From contig JBCCIS010000011.1 in the NCBI GenBank assembly GCA_039028155.1, forward strand, positions 62,001 through 126,000: a DNA stretch of 64,000 bases, given 5' to 3'. The translations under genes and the position numbers were made by a program. Position 1 is the first letter of the stretch. Every line of letters begins with the position of its first letter. The notes under the pieces were generated by a model that did no database searches, had not been told where the DNA came from, and was given only the letters and a program-made list of their open reading frames with translations. The DNA is from Pseudomonadota bacterium (GTDB lineage Bacteria > Pseudomonadota > Alphaproteobacteria > SP197). Positions 1-64,000 of the stretch are shown piece after piece.

Positions 1-1
1 C

Positions 2-1099
2 ATCGTCAACACCCACGCCTGGGTGCTGTTCTTCTCGACCGCAGGCAAGGCCTATCGCCTGAAGACGTATCGTCTGCCCATGGCGACCCCACAATCGCGC
101 GGCAAAGCCTTCGTCAACCTGCTCCCCTTGGAAGAGGGCGAGACCATCTCCACCGTCATGCCGATGCTGGAGGACGAGGAGAGCTGGGGCGATTATCACA
201 TCATGTTCGCGACGGCCCACGGTTCGGTGCGCCGCAACCTGTTGTCCGACTTCGCCAACATCCGCGCCAACGGCCTGATGGCCATGAAACTGGACGAGGG
301 CGAGCGCCTGATCGGCGTTGAAACCTGCCGGCCCGACCAGGATGTCCTGCTGTTCACCCGCCAGGGCAAGTGCATCCGTTTCCGGGTCGACGACGTGCGC
401 GTCTTCTCCGGCCGCTCGTCGTCGGGCGTGCGCGGCATACGCCTCGCCAAGGGCGACGAGGTGCTCGGCATGACCATTCTGGACCATGTCGAGATCGACG
501 CGCCGACACGTCGCGCTTACATGAAACGCATCAACATGGAACGCCGCGCCAACGGCGCCGAAGATGACGATGCTGAGGCCGATGACACGATTGTCGAAGA
601 GGCCACTGGCGACGAGGATGCCGCGACCGACGAGGTCGTGCTGGAGGAAGCCGACTTCCAGGACATGAAGGCGCGCGAACAGTTCCTGCTGTCGGTCGCC
701 AATGACGGCTTCGGCAAGCGCACGTCGGCCTACGAATATCGGGTGACGGGCCGTGGCGGCAAAGGCATCGACAACCTGGAACTGGGGCGCGGCGCCAAGA
801 AACCGCGTGCCGAGGTCGTCGCCGCGTTCCCGGTCGCCGACGGCGACCAGATTGTCCTGATCTCCGACGGCGGCCAGATCATCAGAAGCTCCGTCGATGA
901 AATCCGTCAGACCGGCCGCAAGTCGCGGGGCGTCACCATCTTCCGCGTCGCAAAGGACGAGACGGTCGTCTCCGTCGCCCATATCGACGACGAAGAGGCC
1001 GGCGAAGACGATGACGAGGAGGCGTTGACTGAAGGTCAGACTGATAGTGAGTTCGCTGATGAGACGGGGGTCGAAGGGCCCCCGGATGACGAGGCGTAA
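2..1099 (+). CDS. gyrA: DNA gyrase subunit A, C-terminal part (5' end outside window)
   Basis: The frame is open from the first bases, so only the 3' part of the gene is present. The product is the C-terminal beta-pinwheel of the gyrase A subunit, which wraps DNA so that the A2B2 enzyme can introduce negative supercoils with ATP. Visible pinwheel blade repeats include VLFFSTAGKAYRLK near the start, VLLFTRQGKCIRF in the middle and IVLISDGGQIIR near the end. The motif TGRGGKGI is the GyrA-box region that gives supercoiling activity. A strongly acidic stretch (about nt 555-660) is inserted between blades, and the protein ends in a Glu/Asp-rich tail of about 30 residues; acidic tails in this family modulate DNA wrapping. 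coaD follows 87 bases later on the same strand. Identity is secure; only the N-terminal breakage domain is missing. Confidence 0.95.
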   Translation: MVNTHAWVLFFSTAGKAYRLKTYRLPMATPQSRGKAFVNLLPLEEGETISTVMPMLEDEESWGDYHIMFATAHGSVRRNLLSDFANIRANGLMAMKLDEGERLIGVETCRPDQDVLLFTRQGKCIRFRVDDVRVFSGRSSSGVRGIRLAKGDEVLGMTILDHVEIDAPTRRAYMKRINMERRANGAEDDDAEADDTIVEEATGDEDAATDEVVLEEADFQDMKAREQFLLSVANDGFGKRTSAYEYRVTGRGGKGIDNLELGRGAKKPRAEVVAAFPVADGDQIVLISDGGQIIRSSVDEIRQTGRKSRGVTIFRVAKDETVVSVAHIDDEEAGEDDDEEALTEGQTDSEFADETGVEGPPDDEA

Positions 1100-1186
1100 C
1101 CACGGAATCACACGACCCTTGTCCAGGGCGCGCATCCTCGTCATGATGCACTGCACAAATTTCCTGTCAGAAAGGCTGTGAGCACC

Positions 1187-1717
1187 ATGGCGAAGCAGCG
1201 TATCGGCATCTATCCCGGCACCTTCGATCCGATCACCAACGGTCATCTGGATGTCATCAAACGTTCGCGCAAGCTGGTCGACAAGCTTGTGGTCGGCGTC
1301 GCGATCAACGCCGGGAAGGGGCCGTTGTTCAGTCTGGACGAACGGGTTCAAATGGTGGCCGACGAGATCGCCGACTTCGACGGCGACGGTCTTGCCGAAG
1401 TCGAGGTCCGGCCGTTTCGTGGCCTCCTTATGCACTTCGCCCAGGCGTGTGACGCCGGCATCATCGTGCGCGGCCTGCGCGCGGTATCCGACTTCGATTT
1501 CGAGTTTCAGATGGCCGGCATGAACGCCCGGCTCGACGATGAGATCGAGACCGTGTTCCTGATGGCGTCTGAGAACCACACCTTCATTGCGTCGAAGCTG
1601 GTCAAGGAGATCGCGCTGCTAGGCGGTGCCTATGACAGTTTCGTGCCGGAGCGTGTCGTCCGTCGACTGGACGAGGCAGTGCAGCGCCATCAGCGCCAGA
1701 CCGCCGACGGCGATTGA
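1187..1717 (+). CDS. coaD: Phosphopantetheine adenylyltransferase
   Basis: This enzyme transfers AMP from ATP to 4'-phosphopantetheine, the penultimate step of coenzyme A synthesis, in the cytosol. The 176-residue product has the usual family length. The nucleotidyltransferase signature PGTFDPITNGH is at residues 10-20 with the NGH histidine, and the C-terminal phosphate-binding segment reads IASKLVKEIA in place of the common ISSTLVKE. The start chosen is the ATG at 1187, with AGAAAGG 11 bases upstream. A GTG at 1178 is in frame but sits only 2 bases after that site. queA begins 31 bases after the stop, so the two are probably co-transcribed. The gyrA-coaD-queA order is common in Rhodospirillales-type alphaproteobacteria. 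Confidence 0.95.
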   Translation: MAKQRIGIYPGTFDPITNGHLDVIKRSRKLVDKLVVGVAINAGKGPLFSLDERVQMVADEIADFDGDGLAEVEVRPFRGLLMHFAQACDAGIIVRGLRAVSDFDFEFQMAGMNARLDDEIETVFLMASENHTFIASKLVKEIALLGGAYDSFVPERVVRRLDEAVQRHQRQTADGD

Positions 1718-1748
1718 CCGAAGGCCCCGCCAACAGGTTCGCTGACCC

Positions 1749-2804
1749 ATGCGGGTCGACCAGTTCGATTTCGATCTTCCCGATCACCTGATCGCCGACC
1801 ACCCGGTCGAGCCGCGCGATGCCGCGCGGATGCTCGTGGTGCGCGGCGACGGCCGGTTCGAGGATCGTGTCTTCGGTGACCTCACGGGCTATCTGAGCGC
1901 TGGTGACGTTCTCGTCGTCAACGACACCCGGGTCTTCCCGGCCCGCCTTTCTGGGAAGAAGGGCGATGGCAAGGTCGAGGTTACGCTGACGCGCGCCAAT
2001 GCCGATGGCACCTGGCAGGCGCTGGCGCGCCCGGCGCGCAAGTTGAAGGCCGGCGTCTCGATCGCCTTCGCCGACGGATTCTCGGCTGACGTCACCGCCA
2101 AGGGTGAGGGCGGTGCGGTGACGCTCTTGTTCGCGACAGGCGACGCCGACCTCATGACCCTCCTGGATCGTCACGGCATCATGCCCCTGCCGCCCTATAT
2201 CGACCGCAAGGCGGGTCCGGAGAACCGCGACCGGCAGGACTACCAGACGGTCTATGCGGTGCAGACCGGCGCCGTCGCGGCGCCAACAGCCGGACTGCAC
2301 TTCACTGAAGATCTGCTGGCACGCATCGAGACAATGGGTGTTCGCGTGGTCCGCATCACACTTCATGTCGGGATCGGCACGTTCATGCCGATCAAGACCG
2401 ACGATACCGACGACCATGTGATGCACGCGGAGTGGGGTGAGATCTCAAAGGCAGCCGCCGCGTCGATCAACGACGCGCGCCGTCAGGGCGGCAGGGTCTT
2501 TGCCGTCGGCACGACCAGTGTGCGTCTCCTCGAAAGCGCAGCCAATGACGTCGGCGATGTCAATCCGTTCTCGGGTGACACCGACCTCTTCCTGGTGCCG
2601 GGCAGCCGGTTCAAGGTGGTCGACCGTATGATCACGAACTTTCATCTGCCACGCTCGACGCTCTTCATGCTGGTCTCGGCGTTCTCCGGCACCGCGCGCA
2701 TGAAGGCGGCCTATGCCCACGCCGTCGCGGCGGGCTATCGGTTTTACTCTTATGGCGATGCCTGTTTGTTGGAGCGGCAGCCGTCACCGGACGGTGCGCT
2801 CTAG
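1749..2804 (+). CDS. queA: S-adenosylmethionine:tRNA ribosyltransferase-isomerase
   Basis: QueA transfers and isomerises the ribosyl moiety of S-adenosylmethionine onto 7-aminomethyl-7-deazaguanine at tRNA position 34, giving epoxyqueuosine. The 351-residue product is full length. The N-terminus carries the family pattern LIADHPVEPRDAARML, followed by VNDTRVFPARL, the PTAGLHFT block and the C-terminal SRFKVVDRMITNFHLPRSTL block. It lies just after coaD on the same strand. tgt, the enzyme acting one step earlier on the same tRNA base, is about 3.3 kb downstream but separated by the redoxin/TetR pair. The region after the stop has the short imperfect palindrome TGCGCTCTAGCGCA but no T-tract, so I do not call a terminator there. 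Confidence 0.96.
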   Translation: MRVDQFDFDLPDHLIADHPVEPRDAARMLVVRGDGRFEDRVFGDLTGYLSAGDVLVVNDTRVFPARLSGKKGDGKVEVTLTRANADGTWQALARPARKLKAGVSIAFADGFSADVTAKGEGGAVTLLFATGDADLMTLLDRHGIMPLPPYIDRKAGPENRDRQDYQTVYAVQTGAVAAPTAGLHFTEDLLARIETMGVRVVRITLHVGIGTFMPIKTDDTDDHVMHAEWGEISKAAAASINDARRQGGRVFAVGTTSVRLLESAANDVGDVNPFSGDTDLFLVPGSRFKVVDRMITNFHLPRSTLFMLVSAFSGTARMKAAYAHAVAAGYRFYSYGDACLLERQPSPDGAL

Positions 2805-2933
2805 CGCAACCAGGAGGCGATAGTTCTGCTTTTCCCTTCGCGTTCGCCTGCTTAAACTAACGTACCGGCTGGTTCTGCGACGGCCTCAGACTAAAGTCGG
2901 CCGAACTTTTGCCTTAAGGGGGAGGTTAGCACC

Positions 2934-3260
2934 ATGTATCGACGTCTATGTGCGGGTATGGCGGTCGCCGCGTTTGTGCTGTTCATGGCTCCGGCCTTTG
3001 CCGGGGTGCAGGACTTCTACGTCCGCAACTACGGTAAGTTCGCGGTGTTCTACATTTTTGTGTCGCCGGACTATTCCGACGACTGGGAAGAGGATGTGCT
3101 GGGATCGGAGGTCCTGATGCCCGGCGAGGAACTCGAGATCACCATGCACGGCTATGGCAATCACTGTTTCTTCGATATCTATGTTGAAGATGAGCGGGGC
3201 AACTATCGAGAGTATTGGGGCGTTGATTTGTGCTCCGTGCTCTATGTCGATTTCCCCTAA
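2934..3260 (+). CDS. Small secreted protein of unknown function
   Basis: I do not recognise this 108-residue protein. It begins with a clear Sec signal peptide: RRLC, then a hydrophobic core AVAAFVLFMAPAFA with an AFA cleavage site near residue 23. The mature part is about 85 residues, acidic and rich in aromatic residues (Tyr, Phe, Trp), with two cysteines about 20 residues apart that could form a disulfide in the periplasm. A strong ribosome site (AAGGGGGAGG) lies upstream of the ATG. The gene is flanked by queA upstream and converges on the redoxin gene. The C-terminal sequence suggests a small beta-rich domain, but no function can be assigned. Confidence 0.75.
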   Translation: MYRRLCAGMAVAAFVLFMAPAFAGVQDFYVRNYGKFAVFYIFVSPDYSDDWEEDVLGSEVLMPGEELEITMHGYGNHCFFDIYVEDERGNYREYWGVDLCSVLYVDFP

Positions 3261-3283
3261 TGACCGTGTCCGGCGGGCCGCGT

Positions 3284-3347
3284 TAGAGCGGGCTGACCCG
3301 TCTTGTCGCAGTTGCGAAACGGTCCCATCAAGACCGGCTCTGCTCTA
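3284..3347. terminator. Inverted repeat between convergent genes, possible bidirectional terminator
   Basis: Nested arms TAGAGC (3284-3289) with GCTCTA (3342-3347), and GTCTTG (3300-3305) with CAAGAC (3329-3334), enclose a short CGCA/TGCG hairpin. The right outer arm overlaps the stop codon of the leftward redoxin gene. No long T-tract follows on either side, so the terminator role is inferred from its position between converging genes. Confidence 0.4.
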
Positions 3348-5360
3348 GTGACTTATGAGATCGTGCAGATCCGGCGGCGGGCTTCTTAGGCTCGCGTCCT
3401 GGTACCAGGAGTCGTAGGAAGCGCTGATGATGCTGTCGCGTTGGCGCCAGTCATCGAGCACGAAACTCACCCAGATCTCACACATCTCCTCGTTGGAACC
3501 CCAGCCCCATGTGACATCAACCGGCGGGACGGCGGGGTTGTAGGGATTGTCGGACGAGTTATCAAAGCTGAACCAGGCATCGATCCGGCTGCCGGCCGGC
3601 AGGTGAAGCGGTTCCCGCAGGACGTAGACGTTCTGCCAGCGGAAGTCCCACTTCTCGATATGGATCAGAGGGATCACCTCGCCGTCCGGCAGCGTTGCCG
3701 TGGCGATGACCTCCTTGCCCAGGTAATGCATGTGGGGCAAGAGGTCGACCAGCGTCATGCCGGCGGGGATATCCATGTGGAACTGGCGCCAGTAGTCGTC
3801 GTCCTCCGGCTTGATGTCGAGGTACTGTGTACCGATGACAAAGCCGTCGACCCATTTCGAAACCGGCTCGTCGGCGAAGTAGAACGCCATGCGGCTCTGG
3901 TCGGCCGTCGCTTTGCCGCTCAGGTGGTAGTGAATTTCGAAGACGATGTCGCCTTCGCCCTCCGGCAGCCACATGCCGTAGCCGTCGGGCATGGTGTAAG
4001 GGATGGCGCCCGGCGTCCATCCGCCGATGCCCCAGGTATCCTGTTCGCCGTTGTAGTCGAAGAAACCGCCGGTGCCGAAGACCGAGAAGCCGGGCTCCGC
4101 GTCCTTGGCGTCTTCGCGCCGGGCACGCCCGCTATAGTCGACGAAAACGTTGGCGTGATGCACGACGGATGTGTCGCCGGGCCGAAACTCCATGCCCTTG
4201 ATGGCGGTCTCGCTGAACAACTCGAAGGGGATGACGAAGTAGCGGTAAATGTCGGGTCCGGTTGCCGGCAGGTCGAAGGGCTCGGTCATTTCAACCACCA
4301 GATCCGGTTCGCCGATCTGCCAGCCGTCTTCCGGCCACAACGGTTCGGGCAGGGCATCGGCCTGCTCGCCCAGAGGCGCGCCGGCATTCGACCATTCCAA
4401 CAACAGGGCGATTTGGCGTTCGCTCAAGTGGCGCTCGTCGCGGAAGGCGCCGAATCCATGGGCCGCGCGCCACGGCGGCATAACACCCTGCAGCGTCACC
4501 AGGCTCACCATGGTAGCGCGGCGTCTCAGCTGCTCGTAACTCTCAAAGGAGAACGGACCGACGCCGCCGTCGCGGTGGCATTCCACGCAGTTGGCGTTCA
4601 CCAACGGCGCGATGTCGCGCGTGTAGGTAACCTCTTCCGGCATACCGTGGTTCCAGGCCTCGAACACGCAGCCGACAGGCATGGTGCGTTCTGGAAGAAG
4701 GGGATCCCCGGTCTTAAGCGCGGTCATTGTGTCCAACAGGTCGTGTGAGGTGATGGTGTTGCGCAGGACGCCAATGGCTTCGAACCGGTTGTCGATGCGG
4801 CCGCGATAGACGACCTCGTTGTCCGGGCCGATAACGAACGCTTCGGGTGTCGCCAGGGGGTCGAGGCGCACGGCAAGTTCGCCCGACCCGTCGAAGATGA
4901 CGGGAAAGCCGATGCCATAGTCACGAGCGAACTGCCGTGCTTCCTCGGGCGTGATAAGGGGGTCGGACATCACGCCATAGAACTCGATGCCGGCGTCGGC
5001 CGCCTGATCGGCAAAAGCCTGAAGCTCCGGCGCATAGCGGTTGGAGACGGGACAATAGTTGTCGAGGAAAACGAGGACCGCCGGCCGGGCCGAGTTGGCG
5101 ATGCCGATGTTATGGATCTGGCCCTCCAGGTCGACGACTCGCGCACCAATCACATCGACCGTCTCACCCTGCCAGCTGCTGAAATCCTGAGGGTCGGGTT
5201 CCATCAGATCGTGGTTCATGGTGCCACCCATCTCACCATGATCCATGACCATATCGTCCGCATGCAACGTCACGAGCGGTAAGGTCAATCCGATGGTAAC
5301 GGCGACGATGGCCGGAGCCATCAGCCGGATCAATGGCGCCATCGATGTGAGGTGTTTCAT
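3345..5360 (-). CDS. Secreted redoxin - cytochrome c - copper monooxygenase-like fusion protein
   Basis: A 671-residue exported protein with three domains. A signal peptide (residues 1-34) is followed by a Met/His-rich segment (about 35-55) that may bind copper. A peroxiredoxin/TlpA-like domain (about 62-205) has NYCPVSNRYAPEL with Cys103, the single catalytic-type cysteine of that motif. A haem c site CVECH is at 258-262, with MPPW (Met294) as a likely axial ligand. The C-terminal half (about 350-660) resembles type II ascorbate-dependent copper monooxygenases: HH at 401-402, HYH at 477-479 and HMH at 543-545 match the expected copper ligands. The substrate is unknown. Similar multidomain redoxin proteins occur in Proteobacteria and Planctomycetes. 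A divergent TetR gene lies 114 bases upstream and may control it. Confidence 0.8.
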   Translation of the reverse strand: MKHLTSMAPLIRLMAPAIVAVTIGLTLPLVTLHADDMVMDHGEMGGTMNHDLMEPDPQDFSSWQGETVDVIGARVVDLEGQIHNIGIANSARPAVLVFLDNYCPVSNRYAPELQAFADQAADAGIEFYGVMSDPLITPEEARQFARDYGIGFPVIFDGSGELAVRLDPLATPEAFVIGPDNEVVYRGRIDNRFEAIGVLRNTITSHDLLDTMTALKTGDPLLPERTMPVGCVFEAWNHGMPEEVTYTRDIAPLVNANCVECHRDGGVGPFSFESYEQLRRRATMVSLVTLQGVMPPWRAAHGFGAFRDERHLSERQIALLLEWSNAGAPLGEQADALPEPLWPEDGWQIGEPDLVVEMTEPFDLPATGPDIYRYFVIPFELFSETAIKGMEFRPGDTSVVHHANVFVDYSGRARREDAKDAEPGFSVFGTGGFFDYNGEQDTWGIGGWTPGAIPYTMPDGYGMWLPEGEGDIVFEIHYHLSGKATADQSRMAFYFADEPVSKWVDGFVIGTQYLDIKPEDDDYWRQFHMDIPAGMTLVDLLPHMHYLGKEVIATATLPDGEVIPLIHIEKWDFRWQNVYVLREPLHLPAGSRIDAWFSFDNSSDNPYNPAVPPVDVTWGWGSNEEMCEIWVSFVLDDWRQRDSIISASYDSWYQDASLRSPPPDLHDLISH

Positions 5361-5390
5361 GGCCTAGTCCGGTGGATTGTCGGATATGAA

Positions 5391-5419
5391 AATCTTGAGT
5401 TTTGCCTATAAATTGTCAA
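5391..5419 (-). promoter_or_regulatory. Candidate promoter for the redoxin fusion gene
   Basis: On the minus strand a perfect TTGACA (5419-5414) is followed after 17 bases by AAGATT (5396-5391), a weak -10 element, about 30 bases before the start codon. It lies in the AT-rich 114-base gap shared with the divergent tetR gene, a usual place for TetR-type control. The -10 match is only three of six. Confidence 0.35.
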
Positions 5420-5474
5420 CCTTGAAAATGTACGCAGATCTTTACCAACCGTCTTGTTGTGATAAGTGAGGCCC

Positions 5475-6059
5475 ATGCCCAGACCCGACCTGACTGAAGA
5501 GCGTACGGCCATGATTCTAGACGCTTTTGCGCGCTGTGTGGCACGCAAGGGACTGGACGCCACATCGCTTGAAAACGTCGCTGACGAGGCCGGCGTTAAG
5601 CGGTCAATTCTGCGTCATTACGTCGGCAATCGGGACGATCTGATCAATGCGCTGGCGCAGCGCGTTGACGCGCGCTACCGCGAGGTGATGGCCGAACTGG
5701 TGGCCAGCTTGCCGAAGCAGCGGCCGGCCAACGCGCTCCTGGACTTTCTGTTTTGGGACTATGGCGATGAGACCAATCACGATGTGCAGGTGGCCGAGGT
5801 CTTGATGGCCGCGGCCCGCAACAACGAGTCGCTTCGGACGATATCAAAGGGCTGGCTCGACGATTTCACACAGATTGTCGCCGATGCTCTGCAGCGCCAC
5901 TACCCGAAGGCCGGTAAGAACCAGTGCTGGACCGTGGCCTATGGCGTGGTGTCGATTTACTACAGCCACGAGTCACTCAGACAAATGCCGCTGCCGGAAA
6001 AGTATCGCCGCGCCGCCCGCGCGTCAGCCGAGATGTTGACCGATACGCTGGCGTTGTGA
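5475..6059 (+). CDS. TetR-family transcriptional regulator
   Basis: A 194-residue regulator with an N-terminal TetR helix-turn-helix. Residues about 8-55 read as [15 protein letters not shown]...[28 protein letters not shown], the classic pattern ending in the recognition helix and the YVGNRDDL segment. The remaining helical part would bind a ligand and dimerise. The ATG at 5475 is preceded by AGTGAGG; an upstream GTG at 5466 is in frame but overlaps that site. The gene diverges from the redoxin/cytochrome c/copper protein, so that gene is the natural candidate target, although I see no clean palindrome in the shared gap. The stop is 22 bases before tgt, and read-through into tgt is possible. 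Confidence 0.88.
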
Positions 6060-6081
6060 TTGCGGGATCGGCCACAGTTCC

Positions 6082-7221
6082 TTGAATCACACGACAACGA
6101 CATTTGGCCTGACCGTTCAAAACACGGACGGTGAAGCGCGCACCGGCACGTTGACGACCGCTCATGGTCCGGTGCGCACGCCCGCCTTCATGCCGGTCGG
6201 CACCGCGGCGACGGTCAAGGGCATGTTGGCCGATCAGGTGCGTGGGGCGGGCGCGGATATCGTGCTCGCCAACACCTATCATCTGATGTTGCGTCCGGGG
6301 TCCGAACGCGTCGCGGCGCTGGGCGGCTTGCACCGCATGATGGATTGGCCGGGCCCGATCCTGACCGATTCCGGCGGCTACCAGGTCTTCTCTCTGGCCG
6401 AGCGGCGCGAGATCACCGAGGCCGGCGTCACGTTCAAGAGCCATGTGGACGGCAGCCGGCATGAGCTGACACCCGAACGCGCCATGGCGATCCAGAACGA
6501 TCTGGACGCCACCATCACCATGGCACTGGACGAGTGCACCGCCTGGCCGGTCAGCCACGATGTCGCGAAGGACTCGATGGAACGTTCCATGCGCTGGGCG
6601 GGACGGTGCCGCGAGGCCTTTGTCGAGCGGCCGGGCTACGGCCTGTTCGGCATCGTCCAGGGCAGCACCTTCGAGGACCTGCGCCACGCCTCGGCGGACG
6701 CCCTAACCGCGATCGGTTTCGACGGCTATGCGATCGGCGGCCTGGCGGTTGGCGAGGGTCAGCAGATGATGTTCGATGTGCTCGACATGACGATGCCGCA
6801 CTTGCCGGCGGACCATCCGCGCTACCTGATGGGCGTCGGTCGCCCCGATGACATCATCGGCGCGGTGAAGCGTGGCATCGACATGTTCGATTGCGTGCTG
6901 CCGACTAGGTCCGGGCGAACCGGCAAGGCCTTTACGTCGCGCGGCACCGTCAACATCCGCAACGCGCGACACCAGGACGACACACGCCCGCTGGACGAGA
7001 CCTGCTCGTGCATTGCCTGCACGCGCCACAGCCGCGGCTACTTGCATCATCTGTTCCGCTGCCAAGAGATGCTGGGACCGATGCTGCTGACGATCCACAA
7101 CATCACCTTCTACCAGAAGCTCATGGCTGACTTGCGCGGCGCCATAGCCGGCGGCAATTTGACTGTTTGGGCCGACGACTTCCTGGCCGCCTATGAACGC
7201 GGTGACATAAATCCGCTATAG
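6082..7221 (+). CDS. tgt: Queuine tRNA-ribosyltransferase (tRNA-guanine transglycosylase)
   Basis: Tgt exchanges guanine 34 of tRNAs with GUN anticodons for the queuosine precursor preQ1. The 379-residue protein carries the substrate-binding block [12 protein letters not shown], the [11 protein letters not shown] loop, the second catalytic block [15 protein letters not shown], and the zinc site [17 protein letters not shown] with three cysteines and a histidine. The start is a TTG at 6082: no ATG occurs before the conserved [13 protein letters not shown] block, and the preceding residues ([17 protein letters not shown]) match the family N-terminus. Together with queA upstream it supplies two consecutive steps of queuosine synthesis. 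map follows 38 bases downstream. Confidence 0.95.
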
Positions 7222-7259
7222 TATTGGCCGACGTTTGAGCGAACGGGTTCCGGGGCATT

Positions 7260-8009
7260 ATGACCATATCGAACCAGAACGACCTTGAGGCGCTGCGGGA
7301 GATCGGCGGCATCGTCGCGCGCGTCTTGAAGGCGATGGCTGACGCGCTAGAACCGGGCATGACAACGCGCGAACTGGACGATCTCGGCAGGCGCCTCCTC
7401 GAAGAGGCCGGGGCGCAGGCGGCACCGGAATTGTGCTACGGCTTCCCCGGCGCAACCTGTATCAGCATCAACGAAGAAGTCGCCCACGGCGTCCCCGGAG
7501 AGCGCGTGATCGCACCGGGCGATCTCGTCAACATCGACGTTTCGGCAGAGAAGGGCGGGTACTTCGCCGATACCGGTGGCAGTTTCCCGGTGCCGCCCGT
7601 CGAACCCGACATCGCACGACTGTGCCGCGACGGCCGACGCGCACTATGGCAGGGCATCCACGAGGTGCGCCCGGGTCGTCGTCTGAACCGCATTGGCGCG
7701 CGCATACAAGCGTTTGCGGACAAGAAAGGCTATTCGCTCATTCGCAACCTGGCGAGTCACGGCGTCGGCCGCAGTCTCCATGAAGAACCGGCCGTCATCC
7801 CGACTTGGCGCGATCGCCACGACAGCCGGATCATGACCGATGGGATGGTTTTCACGATCGAGCCGTTCCTGTCGACTGGCGCGACCTGGGCCGAAGACAC
7901 CGAAGACGGATGGACGCTGGTTACCGCGCCACAGCACCGCTCTGTCCAGTACGAACACACGCTGGTCGCAACCAAACGGGGACCGATCATTTTGACCGAA
8001 GCTGCATGA
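7260..8009 (+). CDS. map: Type I methionine aminopeptidase
   Basis: Removes the N-terminal methionine from nascent proteins using a dinuclear metal centre. The 249-residue product shows all five metal ligands: Asp93 in NIDVSAEKGG, Asp104 in FADTGGSF, His167 in SHGVGRSLHEEP, Glu201 in TIEPFLS and Glu232 in YEHTLVAT. His76 in EVAHGVPG is the conserved substrate-binding histidine. There is no N-terminal zinc-finger extension, as is usual for the bacterial short form. It starts at an ATG 38 bases after tgt and is followed by the DUF4197 gene. Many genomes carry more than one map paralog, so whether this is the essential copy cannot be told from the window. Confidence 0.94.
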   Translation: MTISNQNDLEALREIGGIVARVLKAMADALEPGMTTRELDDLGRRLLEEAGAQAAPELCYGFPGATCISINEEVAHGVPGERVIAPGDLVNIDVSAEKGGYFADTGGSFPVPPVEPDIARLCRDGRRALWQGIHEVRPGRRLNRIGARIQAFADKKGYSLIRNLASHGVGRSLHEEPAVIPTWRDRHDSRIMTDGMVFTIEPFLSTGATWAEDTEDGWTLVTAPQHRSVQYEHTLVATKRGPIILTEAA

Positions 8010-8069
8010 TCCATGGGGACATGCCGCTCCGTATCACGTAAGAGCGGAGGCATTTTTGGGGGAGGGACC

Positions 8070-8834
8070 ATGAAACGTCGTAATTTTGTCTTGGGCGCGT
8101 TGGCCGGCGTGACACTGCCGATTGCAGCACGCGCCGACGACCTGCTTGATGGCATAACCGATTCGCTGGGCGACTTAGGCAGCACCGGATCGAGCACCAG
8201 CGGATCCGGTGGTGGCGATCTGGGTGCCGGGCTCAGCAATGGCGAGATCGATTCCGGACTACGCGAGGCCCTGCGCCTGGCAAGCGAACGGACCGTCGAC
8301 CAGGTTGGCGCGGTCGATGGCTTCAACGGCGATCCATCCATTCACATCCCGCTGCCGGACTCTCTGGATACCGTGCAGAGCGCGCTGAAGACGGTCGGCA
8401 TGTCGGACATGGCCGACGACCTTGAGCTCAAGATCAACCGTGCGGCTGAGGAAGCGTCCGGCGAAGCGGTCGACGTCTTTTTCGGCGCCATCGACCAGAT
8501 GACCCTGGATGACGCGCGCGGCATCCTGAACGGGCCCGATGACGCCGCGACCCAGTACTTCCGGCGCACCACGAGCGATGATCTGAAGACGCGCATGCGC
8601 CCCATCGTTGACAGCAGCCTGAGCGACGTCGGCGCTATCCAGTCCTATGACGCCATGATGGGCGAGTATGACAGCATCCCCTTCGTGCCGGATGTGAAGG
8701 CTGATCTCACCGACTATGCGCTGGACGGCACGCTGGACGGCATCTTCCATTACCTCGCGGAGCAGGAAACGGCGATCCGCACCGACCCGGTAGCGCGCTC
8801 GACCGAGCTGTTGCAGCAGGTGTTCGGCGGCTGA
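8070..8834 (+). CDS. DUF4197 domain protein, exported
   Basis: A 254-residue protein with an N-terminal export signal, KRRNFVLGALAGVTLPIAARA; the RR pair before the hydrophobic core is compatible with Tat but not diagnostic. A Gly/Ser-rich linker (about residues 30-55) precedes a helical domain of about 190 residues. Its pattern, SGLREALRLASERTVDQVG then IPLPDSL and FFGAIDQMTLDDARGILNG, matches the DUF4197 family, whose function is not established. The ATG at 8070 is preceded by GGGGGAGGG at good spacing. A longer in-frame start at 8013 would bury the signal peptide and is rejected. The intron-containing tRNA gene begins 50 bases downstream. Confidence 0.85.
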   Translation: MKRRNFVLGALAGVTLPIAARADDLLDGITDSLGDLGSTGSSTSGSGGGDLGAGLSNGEIDSGLREALRLASERTVDQVGAVDGFNGDPSIHIPLPDSLDTVQSALKTVGMSDMADDLELKINRAAEEASGEAVDVFFGAIDQMTLDDARGILNGPDDAATQYFRRTTSDDLKTRMRPIVDSSLSDVGAIQSYDAMMGEYDSIPFVPDVKADLTDYALDGTLDGIFHYLAEQETAIRTDPVARSTELLQQVFGG

Positions 8835-8884
8835 GAGAGGTTTGTTGCATTACCGGCGTAATCGGCTAAAACCCCGTCCCGGTA

Positions 8885-9183
8885 GCGCCCGTAGCTCAGG
8901 TGGTAGAGCAACTGACTTTCGATTGGGAGCCCCGGCGGGAAACCGTCGGGTGACAAGGTGTCAAATTCGGGGAACCCTCAGCGGCTGGAAGGCCGGTGGC
9001 AATCCCGAGCCAAGCCCCAGGGAGCACGTCCTGGGGAAGGTGTAGAGACTAGACGGCACCCGCCTACGTCCCCATGGGATAGGGCGAAGGTATAGTCCGG
9101 GCCACAAACCCGAAAGGGGCGGCGAAAGCCGTGGTGGTGGAGTAATCAGTGGGTCCTAGGTTCGAGTCCTAGCGGGCGCACCA
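8885..9183 (+). tRNA. tRNA-Lys(UUU) gene interrupted by a group I intron
   Basis: Exon 1 is 8885-8919 and exon 2 is 9143-9183. Joined, they give a 76-nt cloverleaf. The acceptor stem is GCGCCCG with CGGGCGC, the D stem GCTC/GAGC, the anticodon stem ACTGA (8911-8915) with TCAGT (9146-9150), the anticodon loop CUUUUAA, the T stem CTAGG/CCTAG, the discriminator base A9180 and an encoded CCA end. The anticodon UUU and A73 identify tRNA-Lys. The gene stands alone, 50 bases after the DUF4197 gene and 33 bases before the homocysteine methyltransferase-like gene. The intron separates anticodon positions 35 and 36, so no functional tRNA can form without splicing. I cannot tell whether the genome has another tRNA-Lys(UUU). 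Confidence 0.93.
8920..9142 (+). ncRNA. Group I intron (IC3-like), probable self-splicing ribozyme
   Basis: A 223-nt intron without an open frame. The 5' splice site follows U8919 and the last intron base is G9142, as the class requires. The internal guide pairs with both exons. P1 joins 8926-8929 (GGAG) to exon CUUU 8916-8919, with U8919-G8926 as the splice-site wobble. P10 joins GAUUG 8921-8925 to exon UAAUC 9143-9147. Other elements: P2 is an 8-bp stem with GAAA loop (8931-8950). P3 is GGTG 8957-8960 with CACC 9057-9060. P6a is CCCCAGG/CCTGGGG (9015-9036). P7 is GACTA 9047-9051 with TAGTC 9093-9097. P9 is GGC-GAAA-GCC (9121-9130). The core (GTGTAGAGACTAGACGG, ATAGTCC) is what I recall of the Azoarcus tRNA-Ile and cyanobacterial tRNA-Leu introns. 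Confidence 0.92.
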
Positions 9184-9216
9184 AACCTTTTCCGCATCGA
9201 TAGCCGGGAGGCGGCG

Positions 9217-10176
9217 ATGGCTCTAAGCGACCTTCACGCGCGATTGGCGGTAGGCGAGATCGTCATCCTGGACGGCGGCACGGGCACTGAGCTTGAACGC
9301 CGCAACGTCCCGATGAACGACGATGCCTGGTGCGCGCTGGCAACCGAAGTCGACCCGGATGCCGTGCGCCAGGTCCACGAGGACTACATCGCCGCCGGCG
9401 CCGACGTGATTACCGCCAACACCTATGCCAGTTCCCGCAACATGCTGGGGCCGGCCGGCATGGGCGACAAGGTTGCGCCGCTCAATCGACGCGCCGTCGA
9501 GATCGCCCGAGACGCGCGCGACCGAGCCGCCGGTGACCGCGACGTCGTGGTCGCGGCCTCGATGTCGCATATGATGCCGATGGTCGCCGGTGAGGCACGC
9601 AACGATCCCGATGCCTTGCCGTCACCCGACCAACTTGTTGCCAATGCCCGCGAGTTGGCCGGTATCATCAAGGACGGCGGCGCCGACCTCATCATCATGG
9701 AGATGATGTCGCGCCCGTCCCAGATGAAGCCCCTGATCGAAGCGGCGCATGAGACTGGTCTGCCTGTCTGGGTCGGTATGAGCGCGCGCTTGGAAGACGA
9801 CGGCCGGGTCGTCTCCTTCGCCTGGGAAAATTACCCGTTCGATGAGGTGGTCGACGCCGCGATCCAGGCCGGCGGCGGTGCGGTCATGGGACCGATGCAC
9901 ACCAATGTTCACGTGATCGGCCCGGCGCTCGACATCCTGCGCAAACACTGGTCCGGTCCGATGATGGCCTATCCGGACTCCGGCTACTTCAAGATGCCGC
10001 AATGGCAGTTCGACGACATCATTCCTCCGGCCGGACTGGTCGAGGAAGCGAGGGGTTGGATCGACCAGGGCGCGTCGGCCATCGGCGGCTGTTGCGGCAT
10101 CGGCGTCGAGCACATCCGCCTGTTGAACGCATCACTTCGCGGCGATGCCACGCATGTTGAACAAGCGGGCGACTAG
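9217..10176 (+). CDS. Homocysteine S-methyltransferase family protein
   Basis: A 319-residue member of the zinc-dependent homocysteine/betaine methyltransferase fold, which transfers methyl groups to a thiolate held by zinc. The N-terminus LDGGTGTELERRNV is the family start and the C-terminal GGCCGIGVEHIR supplies the paired zinc cysteines. The third zinc cysteine, usually in a GVNC-like motif, is not obvious: the equivalent region reads AVMGPMHTNVHV. This suggests either a different third ligand or altered chemistry. The ATG at 9217 follows GGGAGG at 7 bases. It sits directly after the tRNA-Lys gene; the racemase gene follows 39 bases later, possibly in one transcript. The methyl donor cannot be inferred. 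Confidence 0.8.
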   Translation: MALSDLHARLAVGEIVILDGGTGTELERRNVPMNDDAWCALATEVDPDAVRQVHEDYIAAGADVITANTYASSRNMLGPAGMGDKVAPLNRRAVEIARDARDRAAGDRDVVVAASMSHMMPMVAGEARNDPDALPSPDQLVANARELAGIIKDGGADLIIMEMMSRPSQMKPLIEAAHETGLPVWVGMSARLEDDGRVVSFAWENYPFDEVVDAAIQAGGGAVMGPMHTNVHVIGPALDILRKHWSGPMMAYPDSGYFKMPQWQFDDIIPPAGLVEEARGWIDQGASAIGGCCGIGVEHIRLLNASLRGDATHVEQAGD

Positions 10177-10215
10177 TCCGATCACCGCCAGATTGCCGAA
10201 TGCGTAACATCTGAC

Positions 10216-10920
10216 GTGGCGGACGCGATCCCACAACACATCGGCATTGCCGCCTGTTCGGCCGAAGGCGCCTCACTGTGCTATCGCACAATCTGCACCG
10301 AGGGACCGGCGATGTTGGGCGGTCACGCCCATCCCGAAATCACCATGCACACCCACTCATTGCAGGAGTACACCGAATGCCTGGGGCGCGGTGACATGCA
10401 GGGTGTTGCCGATCTGATGCTGGCTTCGGCCGAGAAGCTGGCGGCGGCGGGCGCCGACTTCCTGATCTGTCCTGACAACACGATTCACCAAGCCTTCGAT
10501 CGGGTCGAGCCGCGCTCGCCGCTGCCATGGTTGCACATCGCCGACGTCGTCGCCCACATGGCCGTCAGTCGCGGCTGCCGCAGTCTGGCCCTGACGGGAA
10601 CGCGCTGGTTGGTCGAGAGCGATGTCTATCCCGATAAACTCCGTGGCCAAGGCTTGCGGTGCGTAACCCCAGACGCTGACGAGCGTGGCAGAATCGATCA
10701 CATCATCATGGACGAGTTGGTGCGCGGCATTACCAAGCCGGAATCAACAACCTACATCTTGAAGGTGATCGAGCGCCTCGGTGACCAAGGCTGCGACGCG
10801 GTCATACTGGGATGCACGGAACTGCCGATCGTTGTCGATGACAGAAATTCGCCGCTGCCAACGCTTGATTCGACACGCCTTCTGGCCCGCGCGGCACTAC
10901 GCCGGGCCGTGAGCGATTAG
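10216..10920 (+). CDS. Aspartate/glutamate racemase family protein
   Basis: A 234-residue protein with the Asp/Glu racemase fold. The N-terminal strand HIGIAACSAEGASLCYRTI, the central CPDNTIHQ (85-92) and the C-terminal ILGCTELPIV with Cys200 fit the family, whose enzymes invert amino acids with two facing cysteine or threonine acid/base residues. Here the first catalytic position, normally the Cys of CNTAH, is Asp87 (PDNTIH), while Cys200 is kept. Catalysis may therefore differ from simple racemisation. The start is a GTG at 10216; no ATG lies ahead of the conserved first strand, and no strong ribosome site is visible. It converges with the enoyl-CoA hydratase gene, overlapping it by 4 bases at the stops. 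Confidence 0.78.
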   Translation: MADAIPQHIGIAACSAEGASLCYRTICTEGPAMLGGHAHPEITMHTHSLQEYTECLGRGDMQGVADLMLASAEKLAAAGADFLICPDNTIHQAFDRVEPRSPLPWLHIADVVAHMAVSRGCRSLALTGTRWLVESDVYPDKLRGQGLRCVTPDADERGRIDHIIMDELVRGITKPESTTYILKVIERLGDQGCDAVILGCTELPIVVDDRNSPLPTLDSTRLLARAALRRAVSD

Positions 10921-11738
10921 GTTCCCGTGAACCGCGGATCCCGTTTCTCGAAAAAGGCACGTGCGCCTTCGCCATGATCCCGTGTTCTTGCGGTGACGAC
11001 CAGGGACTCCGTTTCAAAGTTCAGCATGGTTTCGAGCGAGGCTTCCTGGCCGCGATCGATCATCGTCTTGTGTAGCTGGACGGGCAGGGGCGCGCGGCTG
11101 GCGATGCGGTTTGCGAGCTTCTCAGCCTCCTCGCGCAGGTTGCCGGCGGGAACGACACGGTTGGCCAAGCCTATGCGATAGGCTTCCTCGGCATCGATGA
11201 AGTCGCCGGTATAGGCAAGTTCGCGCGCCCGAGCGAGCCCGACCTTGCGCGGCAGCAACCAGGTGCCGCCATTGGTGATGGTGACACCGACATTGACTTC
11301 CGGGAAACCGAACAGCGTGCCCTCTGCTGCCACGACGAGGTCGCAGGCGAGTGTCACCTCGCACCCGGCGCCGACGGCGACGCCTTGGACGGCGGCGATG
11401 ACGGGAAAACGTGCCTTGCGGATCAGCCGTGTCGTCTCCTGCAGCAACTTCTGGTTTTCATGCAGGTCGCCCAGAGTGTACTCGCCGGTCTCGAACTGCT
11501 CGACGTGCTCGACCATTTCGCCGACATCGTGACCGGCCAGAAACCCGCGTCCTTCGCCGGCCAGGATCAGACAGCGGATCTCGCGGTCTTCGATCAATTC
11601 ACGCAGGTGACGGCCGAAGTCGCGCCATCCCTGGCTCGACATGGCGTTAAGTTTTTCCGGCCGGTCGAAGATCAGCCAGGCGATATGGCGGTCCTTTTCG
11701 ACCACAAACCGGTTCTTGTTGGTGGTTTCCTCGCTCAT
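10917..11738 (-). CDS. Enoyl-CoA hydratase/isomerase family protein
   Basis: A 273-residue crotonase-fold protein. It should add water to, or isomerise, an enoyl-CoA held in an oxyanion hole. The first oxyanion segment is GEGRGFLAGHDVGEM, where the GHD variant replaces the more usual GAD. The second is AVQGVAVGAGCEVTLACDL with a Glu in the catalytic-type position, and FPEVNVGVTITNG carries the second conserved Glu. The start is the ATG at 11738, with GGGAGG 8 bases upstream; an upstream ATG at 11759 would precede that site. It diverges from the PhyH-like dioxygenase gene across a 61-base gap. The CoA substrate is unknown; the nearby CoA ligase (14.7 kb) could supply one. Confidence 0.88.
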   Translation of the reverse strand: MSEETTNKNRFVVEKDRHIAWLIFDRPEKLNAMSSQGWRDFGRHLRELIEDREIRCLILAGEGRGFLAGHDVGEMVEHVEQFETGEYTLGDLHENQKLLQETTRLIRKARFPVIAAVQGVAVGAGCEVTLACDLVVAAEGTLFGFPEVNVGVTITNGGTWLLPRKVGLARARELAYTGDFIDAEEAYRIGLANRVVPAGNLREEAEKLANRIASRAPLPVQLHKTMIDRGQEASLETMLNFETESLVVTARTRDHGEGARAFFEKRDPRFTGT

Positions 11739-11767
11739 GGCATCGCCCTCCCAATGCATGTAGACTT

Positions 11768-11781
11768 ATCTGACATCTGAC
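11768..11781. repeat. Tandem 7-bp direct repeat in a divergent promoter gap
   Basis: Two adjacent copies of ATCTGAC occupy 11768-11781, in the 61-base gap between the divergent enoyl-CoA hydratase and PhyH-like genes. The location would suit a regulator site, but a repeat this short can arise by chance. Confidence 0.3.
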
Positions 11782-11799
11782 GTCGTGGAGGAGACTACG

Positions 11800-12693
11800 A
11801 TGGCTCAGTCCGGAATCGAAACCGTTGATCCGACAGTTGGTGCGGAAGATCTCGATGCGATCTTGAAGCGGGATGGTTGTGTTATTGTCGCGGATGCCAT
11901 CGACCACGGCGCGATCGACCGCCTGCTCAGCGACCTCGCTCCTTATCTCCAGCAGAAGTCGTGCGGCGAAGGTGATTTCGTCGGCTATCACACCAAGCGG
12001 CTTCACTCGCTCTTCAACAAGAGCAAGGCGATCCCGGACTTCATCGTCCACGACAAGGTACTGGAAACCATGGATCTGACGCTGGGCCCGTGGTGCGACA
12101 GCTACCAGCTCAACTCGAATTCGATCACGGCAATCGGGCCGGACGAGACGCCTCAGCCGCTGCATCGCGACGATTTGCTATATCCGCTCGCTCACCCCAG
12201 TGAACGCAATGCCTGTTGCACAGCCTTTTGGGCGTTGACGGACTTTACGGAAGAGAACGGCGCGACGCGCCTGATCCCCGGGAGCCACCTTTGGGACGAT
12301 GAGCGTGTGCCCCAAAATGAGGAAACCGTCCCAGCGGTCATGCCGAAAGGCTCGTTCTGCGTCTTCCTGGGCGGCACTTACCACGGCGGTGGCCGTAACG
12401 TGACGTCGGACGAGTGGCGCATCGCGATGTTCGCCGGCTATGCGCTGGGCTGGCTGAGGCAAGAGCAGAACTGGTACTTGTCGCTCACCGCTGACGAAGT
12501 CCGGCGGATGCCGGAGGTCCTGGCGCGCCTGCTGGGTTTCAATTTGCACAAACCATTCCTGGGGTGGGTCCAGGACTTCCAAGACCCCTATGACATCATC
12601 CACGGCTACCAGGAACTGTCTTCGGGCGGCAACGACCTGTTTGCCGACGGCGCCGAACGGCCGATCCAGGGCGACAAGGTCAACGTCGCATAG
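11800..12693 (+). CDS. Phytanoyl-CoA dioxygenase (PhyH) family protein
   Basis: A 297-residue Fe(II)/2-oxoglutarate dioxygenase of the PhyH family. The iron-binding facial triad is visible as HRD (His122, Asp124) and His195 in GGTYHGGGRN, with Arg207 in SDEWRIAM as the likely 2-oxoglutarate carboxylate contact. GATRLIPGSHLW is the typical core strand preceding the distal histidine. The ATG at 11800 follows GGAGGAG at 7 bases; the GTG at 11785 overlaps that site and is rejected. A second PhyH-family gene lies at 13.8-14.6 kb on the opposite strand, with the TylF-like methyltransferase between them. The substrate is unknown; bacterial members hydroxylate diverse small molecules, not only phytanoyl-CoA. 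Confidence 0.87.
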   Translation: MAQSGIETVDPTVGAEDLDAILKRDGCVIVADAIDHGAIDRLLSDLAPYLQQKSCGEGDFVGYHTKRLHSLFNKSKAIPDFIVHDKVLETMDLTLGPWCDSYQLNSNSITAIGPDETPQPLHRDDLLYPLAHPSERNACCTAFWALTDFTEENGATRLIPGSHLWDDERVPQNEETVPAVMPKGSFCVFLGGTYHGGGRNVTSDEWRIAMFAGYALGWLRQEQNWYLSLTADEVRRMPEVLARLLGFNLHKPFLGWVQDFQDPYDIIHGYQELSSGGNDLFADGAERPIQGDKVNVA

Positions 12694-12928
12694 GTTAACT
12701 CCCGTCGCGTCGCCAAGCGTAGGGCGTCGTCGTGGATCCTGCGATCAATGTTCTAATCGGACCGACAAATGCTCCTTCTCCTAAGGGGTTATTGATGGCA
12801 ACCGAATAGTCGCTGTTAAAAGTACCGTGCCAAGTTAGTGTATCCGCACAATTTCGCGTCACTCTAAAGAGCTCTTTCCCACCCGATGGAAGATTGGCTC
12901 TGTTTTACTGAGGCGAGATCGTTTTCCT

Positions 12929-13744
12929 GTGGCCGGTAAGCCCAACTCACCCCCTGTTAACGGCAACAACGACATGGCACAGATCGACACCGCTCGGCAC
13001 GACCGCCCCAGTCTGCGTTCCGTACTCCGAGGCCTACTTGAGCCGACGGGGCTTCTGCCCCTGGCACGCCGCGTCAAATGGCACCTGCAGGCGCGCGGTT
13101 GGCTTCGCTGGACGCCGCTGGTGTCCTCGCAACAGTATTCGGCGGGATGTGACTCGGCGATTCAGAAGCTACGGGAAGACGGCCACAGCTTTGGCAGCTA
13201 TCTTGAGTTCGGTGTCAGCCGCGGCACGTCCATGTCGTGCATGCACCACGCCCTGCGTAAGGCCGGCCTTTCCGACATTACCTTGTTCGGCTTTGATTCG
13301 TTCGAAGGCATGCCCGCCGAGGCGGCCGAGCAGGGTTGGGATCCCGGCCGTTTCGCATCCGCCATGTCCATGACCGAACGTTACCTGGGCGATCATGGCG
13401 TCGACGTTAATGATGTCCGCTTGGTGAAGGGTTGGTTTCAAGACACGCTGACAGACGAAGCGGCTGCGGAGCTGGGGATCGAAAAGGCCAGCCTGATAAT
13501 GGTCGATTGCGACATCTACTCCGCTTCGAAGGAGGCGCTGACGTTCTGTGCGCCGCTGATTAAAGACAAGGCCATCATCTTCTTCGACGACTGGGGCTCC
13601 CGCTTTAACAAAGGCGCGATTGGCCAAAATGAAGCGTTCAATGAGTTCATCGCGGACAATCCCGATCTTTCCGCCGAGCCACTGGCGGCCTATTCGTCCG
13701 ACGCTCGCGTGTTCCTGGTCCACCGGTCGGGCGGTCAAACGTAA
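12929..13744 (+). CDS. TylF/macrocin O-methyltransferase-like protein
   Basis: A class I SAM-dependent methyltransferase of up to 271 residues. The SAM-binding segment reads YLEFGVSRGTSM, followed by FGFDSFEGMP (the TylF-type acidic loop). MVDCDIYSASKEAL and IIFFDDWG carry the aspartates that bind the divalent metal and substrate in this family, which O-methylates sugars or other small molecules. The start is uncertain: GTG at 12929 gives the longest product, ATG at 12974 removes a poorly structured 15-residue tip, and neither has a strong ribosome site. The 235-base gap upstream is more AT-rich than its surroundings and holds no gene I can support. The TylF-like gene lies between two PhyH-like dioxygenase genes. 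Confidence 0.78.
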   Translation: MAGKPNSPPVNGNNDMAQIDTARHDRPSLRSVLRGLLEPTGLLPLARRVKWHLQARGWLRWTPLVSSQQYSAGCDSAIQKLREDGHSFGSYLEFGVSRGTSMSCMHHALRKAGLSDITLFGFDSFEGMPAEAAEQGWDPGRFASAMSMTERYLGDHGVDVNDVRLVKGWFQDTLTDEAAAELGIEKASLIMVDCDIYSASKEALTFCAPLIKDKAIIFFDDWGSRFNKGAIGQNEAFNEFIADNPDLSAEPLAAYSSDARVFLVHRSGGQT

Positions 13745-13756
13745 GCAGGCGGCGTG

Positions 13757-14626
13757 TCAACTCAGGTCGGGAAAACTGTCACGGTAGTAGATGGTGTAAC
13801 CCTCGTCGTTCGGGTCGTTAAGATCGTTCAGCGGCGTTGATCCGAATACGCCGACGTAGTCGCCGTTGCGCAGGGCGTCATCGGGCGCGATCACCATCGG
13901 CTTGACGGCATGGTGATCCTGGTTGTCGAAGACCGGCGCGTTGCTCACGCCGTTATAGGAAAACTCCAGCAGCAACCGGTCATGGTCGGCACTGTTGTCC
14001 CCCGAGGAGTGAACGACATTGCCATGAAAATAGAGGCCGTCGCCTGGCGCCAGCTCGACCGCCACATCATCGAAACGGTCGAGCATGCCGGTAAGGCGGG
14101 CCGGGTTGATGTTGGCGTAGGCGTGGTCGTCGCGAATGCGATCGACACGACCCATTCTGTGCGAACCCTTCAGCATATGCAGGCACCCGCTTTCCTCGGC
14201 CGCCGGCGTCAGCGCGACGATACAGGTCAGCATATCGGGCATCAGGCAACCGTCCTGATACCAGCCGCCATAATCCTGGTGCCAGACCACCTTGCCGCTG
14301 CGACCGGCAGGTTTTTTCACCAGCTTGGAATGGAAGTGATAGACCGGCTCCCCGATCAACGTCGCCGCACCGTCGACGATACGGGCAAGCCGCGTGCACG
14401 TGCCCAGCCAGTCATCGCCGTGGCGCACCCACCCTAGATAATCGTGCTGCGTCTTCTGACTGCCGTCGTGGACCGTGGTCAGGCGCCCGCCGATGCTGGG
14501 ATCGTCCTGGATCGCCTGCTGCATGGGCGCCAGCTCATCGGTGCTCAGGAAACCTGGGATAACGACATACCCGTCGCGGTGATAGGCGACAATCTCGTCT
14601 GGTGTCAGGGTGCGTTGACTCGCCAT
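13757..14626 (-). CDS. PhyH-family Fe(II)/2-oxoglutarate dioxygenase
   Basis: A 289-residue dioxygenase resembling ectoine-hydroxylase-type PhyH proteins. The iron ligands are HQD (His116, Asp118) in VVWHQDYGGWYQDG and His206 in GNVVHSSGDN, and the following HDRLLLEFSYNG holds the arginine expected to bind 2-oxoglutarate. ESGCLHMLKGSHRMG is the conserved core before the distal histidine. The start is the ATG of ASQRTLTPDE, which has GGGAG 8 bases upstream; longer in-frame starts are rejected. It is convergent with the TylF-like gene (12-base gap) and downstream of the CoA ligase on the opposite strand. Ectoine biosynthesis genes are absent here, so ectoine is not claimed as substrate. Confidence 0.86.
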   Translation of the reverse strand: MASQRTLTPDEIVAYHRDGYVVIPGFLSTDELAPMQQAIQDDPSIGGRLTTVHDGSQKTQHDYLGWVRHGDDWLGTCTRLARIVDGAATLIGEPVYHFHSKLVKKPAGRSGKVVWHQDYGGWYQDGCLMPDMLTCIVALTPAAEESGCLHMLKGSHRMGRVDRIRDDHAYANINPARLTGMLDRFDDVAVELAPGDGLYFHGNVVHSSGDNSADHDRLLLEFSYNGVSNAPVFDNQDHHAVKPMVIAPDDALRNGDYVGVFGSTPLNDLNDPNDEGYTIYYRDSFPDLS

Positions 14627-14737
14627 CGGCATCACTCCCACATATATCCACCCACTATCTGACCCGACAGCGTGTGTCACCGCAAGTGTCGTGAACTGGT
14701 GGCGTCGCCGACGCTGTTCGCGAAGGCCAAGCCAAAC

Positions 14738-16351
14738 TCAACGCTTCAGCTTGATTCCAGCGGATTCCCGATCCCATGTGGTTGGCGTCACGCCTTGGCC
14801 GCGCAACTCAAACTTCTGGATCTTGCCGGTCGGTGTCTTGGGCAGCGCAGTCACAATGTCGACGAAGCGGGGCACCATGAAATAGGCCATACGCGGCTCC
14901 AGAAACCGAATGAGATCGATCGGATCAAGGGCCTCGCCTTCCTTGACCACAATGCTCGCCATAACCTCGTCTTCGGTGTGTTCGCTGGGTACCGGAAAGA
15001 CAGCGGATTCGAGCACGGCCGGATGGCTGTTGACCTCGTTCTCGACCTCCATGGACGAAATGTTCTCGCCGCGGCGCCTTATGGAGTCCTTCACACGGTC
15101 GGCGAAGTAATAGAAACCGTCATCACCGCGGTACATGGCGTCACCGGAATGAAGCCACAGGTTTCGCCACGCGGTCTCCGTCCATTCGGGGTGACGCCAA
15201 TAACCTGCCATCAGAAGCCAGGGTTCCTTAGCGCGAATACAAAACTCTCCAACCGTGCCGTTCGGCACCTCTTCATCATGTTCGTCGACGATCTTGGCTT
15301 CGAAGAATTCGTCATCGAGGTAGCCGCAGGTCTTCCAGTCGGGGTGGTCGTAGTCCAGGCGATGGGGCGCGTTAACCTCGGTCGACCCGTAGGTCGTCTT
15401 AATGCGCATGCCGAACCGTTTCCCGAAGGCATAGACCTCAGGGAACATCGGCACGACCAGTGCGCGATCGATGGGCGTGTCCTTGTCGTCCGGCTGTTCG
15501 GGCTGACCGGAGAGGAAGTTCGCCATGGCGCCCAGAAAAAACGTGACGGACGCGTTGAACCGTTTGGCGTCGTACCAGAACCGCTCGACGCTGAAGCGTT
15601 CGGTGATGACGGCAGCCGCGCCGCCAATCATCGCGGCATAAACCATCGCCCACTGGCCAGCGATGTGAAACAGCGGCAAGGGCGCGTAGTAGACATCGCC
15701 CGGCGCCAGGTCCATCAGATCGACGCCACCATGGGCGTAGGTATAGGCATGGGCATGGGTAATCATCACGCCTTTGGATGGGCCTGTCGTGCCGGAGGTG
15801 TACATCACTGCTTTGATGTCGCGATAGCTGGGAAGGCACTCGCGCGGCGTCTCCGGGGCCTCGAGCAGCGTGGCGAAGTCCACATGCCGCATGGAGGCGA
15901 GGGGCGCCGGTATCGATACGGCGCCACCAACGCGATCGAATACGATCAGGCGTTCCAGGTGTTCCAGCTTGTCGGCGACATCCGCCACACGTTCCAGGAA
16001 CTGCGCCTCGACGATCATCGTGCTCGCCGAGGAATCGTTCATCACATGCACAAGCAGATTGCCGCGATAGGCGGTGTTGACGGGCACCTGGATCGCGCCG
16101 CACTTGCCGAGGCCCAACCAAACGAACGCGAACTCCGCCACGTTAGGCATCATGACAAGCACGGTTTCGCCTGGCTGGATACCCAGTCCCGCGAGCGCGT
16201 TGGCGACCCGGTTGGAGGCGCGGTCCGCATCCCGATAGGAGAAAACGACATCGTCGTCGCAGATCAGGAACGGCGCGTCGCCATGGCTCTCGACTCGCTT
16301 GGCCAGTACCTTGCCGACGCTTTGATCGTCACGCGGATCGACTTGTGGCAT
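14738..16351 (-). CDS. Acyl-CoA synthetase (AMP-forming), CaiC-like
   Basis: A 537-residue member of the ANL superfamily, which activates a carboxylic acid as acyl-AMP and then makes the CoA thioester. The P-loop-like motif A3 is YTSGTTGPSKGVMITH, motif A5 is TYGSTEVN, and the C-terminal hinge and lysine motifs appear as YYFADRVKDSIRRRGENIS and LPKTPTGKIQKF. The overall pattern is closest to crotonobetaine/carnitine-CoA ligases (CaiC), but the substrate cannot be fixed. The start is the ATG at 16351; an in-frame TTG lies 9 bases upstream. A strong terminator of the upstream binding-protein gene separates the two genes, so it is probably transcribed on its own. Confidence 0.86.
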   Translation of the reverse strand: MPQVDPRDDQSVGKVLAKRVESHGDAPFLICDDDVVFSYRDADRASNRVANALAGLGIQPGETVLVMMPNVAEFAFVWLGLGKCGAIQVPVNTAYRGNLLVHVMNDSSASTMIVEAQFLERVADVADKLEHLERLIVFDRVGGAVSIPAPLASMRHVDFATLLEAPETPRECLPSYRDIKAVMYTSGTTGPSKGVMITHAHAYTYAHGGVDLMDLAPGDVYYAPLPLFHIAGQWAMVYAAMIGGAAAVITERFSVERFWYDAKRFNASVTFFLGAMANFLSGQPEQPDDKDTPIDRALVVPMFPEVYAFGKRFGMRIKTTYGSTEVNAPHRLDYDHPDWKTCGYLDDEFFEAKIVDEHDEEVPNGTVGEFCIRAKEPWLLMAGYWRHPEWTETAWRNLWLHSGDAMYRGDDGFYYFADRVKDSIRRRGENISSMEVENEVNSHPAVLESAVFPVPSEHTEDEVMASIVVKEGEALDPIDLIRFLEPRMAYFMVPRFVDIVTALPKTPTGKIQKFELRGQGVTPTTWDRESAGIKLKR

Positions 16352-16414
16352 CGCCCTCAAACCCGGACCGTGTGGCGAGAGAATAGGCGGCCCAGCCGCG
16401 CTTGGAAATGCCGG

Positions 16415-16451
16415 CTACAAAACAAAGCGGGCCGGCACATGGCCGGCCCGC
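16415..16451 (-). terminator. Rho-independent terminator after the PotD-like gene
   Basis: A perfect 10-bp stem, GCGGGCCGGC (16427-16436) and GCCGGCCCGC (16442-16451), has a 5-base loop. On the minus strand it is followed by TTTGTTTTG. It lies 26 bases after the stop of the leftward binding-protein gene and before the CoA ligase gene, so it should insulate the two. Confidence 0.85.
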
Positions 16452-16476
16452 AAATCGGCTGAGTGGTTAGCTCGGG

Positions 16477-17628
16477 TCAGAAACCAGCCTTTATTTCGTC
16501 GAACAGCGCGATGTACTTCTCACGCGTCGCCGGCGGAATCTCAGAGAAGAAACGGCTGTCCGCCAGGAACGTTTGTGGATCGGACAGTCCCAAGTCGGCC
16601 AGAGTTTCGGCCGGCACCGCCTCGAACGCCTTCATGTTGGAGTGGCCGTAACCGTATTCGGTAATCTCGAAAATGCCGGACTCGACTGAGGAGACGGCGT
16701 TCAGATAATCGTAGACTTTGTCCTGATTGCCTTCGCCGGTGGCGATGTGAACGAGTCCGCAAACCCAGGTGTAGATACCTTCCTTGGGGTTCATGTACTC
16801 GATCTCGACGCCTTGTTTCTTGAGCTCGACGACGGAGCTGTTCCAAGCATAGGACGCGACGAGTTCCCCGGTTGCCAGGCCTTGCTCGACCGCGGTGATG
16901 TCGGTCCAGTACCAACGCAGGACATCGCGTTGCTGGCGCATCATTTCGGTCGCGCGTTCCAATTCCTCATCGGTCATGTCGAACGGGTTCTCTGCGCCGA
17001 TTACCGCACCGACCACGCCGAAAACACCGTCGACGGAGTCGTAGATGCCGAGACGTCCGGCATACTTCTCATCGAACAGGATCATCCATGAGTGGTTCTC
17101 GGCGCCAGCATACTCCGGCGCAAGGTCGGGCCGGAACAGAACCGAACTGTTGCCCCAGTCGAGCGGGAAGAAGACCTGCTCGCCTTCGATCTGGGCACCG
17201 TCAATCGTCTTGAGCGTTGGAAAGACATCACCCCAATGCTCCAGACGGCTGGTGTCCAGGTTCGCCAGCAGGCCGGCGTCCCACCAGCGCTTCAGGCTGT
17301 AGGAGCACGGCCAGGCGATATCAGGCCGGAAGCCGGCGCGCATCTTCTGGAAAGCCTCTTCTTCCTCACCCCACAAGGTGAAGGAAGGCAGGGCGTCGTG
17401 CTTCTCGATGTAGGTGCCTGCCAGCTCAGCGACATCGTAGCCAGCCCACGTAAACACCATAAGGTCGGCATCGGTGCCCAGGCTCTGGGCATTCGCGACA
17501 CCGGGGATCGCCGGCAACATCACCGTACCCAAACCGGCCGAGGCCAAGACTTTGTGGACGTCTCGGCGTGAAATGTCGCGGTTGTCCAAGCGCGACCGGA
17601 ACTCCTGAATATCCATAATCTTTGTCAT
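16477..17628 (-). CDS. PotD-like ABC transporter substrate-binding protein (orphan)
   Basis: A 383-residue periplasmic binding protein of the spermidine/putrescine type (family 1). The N-terminus ISRRDVHKVLASAGLG, before a hydrophobic stretch ending PGVANA, is a plausible twin-arginine signal. The mature part starts DLMVFTWAGYDV, the usual first strand of PotD-like proteins, and has the LDWGNSSVLFRPD segment near the hinge. The start is the ATG at 17628 with GGGAGA 7 bases upstream. No permease or ATPase gene adjoins it: downstream is a terminator and the CoA ligase. It may share the membrane complex encoded at 19.3-22.1 kb or another elsewhere. The ligand is unknown; polyamines or other small cationic compounds are guesses. 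Confidence 0.85.
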   Translation of the reverse strand: MTKIMDIQEFRSRLDNRDISRRDVHKVLASAGLGTVMLPAIPGVANAQSLGTDADLMVFTWAGYDVAELAGTYIEKHDALPSFTLWGEEEEAFQKMRAGFRPDIAWPCSYSLKRWWDAGLLANLDTSRLEHWGDVFPTLKTIDGAQIEGEQVFFPLDWGNSSVLFRPDLAPEYAGAENHSWMILFDEKYAGRLGIYDSVDGVFGVVGAVIGAENPFDMTDEELERATEMMRQQRDVLRWYWTDITAVEQGLATGELVASYAWNSSVVELKKQGVEIEYMNPKEGIYTWVCGLVHIATGEGNQDKVYDYLNAVSSVESGIFEITEYGYGHSNMKAFEAVPAETLADLGLSDPQTFLADSRFFSEIPPATREKYIALFDEIKAGF

Positions 17629-17732
17629 GATGTTCTCTCCCTGCATCCGGATTGGCGATCGAGCCATACTCTAGGCCAGAAAATGCGGTCGACGCACCTG
17701 GAAAGCGCACCTACAACTGGTGGTGTGCATCG

Positions 17733-17760
17733 TTGACCACCGAGGTATCGCTCTTATGGC
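17733..17760 (+). promoter_or_regulatory. Weak candidate promoter upstream of the DUF1445 gene
   Basis: TTGACC (17733-17738) and TATGGC (17755-17760) are 16 bases apart and end about 45 bases before the start codon, in the 176-base gap divergent from the PotD-like gene. Only the -35 element is a good match. Confidence 0.28.
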
Positions 17761-17804
17761 AAGGTGGGTGATGACTAGACGGAGTTCGGACATGGACGCT
17801 TTTG

Positions 17805-18599
17805 ATGACTGAGCTCTTTGCGACGTCGGAGGAACTGCGCTCGGCGGCGCGGGCGGGTCGTCATACCGGTCATACAGCCGGCCAGGCGCCTGGCTTTGTG
17901 CAAGGCAATGTCGTCATCCTGCCCTCAAACTATGCGGATGATTTCGCGCGCTACTGTCAGGAGAACCCGAAACCGTGCCCGCTTCTGGGACAAGCGGAGC
18001 GGGGCGATCCTGCGCTGCCAGATCTAGGCGAGGCGATCGACATACGCGGCGACCTACCGTCCTACCGTGTGTTTCGCCACGGCCGTCGTAACGGCGATGT
18101 CAGCGATATCTCGGACCTCTGGCGCGATGACTTCGTCACCTTCGTCCTTGGTTGCTCGTTCTCGTTTGAAGAGGCTCTTATGGAAGCAGGCCTGTCGCTG
18201 CGCCATATCGAGCAAGATACGACGGTGCCGATGTATCGTAGCCGGATACTGACCCGCGAGGCCGGTCCGTTTGGCGGCCCGATGGTCGTTTCCATGCGGC
18301 CCTTCACGCCAGACGATGCGAAGCGCGCCGCGACAATCACCGGACGTTTTCCCCACGCGCACGGCGCGCCAGTCCACATCGGCAAGCCCGCGGAGATCGG
18401 CATTGCCGCATTGGACGAACCCGACTTCGGCGACCGCGCCGCGCTGCGCCCTGGCGAAGTACCATTGTTCTGGGCATGCGGCGTAACGCCTCAAGTCGCA
18501 CTGGAACGCGCGAGGCCTGAGATCTGCATCACCCACACGCCAGGCGCCATGTTGGTGACAGACCTGAAGAACGCCGAGCTGATGACGGGCGCTCCCTAG
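17805..18599 (+). CDS. DUF1445 / D-glutamate cyclase-like putative hydro-lyase
   Basis: A 264-residue protein of the DUF1445 (UPF0317) family, annotated as putative hydro-lyase and related to the D-glutamate cyclase domain. Family hallmarks are [13 protein letters not shown] near the N-terminus, CSFSFEEAL with its cysteine in the centre, [12 protein letters not shown], and the C-terminal [12 protein letters not shown] and [11 protein letters not shown]. Mammalian relatives degrade D-glutamate to 5-oxoproline; the bacterial role is not established. The start is an ATG at 17805 with no strong ribosome site; an in-frame TTG lies immediately before it. It converges with the GST gene, 21 bases apart at the stops. 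A racemase-family gene at 10.2 kb is the only other D-amino-acid-type gene near. Confidence 0.82.
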
Positions 18600-18620
18600 G
18601 GCAGGCGAATCTGTTCTGCT

Positions 18621-19274
18621 CTAGGCCGCGCGATGCGCGACCATGATGTCCATGAGGCCCTGCAGCATGGGGCCTGAGACAGAGCGCTCCAGGCACAGGT
18701 CAAACATGCGGCGCGATGCCGGGAAGCGCTCGCTGAAATCCAGAGGTTCGTCGAACCCATAAGCCATCCACATCGCCAGGTGAAGATCGGCGCAGCTCGC
18801 GCGGTCACCAAGGTGATAGGGTCCATTTGCCGCAAGCCAGTCTTCCAGGATCTGCCAGCGCTCGCAGATAATCTCGCGGCTCTGCTCGCGCAATGCCGGT
18901 GCGTCTTCTTCTCGCAGCGCGTAACGCGAGGCATAGCCGGATCGCTTGAACGAAGGCTGAATATCGTTGGTGAAGTAAAAGATCTTGCTCAAAAAAACAC
19001 CGCGCTGCGGATCGGTCGGTGCGGGCGCCAATTCCTCCAACCCATGGCGGTCGGTCAGGTAGAGCATGATGGCGGCGGCCTCGTGAAGGATGTCGCCTTC
19101 CGGCGTCTGGAGAGCCGGAACAAAGCCCGCCGGGTTGATCTTGCGGAAGACCTCGCCGCGAAACTCCTGGTTTTCCATGTCGACGACATGGAGTTCATAG
19201 GGCAGGCCTGCTTCTTCAAGCACCATTTGCGGCGCAAGGGCGCGCGTAAAGGTGCCGCCGTAGAGCTTGTACAT
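18621..19274 (-). CDS. Glutathione S-transferase family protein
   Basis: A 217-residue GST: an N-terminal thioredoxin-like glutathione-binding domain (YKLYGGTFTRALAPQMVLEEAGLPY, then PAGFVPALQTPEGDILHEAAAIMLYL with the conserved cis-proline and the Glu-Ala pair that binds the gamma-glutamyl group) and an all-helical C-terminal domain. It follows the second permease of the ABC operon by 32 bases on the same strand, so it is likely the last gene of that operon. This suggests a detoxifying or ring-opening step on the imported compound, but that is inference. It is one of three GST genes in the window; they are not closely similar. Confidence 0.87.
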   Translation of the reverse strand: MYKLYGGTFTRALAPQMVLEEAGLPYELHVVDMENQEFRGEVFRKINPAGFVPALQTPEGDILHEAAAIMLYLTDRHGLEELAPAPTDPQRGVFLSKIFYFTNDIQPSFKRSGYASRYALREEDAPALREQSREIICERWQILEDWLAANGPYHLGDRASCADLHLAMWMAYGFDEPLDFSERFPASRRMFDLCLERSVSGPMLQGLMDIMVAHRAA

Positions 19275-19306
19275 GGCGGTTCCTCAGTAAACGTGGCGTG
19301 CGGAGA

Positions 19307-20107
19307 CTACTCCTTGGGCGACCAGGCGCCTAGTAGCTTGGGCAGGTCACTGAAACGCGCGACCAGCGAGAAGACGACGACAGCCAACAGGATGAACATC
19401 ACCGCCACTGATGCGGTGACCGGCGAATAGCCGGTTCTCAAATTGGCCAGGATCTGCACTGGCAAGGTGATGGTCGCCGACTGACCCAGGAAGAACGAAA
19501 TGATGTACTCGTTCATGCTGACGACGAAGACGAACGCGTAGCCGGCGAACATGTAGGGGATGATCATCGGGAGGATGATCGTGAAGAAGGTCTGCCGGCG
19601 GTCCGCGCCCATGGTCTCGGCGGCTTCGAGATGCTCGTTGTCAATGGACTCCAGACCAAGCGAGATCATGACCATGGGCAGCGTCACGAGAAAGACGCCA
19701 TGGGCCAGGATGATGTTCTCAATGCGGCCGACATAGCCGACCCACTGGGACCAAAAGATCAGCATGCCGAGCGCCGTGATGACCGGCGGCAGGGAGAACG
19801 GCACCAGGCCCAGGCTGAACAGGACCTTGGCGTAGGTCACACGATAGCGCCACAGGAAGTAGGAGGTCGGCAGGGCGATCGAGACCGCCACCAGGCCGCC
19901 AAGCCCCGCGATGATCAGGCTGTTCGTGAGTGCCTCGTACCAGGCCGACTTCTCGAACACCTCTGGGTACCACTTGAGCGACAAACCCATCGGCGGAAAG
20001 AACATGACCTTTTTGGCGTTGAGCGAGACGCCGGCAACGATGAACAGCGGCGCGCTCAAGACGATGAACATCGACGCGATGAAGATGCGTTTCCAGACAG
20101 CAACCAT
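19307..20107 (-). CDS. ABC transporter permease, PotC-like
   Basis: A 266-residue inner-membrane permease with about six transmembrane segments, belonging to the spermidine/putrescine type. The cytoplasmic EAA loop reads EAAETMGADRRQTFFTIILPMI, which docks on the ATPase. The start ATG overlaps the stop of the preceding permease gene (TAATG), indicating translational coupling. It is the fourth gene of a leftward operon: binding protein, ATPase, permease, permease, GST. The complex imports a small solute, probably a polyamine-like or other nitrogenous compound; the exact ligand cannot be read. Confidence 0.9.
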   Translation of the reverse strand: MVAVWKRIFIASMFIVLSAPLFIVAGVSLNAKKVMFFPPMGLSLKWYPEVFEKSAWYEALTNSLIIAGLGGLVAVSIALPTSYFLWRYRVTYAKVLFSLGLVPFSLPPVITALGMLIFWSQWVGYVGRIENIILAHGVFLVTLPMVMISLGLESIDNEHLEAAETMGADRRQTFFTIILPMIIPYMFAGYAFVFVVSMNEYIISFFLGQSATITLPVQILANLRTGYSPVTASVAVMFILLAVVVFSLVARFSDLPKLLGAWSPKE

Positions 20108-21042
20108 TATCGTCTAGCCCCCACCGGGCTTCGGCGTTCCTTGCCAAGCAAAAAGGTCAGTGCGACCAGAGCCAATGTTACGAACACCAGAAAGACACCC
20201 AGTGCCGCGGCGAACGGTGCGTTGTTGCGGGCGAGCATCTGGTCGGCGATCAACTGCGCATACATCGTGTCTTCAGGCCGTCCCAACCACTGCGGTGTTA
20301 CGAAGGCGCCCATGGTGAAGACGAAGAGCAGAATGAAGCAGGCCAGGATTGCTTTCCAAAGAAGCGGAATGACGACCGTCCAGAACGTCTTGACCGGCGA
20401 CGCCCCCAGGGTCTGGGCGGCCTCTGTCAGCTCGCGGTCCAGACGGGTGCACTGCGGATAGAGGACCAGGATCGCGAGCGGCACATTGAAGTATGTCAGG
20501 CCGCAGATAACGGCCCAATAGCCGGGATACCAGGACGACGGTCGCTCGACCAAGCCCAGGTAACCGATCAGTCCGGGAATGCCGGCCGACCGCGACAGCA
20601 GCACCGACCAGGAAAACGCGATGATGACTTCCGACAGTGAGAGAACGCACAGGATGAAGACCAGGGCGACGACCTGCGGCTTGCGCCGGAAACGGCTGAC
20701 AAAGAACGTGAACGGTACCGAGAAGACCAGACACAGGGCGCTGGAGAAGATGGAGAATTGAACGGAGACCCAAAGGTGGGTCGTGAACAGCGGCGAGAAG
20801 AACCGTGCGTAGTGCGTCAGTTCGAAGGCGCGTTCATAGGTCCGCGACTCCACCCGATGCCAGAAACTGATGTCGATCATGATCAGGAAGGGGATAAAGA
20901 AGAATATCCCCAACATGATCGTTGGATAGATGCCGAAGGGATAACGACGCAGCGGCTTGACGATTCCGTCGACGAAGATTCGACTGATCAGAGAAGGCCG
21001 TGGTTCGGCGGCAGCGTCCGTTGTCGCGTCGGCGACGCTCAT
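20107..21042 (-). CDS. ABC transporter permease, PotB-like
   Basis: A 311-residue membrane permease with a hydrophilic N-terminal tail and about six transmembrane segments. Its EAA loop is EAAQTLGASPVKTFWTVVIPLL. The ATG at 21042 overlaps the stop codon of the ATPase gene in an ATGA arrangement, so the longer GTG start at 21060 is rejected. It pairs with the PotC-like permease to form the heterodimeric channel of the operon's importer. Confidence 0.9.
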   Translation of the reverse strand: MSVADATTDAAAEPRPSLISRIFVDGIVKPLRRYPFGIYPTIMLGIFFFIPFLIMIDISFWHRVESRTYERAFELTHYARFFSPLFTTHLWVSVQFSIFSSALCLVFSVPFTFFVSRFRRKPQVVALVFILCVLSLSEVIIAFSWSVLLSRSAGIPGLIGYLGLVERPSSWYPGYWAVICGLTYFNVPLAILVLYPQCTRLDRELTEAAQTLGASPVKTFWTVVIPLLWKAILACFILLFVFTMGAFVTPQWLGRPEDTMYAQLIADQMLARNNAPFAAALGVFLVFVTLALVALTFLLGKERRSPVGARR

Positions 21043-22094
21043 GGCCTGACCACCACGCACGCCTCGCTGGGCAGTTCGACCTTAACCTGGTCACCGATGT
21101 GAATATCGGGGCGTTCCTTCGGGGTCGCCAAGCTGATGATCGTGATGTCACCACAGTCGACAAACGTCTCGACGCTGGCGCCGACATCGCGAACAAACGT
21201 CACCTTGCCGCTCAACTGGTTCGCGCCCTCATGGCTCTCGGGCAAGACATGCACTTCCTCGGGACGAATGGAGAGCACGCCATCGCCACCATTCGAAAGG
21301 CCTTCCGCGATGGACTGGACCGCGAAACGCCCTCCGTGTGCCTCAACCTCTTGTGCGTTGTTGACCTTAACGTTGATCAAGTTACTGGTGCCGATGAACT
21401 CCGCCACGAACGCCGTCGCAGGGTTGCGATAGATTTCGAGCGGCGAACCCATTTGCTGAATCCGCGCCGTCGACATGACGACGACCTCGTCAGACATGGT
21501 CATCGCCTCACGCTGGTCGTGGGTCACGATGATGGTCGTGATACCAAGCCGCTCCTGAAGAATCCTGAGCTCGACCTGCATCTCCTCGCGCAGCTTGGCA
21601 TCAAGTGCGGAAAGAGGTTCGTCAAGAAGGAAGAGCTTCGGTTCAAGCGCCAGGGCACGGGCGATCGCGACACGCTGCCGCTGACCACCCGACAGCTGCG
21701 AGACCCTTCGGTCTTCGACGCCGGGCAGGCGCACCAAGTCCAGAAGTTCACTCGCCTTTGTCCGGCGCGCGGCCTTATCGACGCTGCGTATCCTCAGACC
21801 ATAAGTGATGTTCTCCCAGACACTGAGATGCGGAAACAGTGCCAGAGACTGAAACACCATGCCGATGTTGCGCTGATGCGTCGGGATCGGCGTGATGTCC
21901 TCGCCATCCAGAAGGATCTCACCGGAGGTCGGGTTTTCCAGACCGGCAATCATGCGCAACAAGGTCGTCTTGCCGCAACCCGACGGTCCAAGGAACGACA
22001 CGAACTTGCCGTTGGGAATGTTGAGATCGATATCTTGGACGGCCGTAACCTGCCCAAACTTCTTCGTAATTCCGCTTAACAGAAGACCACTCAT
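21039..22094 (-). CDS. ABC transporter ATP-binding protein, PotA-like
   Basis: A 351-residue ATPase powering the importer. Walker A is GPSGCGKTTLL, the signature LSGGQRQRVAIARAL, Walker B LFLLDEPLSALD and the switch histidine is in IIVTHDQ. The C-terminal 100 residues are the TOBE-type regulatory domain (LSIRPEEVHVLPE is its usual start). It lies 92 bases after the binding-protein gene, with a hairpin in the gap that could lower expression of the ATPase and permeases relative to the binding protein. Confidence 0.93.
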   Translation of the reverse strand: MSGLLLSGITKKFGQVTAVQDIDLNIPNGKFVSFLGPSGCGKTTLLRMIAGLENPTSGEILLDGEDITPIPTHQRNIGMVFQSLALFPHLSVWENITYGLRIRSVDKAARRTKASELLDLVRLPGVEDRRVSQLSGGQRQRVAIARALALEPKLFLLDEPLSALDAKLREEMQVELRILQERLGITTIIVTHDQREAMTMSDEVVVMSTARIQQMGSPLEIYRNPATAFVAEFIGTSNLINVKVNNAQEVEAHGGRFAVQSIAEGLSNGGDGVLSIRPEEVHVLPESHEGANQLSGKVTFVRDVGASVETFVDCGDITIISLATPKERPDIHIGDQVKVELPSEACVVVRP

Positions 22095-22151
22095 GGAATC
22101 ACCCGCCTTGCCCCTGTCCCTAACGAGACGGCGTCACAAAGGATGAAAGGG

Positions 22152-22169
22152 GGGAGGTCTTCGCCTCCC
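22152..22169 (-). terminator. Intra-operon hairpin between binding-protein and ATPase genes
   Basis: GGGAGG (22152-22157) and CCTCCC (22164-22169) form a stem with a 6-base loop, followed on the minus strand by CCCTTTC. The weak T-tract suggests partial termination or a 3' stabilising hairpin, as is frequent after periplasmic binding-protein genes. Confidence 0.5.
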
Positions 22170-22186
22170 GCCCCGTCAACGTTTGC

Positions 22187-23287
22187 TTAGGCTCCGGTCA
22201 GGAGCTCTTGCCACTTTTCACCAATCCAGTCGCCGTTCTCCAGGTAGACGTCGTAGTTGGGAACGATCGGCGGAATCTCACTGGACGCGAGACTGAATGC
22301 TTCATCACTCAGGTTTGGCAGCATATCCCGTGGCAGGACAGGCGCCGTCCACAGGTTTTCCGTGGTCGTTGTCTGCGCCTCAGGCGATGCACACCAGTTG
22401 AGGAATTCGTAGCACACATCCTCTTTATCGGTGGTGGTCAGCATGCACCATGCGCCGAAATCGATGACGCCGCCCTCCTTCGGGAAGGTCGAGCGCATCG
22501 GGAAGCCGTCGTCGATCATGACCATCGTGACGTCATGATAGTACTGGCCGCCGGTCAGTTCGCCGGACTGCAGCTGCGCCTGGAACTTGCCTTCATCGGC
22601 GTACCAGAGCTTCACATTGTCCTTGAGCTCGACGCCTTTTTCCATGCACTGGGTCAGGCCTTCCTTGGTCTGCATGATCTCATCGCCGCCCATGAAGGTG
22701 TGGGCAACGATGTCGATGATGAAGCTGGATTCGGCGTCACCGGACCAGCCCAGGGAATCGACAAACATGGGGTCCCAAGCGTCGGCCCAGCTCGTCGGAG
22801 CTTCCGGCCAGGCTTCGGTGTTTGTGATCAAGGTTGCATACCAGGCCAGCATGGGGGAGGCCGCCGGCATGTCGGTGTCCGGCATGTTGTAGATCAGGTA
22901 GTCCGGGATGTTGGCCATGTTCGGCGCCTTGTTGACGTCCAGCGCCTTGAACAGATGGTTGGCACGGCGCACGGAGCTGCCGCCAGCCATCGTGATGTCG
23001 ACCGGCGCGTTACCGGCGTCCATGCCGTTCTCAAGCTGTGTGAACCAGGCGAAGCCACCCGGCTGCGAAACCGTTTCGACCTGAATGCCCGAAGCTTTTT
23101 CGAACTCTGGATAGGTGTATTCCGTCAGCATGTCTTCGAAGTAACCGCCATAGGACGACACCTTGATCGGCTCCGCCGCCCAAGCGCGGCGCAGGAACGT
23201 CCCCACCGGCAACGTGCTGGCGGCCGCTGCGGCGGTCGTCTTCTTCAACACATTCCGGCGGGTGGTCGTAAACTTCTTGATCGTCAT
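22187..23287 (-). CDS. ABC transporter substrate-binding protein, polyamine type
   Basis: A 366-residue family 1 binding protein, first gene of the importer operon. The N-terminus TTTRRNVLKKTTAAAAAST, followed by a hydrophobic run to RAWAAEP, is a probable Tat signal. The mature protein begins IKVSSYGGYFEDML, as in PotD/PotF-like proteins of alphaproteobacteria. The start at 23287 has GGGAG 8 bases upstream; the open frame extends 37 codons further without a ribosome site. It differs clearly from the orphan binding protein at 16.5 kb. Cognate ATPase and permease genes follow. Confidence 0.9.
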   Translation of the reverse strand: MTIKKFTTTRRNVLKKTTAAAAASTLPVGTFLRRAWAAEPIKVSSYGGYFEDMLTEYTYPEFEKASGIQVETVSQPGGFAWFTQLENGMDAGNAPVDITMAGGSSVRRANHLFKALDVNKAPNMANIPDYLIYNMPDTDMPAASPMLAWYATLITNTEAWPEAPTSWADAWDPMFVDSLGWSGDAESSFIIDIVAHTFMGGDEIMQTKEGLTQCMEKGVELKDNVKLWYADEGKFQAQLQSGELTGGQYYHDVTMVMIDDGFPMRSTFPKEGGVIDFGAWCMLTTTDKEDVCYEFLNWCASPEAQTTTTENLWTAPVLPRDMLPNLSDEAFSLASSEIPPIVPNYDVYLENGDWIGEKWQELLTGA

Positions 23288-23446
23288 ATTGTCTTCTCCC
23301 ATTGAAGCCACAGTTGTCGATGCGGCGGAGGCCGCTGGACCCTTCTTGAGATCTATTTCAGCGCTTTTTTTACCGCAAGGCAACTCGATCGGTGTCAATC
23401 TTGATCAATTGGTCGAGCAAATCCCCCGTCGTATTGTAGGTTCGAC

Positions 23447-24619
23447 ATGAATACATTCCGATTTCCTGATGGAATGACATCGCAGGAGTTTTTGACCGGG
23501 GTATGGCAACAGAGTCCTTTACTTTGCCGACGTGCCTGCGCCGACGTCCTGTTGCCCTTCGATCCCGACGATCTTTTTGACCTCGCGTGCGAGCCGGAAG
23601 CCCAATCTCGCTTGGTCTTGCGCCGAGGACGCGAGTTTGACGTTCTTCATGGTCCCCTCGATCCGGCCGTCCTCGACGATCTGCCGGACGTCGGGTGGAC
23701 CTTGCTTATCCAATCGATGGAAGTATGGGTGCCAACACTACACGCATTGATTGCGAAACTCGACTTTCTACCGCGCTGGCGTGTCGACGATGTCATGGTT
23801 TCGCTTTCGGCGGCGGGCGGCGGTGTCGGGCCGCATGTCGATCAGTATGACGTCTTCTTGTTGCAGGCCAAGGGCCGGCGCTCATGGGCCTACGGCGGAC
23901 CCGCTTCGCCTCTCGTACCGGGTCAGCCCCTGCGCTTGCTTTCCGGTTTCGAACCGCAGGACCAGCACGATCTGGAATCCGGCGACATGCTCTACCTACC
24001 GCCGGGCGTGCCGCACGACGGCGTCGCGCTCGACGACAACAGCGTCACGCTGTCAATTGGATTCAGAGCGCCAGGTTTGTCCGACCTCGCCAGCAAACTC
24101 GCCGATCAGCTTCTTGCCCGGTGGCACAACGACGCCGAAGGCGAGCCGCGTTTCACGGATGCCGGCCGCCGACAGCTTGTCGACAACACGAGCGAAATCG
24201 CGCCGGACGATGTCAGGGCGATGGCGGACTTGCTGGCGGCCTGTTCACAAGACCTCGATCAGATGACGGCACTGGCAGGCGAACTGGTCAGCGAGCCGCG
24301 CATGCCGCCACATCCGCCTGCGGCGGCGCCTGATGGCACGTCGATCCGTCGGCGGCTTTGTGAAGGTGATGTTCTCGAGCGTTGGGCCGGGTCGCGTCTG
24401 GCCCACGGCGCCTTGTCGGACGGACAATCCGTCCTCTTCGCCGACGGGCTATCGATACCTTGCCCGGGCGAACTCGCCCGCATCCTGTCGTCATCGACGT
24501 CCATCGACCTTGCGGCGATCAGCGGGCCCTTCGACGCGGATGCGGTCGATGGCGTCCTGGCCCAACTGGTCGAGCAGGGCACCTTTGGTTTCGCTGACCA
24601 AGATCGGGACGCAGACTAA
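23447..24619 (+). CDS. roxA: RoxA/YcfD-like JmjC ribosomal protein arginine hydroxylase
   Basis: A 390-residue cupin-fold Fe(II)/2-oxoglutarate oxygenase. The metal triad is His130 and Asp132 in GPHVDQYDVFLLQ and His190 in LPPGVPHDGV. The layout, with a JmjC core in the first 210 residues followed by a dimerisation helix region and a winged-helix-like C-terminal domain, matches E. coli YcfD, which hydroxylates an arginine of ribosomal protein L16 (uL16). FLQSPLLCRRA-like text near residue 20 (WQQSPLLCRRA) is the usual N-terminal signature. The ATG at 23447 begins 159 bases from the divergent binding-protein gene. It converges with the aminotransferase gene, overlapping by 4 bases at the stops. 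The target residue assignment is by family only. Confidence 0.83.
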   Translation: MNTFRFPDGMTSQEFLTGVWQQSPLLCRRACADVLLPFDPDDLFDLACEPEAQSRLVLRRGREFDVLHGPLDPAVLDDLPDVGWTLLIQSMEVWVPTLHALIAKLDFLPRWRVDDVMVSLSAAGGGVGPHVDQYDVFLLQAKGRRSWAYGGPASPLVPGQPLRLLSGFEPQDQHDLESGDMLYLPPGVPHDGVALDDNSVTLSIGFRAPGLSDLASKLADQLLARWHNDAEGEPRFTDAGRRQLVDNTSEIAPDDVRAMADLLAACSQDLDQMTALAGELVSEPRMPPHPPAAAPDGTSIRRRLCEGDVLERWAGSRLAHGALSDGQSVLFADGLSIPCPGELARILSSSTSIDLAAISGPFDADAVDGVLAQLVEQGTFGFADQDRDAD

Positions 24620-25917
24620 GTCATCGCCGCAAGCGCTTCGTCGGCCGTTTCCAACGTCACATCGACTTCTGCATCACCGTGCACCGCCGACATGAACCAG
24701 GTGCCTCGCGCGGTGATGCGCACGCCGCGATTCTGCATTTCCTCAACGAAACGCAAGCGCATCGCTTCGTCCGTGCTCTTGTAGTCACGGTAGTTCTTCA
24801 GTGGGCCATTATCGGAGAACACCGTTGTGAAGATGGTGCCGATACCCTGAGCATGCAGGGGAAGACCGTGCTTGCGGCCAAGCTCACTCAGGCCGTCGAC
24901 CAAACGTGCGCCGGCCTGCTCCATACGCCGGTAGGCCGCTTTCTCGTCCCGTTCCAACTCGTCGATCGCCGCGCTGCATGCGGCGATACTGGAGGTCAGG
25001 CCATTGTACGTGCCGCCGTGGAGCACGCCGTCGGTGACGCCTTCCATGATGTCGCGCCTTCCCGCAACGATACTGATGGCAAAACCGGCCGCCGCGGCCT
25101 TCGCGAAAACAGCGAGATCCGGCGTCACCCCGTAACGCTCCTGCGCGCCGCCCAGGCCGGCGCGGAACCCCGTGATCACCTCGTCGAAGATCAGCACGGC
25201 ACCTTCGCGGTCGCAGAGTTTGCGCAAGCCTTCGAGAAAACCCGGCTCCGGCTCAATGACGCCGGAGTTGCACGCGATCGGCTCCAGCACGATAGCAGCG
25301 ATCTCGCCGGCGTGCTCTTTCAGCGTGGCGTCGACCTGGTCGACGTCGTTGAACGGTTGAACGATCAAGGTCTCGGCAACGTTCTCCAGTTGGCCTCGGC
25401 TGTGCAGAACCGTCGTTGGGTGATCGCTGGGCCCGGCCTCATTCAACGCCGGTGCGACACTGGCCAGGACGTTGTCGGCCCAGCCGTGATACTGCCCCTC
25501 GAACTTGATGATCTTTGTCCGACCCGTGTGGGCACGGGCCAATCGCAGTGCGATCTGGTCCGCCTGGGTGCCGGAGATGTCGAAGCGCACGAGTTCAGCG
25601 CAGGGAATAATCTCCGTCAGCCGGCGTGCCAGTTCCAATTCGCCGCGGTGGATGGCCGTAAAAGCCTGACCGATATCCAGCGACCGGCGCACCGCATCGA
25701 TCACACCCGCCGGACTGTGGCCAAGAATCGCCGGACCGTTGCCAAGCACGTAGTCGATGTAGCGGTTCCCGTCGGCGTCCCAAATGTAGGGTCCGTCGCC
25801 ACGCTCAAAACACAGCGGCACCGGAATGGCGTGGTACCGAAAGTTGCTGGAAACACCGCCTGCCAAGAATCGGCGCGCTTCCTCTTGAATGGCGATTGAC
25901 GTGTCGTAGCGGCCCAT
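24616..25917 (-). CDS. Glutamate-1-semialdehyde aminomutase-like class III aminotransferase
   Basis: A 433-residue PLP enzyme of aminotransferase class III. WDADGNRYIDYVLGNGPAILGH is split family text near residue 45. The PLP-contacting FDEVITGFRAGLGG and the lysine in FAKAAAAGFAISIV are present. It is closest to HemL-type aminomutases but the N-terminus differs from true HemL, and alphaproteobacteria usually make 5-aminolevulinate by ALA synthase, so a haem role is unlikely. It is the last gene of a leftward cluster after the ThDP enzyme, a thioesterase and a small secreted protein. A transamination or amino-shift step in a catabolic pathway is the most reasonable guess. Confidence 0.82.
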   Translation of the reverse strand: MGRYDTSIAIQEEARRFLAGGVSSNFRYHAIPVPLCFERGDGPYIWDADGNRYIDYVLGNGPAILGHSPAGVIDAVRRSLDIGQAFTAIHRGELELARRLTEIIPCAELVRFDISGTQADQIALRLARAHTGRTKIIKFEGQYHGWADNVLASVAPALNEAGPSDHPTTVLHSRGQLENVAETLIVQPFNDVDQVDATLKEHAGEIAAIVLEPIACNSGVIEPEPGFLEGLRKLCDREGAVLIFDEVITGFRAGLGGAQERYGVTPDLAVFAKAAAAGFAISIVAGRRDIMEGVTDGVLHGGTYNGLTSSIAACSAAIDELERDEKAAYRRMEQAGARLVDGLSELGRKHGLPLHAQGIGTIFTTVFSDNGPLKNYRDYKSTDEAMRLRFVEEMQNRGVRITARGTWFMSAVHGDAEVDVTLETADEALAAMT

Positions 25918-25961
25918 GGTGTTCGCTCCCTTCGTTCAAACTCACCGCACGTGCAAGAAGG

Positions 25962-26375
25962 TTACTTTGTCCTTTTGCCGGTCCAGGGGAAAGCGTCGGT
26001 GGTGTCTTCCAGGCTGGACCACGCGCCGGCGAACGATTGATAGTCATCGGCGAACATGATCGTCAGCGTGCCAGCGCCGAACGCGTCCTGCCAGATAAAG
26101 GTCACGTCGCCCTGTTCCGACAAACGCGCTTTGGTGAGTGTGCCGTCGAACCATTCGCCGCCTTGGCGAAAGCTGTATGTGCCAACGAGATCATCGTTAC
26201 TGTCGACAGCGAAAACCGTGACCACCTCAACCGCCTCGCCACCGCTAAGCGCCTGACCTTGGAAGGTGCCAACGATCCGCGCGGGGTCGACGGGACCGTC
26301 TTGGGCAGATGCCGGTGTCGTGGCAACGATCAGCAGAGCGATCAAAGCCAGAATGAAGGGGCGTGCGAGCGTCAT
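25962..26375 (-). CDS. Small exported protein of unknown function
   Basis: A 137-residue protein with a clear signal peptide, LARPFILALIALLIVATTPASAQ, cleaved near residue 25. The mature part has alternating hydrophobic and polar residues typical of a small beta-barrel, with VGTFQGQALSGGEAVEV, WFDGTLTKARLSEQGDVTFIW and FAGAWSSL; the pattern resembles lipocalin-like or calycin-like domains but I do not recognise the family. It lies between the thioesterase (2-base gap) and aminotransferase genes on the same strand, so it is probably co-transcribed with them. Confidence 0.68.
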   Translation of the reverse strand: MTLARPFILALIALLIVATTPASAQDGPVDPARIVGTFQGQALSGGEAVEVVTVFAVDSNDDLVGTYSFRQGGEWFDGTLTKARLSEQGDVTFIWQDAFGAGTLTIMFADDYQSFAGAWSSLEDTTDAFPWTGKRTK

Positions 26376-26377
26376 GG

Positions 26378-26815
26378 CTAACCGTCCGACTTTGGCAGCA
26401 GGCGTTTGATGATGCCGGACGATGTCATCACCACGCGCTCGCCGACGACGACATCGCAGCGCATGAACGAAAACGAACCGGTGCGACGCACGATGCTGGA
26501 CCGGGTTTCCAGAAACTCGCCGATCTGCGCGCCCGCGACGAAGTCGTTGTTCGCCGATACCGTGATGGCGCCTTCGTTGGGGTCATGCCAGCGTGAGTTC
26601 ATGCAGAGCGCCGCGTCGGCCATCATCATCATGACGGCGCCATGGACGGCGCCATACTCATTGGCGTGGCGCTCGTCGGCCAACAGGCCGACCTCAACAC
26701 GGCCTTCGCCCATGTCGTTGATGTAGACCAGACCGTTGATGTCCTCAAAAGGGTCATCCGACACATGTTTGACGAAACCATCGGGGATCGGTGCGGGAAC
26801 AGTCTTATCCATCAT
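26378..26815 (-). CDS. PaaI-family hotdog thioesterase
   Basis: A 145-residue hotdog-fold protein, expected to hydrolyse acyl-CoA thioesters. The diagnostic central helix region is HANEYGAVHGAVMMMMADAAL, where the GAVHGA/AD pattern carries the catalytic-type acidic residue. ITVSANNDFVAGAQIGEFLE is the typical following strand. The start overlaps the stop of the upstream ThDP-enzyme gene (TGATG), giving translational coupling; a second ATG follows immediately. The thioesterase gene belongs to the leftward SDR-ThDP enzyme-thioesterase-secreted protein-aminotransferase cluster. Confidence 0.85.
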   Translation of the reverse strand: MMDKTVPAPIPDGFVKHVSDDPFEDINGLVYINDMGEGRVEVGLLADERHANEYGAVHGAVMMMMADAALCMNSRWHDPNEGAITVSANNDFVAGAQIGEFLETRSSIVRRTGSFSFMRCDVVVGERVVMTSSGIIKRLLPKSDG

Positions 26816-28518
26816 CAACTCTCGAAGGCTGTAATCGGCGGGTGGGCGTCTGGATCAACCATGACGTCGATGACGGTGGTGGCTTCCTTAGCCGCGGTAA
26901 ACGCCTCGGCCAGCGCTGGTTGAAAGGCCGCGGCTTCAGTAACGGTTACGCCGCGACAGCCGCACGCTCGCGCGATCGCGGCGTGGTCGACCGGTTGAAA
27001 ATAGACGGCGCCCGTATGGTCACCGTATCGCGCATTCTCCGCGTGTTTCTGATAGCCGAGGATCTGGTTGTTCAGTACGACCAGGACGACATGCAGGCCG
27101 TGACGAAATGCGGTCTCCAGTTCGGACCAAACGTGCGCAAAACCGCCATCACCGACCAGCGCGAAAACCGGCGCCTTGGGTTCGGCGAGTTTGGCCCCGA
27201 GTGCATAGGGCAGCCCCCAACCGAGGCCCGCCATGCCGCGCGGGGTCAGAAAACGCATGCCCGGACGTCGGCTCATCAGGTTGTTGCAGATCCAGATCGA
27301 GGCGTAGCTGGCATCGGCCACGACGATGTGCTCAGGGGTCAGCATGGCATCCAGGTCGGCCATCATCTTCTCGGGCCGGATCGGATGAGCGTCGCCGTTC
27401 ACACGCGCCGAGCGTTCTTCGAGGTGTTGAAGCCGCGCGGAGGAAATCTCCGTCTCGACACGGCTGCGCGCAGACTGACGCTTGGTGAGGTCGCGCTGCT
27501 CCAATTGCGCCAAAATTGCGCGCAGCGTCAGGCTTGCGTCGCCGACCAGCCGAAGCGCCTCGTAATTGCGGCCGACCTCCATAGGATCGATGTCGATATG
27601 AATGATGCGCGCGCCTTCGGGCAACAGCGACCAGGAGTCCGTGCCGTTCTGATTGGTCCGGTTGCCGACCGCCAAGATGACATCGGCACGCTCGACCATC
27701 GGGCGCAGGTAACGGGTCGCACCGCCCGTGCCCATGTAGTAGCCGATCACGCCCATCGACAGCGGATGGCTCTCGTCGATCACGCCTTTGCCCATGGTCG
27801 TCGTCGCGACCGGCAGGTGACAGGTCTCTTGAAGTGCGGCGACGTCACCCCAGGCACGCGAGCTATGCACACCCCCGCCGGCCCAGACGAACGGGTTATC
27901 AGCAGCGGCCAGCAGGTCGGCGGCCTTGCTGATCGCAACGGGATCGGCGACCGGCCGATCGATCGGGTAGGTGCCCAGGTTTTCCTGGCGCGAAGACGAA
28001 GCGATGCCTGCGCGCTCAATCAGGTCGGCCGGACACAACAGCACGGCCGGGCCCGGACGTCCGCTTCCGGCGGCCTTGAATGCCATGTCCACATAGTCGT
28101 CGATCCGCCCGGGTTCACTGACCCGTCTGATCCACTTGGCCGCGCCCTTGAAGAGCTCGAGTTGATCGAGTTCCTGAAACGCGTTGCGGTCGCGGTTCTG
28201 GGCCGGCACTTCTTGCACCAGGGCGACGATCGGAATGGAGGCGGTCAAGGCCTCGGCAAGACCCGCGACCAGAAGCGTCGCGGCCGGACCGTTCTGGGCG
28301 GTGACGACCGGAATGCGGCCTGAGATCCGCGCATAGGCATCGGCCATGACAGCGCCCGCGTTTTCGGTGCGGTAGGTGATCTGCTCGATGCCGTAGTCGG
28401 GGGTCGCCAGATAGAACAGCGTCGGAATGCTCTGGCCGAACATGATATCGACGCCGTGGCGCTTCAAAGCCGCAATAAAGACCTGCGCGCCGGAAAGATT
28501 GGATGCCATCGTGTTCAT
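26815..28518 (-). CDS. Acetolactate synthase-like thiamine diphosphate enzyme
   Basis: A 567-residue ThDP-dependent enzyme with the three-domain architecture of acetolactate synthase/benzoylformate decarboxylase relatives. The N-terminal Pyr domain has YRTENAGAVMADAYAR with the Glu that activates the cofactor. The central domain follows, and the PP domain has GDGGFAHVWSELETAFRHG ending in a VVLNN magnesium ligand. It lacks an adjacent small regulatory subunit (ilvH), so branched-chain amino acid synthesis is unlikely. More probably it is a catabolic decarboxylase or carboligase for a 2-oxo acid. The SDR gene lies 36 bases upstream and the thioesterase gene overlaps its stop. Confidence 0.85.
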   Translation of the reverse strand: MNTMASNLSGAQVFIAALKRHGVDIMFGQSIPTLFYLATPDYGIEQITYRTENAGAVMADAYARISGRIPVVTAQNGPAATLLVAGLAEALTASIPIVALVQEVPAQNRDRNAFQELDQLELFKGAAKWIRRVSEPGRIDDYVDMAFKAAGSGRPGPAVLLCPADLIERAGIASSSRQENLGTYPIDRPVADPVAISKAADLLAAADNPFVWAGGGVHSSRAWGDVAALQETCHLPVATTTMGKGVIDESHPLSMGVIGYYMGTGGATRYLRPMVERADVILAVGNRTNQNGTDSWSLLPEGARIIHIDIDPMEVGRNYEALRLVGDASLTLRAILAQLEQRDLTKRQSARSRVETEISSARLQHLEERSARVNGDAHPIRPEKMMADLDAMLTPEHIVVADASYASIWICNNLMSRRPGMRFLTPRGMAGLGWGLPYALGAKLAEPKAPVFALVGDGGFAHVWSELETAFRHGLHVVLVVLNNQILGYQKHAENARYGDHTGAVYFQPVDHAAIARACGCRGVTVTEAAAFQPALAEAFTAAKEATTVIDVMVDPDAHPPITAFES

Positions 28519-28554
28519 GTTATGGGGTCACCGCCTTGTTCTTCCAACTCGTCT

Positions 28555-29304
28555 CTATCGCCCGCCGCCGACATCGAAAAGAGCGCCACTGACATACGTT
28601 GCCTCATCACCACACAGCCATACGGCAAGGCCGGCGATCTCATCGGGCTCGCCGCCTCGGCCCAGGGGGACGCTAGTCTGCGCCATCTTGTCCACGCCTT
28701 CGCGACCCCCGTTCTGATCATGGATATCAGAGTGGATCAAACCGGGCCGGATGGCGACAGCGCGAATACCCTCCGGCCCCAGCTCCTTGGCCTGGCCCAG
28801 GGTCATGCTGTCCACCGCGCCCTTGGTGGCGGCGTATCCGATAGAGCCGGGCAGCCCGCCCGACGCCGCGGCGCGCGAAGAGATGTTGACGATGGTGCCG
28901 CCACGGCCACCAAACGAGTGACCCATACGCCGGACAGCATGGTGGGCACATAGAAAGTAGCCCATGATATTGACGTCGATCATGCGGCGCAGACGCGCGG
29001 CGTCAACCTCGGACGTCGTCATCTTCTCCACGATCCCGGCATTGTTGATCAGGGCAGTCACCGGCCCCAAGGCGTGGTCTGTCTCACTGAACATGGCCTC
29101 GACCGCTTGCGCATCGGCGGTATCGGCCTGGATCGCGACCGCACGCCGACCGAGTTTCTCGACATCATCGACGACTTCCGCCGCCTTGTCGGCGCGGCCG
29201 GCATAGTTGACAGCGACATCGTAGCCGGCCTGGGCCGCGCGGCGCGCGATCGCCGCGCCGATACCCCGACTGGCACCCGTCACCAGCATCACGCCACCCG
29301 TCAA
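28555..29304 (-). CDS. Short-chain dehydrogenase/reductase
   Basis: A 249-residue SDR. The cofactor motif is VTGASRGIGAAIARR, the NNAG motif is INNAGI, the catalytic Ser is in NISSRAAASGG and the YxxxK pair is YAATKGAVDS. NYAGRADKA after the second strand suggests NADP preference. C-terminal YVSGALFDVGGGR is the normal end. It is the first gene of the leftward cluster with the ThDP enzyme. The substrate is unknown; a hydroxy/oxo conversion before or after the ThDP step is likely. Confidence 0.88.
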   Translation of the reverse strand: MTGGVMLVTGASRGIGAAIARRAAQAGYDVAVNYAGRADKAAEVVDDVEKLGRRAVAIQADTADAQAVEAMFSETDHALGPVTALINNAGIVEKMTTSEVDAARLRRMIDVNIMGYFLCAHHAVRRMGHSFGGRGGTIVNISSRAAASGGLPGSIGYAATKGAVDSMTLGQAKELGPEGIRAVAIRPGLIHSDIHDQNGGREGVDKMAQTSVPLGRGGEPDEIAGLAVWLCGDEATYVSGALFDVGGGR

Positions 29305-29430
29305 TCCTCATCCTCCCCGGCATTGGCGCAGGTGTCATAGCACAGGCGATCACCACTTTGGCGGCATGATGCCTGGGTTCCCGCAAATTTTGTGGCTATC
29401 TTGCGCCGAACAATTGGAGAAACGGACACC

Positions 29431-30594
29431 ATGGCGCTCGACCAGGAAACACTTGATCAGTTCGTCGAAACGATCCAGCGCTTCGTCAGGGAACGTTTGA
29501 TCCCGGCGGAAGCCGAGGTCGACGCCACCGATACGATCCCTCAGGCCATCGTTGACGAGATGAAGGAAATGGGCCTGTTCGGCCTCACCATTCCCGAACA
29601 ATACGGTGGTCTGGGTCTCTCGATCACCGAGGAGGTGAGGGTCGCTTACGAGATCACCCACGCCGCGCCAACCTTTCGATCGGTCTTCGGCACCAATGTG
29701 GCTATCGGTTCCCAGGGCATCCTGATCGACGGTACCGAGGAGCAGAAACAGGCCTACCTGCCCAAGCTTGCCTCCGGCGACATGATTGCCTCCTTCGCGC
29801 TGACCGAACCGGACATCGGGTCCGATGCGGCCTCGGTAAAGACACGGGCCACCGGGGACGGCAACGGCTACGTGCTCAACGGCACGAAACGCTACATTAC
29901 CAACGCACCGTCGGCAGATCTGTTCACCGTCATGGCGCGCACCGATCCCGACCAGAAGGGCGCCCGCGGCGTCTCCGCCTTCGTCGTCGAGGCCGATACG
30001 CCGGGCATTCGGCTCGGCAAGCCCGAGAACAAGATGGGCCAAAAGGGCGGCCAAATCTGTGATGTCATCTTCGAAGACTGCCGGATACCGGGTTCGGCGC
30101 TCATCGGCGGCGTCGAGGGGCAGGGTTTCAAGACGGCCATGAAGGTGTTGGACAAGGGTCGCCTCCACATTGCCGCGTGCTGCTGCGGTCTGGCCGATCG
30201 CCTCATACAAGAGTCCCTGGCCTATGCCATCGAACGACAGCAGTTCGGCCAGCCGATTGCCGACTTCCAGCTGATCCAGGCCATGCTGGCCGATAGCCAG
30301 ACCGAACACGATGTCGGTTGGGCATTGGTGCGCGACGCCGCGGTGCGTTACGAAGCCGGCGAGAAGCTGCCGCGCATCGCGGCCGAAGCGAAGTACTACT
30401 GCAGCGAGATGCTGGGCCGCGTCGCCGACCGCGCCGTGCAGATCCATGGCGGCGCCGGCTACATCAACGATTATGCGGTCTCCCGGCTCTATCGCGATGT
30501 AAGGATCTACCGCCTCTACGAAGGCACCTCGCAGATCCAGCAGCTCGTGATCGCCAAGGATATGATCCGCCGCGCTAGAGAGGTCGCGTCATGA
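29431..30594 (+). CDS. Acyl-CoA dehydrogenase
   Basis: A 387-residue FAD enzyme introducing an alpha,beta double bond into acyl-CoA. The family blocks are IPEQYGGLGLSITEE, the flavin-binding FALTEPDIGSDAASVKT, QFGQPIADFQLIQ, QIHGGAGYINDYAVSRLYRD and the C-terminal YEGTSQIQQLVIAKDM with the Glu position used as catalytic base in many members. The start is the ATG at 29431 with GGAGA 10 bases upstream; an in-frame upstream start is rejected. It overlaps the following GST gene in an ATGA arrangement, and a creatininase-like gene abuts that, giving a three-gene operon. Confidence 0.92.
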   Translation: MALDQETLDQFVETIQRFVRERLIPAEAEVDATDTIPQAIVDEMKEMGLFGLTIPEQYGGLGLSITEEVRVAYEITHAAPTFRSVFGTNVAIGSQGILIDGTEEQKQAYLPKLASGDMIASFALTEPDIGSDAASVKTRATGDGNGYVLNGTKRYITNAPSADLFTVMARTDPDQKGARGVSAFVVEADTPGIRLGKPENKMGQKGGQICDVIFEDCRIPGSALIGGVEGQGFKTAMKVLDKGRLHIAACCCGLADRLIQESLAYAIERQQFGQPIADFQLIQAMLADSQTEHDVGWALVRDAAVRYEAGEKLPRIAAEAKYYCSEMLGRVADRAVQIHGGAGYINDYAVSRLYRDVRIYRLYEGTSQIQQLVIAKDMIRRAREVAS

Positions 30595-31235
30595 GCTACC
30601 GTCTGTTCGGCCGGCCGTTCGCCGGCTCACTCGCGGTCGAGTGGCTGTTGGAGGAGCTTTCTGTGCCCTATACGCGGGTACTGGTCACCGGCTACCGCGA
30701 CCAGGTCGAGCCCGCCTGGTACGCCGAACTCAACCCACTCTGCCAGGTGCCGGCGCTTGAACTCGATGATGGGCGGCTGCTGACAGAGTCTGGCGCCATC
30801 ATGCTTTATCTGGCCGACCGTCATTCATCCGGTGACCTGGCGCCAACGTTTGATGACCCCGCGCGACTTCCCTACTTGCGCTGGTTGTCGTTCCTTTCTG
30901 CGTCGGTCTATCCCGCGTTCATGCAGCTTGTTCATCCGGAGAACGCGATCGACGATCCCACGCAGTTCGACGCGGTCAAGAAGCGCGCATCGGTCGTCTT
31001 GGCCACGCAATGGACCATGCTTGAGGAGGCGTTGGGGGCAGATGGTCATTTGGCAGGTGGATCGCTGAGCGCCGCGGACTTCTATCTCGTCATGTTCGTT
31101 CTATGGATAGACGACGACGTAGAGGGCTTTATGATCCACCACCCTGCCATTGCACGCCTGGCGAGTGATCTGACGCAACGTCCCGCTGTTGCCGCGATCC
31201 TCGAGCGTCACGAAGCCGGGCACTGGAGCGACTAG
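30591..31235 (+). CDS. Glutathione S-transferase family protein
   Basis: A 214-residue GST. The N-terminal thioredoxin-like domain runs YRLFGRPFAGSLAVEWLLEEL, with CQVPALELDDGRLLTESGAIMLYLADRH giving the cis-proline and Glu-Ser pair for glutathione binding. The C-terminal helical domain has LSAADFYLVMFVLWID. Its start overlaps the stop of the acyl-CoA dehydrogenase gene by 4 bases, and the creatininase-like gene starts at the next base after its stop. The tight coupling suggests a role with the acyl-CoA dehydrogenase product, or in its detoxification. Confidence 0.87.
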   Translation: MSYRLFGRPFAGSLAVEWLLEELSVPYTRVLVTGYRDQVEPAWYAELNPLCQVPALELDDGRLLTESGAIMLYLADRHSSGDLAPTFDDPARLPYLRWLSFLSASVYPAFMQLVHPENAIDDPTQFDAVKKRASVVLATQWTMLEEALGADGHLAGGSLSAADFYLVMFVLWIDDDVEGFMIHHPAIARLASDLTQRPAVAAILERHEAGHWSD

Positions 31236-32078
31236 ATGACCGAGACCCCGCGCACCGTTTGGCTGCAGAACCTGCGCTGGCCCGAAATCGAAGCTCACCT
31301 CAAAGTTGATGATGTGGCTCTGATTCCGATTGGCGCCACCGAACAACACGGCTTCCATCTTCCGCTGTCGGTCGACACCGGTTGGGCCGTGACCGTATCG
31401 GAGGAAGCCGCCCGAACGACCGGTGCGGTGGTGACGCCGCCATTGCATTTCGGTTGGTCGCCGCACCACATGGGGTTCCCCGGAACCGTCACACTGGGCG
31501 GGGACACGTTGCGTCGCGTCAGTCTGGATATCGCACGCTCTCTGATCCACCATGGCTTCCGGCGTTTGATCTTTGTCAACGGCAACCGCATTGCCAATCT
31601 GCAGCCGTTGGAACTTGCCGCGGTCGAGCTGATCAACACGACCGGCGCGCTCGTCGCGGTTGCCGACGCCGGCCTGATCGCGCGTCACGAAGTGAAGGCC
31701 TTGTGCGAGGCCGATGATGGCGGCCTGGAGCATGCCGGCGAGGCGGAGACATCGCTCGCCCTTCTGTGGGCGGGCGACCATGTCGCCATGGATCAGGCGG
31801 CCGTACCTCCGCTTTCCAACGCCCCGGCTAATGAGACCGGTTTTGATTATCCGGTCGAACTTGATCCCGCGCTGGATGGCAACGCCGTCTCGCGTTTCAT
31901 GACACCGGACGCCCTTCGCATGGCGTCGAGCCCCGCTGGTTCGGTCGGCGATCCCCGACCGGCCAGCGTCGAGAAGGGCCGGGCCATGGTTGCCGCGGTC
32001 GCGGCCAACCTGGCACGGCTGATTGAGCAGTTGCGCGCGGCGGAAGTGGGGCAGACCCACACCGACATCCCCTGTTGA
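31236..32078 (+). CDS. Creatininase-family protein with an altered metal site
   Basis: A 280-residue member of the creatinine amidohydrolase family, whose enzymes hydrolyse cyclic or formamide C-N bonds with two metals. Metal ligands Glu36, His38 and Asp47 are intact in GATEQHGFHLPLSVD, and the FPGTVTLGGDTLR block is normal. The block that normally reads NGHGGN is here NGNRIAN (residues 115-121), so the expected histidine ligand is Asn117. AGEAETS is kept. The enzyme may bind one metal or have another activity. It starts directly after the GST stop. The substrate is not known. Confidence 0.78.
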   Translation: MTETPRTVWLQNLRWPEIEAHLKVDDVALIPIGATEQHGFHLPLSVDTGWAVTVSEEAARTTGAVVTPPLHFGWSPHHMGFPGTVTLGGDTLRRVSLDIARSLIHHGFRRLIFVNGNRIANLQPLELAAVELINTTGALVAVADAGLIARHEVKALCEADDGGLEHAGEAETSLALLWAGDHVAMDQAAVPPLSNAPANETGFDYPVELDPALDGNAVSRFMTPDALRMASSPAGSVGDPRPASVEKGRAMVAAVAANLARLIEQLRAAEVGQTHTDIPC

Positions 32079-32156
32079 TCGCGCGGCGCCACGTGGCGCA
32101 GTTGGCATGACATCGCGCGTTGTGTCCCATGGGGGCCTCCGATAGGGTCGCCGCCC

Positions 32157-32840
32157 ATGACGCGCCAGACACTCACGCCTGAGAACGTTCCCGACCTCGA
32201 CGACGAAAAACGCCGGGCGGAGTGGCACCAGTACTATTCCGAGAAACGCATCGGCCATCAGTGGCTGCAGGTGCATATGCTGGCCGGTCTTGACGTCAGC
32301 CGGATCCTGGAAGTCGGGCCCTATCTGGGTCTGGTGACGGCGATGCTGGACAACGGCGGGTACGACGTCACTACGTTGGACCTTTTCCCGCCGCCCTTCG
32401 ACAAACCAGTGCGGCCGAACATCGAGGCGGACCTCACCGCGCTCGACTCATCGCGCATCGAAGGGTTCGACGCGATCATGTGCTGCGAGACACTGGAGCA
32501 CCTTCCGTGGGACGCTTCGCCTACGATCCTGCGAACGTTTCATGCCAGCGGCGCCCGCCACCTCGTGCTGTCGGTGCCCTATGAGGGGTTTCAGTTCGCC
32601 TGGTCGGTCTACCTCAACCCCTTCACATGGCGGCAGTATCTGTCACTTAAGAAGTTCCGCAGCGTCAGGTCGTTCACACCCGACACCGATCCCTGGGGAC
32701 ACAAGTGGGAAATTGGCTACAAAGGCTACGCGGTCAAGGACTGGGAGGCGGTGATCACGGGAGCTGGTTGGCGCATCATCCAGCGTGAGTTCTCTCACCC
32801 CTGCCGCTCGGTCTTTCACCTGTGTGAGAGGACCGCCTAA
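32157..32840 (+). CDS. SAM-dependent methyltransferase
   Basis: A 227-residue class I methyltransferase. Motif I is ILEVGPYLGLVTAML, the acidic end of strand 2 is TTLDLFPPPFD, motif IV is DAIMCCETLEHLPWD, and HLVLSVPYEG is post-motif. It resembles the Methyltransf_11 group, which acts on diverse small molecules or lipids; no specific substrate is indicated. The gene starts 78 bases after the creatininase-like gene and overlaps the leftward Tat-exported protein by 4 bases at the stops. Confidence 0.8.
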   Translation: MTRQTLTPENVPDLDDEKRRAEWHQYYSEKRIGHQWLQVHMLAGLDVSRILEVGPYLGLVTAMLDNGGYDVTTLDLFPPPFDKPVRPNIEADLTALDSSRIEGFDAIMCCETLEHLPWDASPTILRTFHASGARHLVLSVPYEGFQFAWSVYLNPFTWRQYLSLKKFRSVRSFTPDTDPWGHKWEIGYKGYAVKDWEAVITGAGWRIIQREFSHPCRSVFHLCERTA

Positions 32841-33589
32841 GTCGCGTCCTGGAGTGCTTCGATCAGCATCGCTTCGGCCTTCTGCAGGGCAACGCCGCGC
32901 GGCAGGCCGGGCTGCATGTCCGGATGATAGAGCAAGCGTAACGCCAGGCGGTCCCACTCTGAGTAATCTTCGGAACGAAACGGCGCGTTACGCATGGCCA
33001 GCACGGATGGCATTGACGTATCCGCCGCCGGGCTCATCCAATGGTTGGCAAAACCCATGGCGTGCATCAATTCGTGGCGCAGGCAATCGGTGTACTCTTC
33101 GCTGATATCGATGCGCGCGAAGTAGAGCGCGCCGCGCGCGCCGCGCGTGTGGGTGTTGCATACCGCGCCGGGTGAGGGGAACTGGCCATCGATCTCATCG
33201 TGCGGGCTGACGATGATGTCGATCGTGCCGACCCGCGTAACGCCGTCGCCCTCCAGCACAAGTTCGTGGCCGGTCAGCCGCGTCAGGTCGTCAATGGCGG
33301 CCGCGACATCGTCGCGAAAGGTCTCCGAGATCGCGCCGTGCAAGCGCACGGTCGCCGGCCAGCCCCATTTCCTGACCCAGGTATGACGGACGGTGCCGCG
33401 CCGCACTTGCGTCAATGCCAGCGTATCAAAAAACGCTACGGCGCTTGCGGTACTGACCTCCGGCTGCTCGCTCAGCAGGCCCGCCGGCACCTCGGGCAAC
33501 ACCAGGGCGGCGGCCGAGAACAGGGCGCCGTCTTTCAGAAACCGCCGCCGGCTTGCAGTACCAGGCGACCTGTCATCACGATCAGCCAT
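32837..33589 (-). CDS. Exported HExxH protein, DUF2927-like, putative metalloprotease
   Basis: A 250-residue exported protein. SRRRFLKDGALFSAAALVLP near the N-terminus is a good twin-arginine signal. The mature domain has RHELMHAMGFANHW (about residue 175), an HExxH zinc motif with a further downstream His, and WDRLALRLLYHPDMQPG near the end. The C-terminal part resembles the DUF2927 family, in which I recall the motif as EExxQ rather than HExxH, so this member would be one with an intact zinc site. Activity is inferred only. The start is uncertain; the ATG at 33589 precedes the signal, but the ribosome site is weak. The UROD-like gene lies 71 bases upstream on the same strand. Confidence 0.7.
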   Translation of the reverse strand: MADRDDRSPGTASRRRFLKDGALFSAAALVLPEVPAGLLSEQPEVSTASAVAFFDTLALTQVRRGTVRHTWVRKWGWPATVRLHGAISETFRDDVAAAIDDLTRLTGHELVLEGDGVTRVGTIDIIVSPHDEIDGQFPSPGAVCNTHTRGARGALYFARIDISEEYTDCLRHELMHAMGFANHWMSPAADTSMPSVLAMRNAPFRSEDYSEWDRLALRLLYHPDMQPGLPRGVALQKAEAMLIEALQDAT

Positions 33590-33660
33590 CGCCGTCACGG
33601 TCGGCAATCCGCCGCTAACGTGCAAATCACCGCTGGGTGAGTTTGTGAGCTCGTTGTCGA

Positions 33661-34653
33661 TCAATCAGCCCGAAACGTTCGCCCGTGCGCGCCGACGGCG
33701 TCCGTAACGGCGGTGAACGATTCACGGCCGGAACCGTCGGGAATGACGCAGGTGGGCGCCAGGATGTGGCGGACGCCATCGCTGACCGCCAGGGCATGGT
33801 CGGCCTGCGCGCGGACCGTTTGTGCACTCACAGGAAACGCGCCTTCTTCCATGCCGGCGACAATCACCCGGTCGGTCTGTTCAAAGGCCTCACGGAAAGA
33901 CGGTTCTGAGAAACCATGATCCCAACAGATTGCCTCGACGGGATAGCTGTTACAGAGATCGAAAAACACGTGCTCACCGCACAGGTGCAGGATGATGGGC
34001 TCGGCGTTGTCCCAGGCCTCCAGGAGAGCGATGTCATAGGGCTCGCCAAAGGCCGCGTGGTCTGCCTCGCTCAACAGGGTGTGGCTGGCATATTGTGTCG
34101 CGAAGTAAAGACCATGAGCGCCGGTGTCGCGGATGGCCTTTGTGAACGCGACCATCGTGTCGGTGATGACCGCAAGCCCGTCATGCAGTGCGTCAGGTGC
34201 GTGTTTCATGTCATCGACAATACGCGCGCCTGCAAGCTTCCCGGCCAAGGTCAAAGGGCCGAACAAAGTCATGTAGACGGGCACCTCCGAACCGATGGTG
34301 TCGCATACAATCCGCAACGCCTCCAATTCCCGTCCCAGCGCACCCTTACGAACGTCGAGTGCGTCGAGGTCGTGCCAATCAAAGTCGAGATTAAGGGCGT
34401 AAGGCAGATTGTCGGTATCGACCGTCATATCCCGACTACCGGTCAGGGCTTCGACCCAATCCTCAACTGCGAACATCCCGTTGGGCGTGTGTTTGATCAG
34501 GTCCGGACGCCAGGCGCGGGCGAAGTCGACGGTGGCGTCGGCCAACGCGCGCGGCGAACCCTCTGCGCTCGGGAAGTGCTGCCACAGCGCGAAGGCAGGG
34601 CGATCGGGCTTGTCGCCCGCCAGCACGGAACGAATTCGTTGGTGAGCATCCAT
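33661..34653 (-). CDS. Uroporphyrinogen decarboxylase-like protein
   Basis: A 330-residue protein of the UROD/MtaA/CmuA superfamily (TIM barrel). It has RSVLAGDKPDRPAFALWQHF at the start, FGPLTLAGKLAGA in the middle and LHLCGEHVFFDL followed by ICWDHGFSE near the C-terminus. The RQAGRY motif of true HemE is missing, so tetrapyrrole decarboxylation is unlikely; a methyltransferase-type or other activity is more probable. The LHLCGE cysteine/histidine could bind zinc, as in MtaA-like proteins. The start is the ATG before DAHQRIRSV; the open frame extends 50 codons further with no family similarity. It diverges from the M20 peptidase gene. Confidence 0.78.
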   Translation of the reverse strand: MDAHQRIRSVLAGDKPDRPAFALWQHFPSAEGSPRALADATVDFARAWRPDLIKHTPNGMFAVEDWVEALTGSRDMTVDTDNLPYALNLDFDWHDLDALDVRKGALGRELEALRIVCDTIGSEVPVYMTLFGPLTLAGKLAGARIVDDMKHAPDALHDGLAVITDTMVAFTKAIRDTGAHGLYFATQYASHTLLSEADHAAFGEPYDIALLEAWDNAEPIILHLCGEHVFFDLCNSYPVEAICWDHGFSEPSFREAFEQTDRVIVAGMEEGAFPVSAQTVRAQADHALAVSDGVRHILAPTCVIPDGSGRESFTAVTDAVGAHGRTFRAD

Positions 34654-34775
34654 CGGAACATCCGGTTTTTCGAGGCCGCCCAAGTCTAAACAGAAAACGG
34701 CCGACGTGCGGAAGCCTTCTTCACGTAGGCGAGGGACGCCTCTAAGCTCCTCGCGAACGCATGACCGGGGGAAAC

Positions 34776-36050
34776 ATGGTCGAAAAGAAAGAGGCAGAGG
34801 CAATTGCCGCTGCGGTCGAGCACGGGTTCGACGAACAAGTGCGCTTTACCCAGGATCTCGTCCGCTTTCCCTCGCTCAGAGGTCAGGAGGCGACCGCACA
34901 GGATTTTCTGGCGCGCGAACTCGGTGCTCGCGGATTCGCCGTCGATCGCTGGAAGATCGACGTTGCCGACATTCAGGACATGCCGGGCTATTCGCCGAAG
35001 CTGGACGGTTACCAAGACGCTTATGTGACGGTCGGCGGCTTGCGGTCATCGAATCCGCAAGGCCGCTCCCTGGTCATCAACGGACATATCGACGTGGTGC
35101 CGGAAGGCCCGCACGAGATGTGGCAGACACCGCCCTTCGACCCCGTCATCAAGGACGGCTGGATGCATGGACGCGGCGCCGGCGACATGAAGTCGGGTTG
35201 GGTATGCGGGCTGTTCGCCCTGGAAGCCCTGAAACGCGCCGGATTCAAACCGGCAGCCGACGTCTTCATCGAGGCCGTGATCGAGGAAGAATCCACCGGC
35301 AACGGCGCGCTTTCCTGCCTGCAGCGCGGTTACCGCGGCGACGCCGCCTTGATTCCCGAACCCATGGGCGACGCCCTGATGCGCGGCCAGGTCGGCGTCA
35401 TGTGGTTCCAGGTCACCGTGCGTGGCCATCCCGTCCATGTCGCCTATGCCGGCAGCGGCGCCAACGCGATCGAGGCGGCCTATCGCCTGATCGGCGAACT
35501 GCACAAGCTGGAGGACGCCTGGAACGCCAGGGGCCACGACCGCTATGGCCACATGGACCATCCACTCAACTTCAACGTCGGCAAGATCGAGGGCGGCGAC
35601 TGGGCATCCAGCGTGCCGGCCTGGTGCACCTTCCATATGCGCGCCGGCCTCTTTCCCGGCCAGGACCTGGGTCAGGCCCGCCAGGAGATCGAGACGTGCC
35701 TGAAGGACGCCGCGCGTGACGACCCGTTCCTCGCCAACAGCCCGCCGGAGATCACCTGGGACGGCTTTCAGGCCGAAGGTTTCGTTCAGGAAGAAGGCAC
35801 CGAAGTCGAGGCTATCCTGCGGTCAAGCCATCAGGCGATCTATGGTGACGACCTGCCAGAACGCATGTTGACCGGCACCACCGACGCCCGTTTCTTCGGC
35901 CTCTACGCCGACATGCCGGCGCTTGTTTATGGGCCGGTGGCCGAGAACATCCACGGCTTCGACGAGCGCGTGAACCTGGAGTCGTGCAAGCAGGTGACCA
36001 AGTCGATCGCGCTCTTCATCGCCGACTGGTGCGGGCTGGAGACGCGCTAG
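34776..36050 (+). CDS. M20-family amidohydrolase/peptidase (ArgE/DapE type)
   Basis: A 424-residue dizinc hydrolase that cleaves N-acyl amino acids or small peptides. Metal and catalytic residues: NGHIDVVPEGP (His and the Asp two residues later), GRGAGDMKSG (bridging Asp), IEEESTGNG (catalytic Glu and metal Glu), and a final His in VAENIHGFDE. The dimerisation domain sits in the middle (about 190-310). The ATG at 34776 has GGGGGAA 4 bases upstream; an earlier ATG at 34761 is less well placed. It overlaps the leftward deacetylase gene by 4 bases at the stops. It could act on peptides taken up by the family 5 binding proteins, which is speculation. Confidence 0.88.
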   Translation: MVEKKEAEAIAAAVEHGFDEQVRFTQDLVRFPSLRGQEATAQDFLARELGARGFAVDRWKIDVADIQDMPGYSPKLDGYQDAYVTVGGLRSSNPQGRSLVINGHIDVVPEGPHEMWQTPPFDPVIKDGWMHGRGAGDMKSGWVCGLFALEALKRAGFKPAADVFIEAVIEEESTGNGALSCLQRGYRGDAALIPEPMGDALMRGQVGVMWFQVTVRGHPVHVAYAGSGANAIEAAYRLIGELHKLEDAWNARGHDRYGHMDHPLNFNVGKIEGGDWASSVPAWCTFHMRAGLFPGQDLGQARQEIETCLKDAARDDPFLANSPPEITWDGFQAEGFVQEEGTEVEAILRSSHQAIYGDDLPERMLTGTTDARFFGLYADMPALVYGPVAENIHGFDERVNLESCKQVTKSIALFIADWCGLETR

Positions 36051-36994
36051 TCTCCCGTCGCGGCGGTTTTCGGCGTCGAAGGCTGCCACGTCGTCTTGTC
36101 CCACTCCGCCAGCTTGCCCGGATGGTAGGGCATCTGGTGCACGTTCGGTGTCCAGGAGCCATCGGCCGTGATCGTCGCGATGTGCGCGGCAATGTCCTTC
36201 AGCGGCGCGAACCAGCAGTTTGCGCGCGACTGCATGTATTCGATCATCTCGAACATCATCTTCGCGCGCGCCGGGCGGCCTGAGATCCAGGGGTGCCAGA
36301 CGCCGACCCATAGACCACCGTCGTCGCACACCGCATCGAACTCTGAGAGATAAAGCTCCTTGGCGCGCGCCGGTGTCGAGATCTGGTTGGTCGCGCCAAG
36401 GTCCCAGTTGTGCGAAAAGTGCGGCCAATCGTCGTGGATGATCGTCGCCGGTATCTCGATGAGGTCGCGTCCGCTCTCGCGCATGACGTAAGGCACGTCG
36501 TCGCCCATCAGCGAGGAGTCATAGAGGTACCCGGCGTCGTTCAGGAGCGACTGGGTCACCGGCGAGACGTCAAAGCTAGGCGCACGATAGCCCGTGATCT
36601 TTTGGCCGGTAATCGCCTCCAGCCCTTCATGGGCGCGCTGGAACCAATAGGCCTCGTCTTCAGGGCTCTGCAGGTTCGGGCTTTCGTGCAGGTAACCGTG
36701 GTGACCGATCTCGTGGCCGTCGCCCAGCATGCGCTCCATGGCGGCGGGATAGCGCTCGGCGACCCAGGTCGGCACGAAGAACGTCGTCTTGTGGCCGAAC
36801 TCCGACAGGATGTCGCAGATTCGCGGCACCGCGGTCTCCGGGCCGTAGCGCATCGCCGACAGACTGAACAACCGCTTGTGCGCGGTGTCCGGATGGTCGA
36901 TCTGCAGGACGGATTCCGCGTCGACGTCCCAGGTGAAGGCGACGGCGCAGGTCGCCCCGCCGGGCCAAGGAACGGGATTTCGGATCATGCGCAT
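36047..36994 (-). CDS. Polysaccharide deacetylase (NodB) family protein
   Basis: A 315-residue carbohydrate esterase family 4 protein. The NodB motifs are TWDVDAES (catalytic Asp-Asp pattern), HHGYLHE (metal His pair) and GYRAPSFDVSP. No signal peptide is present, so a cytoplasmic amidase or deformylase-like action, as in PuuE-type allantoinases, is as plausible as polysaccharide deacetylation. The ATG at 36994 follows GGAGG at 5 bases. It is preceded by the family 5 binding-protein gene on the same strand, 65 bases away, which fits a role in small-molecule catabolism. Confidence 0.84.
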   Translation of the reverse strand: MRMIRNPVPWPGGATCAVAFTWDVDAESVLQIDHPDTAHKRLFSLSAMRYGPETAVPRICDILSEFGHKTTFFVPTWVAERYPAAMERMLGDGHEIGHHGYLHESPNLQSPEDEAYWFQRAHEGLEAITGQKITGYRAPSFDVSPVTQSLLNDAGYLYDSSLMGDDVPYVMRESGRDLIEIPATIIHDDWPHFSHNWDLGATNQISTPARAKELYLSEFDAVCDDGGLWVGVWHPWISGRPARAKMMFEMIEYMQSRANCWFAPLKDIAAHIATITADGSWTPNVHQMPYHPGKLAEWDKTTWQPSTPKTAATGD

Positions 36995-37059
36995 GGAGGC
37001 CTCCTACTCGAAACGTCGGACGGTCAACAATAGTCGCCGTCATGCGCCGGCACCATGGC

Positions 37060-38610
37060 TCAGACGAGCTTGAATTGCGGCAGGGAAACCGCGCGCCCGA
37101 AGAAAAGGAACGGCTGCATCCAGGATCGGGTCAAGACGGCGCGCGCGCCATCGGTGATAAAGTGATAGGCGCCCGACTGTTCCATCAGGTCCTGCATGGC
37201 GACGTACTTGTCGCTGCGTTTGGTCGCGTCCATCTCCCTCATGGCTTCATCGTTAAGCGCACCATACTCATCGCTTGCCCAGCGCTCCCAGTTCCACACG
37301 CCAATCTGTTCGGGTGTAAACCAGACGGTCATATAGGCGGGATCGGCGGTCGTGCTGTAGCGCATCAAGGTGAGTTCAAGGTCCCGCCAGTCGTCACCTT
37401 CGGATTCCACACCCAGGTTCCAATAGACGGCGGGGTCATAGGTCCGAATGTCGGCACTGATACCGACCTCCGATAGATTGGCCTGAATGATCTCGCAGAC
37501 GGTCCGCGACGTCGTGTCGTTAAGGCAGGAGAGCGTCGTCTGAAAACCGTTGGGCACGCCGGCTTCGGCAAGCAGGTTGCGCGCTTGGTCGAGGTCGCGT
37601 CCGGTAACCATGCGCGCGTCGCGATGACCGATCTGTCCTGGTCCGATGATGCCCGTTGCCGGCCCGGCCAGGCCGCTATAGGCGCCCTGCAAAATCATAT
37701 CGATGTCCACCGCATACTGGATGGCGCGACGCACCCGTTCGTCCTGTAGATTGGGATGATCCGTGTTCATCCCGAGCCAGCTGTATCCGGAAGGCGGGGC
37801 TTCCATAAGGCGACTGTCCTCAGGGGGGTTGTCGCGATAGCGCAGGATCGAATCGACGGTCACCTCCGTGAAATCCAGTTCGCCGGCCTCGAACGCGATT
37901 TCAGCCGTCTTGTCATCAGGAATGACCAAGATTTCGAAACCGTCGAAATCGGGCTCCGGCCCCGCCCAATCCGGATTGTGTTCCAGCACGATCTTCACCG
38001 ATGGCTGCCAGTCCACCAGACGATAGGGTCCGCATTGCGCAGGAAACGAGGTCGTGAACGTGCCGCCGACATCCTCAAGAGCCCGCTTGCAGACGATGCT
38101 GCCGGCCAATGCAGGCAGCGACGTCGTAAAGAGCGGCGCGAACGGCTGCTTCATGTGAATGATGCCGGTCAGGTTGTCGACCACCTCGACGTGGTCGAGC
38201 GCCTCCCAGGTGTACTGCCAGGGTGATCCGCCGTCCGGATCGGCAATGCGCTCAAAGGAGAACTTCACATCCTCGGCACTCAGCGGTCCATAGCCGTCGG
38301 ACCATAAGATGTCGTCACGCAACACGAAGCGCACCGTGCGGTCGTCAATCGCTTCGATAGACTGGGCCGCATAGGGCTCGACCTCGGTACTGCCTTGCTC
38401 GACATAACGCACCAGGGTCATGAGGCAGGCCATCTTCAGCGTTTCCTCAACACCGCCTATGAAATCAAACGGGTCGAGGTGCAGGATGTCGTTGTCGGAG
38501 CGGATACGCGGTACGCGCCGCTGGGCCAGGGAAGGGAGAGAGAACAATGGAAGCGCGGCGGCGCCCGTAAGGCCCGCCAAGAACGGACGTCGTGGCAGTG
38601 TCGGGAACAT
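37060..38610 (-). CDS. Family 5 ABC transporter substrate-binding protein
   Basis: A 516-residue periplasmic binding protein of the peptide/opine/nickel class (SBP_bac_5). The N-terminal RRPFLAGLTGAAALPLF is an export signal, possibly Tat. The mature part shows VRFVLRDDILWSDGYGPLSAEDVKFSFER, split family text, with typical DGxPLTAEDV-like spacing. The start is the ATG before FPTLPRRP, with GGAG 9 bases upstream. No permease or ATPase gene adjoins it in the window, so it is an orphan here, followed by the NodB-type protein gene. The ligand cannot be named. Confidence 0.85.
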   Translation of the reverse strand: MFPTLPRRPFLAGLTGAAALPLFSLPSLAQRRVPRIRSDNDILHLDPFDFIGGVEETLKMACLMTLVRYVEQGSTEVEPYAAQSIEAIDDRTVRFVLRDDILWSDGYGPLSAEDVKFSFERIADPDGGSPWQYTWEALDHVEVVDNLTGIIHMKQPFAPLFTTSLPALAGSIVCKRALEDVGGTFTTSFPAQCGPYRLVDWQPSVKIVLEHNPDWAGPEPDFDGFEILVIPDDKTAEIAFEAGELDFTEVTVDSILRYRDNPPEDSRLMEAPPSGYSWLGMNTDHPNLQDERVRRAIQYAVDIDMILQGAYSGLAGPATGIIGPGQIGHRDARMVTGRDLDQARNLLAEAGVPNGFQTTLSCLNDTTSRTVCEIIQANLSEVGISADIRTYDPAVYWNLGVESEGDDWRDLELTLMRYSTTADPAYMTVWFTPEQIGVWNWERWASDEYGALNDEAMREMDATKRSDKYVAMQDLMEQSGAYHFITDGARAVLTRSWMQPFLFFGRAVSLPQFKLV

Positions 38611-38825
38611 GGGTATCGTCTCCTGTCGTCGCTGCGGAGGGGCCGCGGCCTCCTGGCACATGATCGTGACGCTCGTTCAGTAATAGGTGTTACGCGGGAC
38701 ACCGGCTTCAAGCCGGACATGCGGATGAACCGCGCAAGGTCCTCGACGTTCGGTCGTTCAGCCGCCATGGTGTTGCCATGCGGTTTTCTGGCCACCAACG
38801 CGAACCAGACGACGTGAACGAGCTG

Positions 38826-39491
38826 ATGTCTCGGCGCGCACGCGGCAGCCGCACGATCATGATGGTCTTGATCGTTGCCGCCATTGCGGTGGTGGGCCGC
38901 GAGTCCGGCTTCTTCGGTCCGACCGTCGACGGCCGGAGTTTGACGACCGTCGACCAGGCCGCCCTGGAAGAGAGGCTCGCCGCCGCAGGGCCGCTGTTGA
39001 TCGAAGGCAACAGCGAGGGCGACGTAACGATCATCGAACTCTTCGACTACCGCTGCCCCCATTGCCGGCGGATGGCGCCCGTTATCCAAGACCTCGTCGA
39101 CAGCGACCCCGGCATACGCCTCGTCCTGGTCGAATACCCGATTTTGGGGCCGGAATCCGACACCGCCGCGAAGTTCGCTGTGGCAGCGGCCAATCAAGAC
39201 GCCTACGGCCCGTTCCACCGGGCGCTCATGTACTCGACGGTCACCTGGACCGAGGCGGCCATGGTCGAACTGGCTGAAAGCCTCGGTTTGGACAGCCAAA
39301 AACTACGCGAGGACGCAAATTCGCCGGAAACCGCCGCCATACTCTCCGCCTATCGGGCTGCCGCCCGGGAGGACGGCATCGACAGCACGCCGGCCTTCAT
39401 CGTCGGCGATGCGTTGTTTATCGGCACACTCGACGAGCCGACCTTGCGCGAGCTCGTCCGTATGGCAAGGTCTGACGCGGGCGCAGATTGA
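38826..39491 (+). CDS. DsbA-family thioredoxin-fold protein, membrane-anchored
   Basis: A 221-residue protein with an N-terminal hydrophobic segment (TIMMVLIVAAIAVVG) that is either a signal or an anchor, then a DsbA/ScsC-like thioredoxin domain. The active site is FDYRCPHCRRMAP (CPHC, as in E. coli DsbA), and the cis-proline loop is STPAFIVGD. It should work in the periplasm as a thiol-disulfide oxidase or isomerase. The start is uncertain among close codons; the ATG before SRRARGS is chosen. A related gene follows 68 bases downstream; the two share the FDYRC-x-x-C and EFPILG/EYPILG patterns and look like a tandem duplication. Confidence 0.82.
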   Translation: MSRRARGSRTIMMVLIVAAIAVVGRESGFFGPTVDGRSLTTVDQAALEERLAAAGPLLIEGNSEGDVTIIELFDYRCPHCRRMAPVIQDLVDSDPGIRLVLVEYPILGPESDTAAKFAVAAANQDAYGPFHRALMYSTVTWTEAAMVELAESLGLDSQKLREDANSPETAAILSAYRAAAREDGIDSTPAFIVGDALFIGTLDEPTLRELVRMARSDAGAD

Positions 39492-39559
39492 CCTCACTCA
39501 GGGGTTATTTGACCAAAGGGGCCGAAAACGCCTAAACGGGCGGGTAAAGGAGTCGATGT

Positions 39560-40297
39560 ATGCGCCTATTCTCAACACTCTTTCTCGGCGGCCTCTTGGC
39601 ATTTTCCGCTGTGCCGGCAATCGCGGCGGAGGAATTGCCTGAGCTGAGCCGAGAGCAGGTCGAACAGATCGTGCGCGAGTATCTGGTCGAGAACCCGGAA
39701 GTCGTCATCGAAGCGCTGCAGGCCTATGAGCAGCAGATGGCGGCTAACGAGGAGGCTCAGGCCCAAGAGAACATGGCGCGCCTGGCCGATGTCATCTACG
39801 GCGACCCGGAAGCCCCGGAAACCGGCAACCCGGACGGCGATGTCGTGATCGTGGAATTCTTTGACTATCGCTGCGGCTACTGCCGGCGGGCGGCACCCGA
39901 CCTGTTCGCCACGGTTGCCGACGATCAGGGTATCCGGCTGATTTATAAGGAATTTCCAATCCTGGGCGATCCGTCCGTTGTGGCATCGCGCGCCGCGCTC
40001 GCCGCACGCAACCAGGGTCTCTATCAACCGTTTCACGAGGCCTTGATGGTCGCCGACATCGACTTTTCCGAAGCCTCGATCATGGCGCTTGCGGAAAGCG
40101 TCGGCCTCGACACCGAGCAGCTGCGCGCCGATATGGATGACCCGGCGATCGACGAGCATCTTAACAACAACTATGAGCTCGCCCGGGCGCTTGGCGTTCG
40201 CGGCACGCCCGCCTTCATCATTGGGGACGAATTGGTCCCGGGCGCGGTTGGTCGCGCGGAATTGGAGGCCCTGGTGGCCGAAGCGCGCGGCAGCTAG
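39560..40297 (+). CDS. DsbA-family periplasmic thiol oxidoreductase, ScsC/BdbD-like
   Basis: A 245-residue secreted protein. The signal peptide ends SAVPAIAAEE near residue 23. A helical N-terminal segment (about 28-70, EQVEQIVREYLVENPEVVIEAL is its theme) resembles the oligomerising arm of ScsC-type proteins. It is followed by the thioredoxin domain with FDYRCGYCRR (CGYC) and the cis-proline loop RGTPAFIIGDE. AAAGGAG lies upstream of the ATG. It is the second of two tandem DsbA-like genes and differs by the helical arm and by the active-site dipeptide (GY versus PH), which should change redox potential. Confidence 0.86.
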   Translation: MRLFSTLFLGGLLAFSAVPAIAAEELPELSREQVEQIVREYLVENPEVVIEALQAYEQQMAANEEAQAQENMARLADVIYGDPEAPETGNPDGDVVIVEFFDYRCGYCRRAAPDLFATVADDQGIRLIYKEFPILGDPSVVASRAALAARNQGLYQPFHEALMVADIDFSEASIMALAESVGLDTEQLRADMDDPAIDEHLNNNYELARALGVRGTPAFIIGDELVPGAVGRAELEALVAEARGS

Positions 40298-40322
40298 CCG
40301 CTGCAACAGATCGCGGTCCGCT

Positions 40323-41891
40323 CTAATCCGGCAACAGTGCTTCCAGGTTGGCGATAACGTCGGCTTCACCGGCCGGTTTGTCCCAGCGAATGCGTGAAAT
40401 CCTGGGGAATCGCATAGCGACGCCGGATTTGTGCCGCGTAGAGCGCTGCAGCCCCTCAAACGCGACCTCCAACACCAGTTCCTTGGCGACTTCGCGGACC
40501 GGGCCAAAGCGCTCGGTCGTGTTGTTGCGCACCCAGCGGTCGATGTCCTTCATCTCCTCGTCGGTGAAGCCGAAATAGGCCTTGCCCACAGGCACCAGAT
40601 CGCCGTCGCGCCAGACACCAAACGTGTAGTCCGAATAGAACGACGAGCGCTTGCCGTGGCCGCGTTGGGCGTACATCAAGACCGCATCGACCAGGAACGG
40701 GTCGCGTTTCCACTTGAACCACGGGCCTTTCGGCCGGCCCGGCACATAGGCGCTGTCGCCGCGCTTCAGCATCAACCCTTCGACGCCGGGCGCCAGCTCG
40801 CCCTCACGAAGCGCCGCCAGCTCGTCCCAGGCGGCAAACGGCACCTGGACCGAAAGATCCATCAGTGGCGGTTGGTTGGCGGCGAACCAAGCCTCCAGGC
40901 GCCCGCGCCGCTCGTCGAACGGAATGTCGCGAACATCCTGACTACCCTCCATCAACACGTCATAAAGTCGAACGTGAACTGGATGGCTTAATTGCATCTT
41001 TTTACTAACAGTTTTACGGTTCAGTCGTTTCTGGAGATCGCTAAAGGGCGCGACGTGGCCATCGCGCACGACAAGCAGCTCGCCGTCCAAGGTCGCATCG
41101 ATATCCAGGGCGCCGACCAGATCGGGAAACGACGCGCCGACCTCGTCTCCGGTTCTTGAATAAAGCCTGAGGCGTCCGGCTTCGCCGACGACCTGCACCC
41201 GGATGCCGTCCCACTTCCATTCGGCGCGATAATCGGCGGGATCCAGGGTCTCGAGATCCCGTTCTTCCAGGGGATGCGCCAGCATAACCGGGCGAAACGC
41301 CGCGCTCTTGGCGGGATCCGGGCGGGGACCGCGTCCCTCCAGCCAGGCGAAGAGGTCTTCGTAAGGCGGCTCGACGGCATGCCAGACCTCCTCGATCTCA
41401 TCGGGCTCACGGCCCCACTGAGAGGCGAGCGCCGTCTTGGCCAGCCGGGCCGACACGCCGACCCTCAGCGCGCCGGTGATCAGCTTGATGGTCGCCCAGC
41501 GCTCGTTCGGCCCCATCGCATCGAACAGACGCGCCAACACGCCTGGCAACTCGCTCTTGCCTGCCTGGCTCAGCGTCTCCACGAGTTCGCCGAGCGGTGG
41601 TATGCGATTGGCGCCGGGTTCCGGCGGCCAGATCAGTGCGACGGTCTCGGCGAGATCGCCGACATAATCATAGGAGAGGCCGAACAGGATGGGATCGACC
41701 CGCTCCATGACCAGGCCGCGCACGAGGCCCGCCTTGGCGTAGCGGAACTCCAGCCCGCCGGTCATGGCGGCTATGGCGTAACCGCGATCCGGGTCCGGCG
41801 CGTCCGCCACATAACGCTTGATCAGCTCCAGCTTGGCGTTGCGGCTGTGCTGGTAGGCGAGCCGGTCGAGCAGGTCTGCGAACGCCTTCAT
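40323..41891 (-). CDS. ATP-dependent DNA ligase of the Lhr-associated repair module
   Basis: A 522-residue ligase. The nucleotidyltransferase lysine motif is AEWKWDGIRVQ, with motif III LDGELLV and motif IV near VEGLMLKRGDSAY. Motif V is GPWFKWKRDPF. The OB domain follows and the protein has an N-terminal ligase domain of about 200 residues, as in the LigC/Lig family linked to exonuclease and Lhr genes. ATGA overlap with the exonuclease stop shows coupling. The module (ligase, exonuclease, Lhr helicase, phosphoesterase) is proposed to act in DNA repair. NAD-dependent LigA, used in replication, is not in the window. Confidence 0.9.
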   Translation of the reverse strand: MKAFADLLDRLAYQHSRNAKLELIKRYVADAPDPDRGYAIAAMTGGLEFRYAKAGLVRGLVMERVDPILFGLSYDYVGDLAETVALIWPPEPGANRIPPLGELVETLSQAGKSELPGVLARLFDAMGPNERWATIKLITGALRVGVSARLAKTALASQWGREPDEIEEVWHAVEPPYEDLFAWLEGRGPRPDPAKSAAFRPVMLAHPLEERDLETLDPADYRAEWKWDGIRVQVVGEAGRLRLYSRTGDEVGASFPDLVGALDIDATLDGELLVVRDGHVAPFSDLQKRLNRKTVSKKMQLSHPVHVRLYDVLMEGSQDVRDIPFDERRGRLEAWFAANQPPLMDLSVQVPFAAWDELAALREGELAPGVEGLMLKRGDSAYVPGRPKGPWFKWKRDPFLVDAVLMYAQRGHGKRSSFYSDYTFGVWRDGDLVPVGKAYFGFTDEEMKDIDRWVRNNTTERFGPVREVAKELVLEVAFEGLQRSTRHKSGVAMRFPRISRIRWDKPAGEADVIANLEALLPD

Positions 41892-42898
41892 TCGGCGTCG
41901 TCCTCATAGCCGATCAGTGCGAGCGCCTTGGCCGCGAAACCGCGCTCCGTTGCCGCATGGACGAGGGCTTCTTCCGCCCCGTGCGTGACCCAGACATGGG
42001 GTGCGCCGACATCGTCCAGTGTCGTGTTGAGTTCATCCCAATCGGCGTGGTCGGAGATGACCAGCGGCAGTTCGACGGCACGCTGGCGGGCGCGGGCACG
42101 CACCCGCATCCAGCCGGACGCGAAGACGGTGACGGGATCGGGCAGGCGGCGTGACCAGCGCTCGTTCAGCGTCGAGGGTGGCGCGACAACGATTTCGCCG
42201 GCCATCTCCTTCTTCTCGGTCTCCATCACCAGGCGCAACTCACCGAGATCGATGCCGAACCGCGTGTAGATCCGATTAATGCCCTCAAGTGCGCCGTGGA
42301 TATAGATCGGCCGGTCGAAGCCGAGTTCCCGGAGCCGAACGATGATGCGCTGCGCCTTACCCAGCGTATAGGCGCCGACAAGGTGGGCGCGCTCAGGGAA
42401 AGTCTGCCGGGATGCCAAGAGCTTGCCCAGCTCCTCGCCATCGTCGGGATGCCGGAAGACCGGCAGGCCGAAGGTCGCCTCGGTGATGAAGAGATCGCAC
42501 GGCTCGACCGCGAAACGCGCGCAGGTCGGGTCGTGGCGTCGTTTGTAGTCACCGGAGACGATAATGCGTTCGCCGTTGTACTCGAGAACCGCCTGCGCGC
42601 TGCCCAGCACATGGCCCGCCGGGATCAAACGAATGGTGACTTCGCCAACCATGACCGCTTCGCCATAGGCCAAGGCTTGGCGGCCTGGTGTGTCTTCTTC
42701 CTCGTAGCGCGCCGCCATGATCGCCAACGTCTCAGCCGTTGCCAGCACCTTGCCGTGGCCCGCCCTGGCGTGGTCGGCGTGACCGTGGGTGATGACGGCA
42801 CGATCGACCGCACGGGTCGGATCGACGTAGAAGTCGCCGGGCGCGCAATAGAGGCCGCCCGGAACGGGCCTCAGCCAAGTCGGCGCCGTACCGGCCAT
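41888..42898 (-). CDS. Ligase-associated exonuclease, metallo-beta-lactamase fold
   Basis: A 336-residue nuclease of the beta-CASP metallo-beta-lactamase group, resembling SNM1/Artemis-type enzymes. The metal motif is AVITHGHADHARAG; further ligands are in PAGHVLGSAQ and SGDYKR. A late histidine occurs in VISDHADWDEL and WVTHGAEEAL. In known modules it is a DNA exonuclease or nuclease that cooperates with the ligase. The start is the ATG at 42898 with GGGGAA 5 bases upstream. It diverges from the Lhr-type helicase gene across only 39 bases, so both halves of the module probably share one control region. Confidence 0.9.
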   Translation of the reverse strand: MAGTAPTWLRPVPGGLYCAPGDFYVDPTRAVDRAVITHGHADHARAGHGKVLATAETLAIMAARYEEEDTPGRQALAYGEAVMVGEVTIRLIPAGHVLGSAQAVLEYNGERIIVSGDYKRRHDPTCARFAVEPCDLFITEATFGLPVFRHPDDGEELGKLLASRQTFPERAHLVGAYTLGKAQRIIVRLRELGFDRPIYIHGALEGINRIYTRFGIDLGELRLVMETEKKEMAGEIVVAPPSTLNERWSRRLPDPVTVFASGWMRVRARARQRAVELPLVISDHADWDELNTTLDDVGAPHVWVTHGAEEALVHAATERGFAAKALALIGYEDDAE

Positions 42899-42937
42899 GT
42901 GTGTTCCCCTTTTGTCGCCAAACGCTATGATGCCCAT

Positions 42938-45373
42938 ATGGCGCTCGTTTCCGCAACATCCAGCCCCCCGGCCGTTCTGCCGTCAGGCTTCACCGGCTGG
43001 TTCGAGTCAAAGGGCTGGGCGCCCCATCCCCATCAGCTTCAAATGGTCGAGGCGGTCGCCGGCGGCCACTCATGTCTGCTGATCGCGCCAACCGGCGGCG
43101 GTAAGACGCTGGCCGGCTTCCTGCCCAGCCTGATCGATCTGGCCGGCGGCGCGGCAGGCGAAGGGCTGCACACGCTCTATGTCTCGCCCTTGAAGGCGCT
43201 TACGGTCGACGTCAAACGCAACCTCGAAACACCCGTCGCGGACATGGGCCTGCCGATCCGGCTGGAGGCGCGCACCGGCGATACGCCGTCGTCGCGTCGT
43301 CAGCGCCAGCGCCGCGATCCCCCGGACATCCTGCTGACGACGCCGGAATCGCTCGCCCTGCTGATTTCCTATGAAGACGCGCCGCGCCTGTTCGGCAACC
43401 TGCGTTTCGTCGTTATCGACGAACTTCATGCGCTCGCCGGCACCAAACGCGGCGACCAACTCGCCCTCGGGCTGTCCCGCCTGGCGGCGCTGTCGCCCGG
43501 GCACCGGCGTGTCGGGTTGTCGGCCACGGTCGCCGAACCTCAGAAGCTCGAGGGTTATCTTGGTTCGGGCGACAACGTGAAGCGCATCCAGGTATCCGGT
43601 GGCGCCAAGCCCGATATCGGCATCCTGGTGTCCGGCGCGCGGGTGCCGTGGGCCGGCCATACGGCGCGCCATGCCTTCCCCGAGATCTACGAGATCCTGA
43701 AGAGCGTTGAGACGGCGCTGATCTTCGTCAACACGCGCAGCCAGGCCGAGATCATCTTCCAGGAGCTCTGGCGCCTCAACGACGACAACCTGCCGATCGC
43801 GCTTCATCATGGCTCACTCTCGGTGGAGAACCGCCGCAAGGTCGAGGCGGCGATGACACGCGGCACGCTGCGCGCTGTCGTCTGCACCTCGACACTTGAT
43901 CTGGGCGTCGACTGGGGTTCGGTCGATCTGGTTATCCAAGTTGGTGCGCCGAAGGGCATCTCGCGCATGCTGCAGCGCATCGGCCGCGCCAATCATCGGC
44001 TCGACCTGCCGAGCCAGGCGTTGATGGTGCCGGCCAACCGCTTCGAACTTCTGGAATGCCAGGCGGCGCTCGAAGCCATCGGCGACGGTGTCATCGATGG
44101 CGCGCCGCGCGACGATGGCGGGCTCGACGTGCTGGCCCAGCACATTCTGGCGGTCGCGTGCAGCGGACCATTCGACCCCGATGCTCTCTATGAAGAGATC
44201 ATCGCCGTGCCGCCCTATGCGCGCATCGACCGCGCGCTGTTCGACCGTGTTCTCGACTACGTCGCGACCGGCGGTTACGCGCTGCGCGCCTACGACAAGT
44301 ACAAGCGCCTTTACCCGACAGAGGACGGGCGGCTGCGCATCGCCAACCCGCGCATGGTCCAGCAGTTCCGCATGAATGTCGGCACCATCGTCGAGGACCC
44401 GGTCCTAAAGGTGAAGCGCAAGCGCGGTCGCGAGATCGGCGAGATCGAAGAGCGGTTCATCCTGGGGCTGGAGCCCGGCGACACCTTCGCCTTCGCCGGT
44501 CAGATCTGGAGCCTGGAAGGCATCCGCGACATGGTCGTCATCGTCAGCCCCGCCAAGTCCGATCAGCCGCAGGTACCGGTCTATGGCGGCGGCAAGTTTC
44601 CGCCGACCACCAACGTCGCCGAACGGTTGCGCGCCGTCCTGGCCTCCAAAGACCGCCAGCGCGGACTACCCGCCGACGTCCGCAACTGGCTGGACATTCA
44701 GGCCTGGCGCTCGGTCCTGCCCAGGCCGGGTGACCTGCTGGTCGAATCGTTCCCGCGCGGCGGCAAGTTCTACATGGTCTGCTACCCCTTCGAAGGCCGG
44801 CCCGCGCACCAGACACTCGGCATGCTCTTGACCCGTCGCATGGACCGGCGTGGCCTCGGCCCGCTCGGCTTCATGTGCAACGACTACGCTCTCGCGATCT
44901 GGGGCCTGAAGCCGGTCGAAGCGGTTGATGCTCTGTTTGACGAGGACATGCTGGGCGACGATCTCGAGGAGTGGATGGCGGAGTCCAGCCTTCTCAAGCG
45001 CACCTTCCGCAATGTCGGGGTTGTCGCTGGGCTGATCGAACGGCGTCACCCAGGCAAAGAAAAAACCGGCCGGCAGGTGACCTTCAGCTCTGATTTGATC
45101 TATGACGTCTTGCGGCGCTACGAACCCGACCACGTCTTGCTGCAGGCGACATGGGCGGAGGCGGCCGGCGGGTTGCTCGACGTGCGCCGGCTGGGCGACA
45201 TGCTGAAACGGATCAAGGGGCGGATCGTGGTTAAGGAGCTCGAACAGGTGTCGCCGCTCGCCGTTCCCATCATGCTGGAGATCAGTAAGCAGATGGTGCA
45301 GGGCGAGGCGATGGACGACCTGCTTGACGAGGTCGAGGCCGAACTGATCGACGACGCGACCCGGATGTTATGA
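42938..45373 (+). CDS. Ligase-associated Lhr-core DEXH-box helicase
   Basis: An 811-residue superfamily 2 helicase of the Lhr-Core type, a 3'-5' ATP-dependent translocase. Visible motifs: Q-motif region PHPHQLQMVEA, motif I LIAPTGGGKTLAGFLPS, motif Ib TTPESLALL, motif II VIDELHALAGTKRG, motif III GLSATV, motif V VCTSTLDLGVDWG and motif VI QRIGRANHR. The C-terminal half is the winged-helix and beta-barrel Lhr domain. The ATG at 42938 is the first start aligned with the family; the open frame runs much further upstream in the antisense of the exonuclease gene and is not real. It overlaps the phosphoesterase gene by ATGA. Confidence 0.92.
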   Translation: MALVSATSSPPAVLPSGFTGWFESKGWAPHPHQLQMVEAVAGGHSCLLIAPTGGGKTLAGFLPSLIDLAGGAAGEGLHTLYVSPLKALTVDVKRNLETPVADMGLPIRLEARTGDTPSSRRQRQRRDPPDILLTTPESLALLISYEDAPRLFGNLRFVVIDELHALAGTKRGDQLALGLSRLAALSPGHRRVGLSATVAEPQKLEGYLGSGDNVKRIQVSGGAKPDIGILVSGARVPWAGHTARHAFPEIYEILKSVETALIFVNTRSQAEIIFQELWRLNDDNLPIALHHGSLSVENRRKVEAAMTRGTLRAVVCTSTLDLGVDWGSVDLVIQVGAPKGISRMLQRIGRANHRLDLPSQALMVPANRFELLECQAALEAIGDGVIDGAPRDDGGLDVLAQHILAVACSGPFDPDALYEEIIAVPPYARIDRALFDRVLDYVATGGYALRAYDKYKRLYPTEDGRLRIANPRMVQQFRMNVGTIVEDPVLKVKRKRGREIGEIEERFILGLEPGDTFAFAGQIWSLEGIRDMVVIVSPAKSDQPQVPVYGGGKFPPTTNVAERLRAVLASKDRQRGLPADVRNWLDIQAWRSVLPRPGDLLVESFPRGGKFYMVCYPFEGRPAHQTLGMLLTRRMDRRGLGPLGFMCNDYALAIWGLKPVEAVDALFDEDMLGDDLEEWMAESSLLKRTFRNVGVVAGLIERRHPGKEKTGRQVTFSSDLIYDVLRRYEPDHVLLQATWAEAAGGLLDVRRLGDMLKRIKGRIVVKELEQVSPLAVPIMLEISKQMVQGEAMDDLLDEVEAELIDDATRML

Positions 45374-46089
45374 TCGTCAACGGGGTTACGTTGGAGGTCG
45401 ATCTGTCGGGCGCCGTCTACTGGCCGGAGTACGGCGTGCTGGCGGTCGCTGACCTGCATTTTGAGAAAGGCACATCTTACGCGCCGCGCGCCGGCCTCTT
45501 CCTGCCCCCCTATGACAGCCGCGCCACACTCGAAGCGCTCGGCGACGTGATCGCGCGCCGCCAACCCGAGGTCGTGCTGTGCCTGGGCGATAGCTTTCAC
45601 GATACCGATGCCGGTCGACGCCTGGACGACGACGATCGCACAAGCATCCAAAAACTGACGGGATCGCGCGACTGGATCTGGATCGCCGGCAACCACGATC
45701 CCGAACTGCCCGATGACATTGGCGGCAAACGTGTCGAGGAGATTGCGATCGGCCCGCTGCTGTTCCGCCACGAACCCCAGGCCAGCGGCGTCGCCGGCGA
45801 AATCGCGGGCCATTTGCATCCCTGCGCCACCGTCAGGGTGCGGGGCAAATCGCTGCGGCGACGCTGCTTCGCCAGCAATGGCGTCCGCACCGTTCTTCCG
45901 GCGTTCGGCGCCTATACCGGCGGCCTGGATGTCTTCGACGAGGCCTTTGCCGAGCTCTTTCCCGGCGGCTTCGACACCTGGCTGATCGGGCGCGAACGTG
46001 TTCGCAAGATCCCGGCGAGCAGGCTGCGCCAACCCGCGAAATCACAGACCCAAGGAGACGACGATGAGCAACCCGAAGCAGCTGTTTGA
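45370..46089 (+). CDS. pdeM: Ligase-associated DNA damage response phosphoesterase
   Basis: A 239-residue metallophosphoesterase. Dimetal motifs: VADLHFEKGTSY (Asp and His), LGDSFHD (Asp), AGNHDPEL (Asn-His), and later HEPQ and HLHP histidines. This matches PdeM/MPE of the Lhr-ligase-exonuclease module, a manganese-dependent DNA endonuclease. The start overlaps the helicase stop by ATGA. The C-terminal tail is charged, and its last nine codons overlap the start of the SDR gene that follows, with that gene's ribosome site inside the coding sequence. Confidence 0.88.
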   Translation: MIVNGVTLEVDLSGAVYWPEYGVLAVADLHFEKGTSYAPRAGLFLPPYDSRATLEALGDVIARRQPEVVLCLGDSFHDTDAGRRLDDDDRTSIQKLTGSRDWIWIAGNHDPELPDDIGGKRVEEIAIGPLLFRHEPQASGVAGEIAGHLHPCATVRVRGKSLRRRCFASNGVRTVLPAFGAYTGGLDVFDEAFAELFPGGFDTWLIGRERVRKIPASRLRQPAKSQTQGDDDEQPEAAV

Positions 46090-46843
46090 CCTGTCAGGCC
46101 AGGTCGCCATCGTCACCGGCTCGACGCGCGGCATCGGCCGCGCGGCCGCTGAAGCCCTGGCGGCTCACGGCGCGCGCGTCGTGATCTCCAGCCGCAAGGA
46201 GGCGAGCTGTCTGGAGGTCGCCGAGACGCTGACGTCGATGGGTTACGAAGCGATGGCCGTGCCGTGCAATGTCAGCCATGCCGATCAACTGGAGTCGCTG
46301 GTCGAGACGACCCTGGGTGCGTGGGGGCGCATCGACACGCTGGTGTGCAACGCCGCGGCCAACCCGCATTACGGTCCGTTCCTGGATATCCCCGACGACA
46401 TGTACGACAAGACCATGCTGGTCAATGTCCGCAACGTCATGAAGCTGTGCCGTTTGGTGATACCCGGGATGGCCGAGCGTGGCGACGGTTCCATTGTCAT
46501 CGTGTCGTCGACCGGCGCGCTGCACGGCAGCGACTACCTGGGGACCTACTGCCTGACCAAGGCCGCGGACGTGCAGATGGTGAAGAACCTGGCCGTGGCC
46601 CACGGAGCGGATGGCATTCGCGCCAACGCCATTCTACCGGGCCTGGTGAAGACGCACTTCGCCAAGGCGCTTTGGGAAGACCCCGACAGCCTGGCCGCGG
46701 CGGAGAAGGCGACGGCATTGGGCCGTATCGGCGATCCCATCGACCTTGCCGGCATCGCCGTCTACCTTGCTGCGCCGGCCAGCCGATGGACCACCGGTCA
46801 GACCTTCGTCGTCGACGGCGGCTGGGCGATCACGGGCGAATAG
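46064..46843 (+). CDS. Short-chain dehydrogenase/reductase
   Basis: A 259-residue SDR. The NAD(P) motif is IVTGSTRGIGRAAAEAL; CNAAANPHYG takes the place of NNAG; the catalytic Ser is in VIVSSTGALHG and the YxxxK pair in YCLTKAADVQ. The C-terminus WTTGQTFVVDGGWAITGE is typical. The start is the ATG at 46064 with AAGGAG 7 bases upstream, overlapping the pdeM 3' end by 26 bases. The VOC-family gene follows after 14 bases and may function with it. Confidence 0.87.
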   Translation: MSNPKQLFDLSGQVAIVTGSTRGIGRAAAEALAAHGARVVISSRKEASCLEVAETLTSMGYEAMAVPCNVSHADQLESLVETTLGAWGRIDTLVCNAAANPHYGPFLDIPDDMYDKTMLVNVRNVMKLCRLVIPGMAERGDGSIVIVSSTGALHGSDYLGTYCLTKAADVQMVKNLAVAHGADGIRANAILPGLVKTHFAKALWEDPDSLAAAEKATALGRIGDPIDLAGIAVYLAAPASRWTTGQTFVVDGGWAITGE

Positions 46844-46857
46844 AGAAGGGGCATCGA

Positions 46858-47295
46858 ATGACTGTCAAAAGCAATCCCGACGACTGGTGGATGTCGACCG
46901 GCGACTACGCCAAACGCATGAAGGGCGTGACGCTGAACCTTCTGGTGCGCGAGGTCGAGCACTGCGTTCCCTTCCATACCGAAGTTCTGGGTGCCAAGGC
47001 CGAGTACGTTTGCGTCGACTTCGCGTCGTTCGCTTACGACGACACCACATGGATGCTGCATGCCGACCACACCTATGACGGCCACCCGCTCTTTCGCAGC
47101 CTGACCGCCGACCTGGACCGCGGCATCGGCTGCGAGATCCGTGTCCACGGCCGCGATCCAGACGAAGCCTGCGCCGCGGCCGATCGTCTGGGTTACAAGG
47201 TGCTCGAACCCGCGACGACGAAAGGCCACGGCACGCGCGAAGCCTTCATCTACGACCCCGAGGGTTACCTGTGGTGCGTCGACGTCGTGACCTGA
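46858..47295 (+). CDS. VOC-family (glyoxalase/dioxygenase fold) protein
   Basis: A 145-residue single VOC-fold protein, with VTLNLLVREVEHCVPFHTEVLGAKA as the first beta-alpha unit (split family text) and EAFIYDPEGYLWCVDV at the C-terminus carrying the terminal Glu/Tyr pattern. His and Glu residues could bind a metal as in glyoxalase I. No specific reaction can be named. It follows the SDR gene by 14 bases with the site GAGAAGGGG upstream of the ATG, so the two are probably co-transcribed. Confidence 0.78.
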   Translation: MTVKSNPDDWWMSTGDYAKRMKGVTLNLLVREVEHCVPFHTEVLGAKAEYVCVDFASFAYDDTTWMLHADHTYDGHPLFRSLTADLDRGIGCEIRVHGRDPDEACAAADRLGYKVLEPATTKGHGTREAFIYDPEGYLWCVDVVT

Positions 47296-47403
47296 CAGGC
47301 TTGTCAAATGCGCCGAAGAGCGAAGTCGAAACCAAGTTGTAAATGAGACACCGCGAAGCGTGAAGCCTACACAAAGGTTGACGAAGGTCAGCGCGGCACC
47401 GGC

Positions 47404-47763
47404 TCAAGCCACCGCATATCGATCGATGACCCACAACCACGTGCCGTCATCCTGCCGGCGGGCGACCTCAGCAGTCACACTGCCGTCGGGAAGGTGGGTC
47501 GACGTCAATGCCAGATCTCCGCTGACGACGGCGGGGCTCTGCTCGCCGGCACTGAACTTCTCACCATTCGAGACGGCATCCGCGAACAACGTCCTGATTG
47601 CTTCTCTGCCGACCGCCAACCGCCCGTCACCGGGATCGAGGATGGCATTCGGTTCGTAGAGAGCGACCATGCCCTCGACATCACCTGCCCATTGGCGTGC
47701 GATCAGCAGACGCTCCAGGTCTTGCGGGTCCCGTGCCGGCTCGCGATCACTAGGATCAGTCAT
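47404..47763 (-). CDS. SnoaL/NTF2-like domain protein
   Basis: A 119-residue protein of the NTF2-like/SnoaL-like (DUF4440-type) fold. The pattern LLIARQWAGDVEGMVALYEPNAILD, VGREAIRTLFADAV and LALTSTHLPDGSVTAEVARRQDDGTW is characteristic. Such proteins are small ligand-binding domains or isomerases; no function is inferred. The gene lies on the minus strand 14 bases after the GST gene and is convergent with the VOC gene across a 108-base gap with no clear terminator. Confidence 0.75.
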   Translation of the reverse strand: MTDPSDREPARDPQDLERLLIARQWAGDVEGMVALYEPNAILDPGDGRLAVGREAIRTLFADAVSNGEKFSAGEQSPAVVSGDLALTSTHLPDGSVTAEVARRQDDGTWLWVIDRYAVA

Positions 47764-47777
47764 TCAACCAAACTCAC

Positions 47778-48428
47778 TCAATCTGGATAGGCTGTTGCCT
47801 TCGCCGCATCACGTGCGGCCATGGTCGCGGTCCACGCCGACAGCTTGCCGCAGCCGCTGATGAGGTCACGGCCTTGGGGTGCCCGTTGGAAGTAGTCGAA
47901 GATCGGCCAAGCGTGAACATCGGCCAGGCTGACGTTGTCACCGGCAAGGTACGCCGATCGCTTTAGCTGACCATCCAGTATCGCCGTGACGATCGCCGCG
48001 GTTTTCATGCCGGCATCGACAAGCGCCGCATCGGTCTCGCCACCTTCCTGCGGTTTGGCGACCACCTCGACGAAAACATCCCAGACCAGGGCGCGATAGG
48101 CATAGCTGTCCAGAACGCCGATCGTCTGGGCCATCAACGCGCGGGTCGCAAGATCGCTCGGCGTCAGCGTGGGTCCGTCAATCGCTTCATCGACATAGCG
48201 GCAGATCGCGGCGGTCTCGTGGAGGTTGACGTCTCCGTGTTGAAACGCCGGGATGCGCGCGAAAGGATGGCGGTCCAGGTAGCCGTCCGGCGGGCCGTCC
48301 TCTGCGAAGATATCGATTTCTTCCAGGCGATAGTCGACGCCTTTTTCGGCGAGCGCCATCCGCGCGATGCGCGTGTAGACGCTATAGGTCGCGCCGAAGA
48401 CGACGGGTCTGGGGTCAGAATCTGCCAC
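47778..48428 (-). CDS. Glutathione S-transferase family protein
   Basis: A 216-residue GST. The N-terminal domain runs VFGATYSVYTRIARMALAEKGVDY, with ARIPAFQHGDVNLHETAAICRYV supplying the cis-proline and Glu-Thr pair for glutathione. The C-terminal helical part has SLADVHAWPIFDYF. It sits between the SnoaL-like gene and the methyltransferase/polyketide synthase genes on the same strand, 51 bases after the former's upstream neighbour. It may belong to either transcript. Confidence 0.87.
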   Translation of the reverse strand: MADSDPRPVVFGATYSVYTRIARMALAEKGVDYRLEEIDIFAEDGPPDGYLDRHPFARIPAFQHGDVNLHETAAICRYVDEAIDGPTLTPSDLATRALMAQTIGVLDSYAYRALVWDVFVEVVAKPQEGGETDAALVDAGMKTAAIVTAILDGQLKRSAYLAGDNVSLADVHAWPIFDYFQRAPQGRDLISGCGKLSAWTATMAARDAAKATAYPD

Positions 48429-48479
48429 GGTGACGTCCTTTGGTGTGTACGGCCAACCTAGCCCCTGCGGTCGGTCCGC

Positions 48480-48968
48480 TCAACGACGACCAAGCGCTTC
48501 ATCTTCGACACGAATGCGCCACCACAACATCGCTGCGTTCAAGACCGTGAACACAAGGGCGATCTGCCAGGCGCCGAAGGCGAGCGGCAGCACCGCGATT
48601 TCAGCGGCGACAATCGCATAGTTCGGATGGCGCATGAAGCGGTAGGGACCACGAACCACGAGCGGCGCATCGGACAGCACAATGATGCGTGTCGACCAGC
48701 GCGGTCCCAGGCTTGCGAGGACCCAGACGCGCGCCGCCTGCAACAAAACAAAAGCGCCAAGCAGCCAGAAGTTCGGCGCGGTCGCCGGGTCGACAAAGAC
48801 GAGCAGCGCGATCAGCCACAGAACATGGAGTGCAACAATCAGCGGGTAGTGGCTGCGACCGGCTTCATGGGCGCCGGCGGCCAGAAGCTGTTTTGTGTTG
48901 CGCGCCGATACGACGAGCTCGGCCAGCCGCTGCAGGACCACAAACGCAACGATAGCGTAGAGCCACAT
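48480..48968 (-). CDS. Membrane isoprenylcysteine carboxyl methyltransferase-family protein
   Basis: A 162-residue membrane protein with about four hydrophobic segments and the ICMT-family C-terminal core: LVVRGPYRFMRHPNYAIVAAEI, with RHPNY as the SAM-binding signature, then a final helix. Its start overlaps the stop of the type III polyketide synthase gene (TGATG). In Bacillus and Streptomyces the same pair makes alkylpyrone or alkylresorcinol methyl ethers (bcsA-bcsB, srs types), so O-methylation of the polyketide product in the membrane is the likely role. Confidence 0.83.
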   Translation of the reverse strand: MWLYAIVAFVVLQRLAELVVSARNTKQLLAAGAHEAGRSHYPLIVALHVLWLIALLVFVDPATAPNFWLLGAFVLLQAARVWVLASLGPRWSTRIIVLSDAPLVVRGPYRFMRHPNYAIVAAEIAVLPLAFGAWQIALVFTVLNAAMLWWRIRVEDEALGRR

Positions 48969-50026
48969 CAGGCCGCGTCGAGGGTTAGGAAACCGGCCGA
49001 AAAACCCGGCCCCAGCGACGACAGGAGACAACGGCCAGGTTTTCCCTGGTCCAGCGCGCGCGCCAGGACAAACAGAACCGTCGCCGCCGACATGTTGCCG
49101 TAGTCGCGCAAGGTCTCACGTGACAGCGCGAGGGCGTCGGGGCCGAGGTCGAGCGCGTCTTCCAACGCCGCGACAACCTTCGCGCCGCCTGGGTGACACA
49201 GGAACGCATCGATGTCGTCGAGGCCGATGGCCTGGTTGCTCAGATAGTCCTCGGTCACCCGGCGAAACTCCTGGCGCACCATCGCGGGGATATCGCGTGA
49301 GAACAGCACGCCGAAACCGTCGTCGACAATGTTCCAGCCCATGATGTCGAGCGATTGCGGCCAGGTGTGCTCGCCCCAATGGGTCATCGCCGCGCCATCG
49401 ATATCCGTCGCAATAACGGCGGCGGCGGCGCCATCGCCGAAGAGGGCCGTGGCGATGAAGTTACTCTTGGAGCGGTCGAGGTGACGGAAGGTCAGGCCAC
49501 ACAGCTCGACACAAAGATAAAGGACGCGAGCTCCGGGGTGGGCGCGGGCCATCGCCGCGGCGCGCGACAGCCCGATCACCCCGCCGGCGCATCCCAAACC
49601 GAAGATCGGCAGCCGCATGACGTCGCGGCGGAACGGCATCGTTTCCATGAGCAGAGCGTCAAGGCTTGGCGTCGCGATGCCGGATGTCGAGACCACCACG
49701 ATGATGTCGATATCGCCGGGCGTCAGTCCAGCCTGGTCCAAGCTCTGGGCAGCGGCCTCCTCAAGCAACGCGACGGCGTTCTCGATGTAGAGCGCATTGC
49801 GTTCGCCGAAGCTGTGCTCGTTTAAATACCATTCCAGCGGCACACAGGAGTATCGCCGCTCTATACCGGCATTCGGGTAGACGGCGAGCATCCGGTCGAG
49901 ATCGCGGAAATCCGCGTGGAAAAGGCGCTCCCCCACCGTTCTCACGTCGTCTTGACTTAACACATGCCGGGGTACGGCGGTCGCCAGTGCGGCCAGCGTT
50001 GGATGAGACGGGTGATCGGTCGGCAT
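48968..50026 (-). CDS. Type III polyketide synthase
   Basis: A 352-residue chalcone-synthase-like enzyme. It elongates an acyl-CoA with malonyl-CoA units and cyclises the chain to pyrones or resorcinols. The catalytic triad is visible: Cys in FGLGCAGGVIG, His in FLCHPGGAKVV and Asn in YGNMSAATVLF. The FGDGAAAAV block is also conserved. The start is the ATG before PTDHPSH with AGGA 7 bases upstream. Translational coupling to the membrane methyltransferase supports an alkylpyrone or alkylresorcinol-type lipid product. The product itself cannot be deduced. Confidence 0.9.
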   Translation of the reverse strand: MPTDHPSHPTLAALATAVPRHVLSQDDVRTVGERLFHADFRDLDRMLAVYPNAGIERRYSCVPLEWYLNEHSFGERNALYIENAVALLEEAAAQSLDQAGLTPGDIDIIVVVSTSGIATPSLDALLMETMPFRRDVMRLPIFGLGCAGGVIGLSRAAAMARAHPGARVLYLCVELCGLTFRHLDRSKSNFIATALFGDGAAAAVIATDIDGAAMTHWGEHTWPQSLDIMGWNIVDDGFGVLFSRDIPAMVRQEFRRVTEDYLSNQAIGLDDIDAFLCHPGGAKVVAALEDALDLGPDALALSRETLRDYGNMSAATVLFVLARALDQGKPGRCLLSSLGPGFSAGFLTLDAA

Positions 50027-50176
50027 CAGGTATCCTGGATAAGAACGGTCTATCACAGTTTACTCGCGGAAACCGGTGATCGGATGACTCAAACCGCGAT
50101 CACATCGTGGTGCGCGCTTGCTTGCGTCGGGCCGGCTTGGTCCCCATAGTGCGCCCGAATCGCCCCGTGGAGACCC

Positions 50177-50893
50177 ATGAGCGACATAAAAGGTACACAC
50201 GACGACCCGCATCCGCCCAAGCGGAGCTTTTGGCTTAGATGCCGTAACTACTTCATCACCGGCATTATCGTCGTCGCGCCGATCACATTGACGATCTATC
50301 TGGTCTCGCTGGTCATCAACCTGATCGACGAGAAGATCGTTCCGCTGATCCCACTTCGCTACAACCCCGAGACCTATCTGCCGTTCGCCGTCCCGGGCAT
50401 CGGCGTCGTCATCATGGTAATCGTGCTGACCCTCATCGGTTGGCTGACCACCGGGCTGGTCGGCCGCACGGTCGTTCGGGTCGGCGAGAACCTGCTCGAT
50501 CGTATGCCGATCGTGCGCAGCATCTATTCGGCGCTGAAGCAGATCTTCGAGACCGTCTTCACCCAGAATTCGCGGGCGTTTCGAGACGTCGTGCTTATCC
50601 CGTACCCGCGGCAAGGCTGCTGGGCGATCGGGTTCGCTACCGGCACGACGAAGGGCGAGGTGCAGGACGCTATCCAGGACGAGGTCGTCAACGTTTTCCT
50701 GCCGACCACGCCGAACCCGACATCCGGCTATCTCCTGTTTCTGCCAAAGACGGACGTCATCTTCCTCAGCATGACCGTCGAGCAGGGTATCAAGCTCGTC
50801 ATCTCCGGTGGCGTCGTGACACCTGAGATGGCCAAGGGCGCGGTCAAAGAACCGGTGCCGGTCAAGGGCGGCAACAGCCAAGCCGCAGACTGA
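50177..50893 (+). CDS. DUF502 family membrane protein
   Basis: A 238-residue protein of DUF502, which in other bacteria is a conserved two-helix inner-membrane protein of unknown function. The first transmembrane segment is YFITGIIVVAPITLTIYLV and the second is PGIGVVIMVIVLTLIGWL. The conserved cytoplasmic part has RMPIVRSIYSALKQIFE and LPTTPNPTSGYLLFLP, both hallmark patterns. The start is an ATG shortly after GGAGACC. It diverges from the polyketide synthase gene. Confidence 0.87.
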   Translation: MSDIKGTHDDPHPPKRSFWLRCRNYFITGIIVVAPITLTIYLVSLVINLIDEKIVPLIPLRYNPETYLPFAVPGIGVVIMVIVLTLIGWLTTGLVGRTVVRVGENLLDRMPIVRSIYSALKQIFETVFTQNSRAFRDVVLIPYPRQGCWAIGFATGTTKGEVQDAIQDEVVNVFLPTTPNPTSGYLLFLPKTDVIFLSMTVEQGIKLVISGGVVTPEMAKGAVKEPVPVKGGNSQAAD

Positions 50894-50912
50894 CACAGGC
50901 GACGCCGGACCT

Positions 50913-50934
50913 GCGTTTCCTGCTTTGGAAACGC
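50913..50934 (+). terminator. Hairpin after the DUF502 gene
   Basis: A perfect 8-bp stem GCGTTTCC (50913-50920) / GGAAACGC (50927-50934) with loop TGCTTT begins 20 bases after the DUF502 stop. No T-tract follows, so it may be a Rho-type or mRNA-stabilising structure rather than an intrinsic terminator. Confidence 0.5.
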
Positions 50935-51019
50935 GCGCGAAGATGTAAACTTTCCAAACACGGGTGCCGAGGCGCTGGCGAAGGTCGCGGCAAGGCGTGC
51001 GCATCGACCAGCGTCCTTG

Positions 51020-51038
51020 GATGATTGAATACATCATC
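51020..51038. promoter_or_regulatory. Candidate operator upstream of a family 5 binding-protein gene
   Basis: Perfect inverted repeat GATGAT (51020-51025) and ATCATC (51033-51038) with a 7-base spacer, 20 bases before the start codon of the binding-protein gene. The size and spacing would suit a dimeric regulator, but six-base arms are weak evidence. Confidence 0.35.
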
Positions 51039-51057
51039 AAGCAGGGAAGGGCAGGTC

Positions 51058-52656
51058 ATGGACAACACGAAACTCACGTGGATGGTTGGCGAGGTGAAGG
51101 CCGGTCGCATGGACCGGCGTACGTTTGTCGGCCACGCCGGCGCCTTAGGCGTCACGGCCGCAGCCGCCACGACCTTGTTGTCGCACCACGGTGTCGCGGC
51201 AGAACCGAAAGCGGGTGGCACCGTATCGGTCGCGACCGAATACGCGGGCTCGGAGGAGACCTTCGACCCGACCAAGATGACGAACTCCACCGACATCCAA
51301 CGTTCCTATCAGGTCTATGACCGAATCACGAACCTCGACCGTGACATGCAACTCGTACCAAACCTCGCCACAGAATGGGAGACCAACGCGGACGCCACGG
51401 AATGGACGTTCAAGCTGCGCAAAGGCGTCGAGTTTCACGACGGCAAGCCGTTCACCTCGGCCGACGTGATCTATTCGATTACCGAACACATCAAGGAAGG
51501 TTCGGAGTCACCGGCCAAGCCTTTGTTGGCGCCGATCGTCGATATGAAGGCGGATGGCGACCATGTGGTGAAGATCACGCTCAACTCGGGCGACGCTGAT
51601 TTCCCGGTCATGCTGGGCTACGACTACCACACGTCGATCGTTGCCGAGGGATGGGTCGACGGCGACCCGGTCAACGGGACGGGCACCTATCGCCTGGTCG
51701 AGTTCTCGCCGGGACAGGAATCGGTCACCGAGAAGTTCACCAACTACTGGAACGCCGATGCCGGTCACGTCGATAGCTTCATCACCATGGGCATTCCCGA
51801 TAACGTCGCGCGCTCGAACGCGCTCAGGACCGGCGATGTCGACATTATCCGCAACATCGAGCCTAAGGTCGCCAATCTGATGGAGCAGGACCCGGGCGTC
51901 GAAATCATCTCCTCGGCGTCTGGAGCGTGGTTCGCTTGGATCATGATGACGGACCGGGCGCCGACCGACGATGTCAACGTGCGCCTCGCGCTCAAGCATG
52001 CGGTCGATCGCCAGTACCTCGTCGACAACGTCCTCCTCGGTCACGGCCAGGTGGCAAACGATTTTCCGGTCAACCCCGGCCTGCCGACCTATTGTCGCGA
52101 TATCCCGCAGCACGACTTCGACCCCGATAAGGCGAAGTTCTATTGGGATAAGTCGGGCCTGTCCTCGATCGAACTCAATGTCTCGAACGCGGCCAACTCG
52201 AACGCAATCGATTGCAGTCTGGTCTTGCAGGAGCAGGCCAAACAGGCGGGCGTCACGATCGACATCAACCGCGTGCCAGACGACGGTTACTGGAGCCATA
52301 CCTGGATGCAGGTACCGCTCTGCGTGACCGGATGGAATTCGCGCCCGACCGCCGACTTGATCTTAACGATCGCACATCAGTGCGGGGGTTCGTGGAACGA
52401 GACCGGGTGGTGCAACGAACGGTTTGACGAACTGCTCGCCATGGGCCGCGTCGAAACCGATCCGGAGAGGCGCCTGGAGATCTATTGTGAGGCCTGCACG
52501 CTGCTGCATGACGACGGTGGTTCGTTCATTCCGTTTTTCACCAACGACATCAACGGTATCACCAAACGCATTCAGAACTTCCACGGCAGCCCGGCCAACC
52601 AGATGGGCGCCGGCTGGCCCTATCAGGAGACCTGGATCGACGACAGCCAAGCCTAA
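51058..52656 (+). CDS. Family 5 ABC transporter substrate-binding protein
   Basis: A 532-residue periplasmic binding protein of the SBP_bac_5 class. The signal region MDRRTFVGHAGALGVTAAA is a good Tat signal. The mature part shows LATEWETNADATEWTFKLRKGVEF and DGKPFTSADVIYSI, split family text. The start is the ATG before DNTKLTWM, preceded by AGGGCAGG. No permease or ATPase is adjacent; it converges with recG, overlapping by 4 bases at the stops. It is the second orphan family 5 binding protein in the window and differs from the one at 37 kb in signal type and sequence. Confidence 0.86.
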   Translation: MDNTKLTWMVGEVKAGRMDRRTFVGHAGALGVTAAAATTLLSHHGVAAEPKAGGTVSVATEYAGSEETFDPTKMTNSTDIQRSYQVYDRITNLDRDMQLVPNLATEWETNADATEWTFKLRKGVEFHDGKPFTSADVIYSITEHIKEGSESPAKPLLAPIVDMKADGDHVVKITLNSGDADFPVMLGYDYHTSIVAEGWVDGDPVNGTGTYRLVEFSPGQESVTEKFTNYWNADAGHVDSFITMGIPDNVARSNALRTGDVDIIRNIEPKVANLMEQDPGVEIISSASGAWFAWIMMTDRAPTDDVNVRLALKHAVDRQYLVDNVLLGHGQVANDFPVNPGLPTYCRDIPQHDFDPDKAKFYWDKSGLSSIELNVSNAANSNAIDCSLVLQEQAKQAGVTIDINRVPDDGYWSHTWMQVPLCVTGWNSRPTADLILTIAHQCGGSWNETGWCNERFDELLAMGRVETDPERRLEIYCEACTLLHDDGGSFIPFFTNDINGITKRIQNFHGSPANQMGAGWPYQETWIDDSQA

Positions 52657-54734
52657 CCGGATCGAAGCAAGCGCACGGCGGAGTCACGCTCGAACAGATA
52701 GAGCAGGACCCGCAGTGCCTTGCCGCGGTCGCTGGCAAGCTCCGGGTCGCGGTCCAGGATAAGACGCGCATCGTCGCGGGCCGCGGCCAGCAGCTCTGCC
52801 TGTTCGATCACGTCGGCCAGACGGAACTCGGGAAAACCGCTTTGCCGTGTCCCCAGCAGTTCGCCGGCGCCGCGCAGGCGCAGGTCCTCCTCGGCGATGA
52901 CAAAGCCGTCTTCAGTCTCGCGCAGAATGTTGATGCGCGCCTTTGCCGTTACCCCGAGCGGCGCGGCATAAAGCAGCAGGCAGGCCGACGCTTTGGTGCC
53001 GCGACCGACACGGCCCCGCAATTGATGTAGTTGGGCAAGGCCGAACCGTTCGGCGTGCTCAATCACCATGATGGTGGCGTTGGGCACGTCGACGCCGACC
53101 TCGATCACCGTGGTCGCGACCAGGACCTTGATCGCGCCGTCGACGAAACGCTCCATGACCGCGTCCTTCTCGGGACCTTTCATGCGGCCGTGCACGAGGC
53201 CGACCTTGTCGCCGAACAGCCGTTCCAGGGACGCATAGCGTTCTTCGGCGGCGGCCAGATCGCCGGTCTCGGACTCCTCGACCAGGGGGCAGATCCAGTA
53301 AACTTGGGCGCCGTCATCGATGACGCGGCGTACCCGTGTGATGACGTCATCAAGCCGCTCCAGCGGCATGGCGCGTGTCGCGATCGGCTGGCGGCCTGCC
53401 GGTTTCTCCGTCAGCCGCGACACATCGAGATCGCCGAACGCGGTCATTTGCAGGGTGCGCGGGATCGGCGTCGCGGTCATGACCAGCACGTGCACGCCGC
53501 GCCCCTTGCCGGTCAGCATAAGGCGCTGATGCACGCCGAACCGGTGCTGCTCGTCGATTACCGCGAGGCCGAGGTCACGGTACTCGACATCGTCCTGGAA
53601 CAGGGCGTGCGTGCCGATGGCGATCGATGCCGAGCCGTCGGCCAACGCCAAGAGTTTCTCGCTGCGTTTCTTGCCCTTGTCGCGACCGGTCAAGAGCACG
53701 GTCTTCAGGCCTAGGGGCGCGATCAAGGTGCCGATCGTCGCGGCGTGCTGGCGCGCCAGGATTTCGGTCGGCGCCAGCAGGACCGCCTGGCAACCGGCCT
53801 CGATCGCGATCAGCATGGCCATCAAGGCAACGACCGTCTTGCCGCTGCCGACATCGCCCTGCAGCAGACGAAGCATGCGTTCTTCGCTCGCCATGTCGGC
53901 GGCGATTTCGTTGAGCGACGTCTGTTGCGAGCCCGTCAGAGAAAACGGCAGCTTCGCCAGCGCCTTCTCACGCAGTTGGCCGTCGCCGTGAAGCGGCCGC
54001 CCGCGCGCCTTCTTTTGCGACGCCCGGACCAGCGCCAGCGCGAGCTGGTTGGCGAGAAGTTCATCGAAGGCGAGGCGGCGCCTACACAAGGCCTGCGGAT
54101 TCAGATCATGGCGGTCACGCGGATGGTGGGCCGCCAGCAAGGCTTCTTGCCAAGGCGGCCAGGCCTGTTTGGCCGCATAGGCCGGGTCCTGCCACTCTGG
54201 AAGCTCGGGCGCCATGTCGAGTGCGGCGCGCATGGCTTTGGCCAGCGTTTTTGGCGTCAGGCCCTCGGTCAACGGATAGACCGGCTCGACCCGGGCCAGT
54301 TCGGCAAACTCCTCCTCGGTCCCAATGTGGTCGGGATGCACCATCTGAAGACGGTCGCCATAACGCTCCAGCTTGCCGCTCACGATCCTTAGCTCACCGG
54401 TCGGCAGTGTTCGCTTCAGGTAGTCTTCCTTGGCGTGAAAGAAGACCAGCATGAGGGAACCCGTATCGTCGGTGCAGATGATGCGGTAGGGCTGGCGGCG
54501 GTTGCGCCGCGGCTGGTGCTCGCCGACCGTCAGCCGCAAGGTGACGATCTGGCCGGGCTCCGCGTCGCGGATATCCGGAGCGTGACGCCGGTCGACCATG
54601 CCGGTGGGCAGCAGCCACAGCAAGTCGACGACCCGTTCGCCCGCAACCCGCTCGACCAGCTTGGCAAGCCGGGGCCCAATGCCGGGCAGGCCGGTGACCG
54701 GCATGAAGACGGGAAACAGGATCTCCGGGCGCAT
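52653..54734 (-). CDS. recG: ATP-dependent DNA helicase RecG
   Basis: A 693-residue branch-migrating helicase that reverses stalled replication forks and processes Holliday junctions. The N-terminal wedge (OB-fold) domain occupies about residues 1-240. Helicase motifs: I GDVGSGKTVVALMAM, II VIDEQHRFGVHQR, III VMTATPIPRTL, V VEVGVDVPNA and VI QLRGRVGRG. The start ATG lies in the divergent gap with sdhE, with the structured element between them. mfd, a related translocase, follows sdhE; the recG-sdhE-mfd neighbourhood is common in alphaproteobacteria. Confidence 0.96.
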   Translation of the reverse strand: MRPEILFPVFMPVTGLPGIGPRLAKLVERVAGERVVDLLWLLPTGMVDRRHAPDIRDAEPGQIVTLRLTVGEHQPRRNRRQPYRIICTDDTGSLMLVFFHAKEDYLKRTLPTGELRIVSGKLERYGDRLQMVHPDHIGTEEEFAELARVEPVYPLTEGLTPKTLAKAMRAALDMAPELPEWQDPAYAAKQAWPPWQEALLAAHHPRDRHDLNPQALCRRRLAFDELLANQLALALVRASQKKARGRPLHGDGQLREKALAKLPFSLTGSQQTSLNEIAADMASEERMLRLLQGDVGSGKTVVALMAMLIAIEAGCQAVLLAPTEILARQHAATIGTLIAPLGLKTVLLTGRDKGKKRSEKLLALADGSASIAIGTHALFQDDVEYRDLGLAVIDEQHRFGVHQRLMLTGKGRGVHVLVMTATPIPRTLQMTAFGDLDVSRLTEKPAGRQPIATRAMPLERLDDVITRVRRVIDDGAQVYWICPLVEESETGDLAAAEERYASLERLFGDKVGLVHGRMKGPEKDAVMERFVDGAIKVLVATTVIEVGVDVPNATIMVIEHAERFGLAQLHQLRGRVGRGTKASACLLLYAAPLGVTAKARINILRETEDGFVIAEEDLRLRGAGELLGTRQSGFPEFRLADVIEQAELLAAARDDARLILDRDPELASDRGKALRVLLYLFERDSAVRLLRSG

Positions 54735-54770
54735 GCCGCCAGTCTAATGCGTTACGCAGAATCGGTACCA

Positions 54771-54866
54771 GCCCGCTCCCCCGCCACCGGGGCAAAACGC
54801 CGAGAGGCGTTTTCGCCGAGACCACCCCGAGGATACTGCCATGGGTGGTCGGGTGGGGGAGCGGGC
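54771..54866. repeat. Nested palindromic element folding as a three-way junction
   Basis: An outer stem joins 54771-54785 to 54852-54866 (15 bp with one G-T pair; the outermost 12 are perfect). Within it lie two perfect hairpins: AAAACGCC-GAGA-GGCGTTTT at 54794-54813, and GACCACCC (54820-54827) with GGGTGGTC (54843-54850). The element fills much of the 222-base divergent gap between recG and sdhE. It could be a dispersed palindromic repeat or an RNA. No coding frame or promoter explains it. Confidence 0.65.
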
Positions 54867-54956
54867 CGGCGATGCAGCTAAGAAAGCAACAGGCAACGCC
54901 GGGTGACATCCGGCGAACGACGCGATAGATGGACAGCCATCAACAGGACCTTAGCA

Positions 54957-55232
54957 ATGGCCGAAGCTGATCAGACCGACCTCGACCCGCGCCGCAAGCG
55001 GCTGCGCTACCGCGCATGGCATCGCGGCATCCTGGAGATGGATCTGCTTCTGGGCAGCTTTGCCGATGAGCACCTAAGAGACTTCGACGACGACCAGCTC
55101 CATCGCTTCGAACTATTGCTGAACCAACCGGATCCGGAGATCTACGCATGGTATTGCCGGCGCCGACCAGCCCCGGAACACCAGGCTAACGACGTTGTCG
55201 ACCTCTTCTTAGAGTTTAAATTATCGACGTAA
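54957..55232 (+). CDS. sdhE: FAD assembly factor SdhE (succinate dehydrogenase)
   Basis: A 91-residue helical protein that helps insert FAD covalently into the flavoprotein subunit of succinate dehydrogenase. The RGxxE motif appears in WHRGILEMDLLLG; the following helix FADEHLRDFDDDQLHRFELLL and the C-terminal DPEIYAWY match the family. The start is the ATG at 54957 with AGGA 8 bases upstream, preferred to a longer frame beginning at 54903. mfd begins immediately after its stop codon, giving a two-gene transcript. Confidence 0.9.
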   Translation: MAEADQTDLDPRRKRLRYRAWHRGILEMDLLLGSFADEHLRDFDDDQLHRFELLLNQPDPEIYAWYCRRRPAPEHQANDVVDLFLEFKLST

Positions 55233-55233
55233 C

Positions 55234-58200
55234 ATGATCGAAAACATAGTAAATCGCCTGGACAAGACACGTTCCACCATCATCTGTGGCGCGCCGGAAG
55301 GGCTCGACGCCCTGCTGCTGGGCGATATCAGCCGCCAGGCAGCGGGCCGCGACATCGTGGTGGTCGCGCGCGATGCGGAGCGCGCCGCGAGCCTGGCGGA
55401 TACGCTGGCGTTCTTTGTGCCTGAGGCGGAGGTCCTGGCGTTCCCCGCCTGGGACTGTCTGCCCTATGACCGCGTTTCACCCAATCCGACCGTCTCCGGC
55501 GAACGGGTCGCCGCCTTGGCGGCCCTGGCCGACGGTGAGGCGCGCGCGCAGATCGTGATCACGACAGCCGGCGGATTTCTGCAGCGTGTGCCGCCGCGTG
55601 AGGTGCTGCGCGGCGCCAAGCTGGCCATCACCATGGGCGAGGAGCTTGACCGCGACGCGCTCCAGGCGCTGCTTGCGCGCGGCGGCTACAGCCGAACCGG
55701 TACGGTCATGGAGCCCGGCGACTATGCGCTGCGCGGCGATATCGTCGATATCTTTCCGACTGGAGAGGCACAACCGGTCAGGATCGATCTGTTCGGTGAC
55801 GAGGTGGAGGCGCTACGCCGCTTCGATCCGATGAACCAGCGCTCGACCGGACGCCTCAAGACAATATCGCTGCGCCCGGCGAGCGAGGTCTTGCTGGACG
55901 AGGCGACAATCGCCCGCTTCCGCCGCGGTTACCACGAGCTCTTCGGCATCGCCGCCGGAAACGATCCACTGTTCGAGGCGGTCATGGCCGGCAGTCGTTA
56001 CGCCGGTATGGAGCACTGGCTGCCGCTCTACTATGAGCGCCTGGAAACGCTCGCCGACTATCTGGATAGTCCCATCGTCGTGCTGGACCACCGCATCATC
56101 GAGGCGCGCGATGCACGTCTGGAGGTGATCCGCGATCACTTCAGCCATCGGGTCGGCGAAGCGGACGCCAAACCAGCCGGCGACGAGGCACCGCCCTATA
56201 AACCCGTGCCGCCAGAGCGGCTCTACCTGAACGAACTGGCCTGGGACAACGCGCTGGCCGATGCCGAGGTCATCGCCATGTCGCCATTCAGCGAGGCGCC
56301 GTCCGGCGACGCGGTGATCATCGACGCCGCCGGGCGACGGGCTCACGACTTCAGCGCCGAGCGCCAGCGCACCGACGTCAACCTGTTCGACGAGGTCGCC
56401 AGCCACGTGCAGCACGAACAGGAAGGAGGCCGCCGCGTGATTGTCGCCGGCGCGACCGTCGCCAGCCGCAATCGTCTGACCAAGCTGCTGCTGGATCACG
56501 GTGTACCGGCGATCGAAGACATCGCAAACTGGCAGGGCGCCGAAGGCCTCGCCAGCAATACTGCCGTGGCGGCCGTTTTGAGCCTGGATCACGGTTTCGA
56601 AGCGCCGGGCCTTTTGGTGCTGACCGAACAGGACATCGTCGGCGACCGCATTGGCCGCCCGGCGCGCAAGCGCACCAGAAGCGACGCCGAACGGTTCCTG
56701 ACAGAGGCGTCGCAGATCGGCGAGGGCGATTATGTCGTTCACGTCGATCACGGCATCGGCCGGTTCGACGGGCTGCAGACACTGACCCGCGGCGAGGCGC
56801 CGCACGATTGCCTGCGCATCGTCTATGACGGCGACGACAAACTCTTCGTACCCGTCGAGAACATCGACGTGCTGTCACGCTACGGTTCCCACGACACGAT
56901 CGTACAGCTCGACCGCCTGGGCAGCGCGAGTTGGCAATCCAGGCGCGCCAAGCTCAAAGAGCGCATTCAGGCGATTGCCGGCGAATTGCTGAAGGTCGCA
57001 GCCGAACGAAAACTGCAGTCCGGCCCGCGCATGACCGCGCCACAGGGGCTCTATGACGAGTTCTGCGCACGCTTTCCCTTCCACGAAACCGAGGATCAGG
57101 AACGCGCGATCGGCGACGTCGCGGTCGACCTGGCCGCGGGACGGGCGATGGACCGCCTGGTCTGCGGCGATGTCGGCTTCGGCAAGACGGAGGTGGCGTT
57201 GAGGGCCGCGTTCCTGGCCGTCATGGCGGGTTATCAGGTCGCCGTCGTGGTGCCGACCACGCTTCTGGCGCGCCAGCACCACGCGACCTTTGTCGAGCGG
57301 TTTCGCGGCCTGCCGGTCAAGATCGCGCAGCTCTCGCGTTTTGTCGGCACCAAGGACGTCAAGGCCGCCAAGCAGGGCCTGTTCGATGGCACAATTGATA
57401 TCGCGATCGGCACCCACGCGCTTCTCGCCAAGGACGTCACCATCAAAAATCTGGGCCTCTTGATCGTCGATGAGGAGCAGCACTTCGGCGTCAAACACAA
57501 GGAACGCCTGAAGCAGATGAAGGCGAACGTCCACGTGCTGACCCTGACCGCGACGCCGATCCCCCGAACCCTTCAGATGTCGCTGACCGGCGTTAAGGAC
57601 CTGAGCCTGATCGCCACGGCCCCGGTCGATCGCCTGGCGGTCAGGACTTTCGTGACGCCCTTCGATTCGGTCACCGTGCGCGAGGCGATCCGGCGCGAAC
57701 AGCTGCGCGGCGGGCAGACCTTCTTCGTCTGCCCGCGCATTTCCGATCTGGAAAAGGTCCGAAAGCGCCTCGAGGAGCTGGTGCCCGAGGCGCGCTTTGC
57801 CATCGCCCACGGACGCATGGCGAGCGGCGATCTCGAACACGTCATGGGCGCCTTCTACGACGCCGAGATCGATGTCTTGATTTCAACGACGATTATCGAA
57901 TCCGGCCTCGATATCCCGAACGTCAACACCATGATCGTCTACCGCTCCGACATGTTCGGTCTCGCCCAGCTCTATCAGCTCAGGGGGCGCATCGGTCGGG
58001 CCAAGGCGCGCGCCTATGCCTACCTGACCTTGCCGCCCGGCAAGAAACTGAACCGCACGGCCGAACGCCGACTGGAGGTGATGCAGCGCCTGGACAGCCT
58101 GGGCGCCGGTTTCAGTCTGGCGAGCCACGACCTGGACATTCGTGGCGCCGGCAACCTTTTGGGCACTGAACAGTCCGGGCACATCAAGGAGGTCGGTATC

Positions 58201-58761
58201 GAGCTCTACCAGCAGATGCTGGAGGAGGCGGTGCACGCGGCCAAGGCGGCCCAGGAAGGCCGCGCCGAGACCACGGCGGATACCTGGTCGCCTGAAATCA
58301 ACATCGGCACCGCCGTCCTGATCCCCGACGATTACGTGCGCGACCTCGACGTCCGGCTCGGTCTTTACCGGCGGATTGCCGCGCTGGAAAGCCAGGAAGA
58401 GATCGACGATCTGGCCGAGGAACTCACCGATCGCTTCGGCGAGTTGCCCAAGGAGGTCCAGAACCTCCTGGACATCGTCGCGATCAAGGGCCTGTGCCGC
58501 ATGGCCGGCATCGCCAAGGTGGATTCCGGCCCGCGCGGCGCCAGCGTCGCCTTCCATGGCGAACAGTTCGCCAATCCTGCCGGCTTGGTCGATTTCATCG
58601 CCGAGCAGGCCGGCATGGTCAAACTGCGCCCCGACCACCGTCTCGTCGCGACCAGGGTGTGGGAAGATGTCGATCAGCGCCTGACCGGAACCCGCACGCT
58701 GATCGAGCGGCTGGCGGCTATTGCACGCGCAGGCGAACCGGCCGTGAACGCGGCACAATAG
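55234..58761 (+). CDS. mfd: Transcription-repair coupling factor
   Basis: The 1175-residue translocase that removes RNA polymerase stalled at DNA lesions and recruits UvrA. The N-terminal UvrB-like region (about 1-350) contains FPAWDCLPYDRVSPNP. The RNA polymerase interaction domain has VVHVDHGIGRFDGL and LFVPVENIDVLSRY. The RecG-like motor follows, with GDVGFGKTEVALRAAF, VDEEQHFGVKHKERL, TATPIPRTLQMS, IESGLDIPN and QLRGRIGRAK. The C-terminal TRCF domain ends at residue 1175. It starts 1 base after the sdhE stop. All domains are complete. Confidence 0.97.
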   Translation: MIENIVNRLDKTRSTIICGAPEGLDALLLGDISRQAAGRDIVVVARDAERAASLADTLAFFVPEAEVLAFPAWDCLPYDRVSPNPTVSGERVAALAALADGEARAQIVITTAGGFLQRVPPREVLRGAKLAITMGEELDRDALQALLARGGYSRTGTVMEPGDYALRGDIVDIFPTGEAQPVRIDLFGDEVEALRRFDPMNQRSTGRLKTISLRPASEVLLDEATIARFRRGYHELFGIAAGNDPLFEAVMAGSRYAGMEHWLPLYYERLETLADYLDSPIVVLDHRIIEARDARLEVIRDHFSHRVGEADAKPAGDEAPPYKPVPPERLYLNELAWDNALADAEVIAMSPFSEAPSGDAVIIDAAGRRAHDFSAERQRTDVNLFDEVASHVQHEQEGGRRVIVAGATVASRNRLTKLLLDHGVPAIEDIANWQGAEGLASNTAVAAVLSLDHGFEAPGLLVLTEQDIVGDRIGRPARKRTRSDAERFLTEASQIGEGDYVVHVDHGIGRFDGLQTLTRGEAPHDCLRIVYDGDDKLFVPVENIDVLSRYGSHDTIVQLDRLGSASWQSRRAKLKERIQAIAGELLKVAAERKLQSGPRMTAPQGLYDEFCARFPFHETEDQERAIGDVAVDLAAGRAMDRLVCGDVGFGKTEVALRAAFLAVMAGYQVAVVVPTTLLARQHHATFVERFRGLPVKIAQLSRFVGTKDVKAAKQGLFDGTIDIAIGTHALLAKDVTIKNLGLLIVDEEQHFGVKHKERLKQMKANVHVLTLTATPIPRTLQMSLTGVKDLSLIATAPVDRLAVRTFVTPFDSVTVREAIRREQLRGGQTFFVCPRISDLEKVRKRLEELVPEARFAIAHGRMASGDLEHVMGAFYDAEIDVLISTTIIESGLDIPNVNTMIVYRSDMFGLAQLYQLRGRIGRAKARAYAYLTLPPGKKLNRTAERRLEVMQRLDSLGAGFSLASHDLDIRGAGNLLGTEQSGHIKEVGIELYQQMLEEAVHAAKAAQEGRAETTADTWSPEINIGTAVLIPDDYVRDLDVRLGLYRRIAALESQEEIDDLAEELTDRFGELPKEVQNLLDIVAIKGLCRMAGIAKVDSGPRGASVAFHGEQFANPAGLVDFIAEQAGMVKLRPDHRLVATRVWEDVDQRLTGTRTLIERLAAIARAGEPAVNAAQ

Positions 58762-58777
58762 GTGAGATGAGGGGGGA

Positions 58778-59416
58778 CTATTCGGCGGCGGTTAGTGTCG
58801 CCGTCTCGATCATGCGTTTGAAGACGTCCGGTGACTGCGCGCCGGAGACCGCATAGCGGCCATCCAGAATGAAGCAAGGCACGCCGCTGATGCCGATATG
58901 CTGCGCCAGGTTGTGATCGGCGAGAACCGCGTCGCGTTCCTCATCGCTTTCCAGGAAAGCGGCGACAGCATTGCCATCAAGACCGACCTGTTCCGCCGCA
59001 TCCCGCAACACATCGGGGTCGCCGATATCCTCGCCCTTCAGGAAGTAACGCTCGAACAGATCGGTGACGATGTCGTTCTGAACACCCTTGTCGTCGGCGA
59101 AGCGGATCAGGCGATGGGCGTTGAGCGTGCTGGGTGTGCGGGCAATATCGCCGAAGGCAAATAGGATGCCTTCCTCGAAACCGGTTTGGGCGATCACGTC
59201 GTAAAGCTCCGCGGCGCGTTGGCCACTGCCGAACTTGCGCGCCAGATACGCGTTGCGTTCCATGCCGTCAGGCGGCATTTCCGGGTTCAGCATGAAGGCG
59301 CGCCAGCGCACATGGGGCCGCTCGCTCGCCGGCAGGTCGATGAAGGCACGCTCCATCCGGCGCTTTCCGATGAAACACCAGGGACAGATCGGATCGGAGA
59401 AGACGTCGATAATCAT
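58778..59416 (-). CDS. DsbA-family oxidoreductase, FrnE-like
   Basis: A 212-residue thioredoxin-fold protein without a signal peptide, so cytoplasmic. The active-site motif is DPICPWCFIGKRRM at residues 8-21, with Cys11 and Cys14. The region GVPCFILDGRYAVSGAQSPD carries the cis-proline and a third cysteine typical of FrnE-type disulfide isomerases. It converges with mfd at the stop (16-base gap). The role is cytosolic disulfide handling or, less likely, an isomerase of the HCCA type. Confidence 0.85.
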   Translation of the reverse strand: MIIDVFSDPICPWCFIGKRRMERAFIDLPASERPHVRWRAFMLNPEMPPDGMERNAYLARKFGSGQRAAELYDVIAQTGFEEGILFAFGDIARTPSTLNAHRLIRFADDKGVQNDIVTDLFERYFLKGEDIGDPDVLRDAAEQVGLDGNAVAAFLESDEERDAVLADHNLAQHIGISGVPCFILDGRYAVSGAQSPDVFKRMIETATLTAAE

Positions 59417-59521
59417 GACGCAGACGATAGTTCGTGGCCGCCGGGATTACACATGATGTGTTCGTGATGTTTGGATTAGGTTAGAACCGCTCATCCACCA
59501 TGCCCTCGGGGACCCTGTTTG

Positions 59522-60193
59522 ATGCTCAAGATCATACGCCAGATCATCTCACCGGAGGAAGTCGCGGCGGTCCGCGACGCGGCGAAGGCCGGTGAATTCG
59601 TTGACGGCATGAATTCCGCCGGTTTTCTGGTCGCCGATCGCAAGATGAACGAAGAACTGGCTGTTGGCGCGCAGGGCCGCGAACAACTGGTCCGCATGCT
59701 TCTGGCCAGGCTGTGGCAGAACAAGACCTTGCAGGTCCTGGCCAGACCGCGGCGCATCATGCCGCCGATCATGAGCCGCTATCGCCCGGGCATGCACTAC
59801 GGCGATCACATGGACAACGCCATCATGGGCGGCGCCCAGCCGTTTCGTGTCGATTGCTCGATCACGATCTTCCTTGAGGACCCCGACAGTTACGAAGGCG
59901 GCGAACTGATTATCGATACCGCGCCAGGCACCCAGCGCATCAAGCTACCGCCGGGCGACGCCATTCTTTACCCGACCCACTTTATCCACCGCGTCGACGA
60001 GGTTACGCAGGGTGAGCGGCTTGCCGTCGTCACCTGGATCGAGAGTACCGTACGCGACCCCGCGCGCCGTCAGATCCTGTTTGAACTGGCGGCGGTCGCC
60101 GAAGACTTGCATCAGCGCGCCCCTGAGTCCGACGCCTTCATGACACTCGAGAAGGCGCGCTTCAACCTGCTCAGGATGTGGGCGGACACCTGA
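59522..60193 (+). CDS. PKHD-type Fe(II)/2-oxoglutarate hydroxylase, PiuC-like
   Basis: A 223-residue dioxygenase of the PKHD/PiuC type. The iron motif is YGDHMDNAIMG (His and Asp) and the distal His is in THFIHRVDEVTQGERLAVVTW, with the Arg after it binding 2-oxoglutarate. LPPGDAILYP precedes it. PiuC-like genes in Pseudomonas sit with iron-uptake receptors, which are absent here. The ATG at 59522 is chosen over the in-frame TTG immediately before it. The gene is convergent with the SDR gene, 9 bases apart at the stops. Confidence 0.88.
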   Translation: MLKIIRQIISPEEVAAVRDAAKAGEFVDGMNSAGFLVADRKMNEELAVGAQGREQLVRMLLARLWQNKTLQVLARPRRIMPPIMSRYRPGMHYGDHMDNAIMGGAQPFRVDCSITIFLEDPDSYEGGELIIDTAPGTQRIKLPPGDAILYPTHFIHRVDEVTQGERLAVVTWIESTVRDPARRQILFELAAVAEDLHQRAPESDAFMTLEKARFNLLRMWADT

Positions 60194-60202
60194 AGCGCGC
60201 GG

Positions 60203-60964
60203 TCACGGCTGGGACGCCCGGGCGGTCAGACCGCCGTCGCAGACCATCAACTGACCTGTGGTGAAGGCGCTTTCGTCACTCGCCAGCCATAAGGCAAGGC
60301 TGGCGATATCGTCGGGACGACCGATTCGCCCAATCGGCTGGTTCGCATCCAGCAACTTCGCCGCTTCCTCAGGATTGGGGACGCTGGCGAGGTAGGCGTC
60401 CATCATCTCGGTCTTGATCCAGCCCGGGCAGATGACATTACAGCGGACACCCTGGCCGCCGTGATCGACCGCGATGGCTCGCGACAACGCATGAACGGCA
60501 CCCTTGGTGGCGCAATAGGCCGCGAGCCCCGGATCGGCGATGAAGCCGTCATAAGAGCCGATGTTGATGATCGATCCGGTCCCCGCCTTTGTCATCTGCG
60601 CCAGGGCAGCCCGGCAGAAATTGAAAACGCTCTTCACGTTGACGTCGAAGATTCGGTCCCACTCATCCTCGGTGGTGTCGGGTAGGGCCTTTTCGACCTG
60701 AATGGCGGCATTGTTCACCAGAATGTCGACCCTGCCAGTGCGCTCAAGTGCGGCGCCGACAACGGCGTTCGCATGGTCGGGCTTCGCGACATCACCGGGC
60801 AAGAAGTGCGCCGCCGCCCCGTCGATGAACGGCTGGTCAGGTGCGCTGCGCGCCGTCACCACGACGGTAGCGCCTTCGCTTAAAAAGCGATCGACAATGC
60901 CGCGCCCGATGCCCTTGGTGCCGCCGGTCACGACCGCCGTTTTGCCATCCAATCTGCCTGTCAT
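60203..60964 (-). CDS. Short-chain dehydrogenase/reductase
   Basis: A 253-residue SDR. The cofactor motif is AVVTGGTKGIGRGIVDRF; NNAAIQ takes the NNAG place; the catalytic Ser is in IINIGSYDGFIA and the YxxxK pair is YCATKGAVHA. The C-terminal FTTGQLMVCDGGLTA is usual. The start is the ATG before TGRLDGKT with AAGGG about 8 bases upstream. The palindrome at 61001-61020 lies 37-56 bases ahead of the start and probably controls it. The substrate is unknown. Confidence 0.87.
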   Translation of the reverse strand: MTGRLDGKTAVVTGGTKGIGRGIVDRFLSEGATVVVTARSAPDQPFIDGAAAHFLPGDVAKPDHANAVVGAALERTGRVDILVNNAAIQVEKALPDTTEDEWDRIFDVNVKSVFNFCRAALAQMTKAGTGSIINIGSYDGFIADPGLAAYCATKGAVHALSRAIAVDHGGQGVRCNVICPGWIKTEMMDAYLASVPNPEEAAKLLDANQPIGRIGRPDDIASLALWLASDESAFTTGQLMVCDGGLTARASQP

Positions 60965-61000
60965 CTCACATGCCCTTCCGCCCGTCTGCCATGCTGTTTT

Positions 61001-61020
61001 AATTGAATGATCGTTCAATT
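61001..61020. promoter_or_regulatory. TetR-type operator palindrome
   Basis: AATTGAA and TTCAATT, seven-base arms in a 20-base element with centre TGATCG, give a near-perfect palindrome of the size and TGAA-N-TTCA layout bound by many TetR regulators. It sits in the 168-base divergent gap between the SDR gene (60964, minus) and cysD (61133, plus). No TetR gene adjoins it. Confidence 0.6.
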
Positions 61021-61132
61021 ACCAGTCGAAACCCGTCAAACTATTGCATTTTGTGGCCGTTTACCTTAGCTCGACGTGAGCGCGGTGACTTCGATATGGA
61101 CAAGTCTGGTCGGCGACTCCATCTGGGGATCT

Positions 61133-62068
61133 ATGTCAAACACAACGGACGCGGACATGCGGGACGGCGCGGCGTTAAGCCATCTCGAAAATTTGGAAGC
61201 AGAGAGCATTTACATCATGCGCGAGGTTGCGGCGGTGTTTCGCAAACCCGTGATGCTCTATTCGATCGGCAAGGATTCGTCGGTCATGTTGCACCTGGCA
61301 CTAAAGGCGTTCTACCCCGCCAAACCGCCATTTCCCTTCCTCCACGTCGATACGACCTGGAAGTTCCGCGAGATGATCGAGTTTCGCGACAACCTGGCAG
61401 CGGAACTTGGGCTCGACCTCATCGTTCACACCAATCAGGAAGGTGTTGAACAAGGTATCGGACCCTTTTCCCACGGTTCGGCGCTTCATACCGATGTCAT
61501 GAAAACCCAGGCGCTGAAGCAGGCGCTGGACAAACATAGATTCGACGCAGCATTCGGCGGCGCCCGACGCGACGAGGAACAGTCCCGTGCCAAGGAACGC
61601 ATCTTCTCCTTCCGCTCGGCCAACCATCGCTGGGACCCCAAGAACCAGCGCCCGGAGCTGTGGAACCTCTACAACGCCCGGGTTCGCAAGGGCGAGAGCA
61701 TTCGCGTCTTTCCGCTCTCCAACTGGACCGAGCTCGATATCTGGCAGTACATCCGCCGCGAGGAGATCCCGATCGTGCCGCTGTACTTCGCGGCCAACCG
61801 GCCGGTGGTGGAGCGCGACGGCGGCCTTATCATGGTCGACGACGACCGCATGGAATTGTTGCCGGACGAAAAGCCGATGATGAAGTCGGTGCGTTTCCGC
61901 ACGCTCGGCTGCTATCCGCTGACCGCCGCCGTGGAATCGACGGCCGACGATATCGAATCCATCATCGAGGAGATGATGATCGCGCGCACCTCCGAGCGTC
62001 AGGGCCGGGTCATTGACCATGACCAGGCCGGATCCATGGAACGCAAGAAGCAGGAAGGGTACTTCTGA
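61133..62068 (+). CDS. cysD: Sulfate adenylyltransferase subunit 2
   Basis: The 311-residue catalytic subunit of ATP sulfurylase, making adenosine 5'-phosphosulfate with CysN. The PP-loop is [12 protein letters not shown] near residues 43-54. The block [16 protein letters not shown] and the C-terminal [14 protein letters not shown] are family signatures. It usually spans about 300 residues, so this is complete. The start ATG follows GGGGA; a GTG 57 bases upstream is in frame but has no similarity. Its stop overlaps the cysNC start (TGATG). Sulfate import and reductase genes are not in the window. Confidence 0.95.
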
Positions 62069-63972
62069 TGGCGAGCGATCAGGCAGTCGCGGCCCAGCCG
62101 TCCATCGAGCAGTTCCTGGCCGAACAGGAACACAAGAGCCTGTTGCGCTTCATCACCTGCGGCAGCGTCGATGATGGCAAGAGCACGTTGATCGGCAGGC
62201 TGCTGTTTGACTCCAAGCTGATCTATGAAGACCAGCTCGCCGCTCTCGAACGCGACAGCAAGGTGTCGGGCACGACCGGCGATGATGTCGACCTTGCACT
62301 GCTGGTCGATGGCCTGCAGGCCGAGCGCGAGCAGGGCATCACGATCGATGTCGCTTATCGGTTTTTCTCGACCGACCGGCGCAAGTTCATCGTGGCCGAT
62401 ACGCCAGGACACGAACAGTACACCCGCAACATGGCGACCGGCGCGTCGACCGCCTCGCTCGCGGTCATCCTGGTCGACGCCCGCAAAGGCGTTCTTACCC
62501 AGACGCGCCGCCATAGTTTTATCGTCTCGTTGATGGGGATTCGCCAGATCGTCCTGGCCGTCAACAAGATGGACCTGGTGGATTACGCCGAGAATGTGTT
62601 CAGTACCATCGTCAACGACTATCGCGTCTTCGCCGAAGGTTTGGGTGTCGACGACATCACGGCGATCCCGATGTCGGCGCTGAAGGGCGACAACGTGCTG
62701 ACCACAGGCGACAGCATGCCCTGGTATGACGGGCCCACCTTGATGGCGCATCTGGAGACCGTGGACGTCACGACCGACGATGCTTCGCGGCCATTCCGCC
62801 TGCCGGTCCAGCTTGTGACACGACCCAATCTGGACTTCAGAGGCTACAGCGGCACGATCGCAGGCGGCAGCGTCAAGCCGGGCGATCCGGTCATCGCCCT
62901 GCCGTCCGGCCGCCAAAGCAAGGTCGAACGCATCGTGACCTACGATGGCGATCTCGACAGCGGCCAAGCGGGTCAGGCGGTGACCCTGACACTTGAAGAC
63001 GAAATCGATATCAGCCGCGGCGACATCCTGTCGGCAAGCGACCAGCCTTGCGAGGTCTCCGATCAGTTCGGCGTGCATCTCTTGTGGATGAGCGATGAGC
63101 CGCTCTATCCCGGCCGCGAGTACATCATGCAAAGCGCCACCAAGACGGTGACCGCGACGATCACGGAACTGAAGTACAAGGTCAACGTCAACACGCTGGA
63201 CCACCAGGCGGCGAAAGACCTGCACCTCAACGAGATCGGTTGGTGCAACTTGTCGCTGGATCAGGCTATTCCGTTCGATCCTTATGAGGACAACCGCCAG
63301 ACCGGCGGCTTCATCCTGGTCGACCGATTGACCAACGGCACCGTCGGCGCCGGCGCCATCAGTTTCGCGCTGCGCCGTGGCGCCAACATCGCGTGGCAGG
63401 AACTGGATGTCGACAAGGCGGCCCATTCGCGGCTGAAGAGCCAGGCGCCGGGAATTCTGTGGTTCACCGGTCTGAGCGGCTCCGGCAAATCGACCATCGC
63501 CAATCTTGTCGAAAAGCGCCTGCACGCGCTTGGCCGGCACACTTATGTGCTGGACGGCGACAACGTGCGCCACGGCCTCAACCGCGATCTCGGCTTTACT
63601 GACGCCGACCGTGTCGAAAACATCCGCCGCGTTTCGGAGGTCGCGAAGCTGTTCGTCGACGCGGGCATCATCGTCCTGGTCTCGTTCATCTCACCGTTCC
63701 GCAGCGAACGACGCATGGCGCGTGAGACGGTCGCTGAAAACGAGTTCATGGAGATCTTCGTCGACACGCCGCTGGAGGTGTGCGAGGGCCGCGATCCCAA
63801 GGGCCTCTATGAGAAGGCACGGGCCGGCAAGATCGCCAACTTCACCGGCATCGACTCGCCCTACGAAGCACCAGAAGCCGCGGAGCTTGTCTTGAAGACA
63901 GAGACCATGACGGCCGAGGCGGGTGCTGATCAGGTCGTCGCCATGCTGCGCGAGAGAGGCATGATCACCTGA
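62068..63972 (+). CDS. cysNC: Bifunctional sulfate adenylyltransferase subunit 1 / adenylylsulfate kinase
   Basis: A 634-residue fusion. Residues about 1-440 are the CysN GTPase that drives ATP sulfurylase: P-loop [16 protein letters not shown] (residues 31-46), switch [16 protein letters not shown] and NKMDLV. Residues about 460-634 are APS kinase, with [14 protein letters not shown] at 468-481, [15 protein letters not shown] and FISPFRSER, which phosphorylates APS to PAPS. This fusion, NodQ-like, is common in alphaproteobacteria. It overlaps cysD by 1 base. The stop at 63970-63972 leaves 28 bases to the window end. Confidence 0.95.
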
Positions 63973-64000
63973 TCGCCGTCTGATAGAGTCCCCGACGATC

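Follow-up and report, generated by a model that had tools for sequence, protein, structure and literature searches.

Group I introns interrupt the tRNA-Leu(UAA) gene in cyanobacteria and plastids. In Alphaproteobacteria they are recorded from tRNA-Arg(CCU) of Agrobacterium and Bartonella (BbgpI) in the parts of PMC7717549 that draw on Paquin 1999, and the Bartonella intron self-splices in vitro and is spliced in vivo (PMC7717549). In acetic acid bacteria, too, a group I intron has been noted within a tRNA-Arg gene (PMC4596401), and further anticodon-loop introns are those of Azoarcus tRNA-Ile(CAU) and cyanobacterial tRNA-fMet (PMC3984707, PMC8450103). tRNA-Lys is not named as a host in the sections searched of the review PMC3984707, PMC8450103, PMC4033280, PMC11835236 and PMC6125680. 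The literature searched, largely outside the subscription journals, contained no paper that names tRNA-Lys as a credible bacterial group I intron host, which agrees with the first-pass annotation of this DNA, to which tRNA-Lys(UUU) was not known as a host. One paper claims that cyanobacterial tRNA-Lys, tRNA-Gly and tRNA-Arg contain group I introns 22-49 nt long, with the 49-nt one in tRNA-Lys (PMC5733544); we set this precedent aside because such lengths are far too short for a group I core.

In the window (the whole 64,000-nt stretch of DNA analysed), we are highly confident that positions 8885-9183 represent the sole tRNA-Lys(UUU) gene of the genome, split between U35 and U36 by a small, endonuclease-free, probably IC3-like group I intron and spliced to a mature tRNA. 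This is the best explanation of the intron architecture, the covariation, the intact spliced tRNA, the lack of another such gene, the intron-free sisters and the homologues at the same site. As far as the literature searched shows, it is a known kind of element in a new host and at a new site. Like the tRNA-Arg(CCU) introns, it is small, endonuclease-free and located in the anticodon loop, with a U before it and a G at its end, and R1, our model of the proteobacterial intron core, matches two of those introns (L110 and L111), indicating a related core. However, L110 and L111 are inserted after U36, whereas the intron in the window follows U35 and lies within the anticodon. It shares with the tRNA-Leu(UAA) introns the splitting of the anticodon and a related core, as R1 matches these introns too, but they are inserted between U34 and A35 and the intron of the window is not nested among them. 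A tRNA-Leu(UAA) intron is present in a genome of the same family (G006, L033). The Azoarcus tRNA-Ile(CAU) and cyanobacterial tRNA-fMet introns occupy other hosts and are likened here by description only.

Taking out the 223 nt at 8920-9142 leaves 8885-8919 and 9143-9183, which join to a perfect tRNA-Lys(UUU) of 76 nt with an encoded CCA end. ARAGORN reported zero tRNA genes in the unjoined window and a complete tRNA-Lys(ttt) for both the joined 76-mer and the joined context. The removal of 223 nt put forward in the first-pass annotation is thereby borne out at its exact coordinates, and a tRNA search of the spliced 76-mer, a kind of check it proposed, returned the expected tRNA-Lys(ttt). The features are listed in Table 1.

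Table 1. Coordinates of the exons, the intron and its helices in the window.
Feature	Position	Strand	Basis
Exon 1, tRNA-Lys(UUU) positions 1-35, ending ...ACUGACUUU	8885-8919	+	ARAGORN on joined exons; 100 % identity with G003
Group I intron, 223 nt, between anticodon U35 and U36, terminal G	8920-9142	+	RF00028, model R1, covariation
Exon 2, tRNA-Lys(UUU) U36 through CCA	9143-9183	+	ARAGORN on joined exons; comparison with G003
P1, exon CUUU 8916-8919 with guide GGAG 8926-8929; wobble U8919-G8926 at the 5′ splice site	8916-8929	+	Paired in 21/21 homologues
P10 half of guide, pairs with exon UAAUC 9143-9147	8921-8925	+	Sequence, per-pair counts
P2, 8 bp, GAAA tetraloop	8931-8950	+	Both-side changes in 7/8 pairs
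P3, 8957-8962 with 9055-9060, crosses P7	8957-9060	+	100 % paired; both-side changes in 4/6 pairs
P4 (8967-8972 with 9003-9008), encloses P5	8967-9008	+	100 % paired; one pair G-C to U-A
P6 and P6a (9015-9021 with 9030-9036)	9009-9041	+	P6a: 4/5 counted pairs covary
P7, 9047-9051 with 9093-9097, includes predicted guanosine-binding G-C pair	9047-9097	+	100 % paired; both-side changes in 2/5 pairs
P8	9062-9085	+	Covariation analysis
P9 region, two short GAAA-loop hairpins (9109-9118, 9120-9131)	9102-9137	+	Alignment, covariation

Regarding the splice sites, both registers proposed earlier for the guide sequence (8926-8929 with CUUU and 8921-8925 with UAAUC) are correct pairings, and the junction U8919/U9143 is upheld. 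The cloverleaf together with the U...G rule is nevertheless insufficient to fix it, as a junction after U8917 is equally clean and gives the anticodon AGU. Other splice sites would produce another tRNA, either Thr(AGU), which obeys the U...G rule, or Arg(UCG), obtained at the default intron position of ARAGORN, and by score alone both are cloverleafs. However, Arg(UCG) violates the rule of a U at the end of the 5′ exon, and Thr(AGU) breaks the P1 pairing kept in 21 of 21 homologues. The exon sequence UAAUC is invariant among the homologues while the bases preceding the final G vary, and the uninterrupted genes of the sister genomes are tRNA-Lys(UUU). Three features exclude the junction after U8917, namely a tRNA body of the Lys type, the conservation of the exon UAAUC and the invariance of P1, and we give other splice sites practically no chance.

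The Rfam group I intron model RF00028 matches 8909-9122 over its whole length (1-253) with 46 bits and E=1.7e-10. The score falls just under the curated gathering score of 50 bits, which is why the match is absent from the default Rfam listing. A wider Rfam scan missed several homologues backed by covariation and R1; as these were missed and the window returned none, Rfam at its default threshold is ill suited to judging introns of this sort. R1, which was built partly from this very intron, scores it at 134 bits. No second group I intron was detected in the same genome by RF00028 or R1. All the elements named in the first-pass annotation (P1, P2, P3, P6a, P7, P9, P10 and the terminal G) were identified, and P4, P5, P6 and P8 as well. 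The core is small, without P5abc or P7.1/7.2, carries GNRA loops on P2 and P9 and resides in a tRNA host, and these sequence features would be in keeping with subgroup IC3. The core fills the 223 nt, there is no ORF of 100 aa within them, and none of the long ORFs around the intron, read by eye, resembles a homing endonuclease. Promoter and terminator scans gave no result. An ORF at 6082-7221 of the window, 1.7 kb upstream of the split tRNA, reads by eye like a queuine tRNA-ribosyltransferase.

Covariation was analysed on an alignment of 21 introns at the same site, from this and other genomes, with the classical helices drawn onto the sequence of the window. Standard pairs occupied 92.8 % of 1168 cells, compared with 80.9 % in shuffles and 28-47 % when the partners were slid; drawing the structure on the window's own sequence favours this figure but not the both-side changes, which were found in 27 of 60 pairs. 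The covariation score was 0.341, against 0.131 for shuffles and at most 0.062 for the slid controls. The core helices P3, P4, P6 and P7 are 100 % paired across the homologues, and neither the U-G pair at the 5′ splice site nor the terminal G varies (21/21). At the third pair of P1, U-A replaces U-G in two of the 21, and of the five P10 pairs in the window three are kept in 20-21 homologues and two are confined to nearer relatives. The minimum-energy fold of the precursor lies 2.6 standard deviations below shuffles, which is weak evidence beside the covariation.

Identity between the window and a genome of the same genus (G003) reaches 100 % in the exons and 96 % in the intron, compared with 85-90.5 % for the flanking coding DNA and 82-86 % for the spacers. 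The changes in the intron are mostly in the loop regions of P5, P6a and P8. The excess over the flanking genes indicates that the intron is held in shape. These identities between two genomes argue against a tRNA gene that has died, its intron in decay, while another tRNA reads the AAA codons, and the complete pairing of P3, P4, P6 and P7 speaks against it as well. Such a gene would be compatible with the RF00028 score under the gathering cut-off and with the draft state of the assembly, but no other UUU anticodon was present among the tRNAs found and AAA codons are in use; we therefore consider a dead gene very improbable.

The tRNA model recovered 43 tRNAs from the genome, with one Lys gene among them, of anticodon CUU. 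No other UUU anticodon occurs among these 43 (5.3 Mb draft, 118 contigs, 97 % complete), although gaps in the draft, which could hold a second tRNA-Lys(UUU), limit the claim of a sole gene. The 48 long ORFs of the window use 136 AAA and 369 AAG codons, and a CUU anticodon is unable to read AAA. The split gene should therefore be essential for AAA decoding, which as long as this tRNA-Lys(UUU) is the sole one would need its splicing. On contig 6 of the same genome (L046 14.2 kb, L015 16.2 kb) we noticed a degenerate second copy resembling tRNA-Arg(CCU), 2 kb from the intact one, such as an integrated element might leave.

Uninterrupted tRNA-Lys(UUU) genes were found in 13 of 14 genomes of other genera within the order, and no tRNA-Lys(UUU) was found in the fourteenth (G009). 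In one intron-free sister the tRNA is followed by the same homocysteine methyltransferase-like gene as in the window. This leaves two histories, a gain of the intron in the genus of the window or its loss in the sisters.

In a scheme that borrows both its sequence of steps and autocatalysis from the established group I mechanism, the precursor would fold around the P3-P7 core and guanosine would attack after U8919 within P1. Next, while P10 keeps exon 2 in place, U35 would attack after G9142, and the joined exons would give mature tRNA-Lys(UUU). We infer that the RNA catalyses its own splicing and does so efficiently in the cell. The tRNA introns of Azoarcus and Anabaena splice in vitro, which counts against a strict need for a host protein in the removal of this intron. 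The small Bartonella tRNA-Arg(CCU) intron does so as well (PMC7717549). Some group I introns need protein partners (PMC3984707), but dependence on such a partner appears unlikely to us in this case.

We searched 84,980 species genomes for 5′ halves of tRNA-Lys with CTTT not followed by T. The pattern returned 59 stretches, 37 of which, spread over several phyla, are tRNA-Lys(UUU) genes split by inserts of 199-357 nt; all 37 gave tRNA-Lys(ttt) once joined, and L073 among them belongs to the genome of the same genus. The 22 uncounted stretches are mostly other or variant tRNAs without an insert, and some are fragments or run off the contig end; R1 had zero matches in the 13 of them that were searched. 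The pattern is blind to introns that start with T at U35/U36 or with another base at U34/U35, and as it misses introns of this kind (L130, L134), 37 is a minimum. With the taxon labels of the assemblies taken as given, 20 records have the U35/U36 site and come mostly from acetic acid bacteria, Sphingomonas and Tistrella. The carriers include Acetobacter, Gluconobacter, Gluconacetobacter, Brytella, Sphingomonas, Tistrella mobilis, unclassified Alphaproteobacteria and two assemblies labelled Gammaproteobacteria. In the other 17 records a terminal G is obtained only with the site U34/U35; these carriers are planctomycete, Kuenenia-labelled, Poribacteria and Rhodothermales assemblies, Nesterenkonia and Ferrovibrio. 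Among U34/U35 introns, R1 is strong for Nesterenkonia, Ferrovibrio and L134 and weak for some from planctomycetes and Poribacteria. The Rfam group I model matches L095 and L051; the remaining introns of the planctomycete type (L050, L077, L083, L089, L092, L093 and L099) were accepted by position, length and tree only.

By the same kind of pattern, no intact tRNA-Lys(UUU) was found in 12 of the 14 carrier genomes searched, including Tistrella mobilis and a one-contig Rhodothermales genome; Nesterenkonia and Ferrovibrio have one intact gene each. In many carriers an essential decoding step would depend on a ribozyme. As gene finders miss split tRNA genes, lysine AAA decoding looks absent where the gene is only split; the zero result of ARAGORN in the window and a phage record without annotation (see below) are examples.

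In trees of 63 and 37 introns, the planctomycete/Poribacteria set forms a separate deep branch. The introns of Nesterenkonia and a Gordonia phage pair up outside the U35/U36 set, near Ferrovibrio and the tRNA-Leu(UAA) introns. The U35/U36 set groups with three tRNA-Lys(CUU) introns, one tRNA-Thr(UGU) intron and L134 (support 100/98). These placements indicate that tRNA-Lys(UUU) was probably invaded by introns more than once. The AU test (p=0.146) speaks neither for nor against a single clade of all U35/U36 tRNA-Lys(UUU) introns. L134 (genome G026) is a tRNA-Lys(UUU) intron of the lineage of the window with its splice site one nucleotide over, at U34/U35, a shift that looks like intron sliding.

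The closest relative in another host is L112, which occupies the same U35/U36 position in tRNA-Lys(CUU), a different isoacceptor, and has its first ten bases and the 3′ end GGTGGAG in common with the intron of the window. Its row in the tree alignment was overlong at the 5′ side, and the filling filter removed the surplus columns. The guide GGAG pairs with the Lys(CUU) exon CUCU through C-G, U-A, C-G and U-G, without the internal wobble of the window, whereas with CUUU a second wobble arises; in two Sphingomonas introns the guide base of this second wobble has become A. The better fit to CUCU hints that Lys(CUU) may have been the earlier host. Together with the position of L112, it leads us, with less confidence, to place the intron in a proteobacterial lineage moving among tRNA-Lys isoacceptors. 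L112 (G385) and L120 (G245) are both group I introns in tRNA-Lys(CUU) at U35/U36, and a 5′ fragment of a second tRNA-Lys(CUU) lies just upstream of L112.

A broader scheme is possible, which we put forward tentatively and hold to be somewhat doubtful. Introns of bacterial tRNA anticodon loops would take part in a guide-directed traffic that still goes on, with one lineage, whose internal guide fits both, in Lys(CUU) and Lys(UUU) and another moving between Leu(UAA) and Lys(UUU) at their common site U34/U35; phages with intron-split tRNA genes would spread them, and in many carriers the sole AAA decoder would be ribozyme-dependent. The occurrence of several hosts and of two positions in one tRNA makes the choice and change of host by tRNA introns testable.

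The first-pass annotation had given tRNA-Arg(CCU) and tRNA-Ile(CAU) as the known proteobacterial hosts, which proved too narrow. We drew 385 genomes evenly from the class of the window; most of their tRNA introns lay in Leu(UAA), and others in Arg(CCU), Lys(UUU), Lys(CUU) and Thr(GGU). A Tritonibacter replicon has a group I intron in Thr(UGU). This wider range makes the intron of the window less exceptional than had been held. Hosts were assigned by scoring cloverleafs whose junction falls within the anticodon loop; automatic assignment by ARAGORN over all pairs of splice sites was too permissive and was replaced. L129, L132 and L167 are group I introns after U36 in tRNA-Thr(GGU) and tRNA-Thr(UGU).

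A 2014 review places phage group I introns all within protein-coding genes (PMC3984707). In an isolated phage, Gordonia phage Daredevil (NC_048021.1, about 41.8-42.1 kb; L165 1455-1768) we found a tRNA-Lys(UUU) split at U34/U35. The 238-nt intron is of group I (R1 98 bits) and the joined exons give tRNA-Lys(ttt); the split gene is unannotated, intergenic and adjoins an integrase gene. At least 120 stretches of putative viral contigs contain the core motif GGAAGGTGTAGAGACTNGACGG. Among the 80 stretches listed (L170-L249), about 30 proved to be split tRNA genes; Leu(UAA) is the main host, and the further hosts are CAU, Lys(UUU) (L217), Lys(CUU) (L182) and Arg(UCU). A DNA match to the intron core is also present in 1265 plasmid records, most of them enterobacterial. 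Two of these, Escherichia coli IncF plasmids (L166, L169), were examined, and in both a group I intron splits tRNA-Leu(UAA), in one of them near aac(3)-II.
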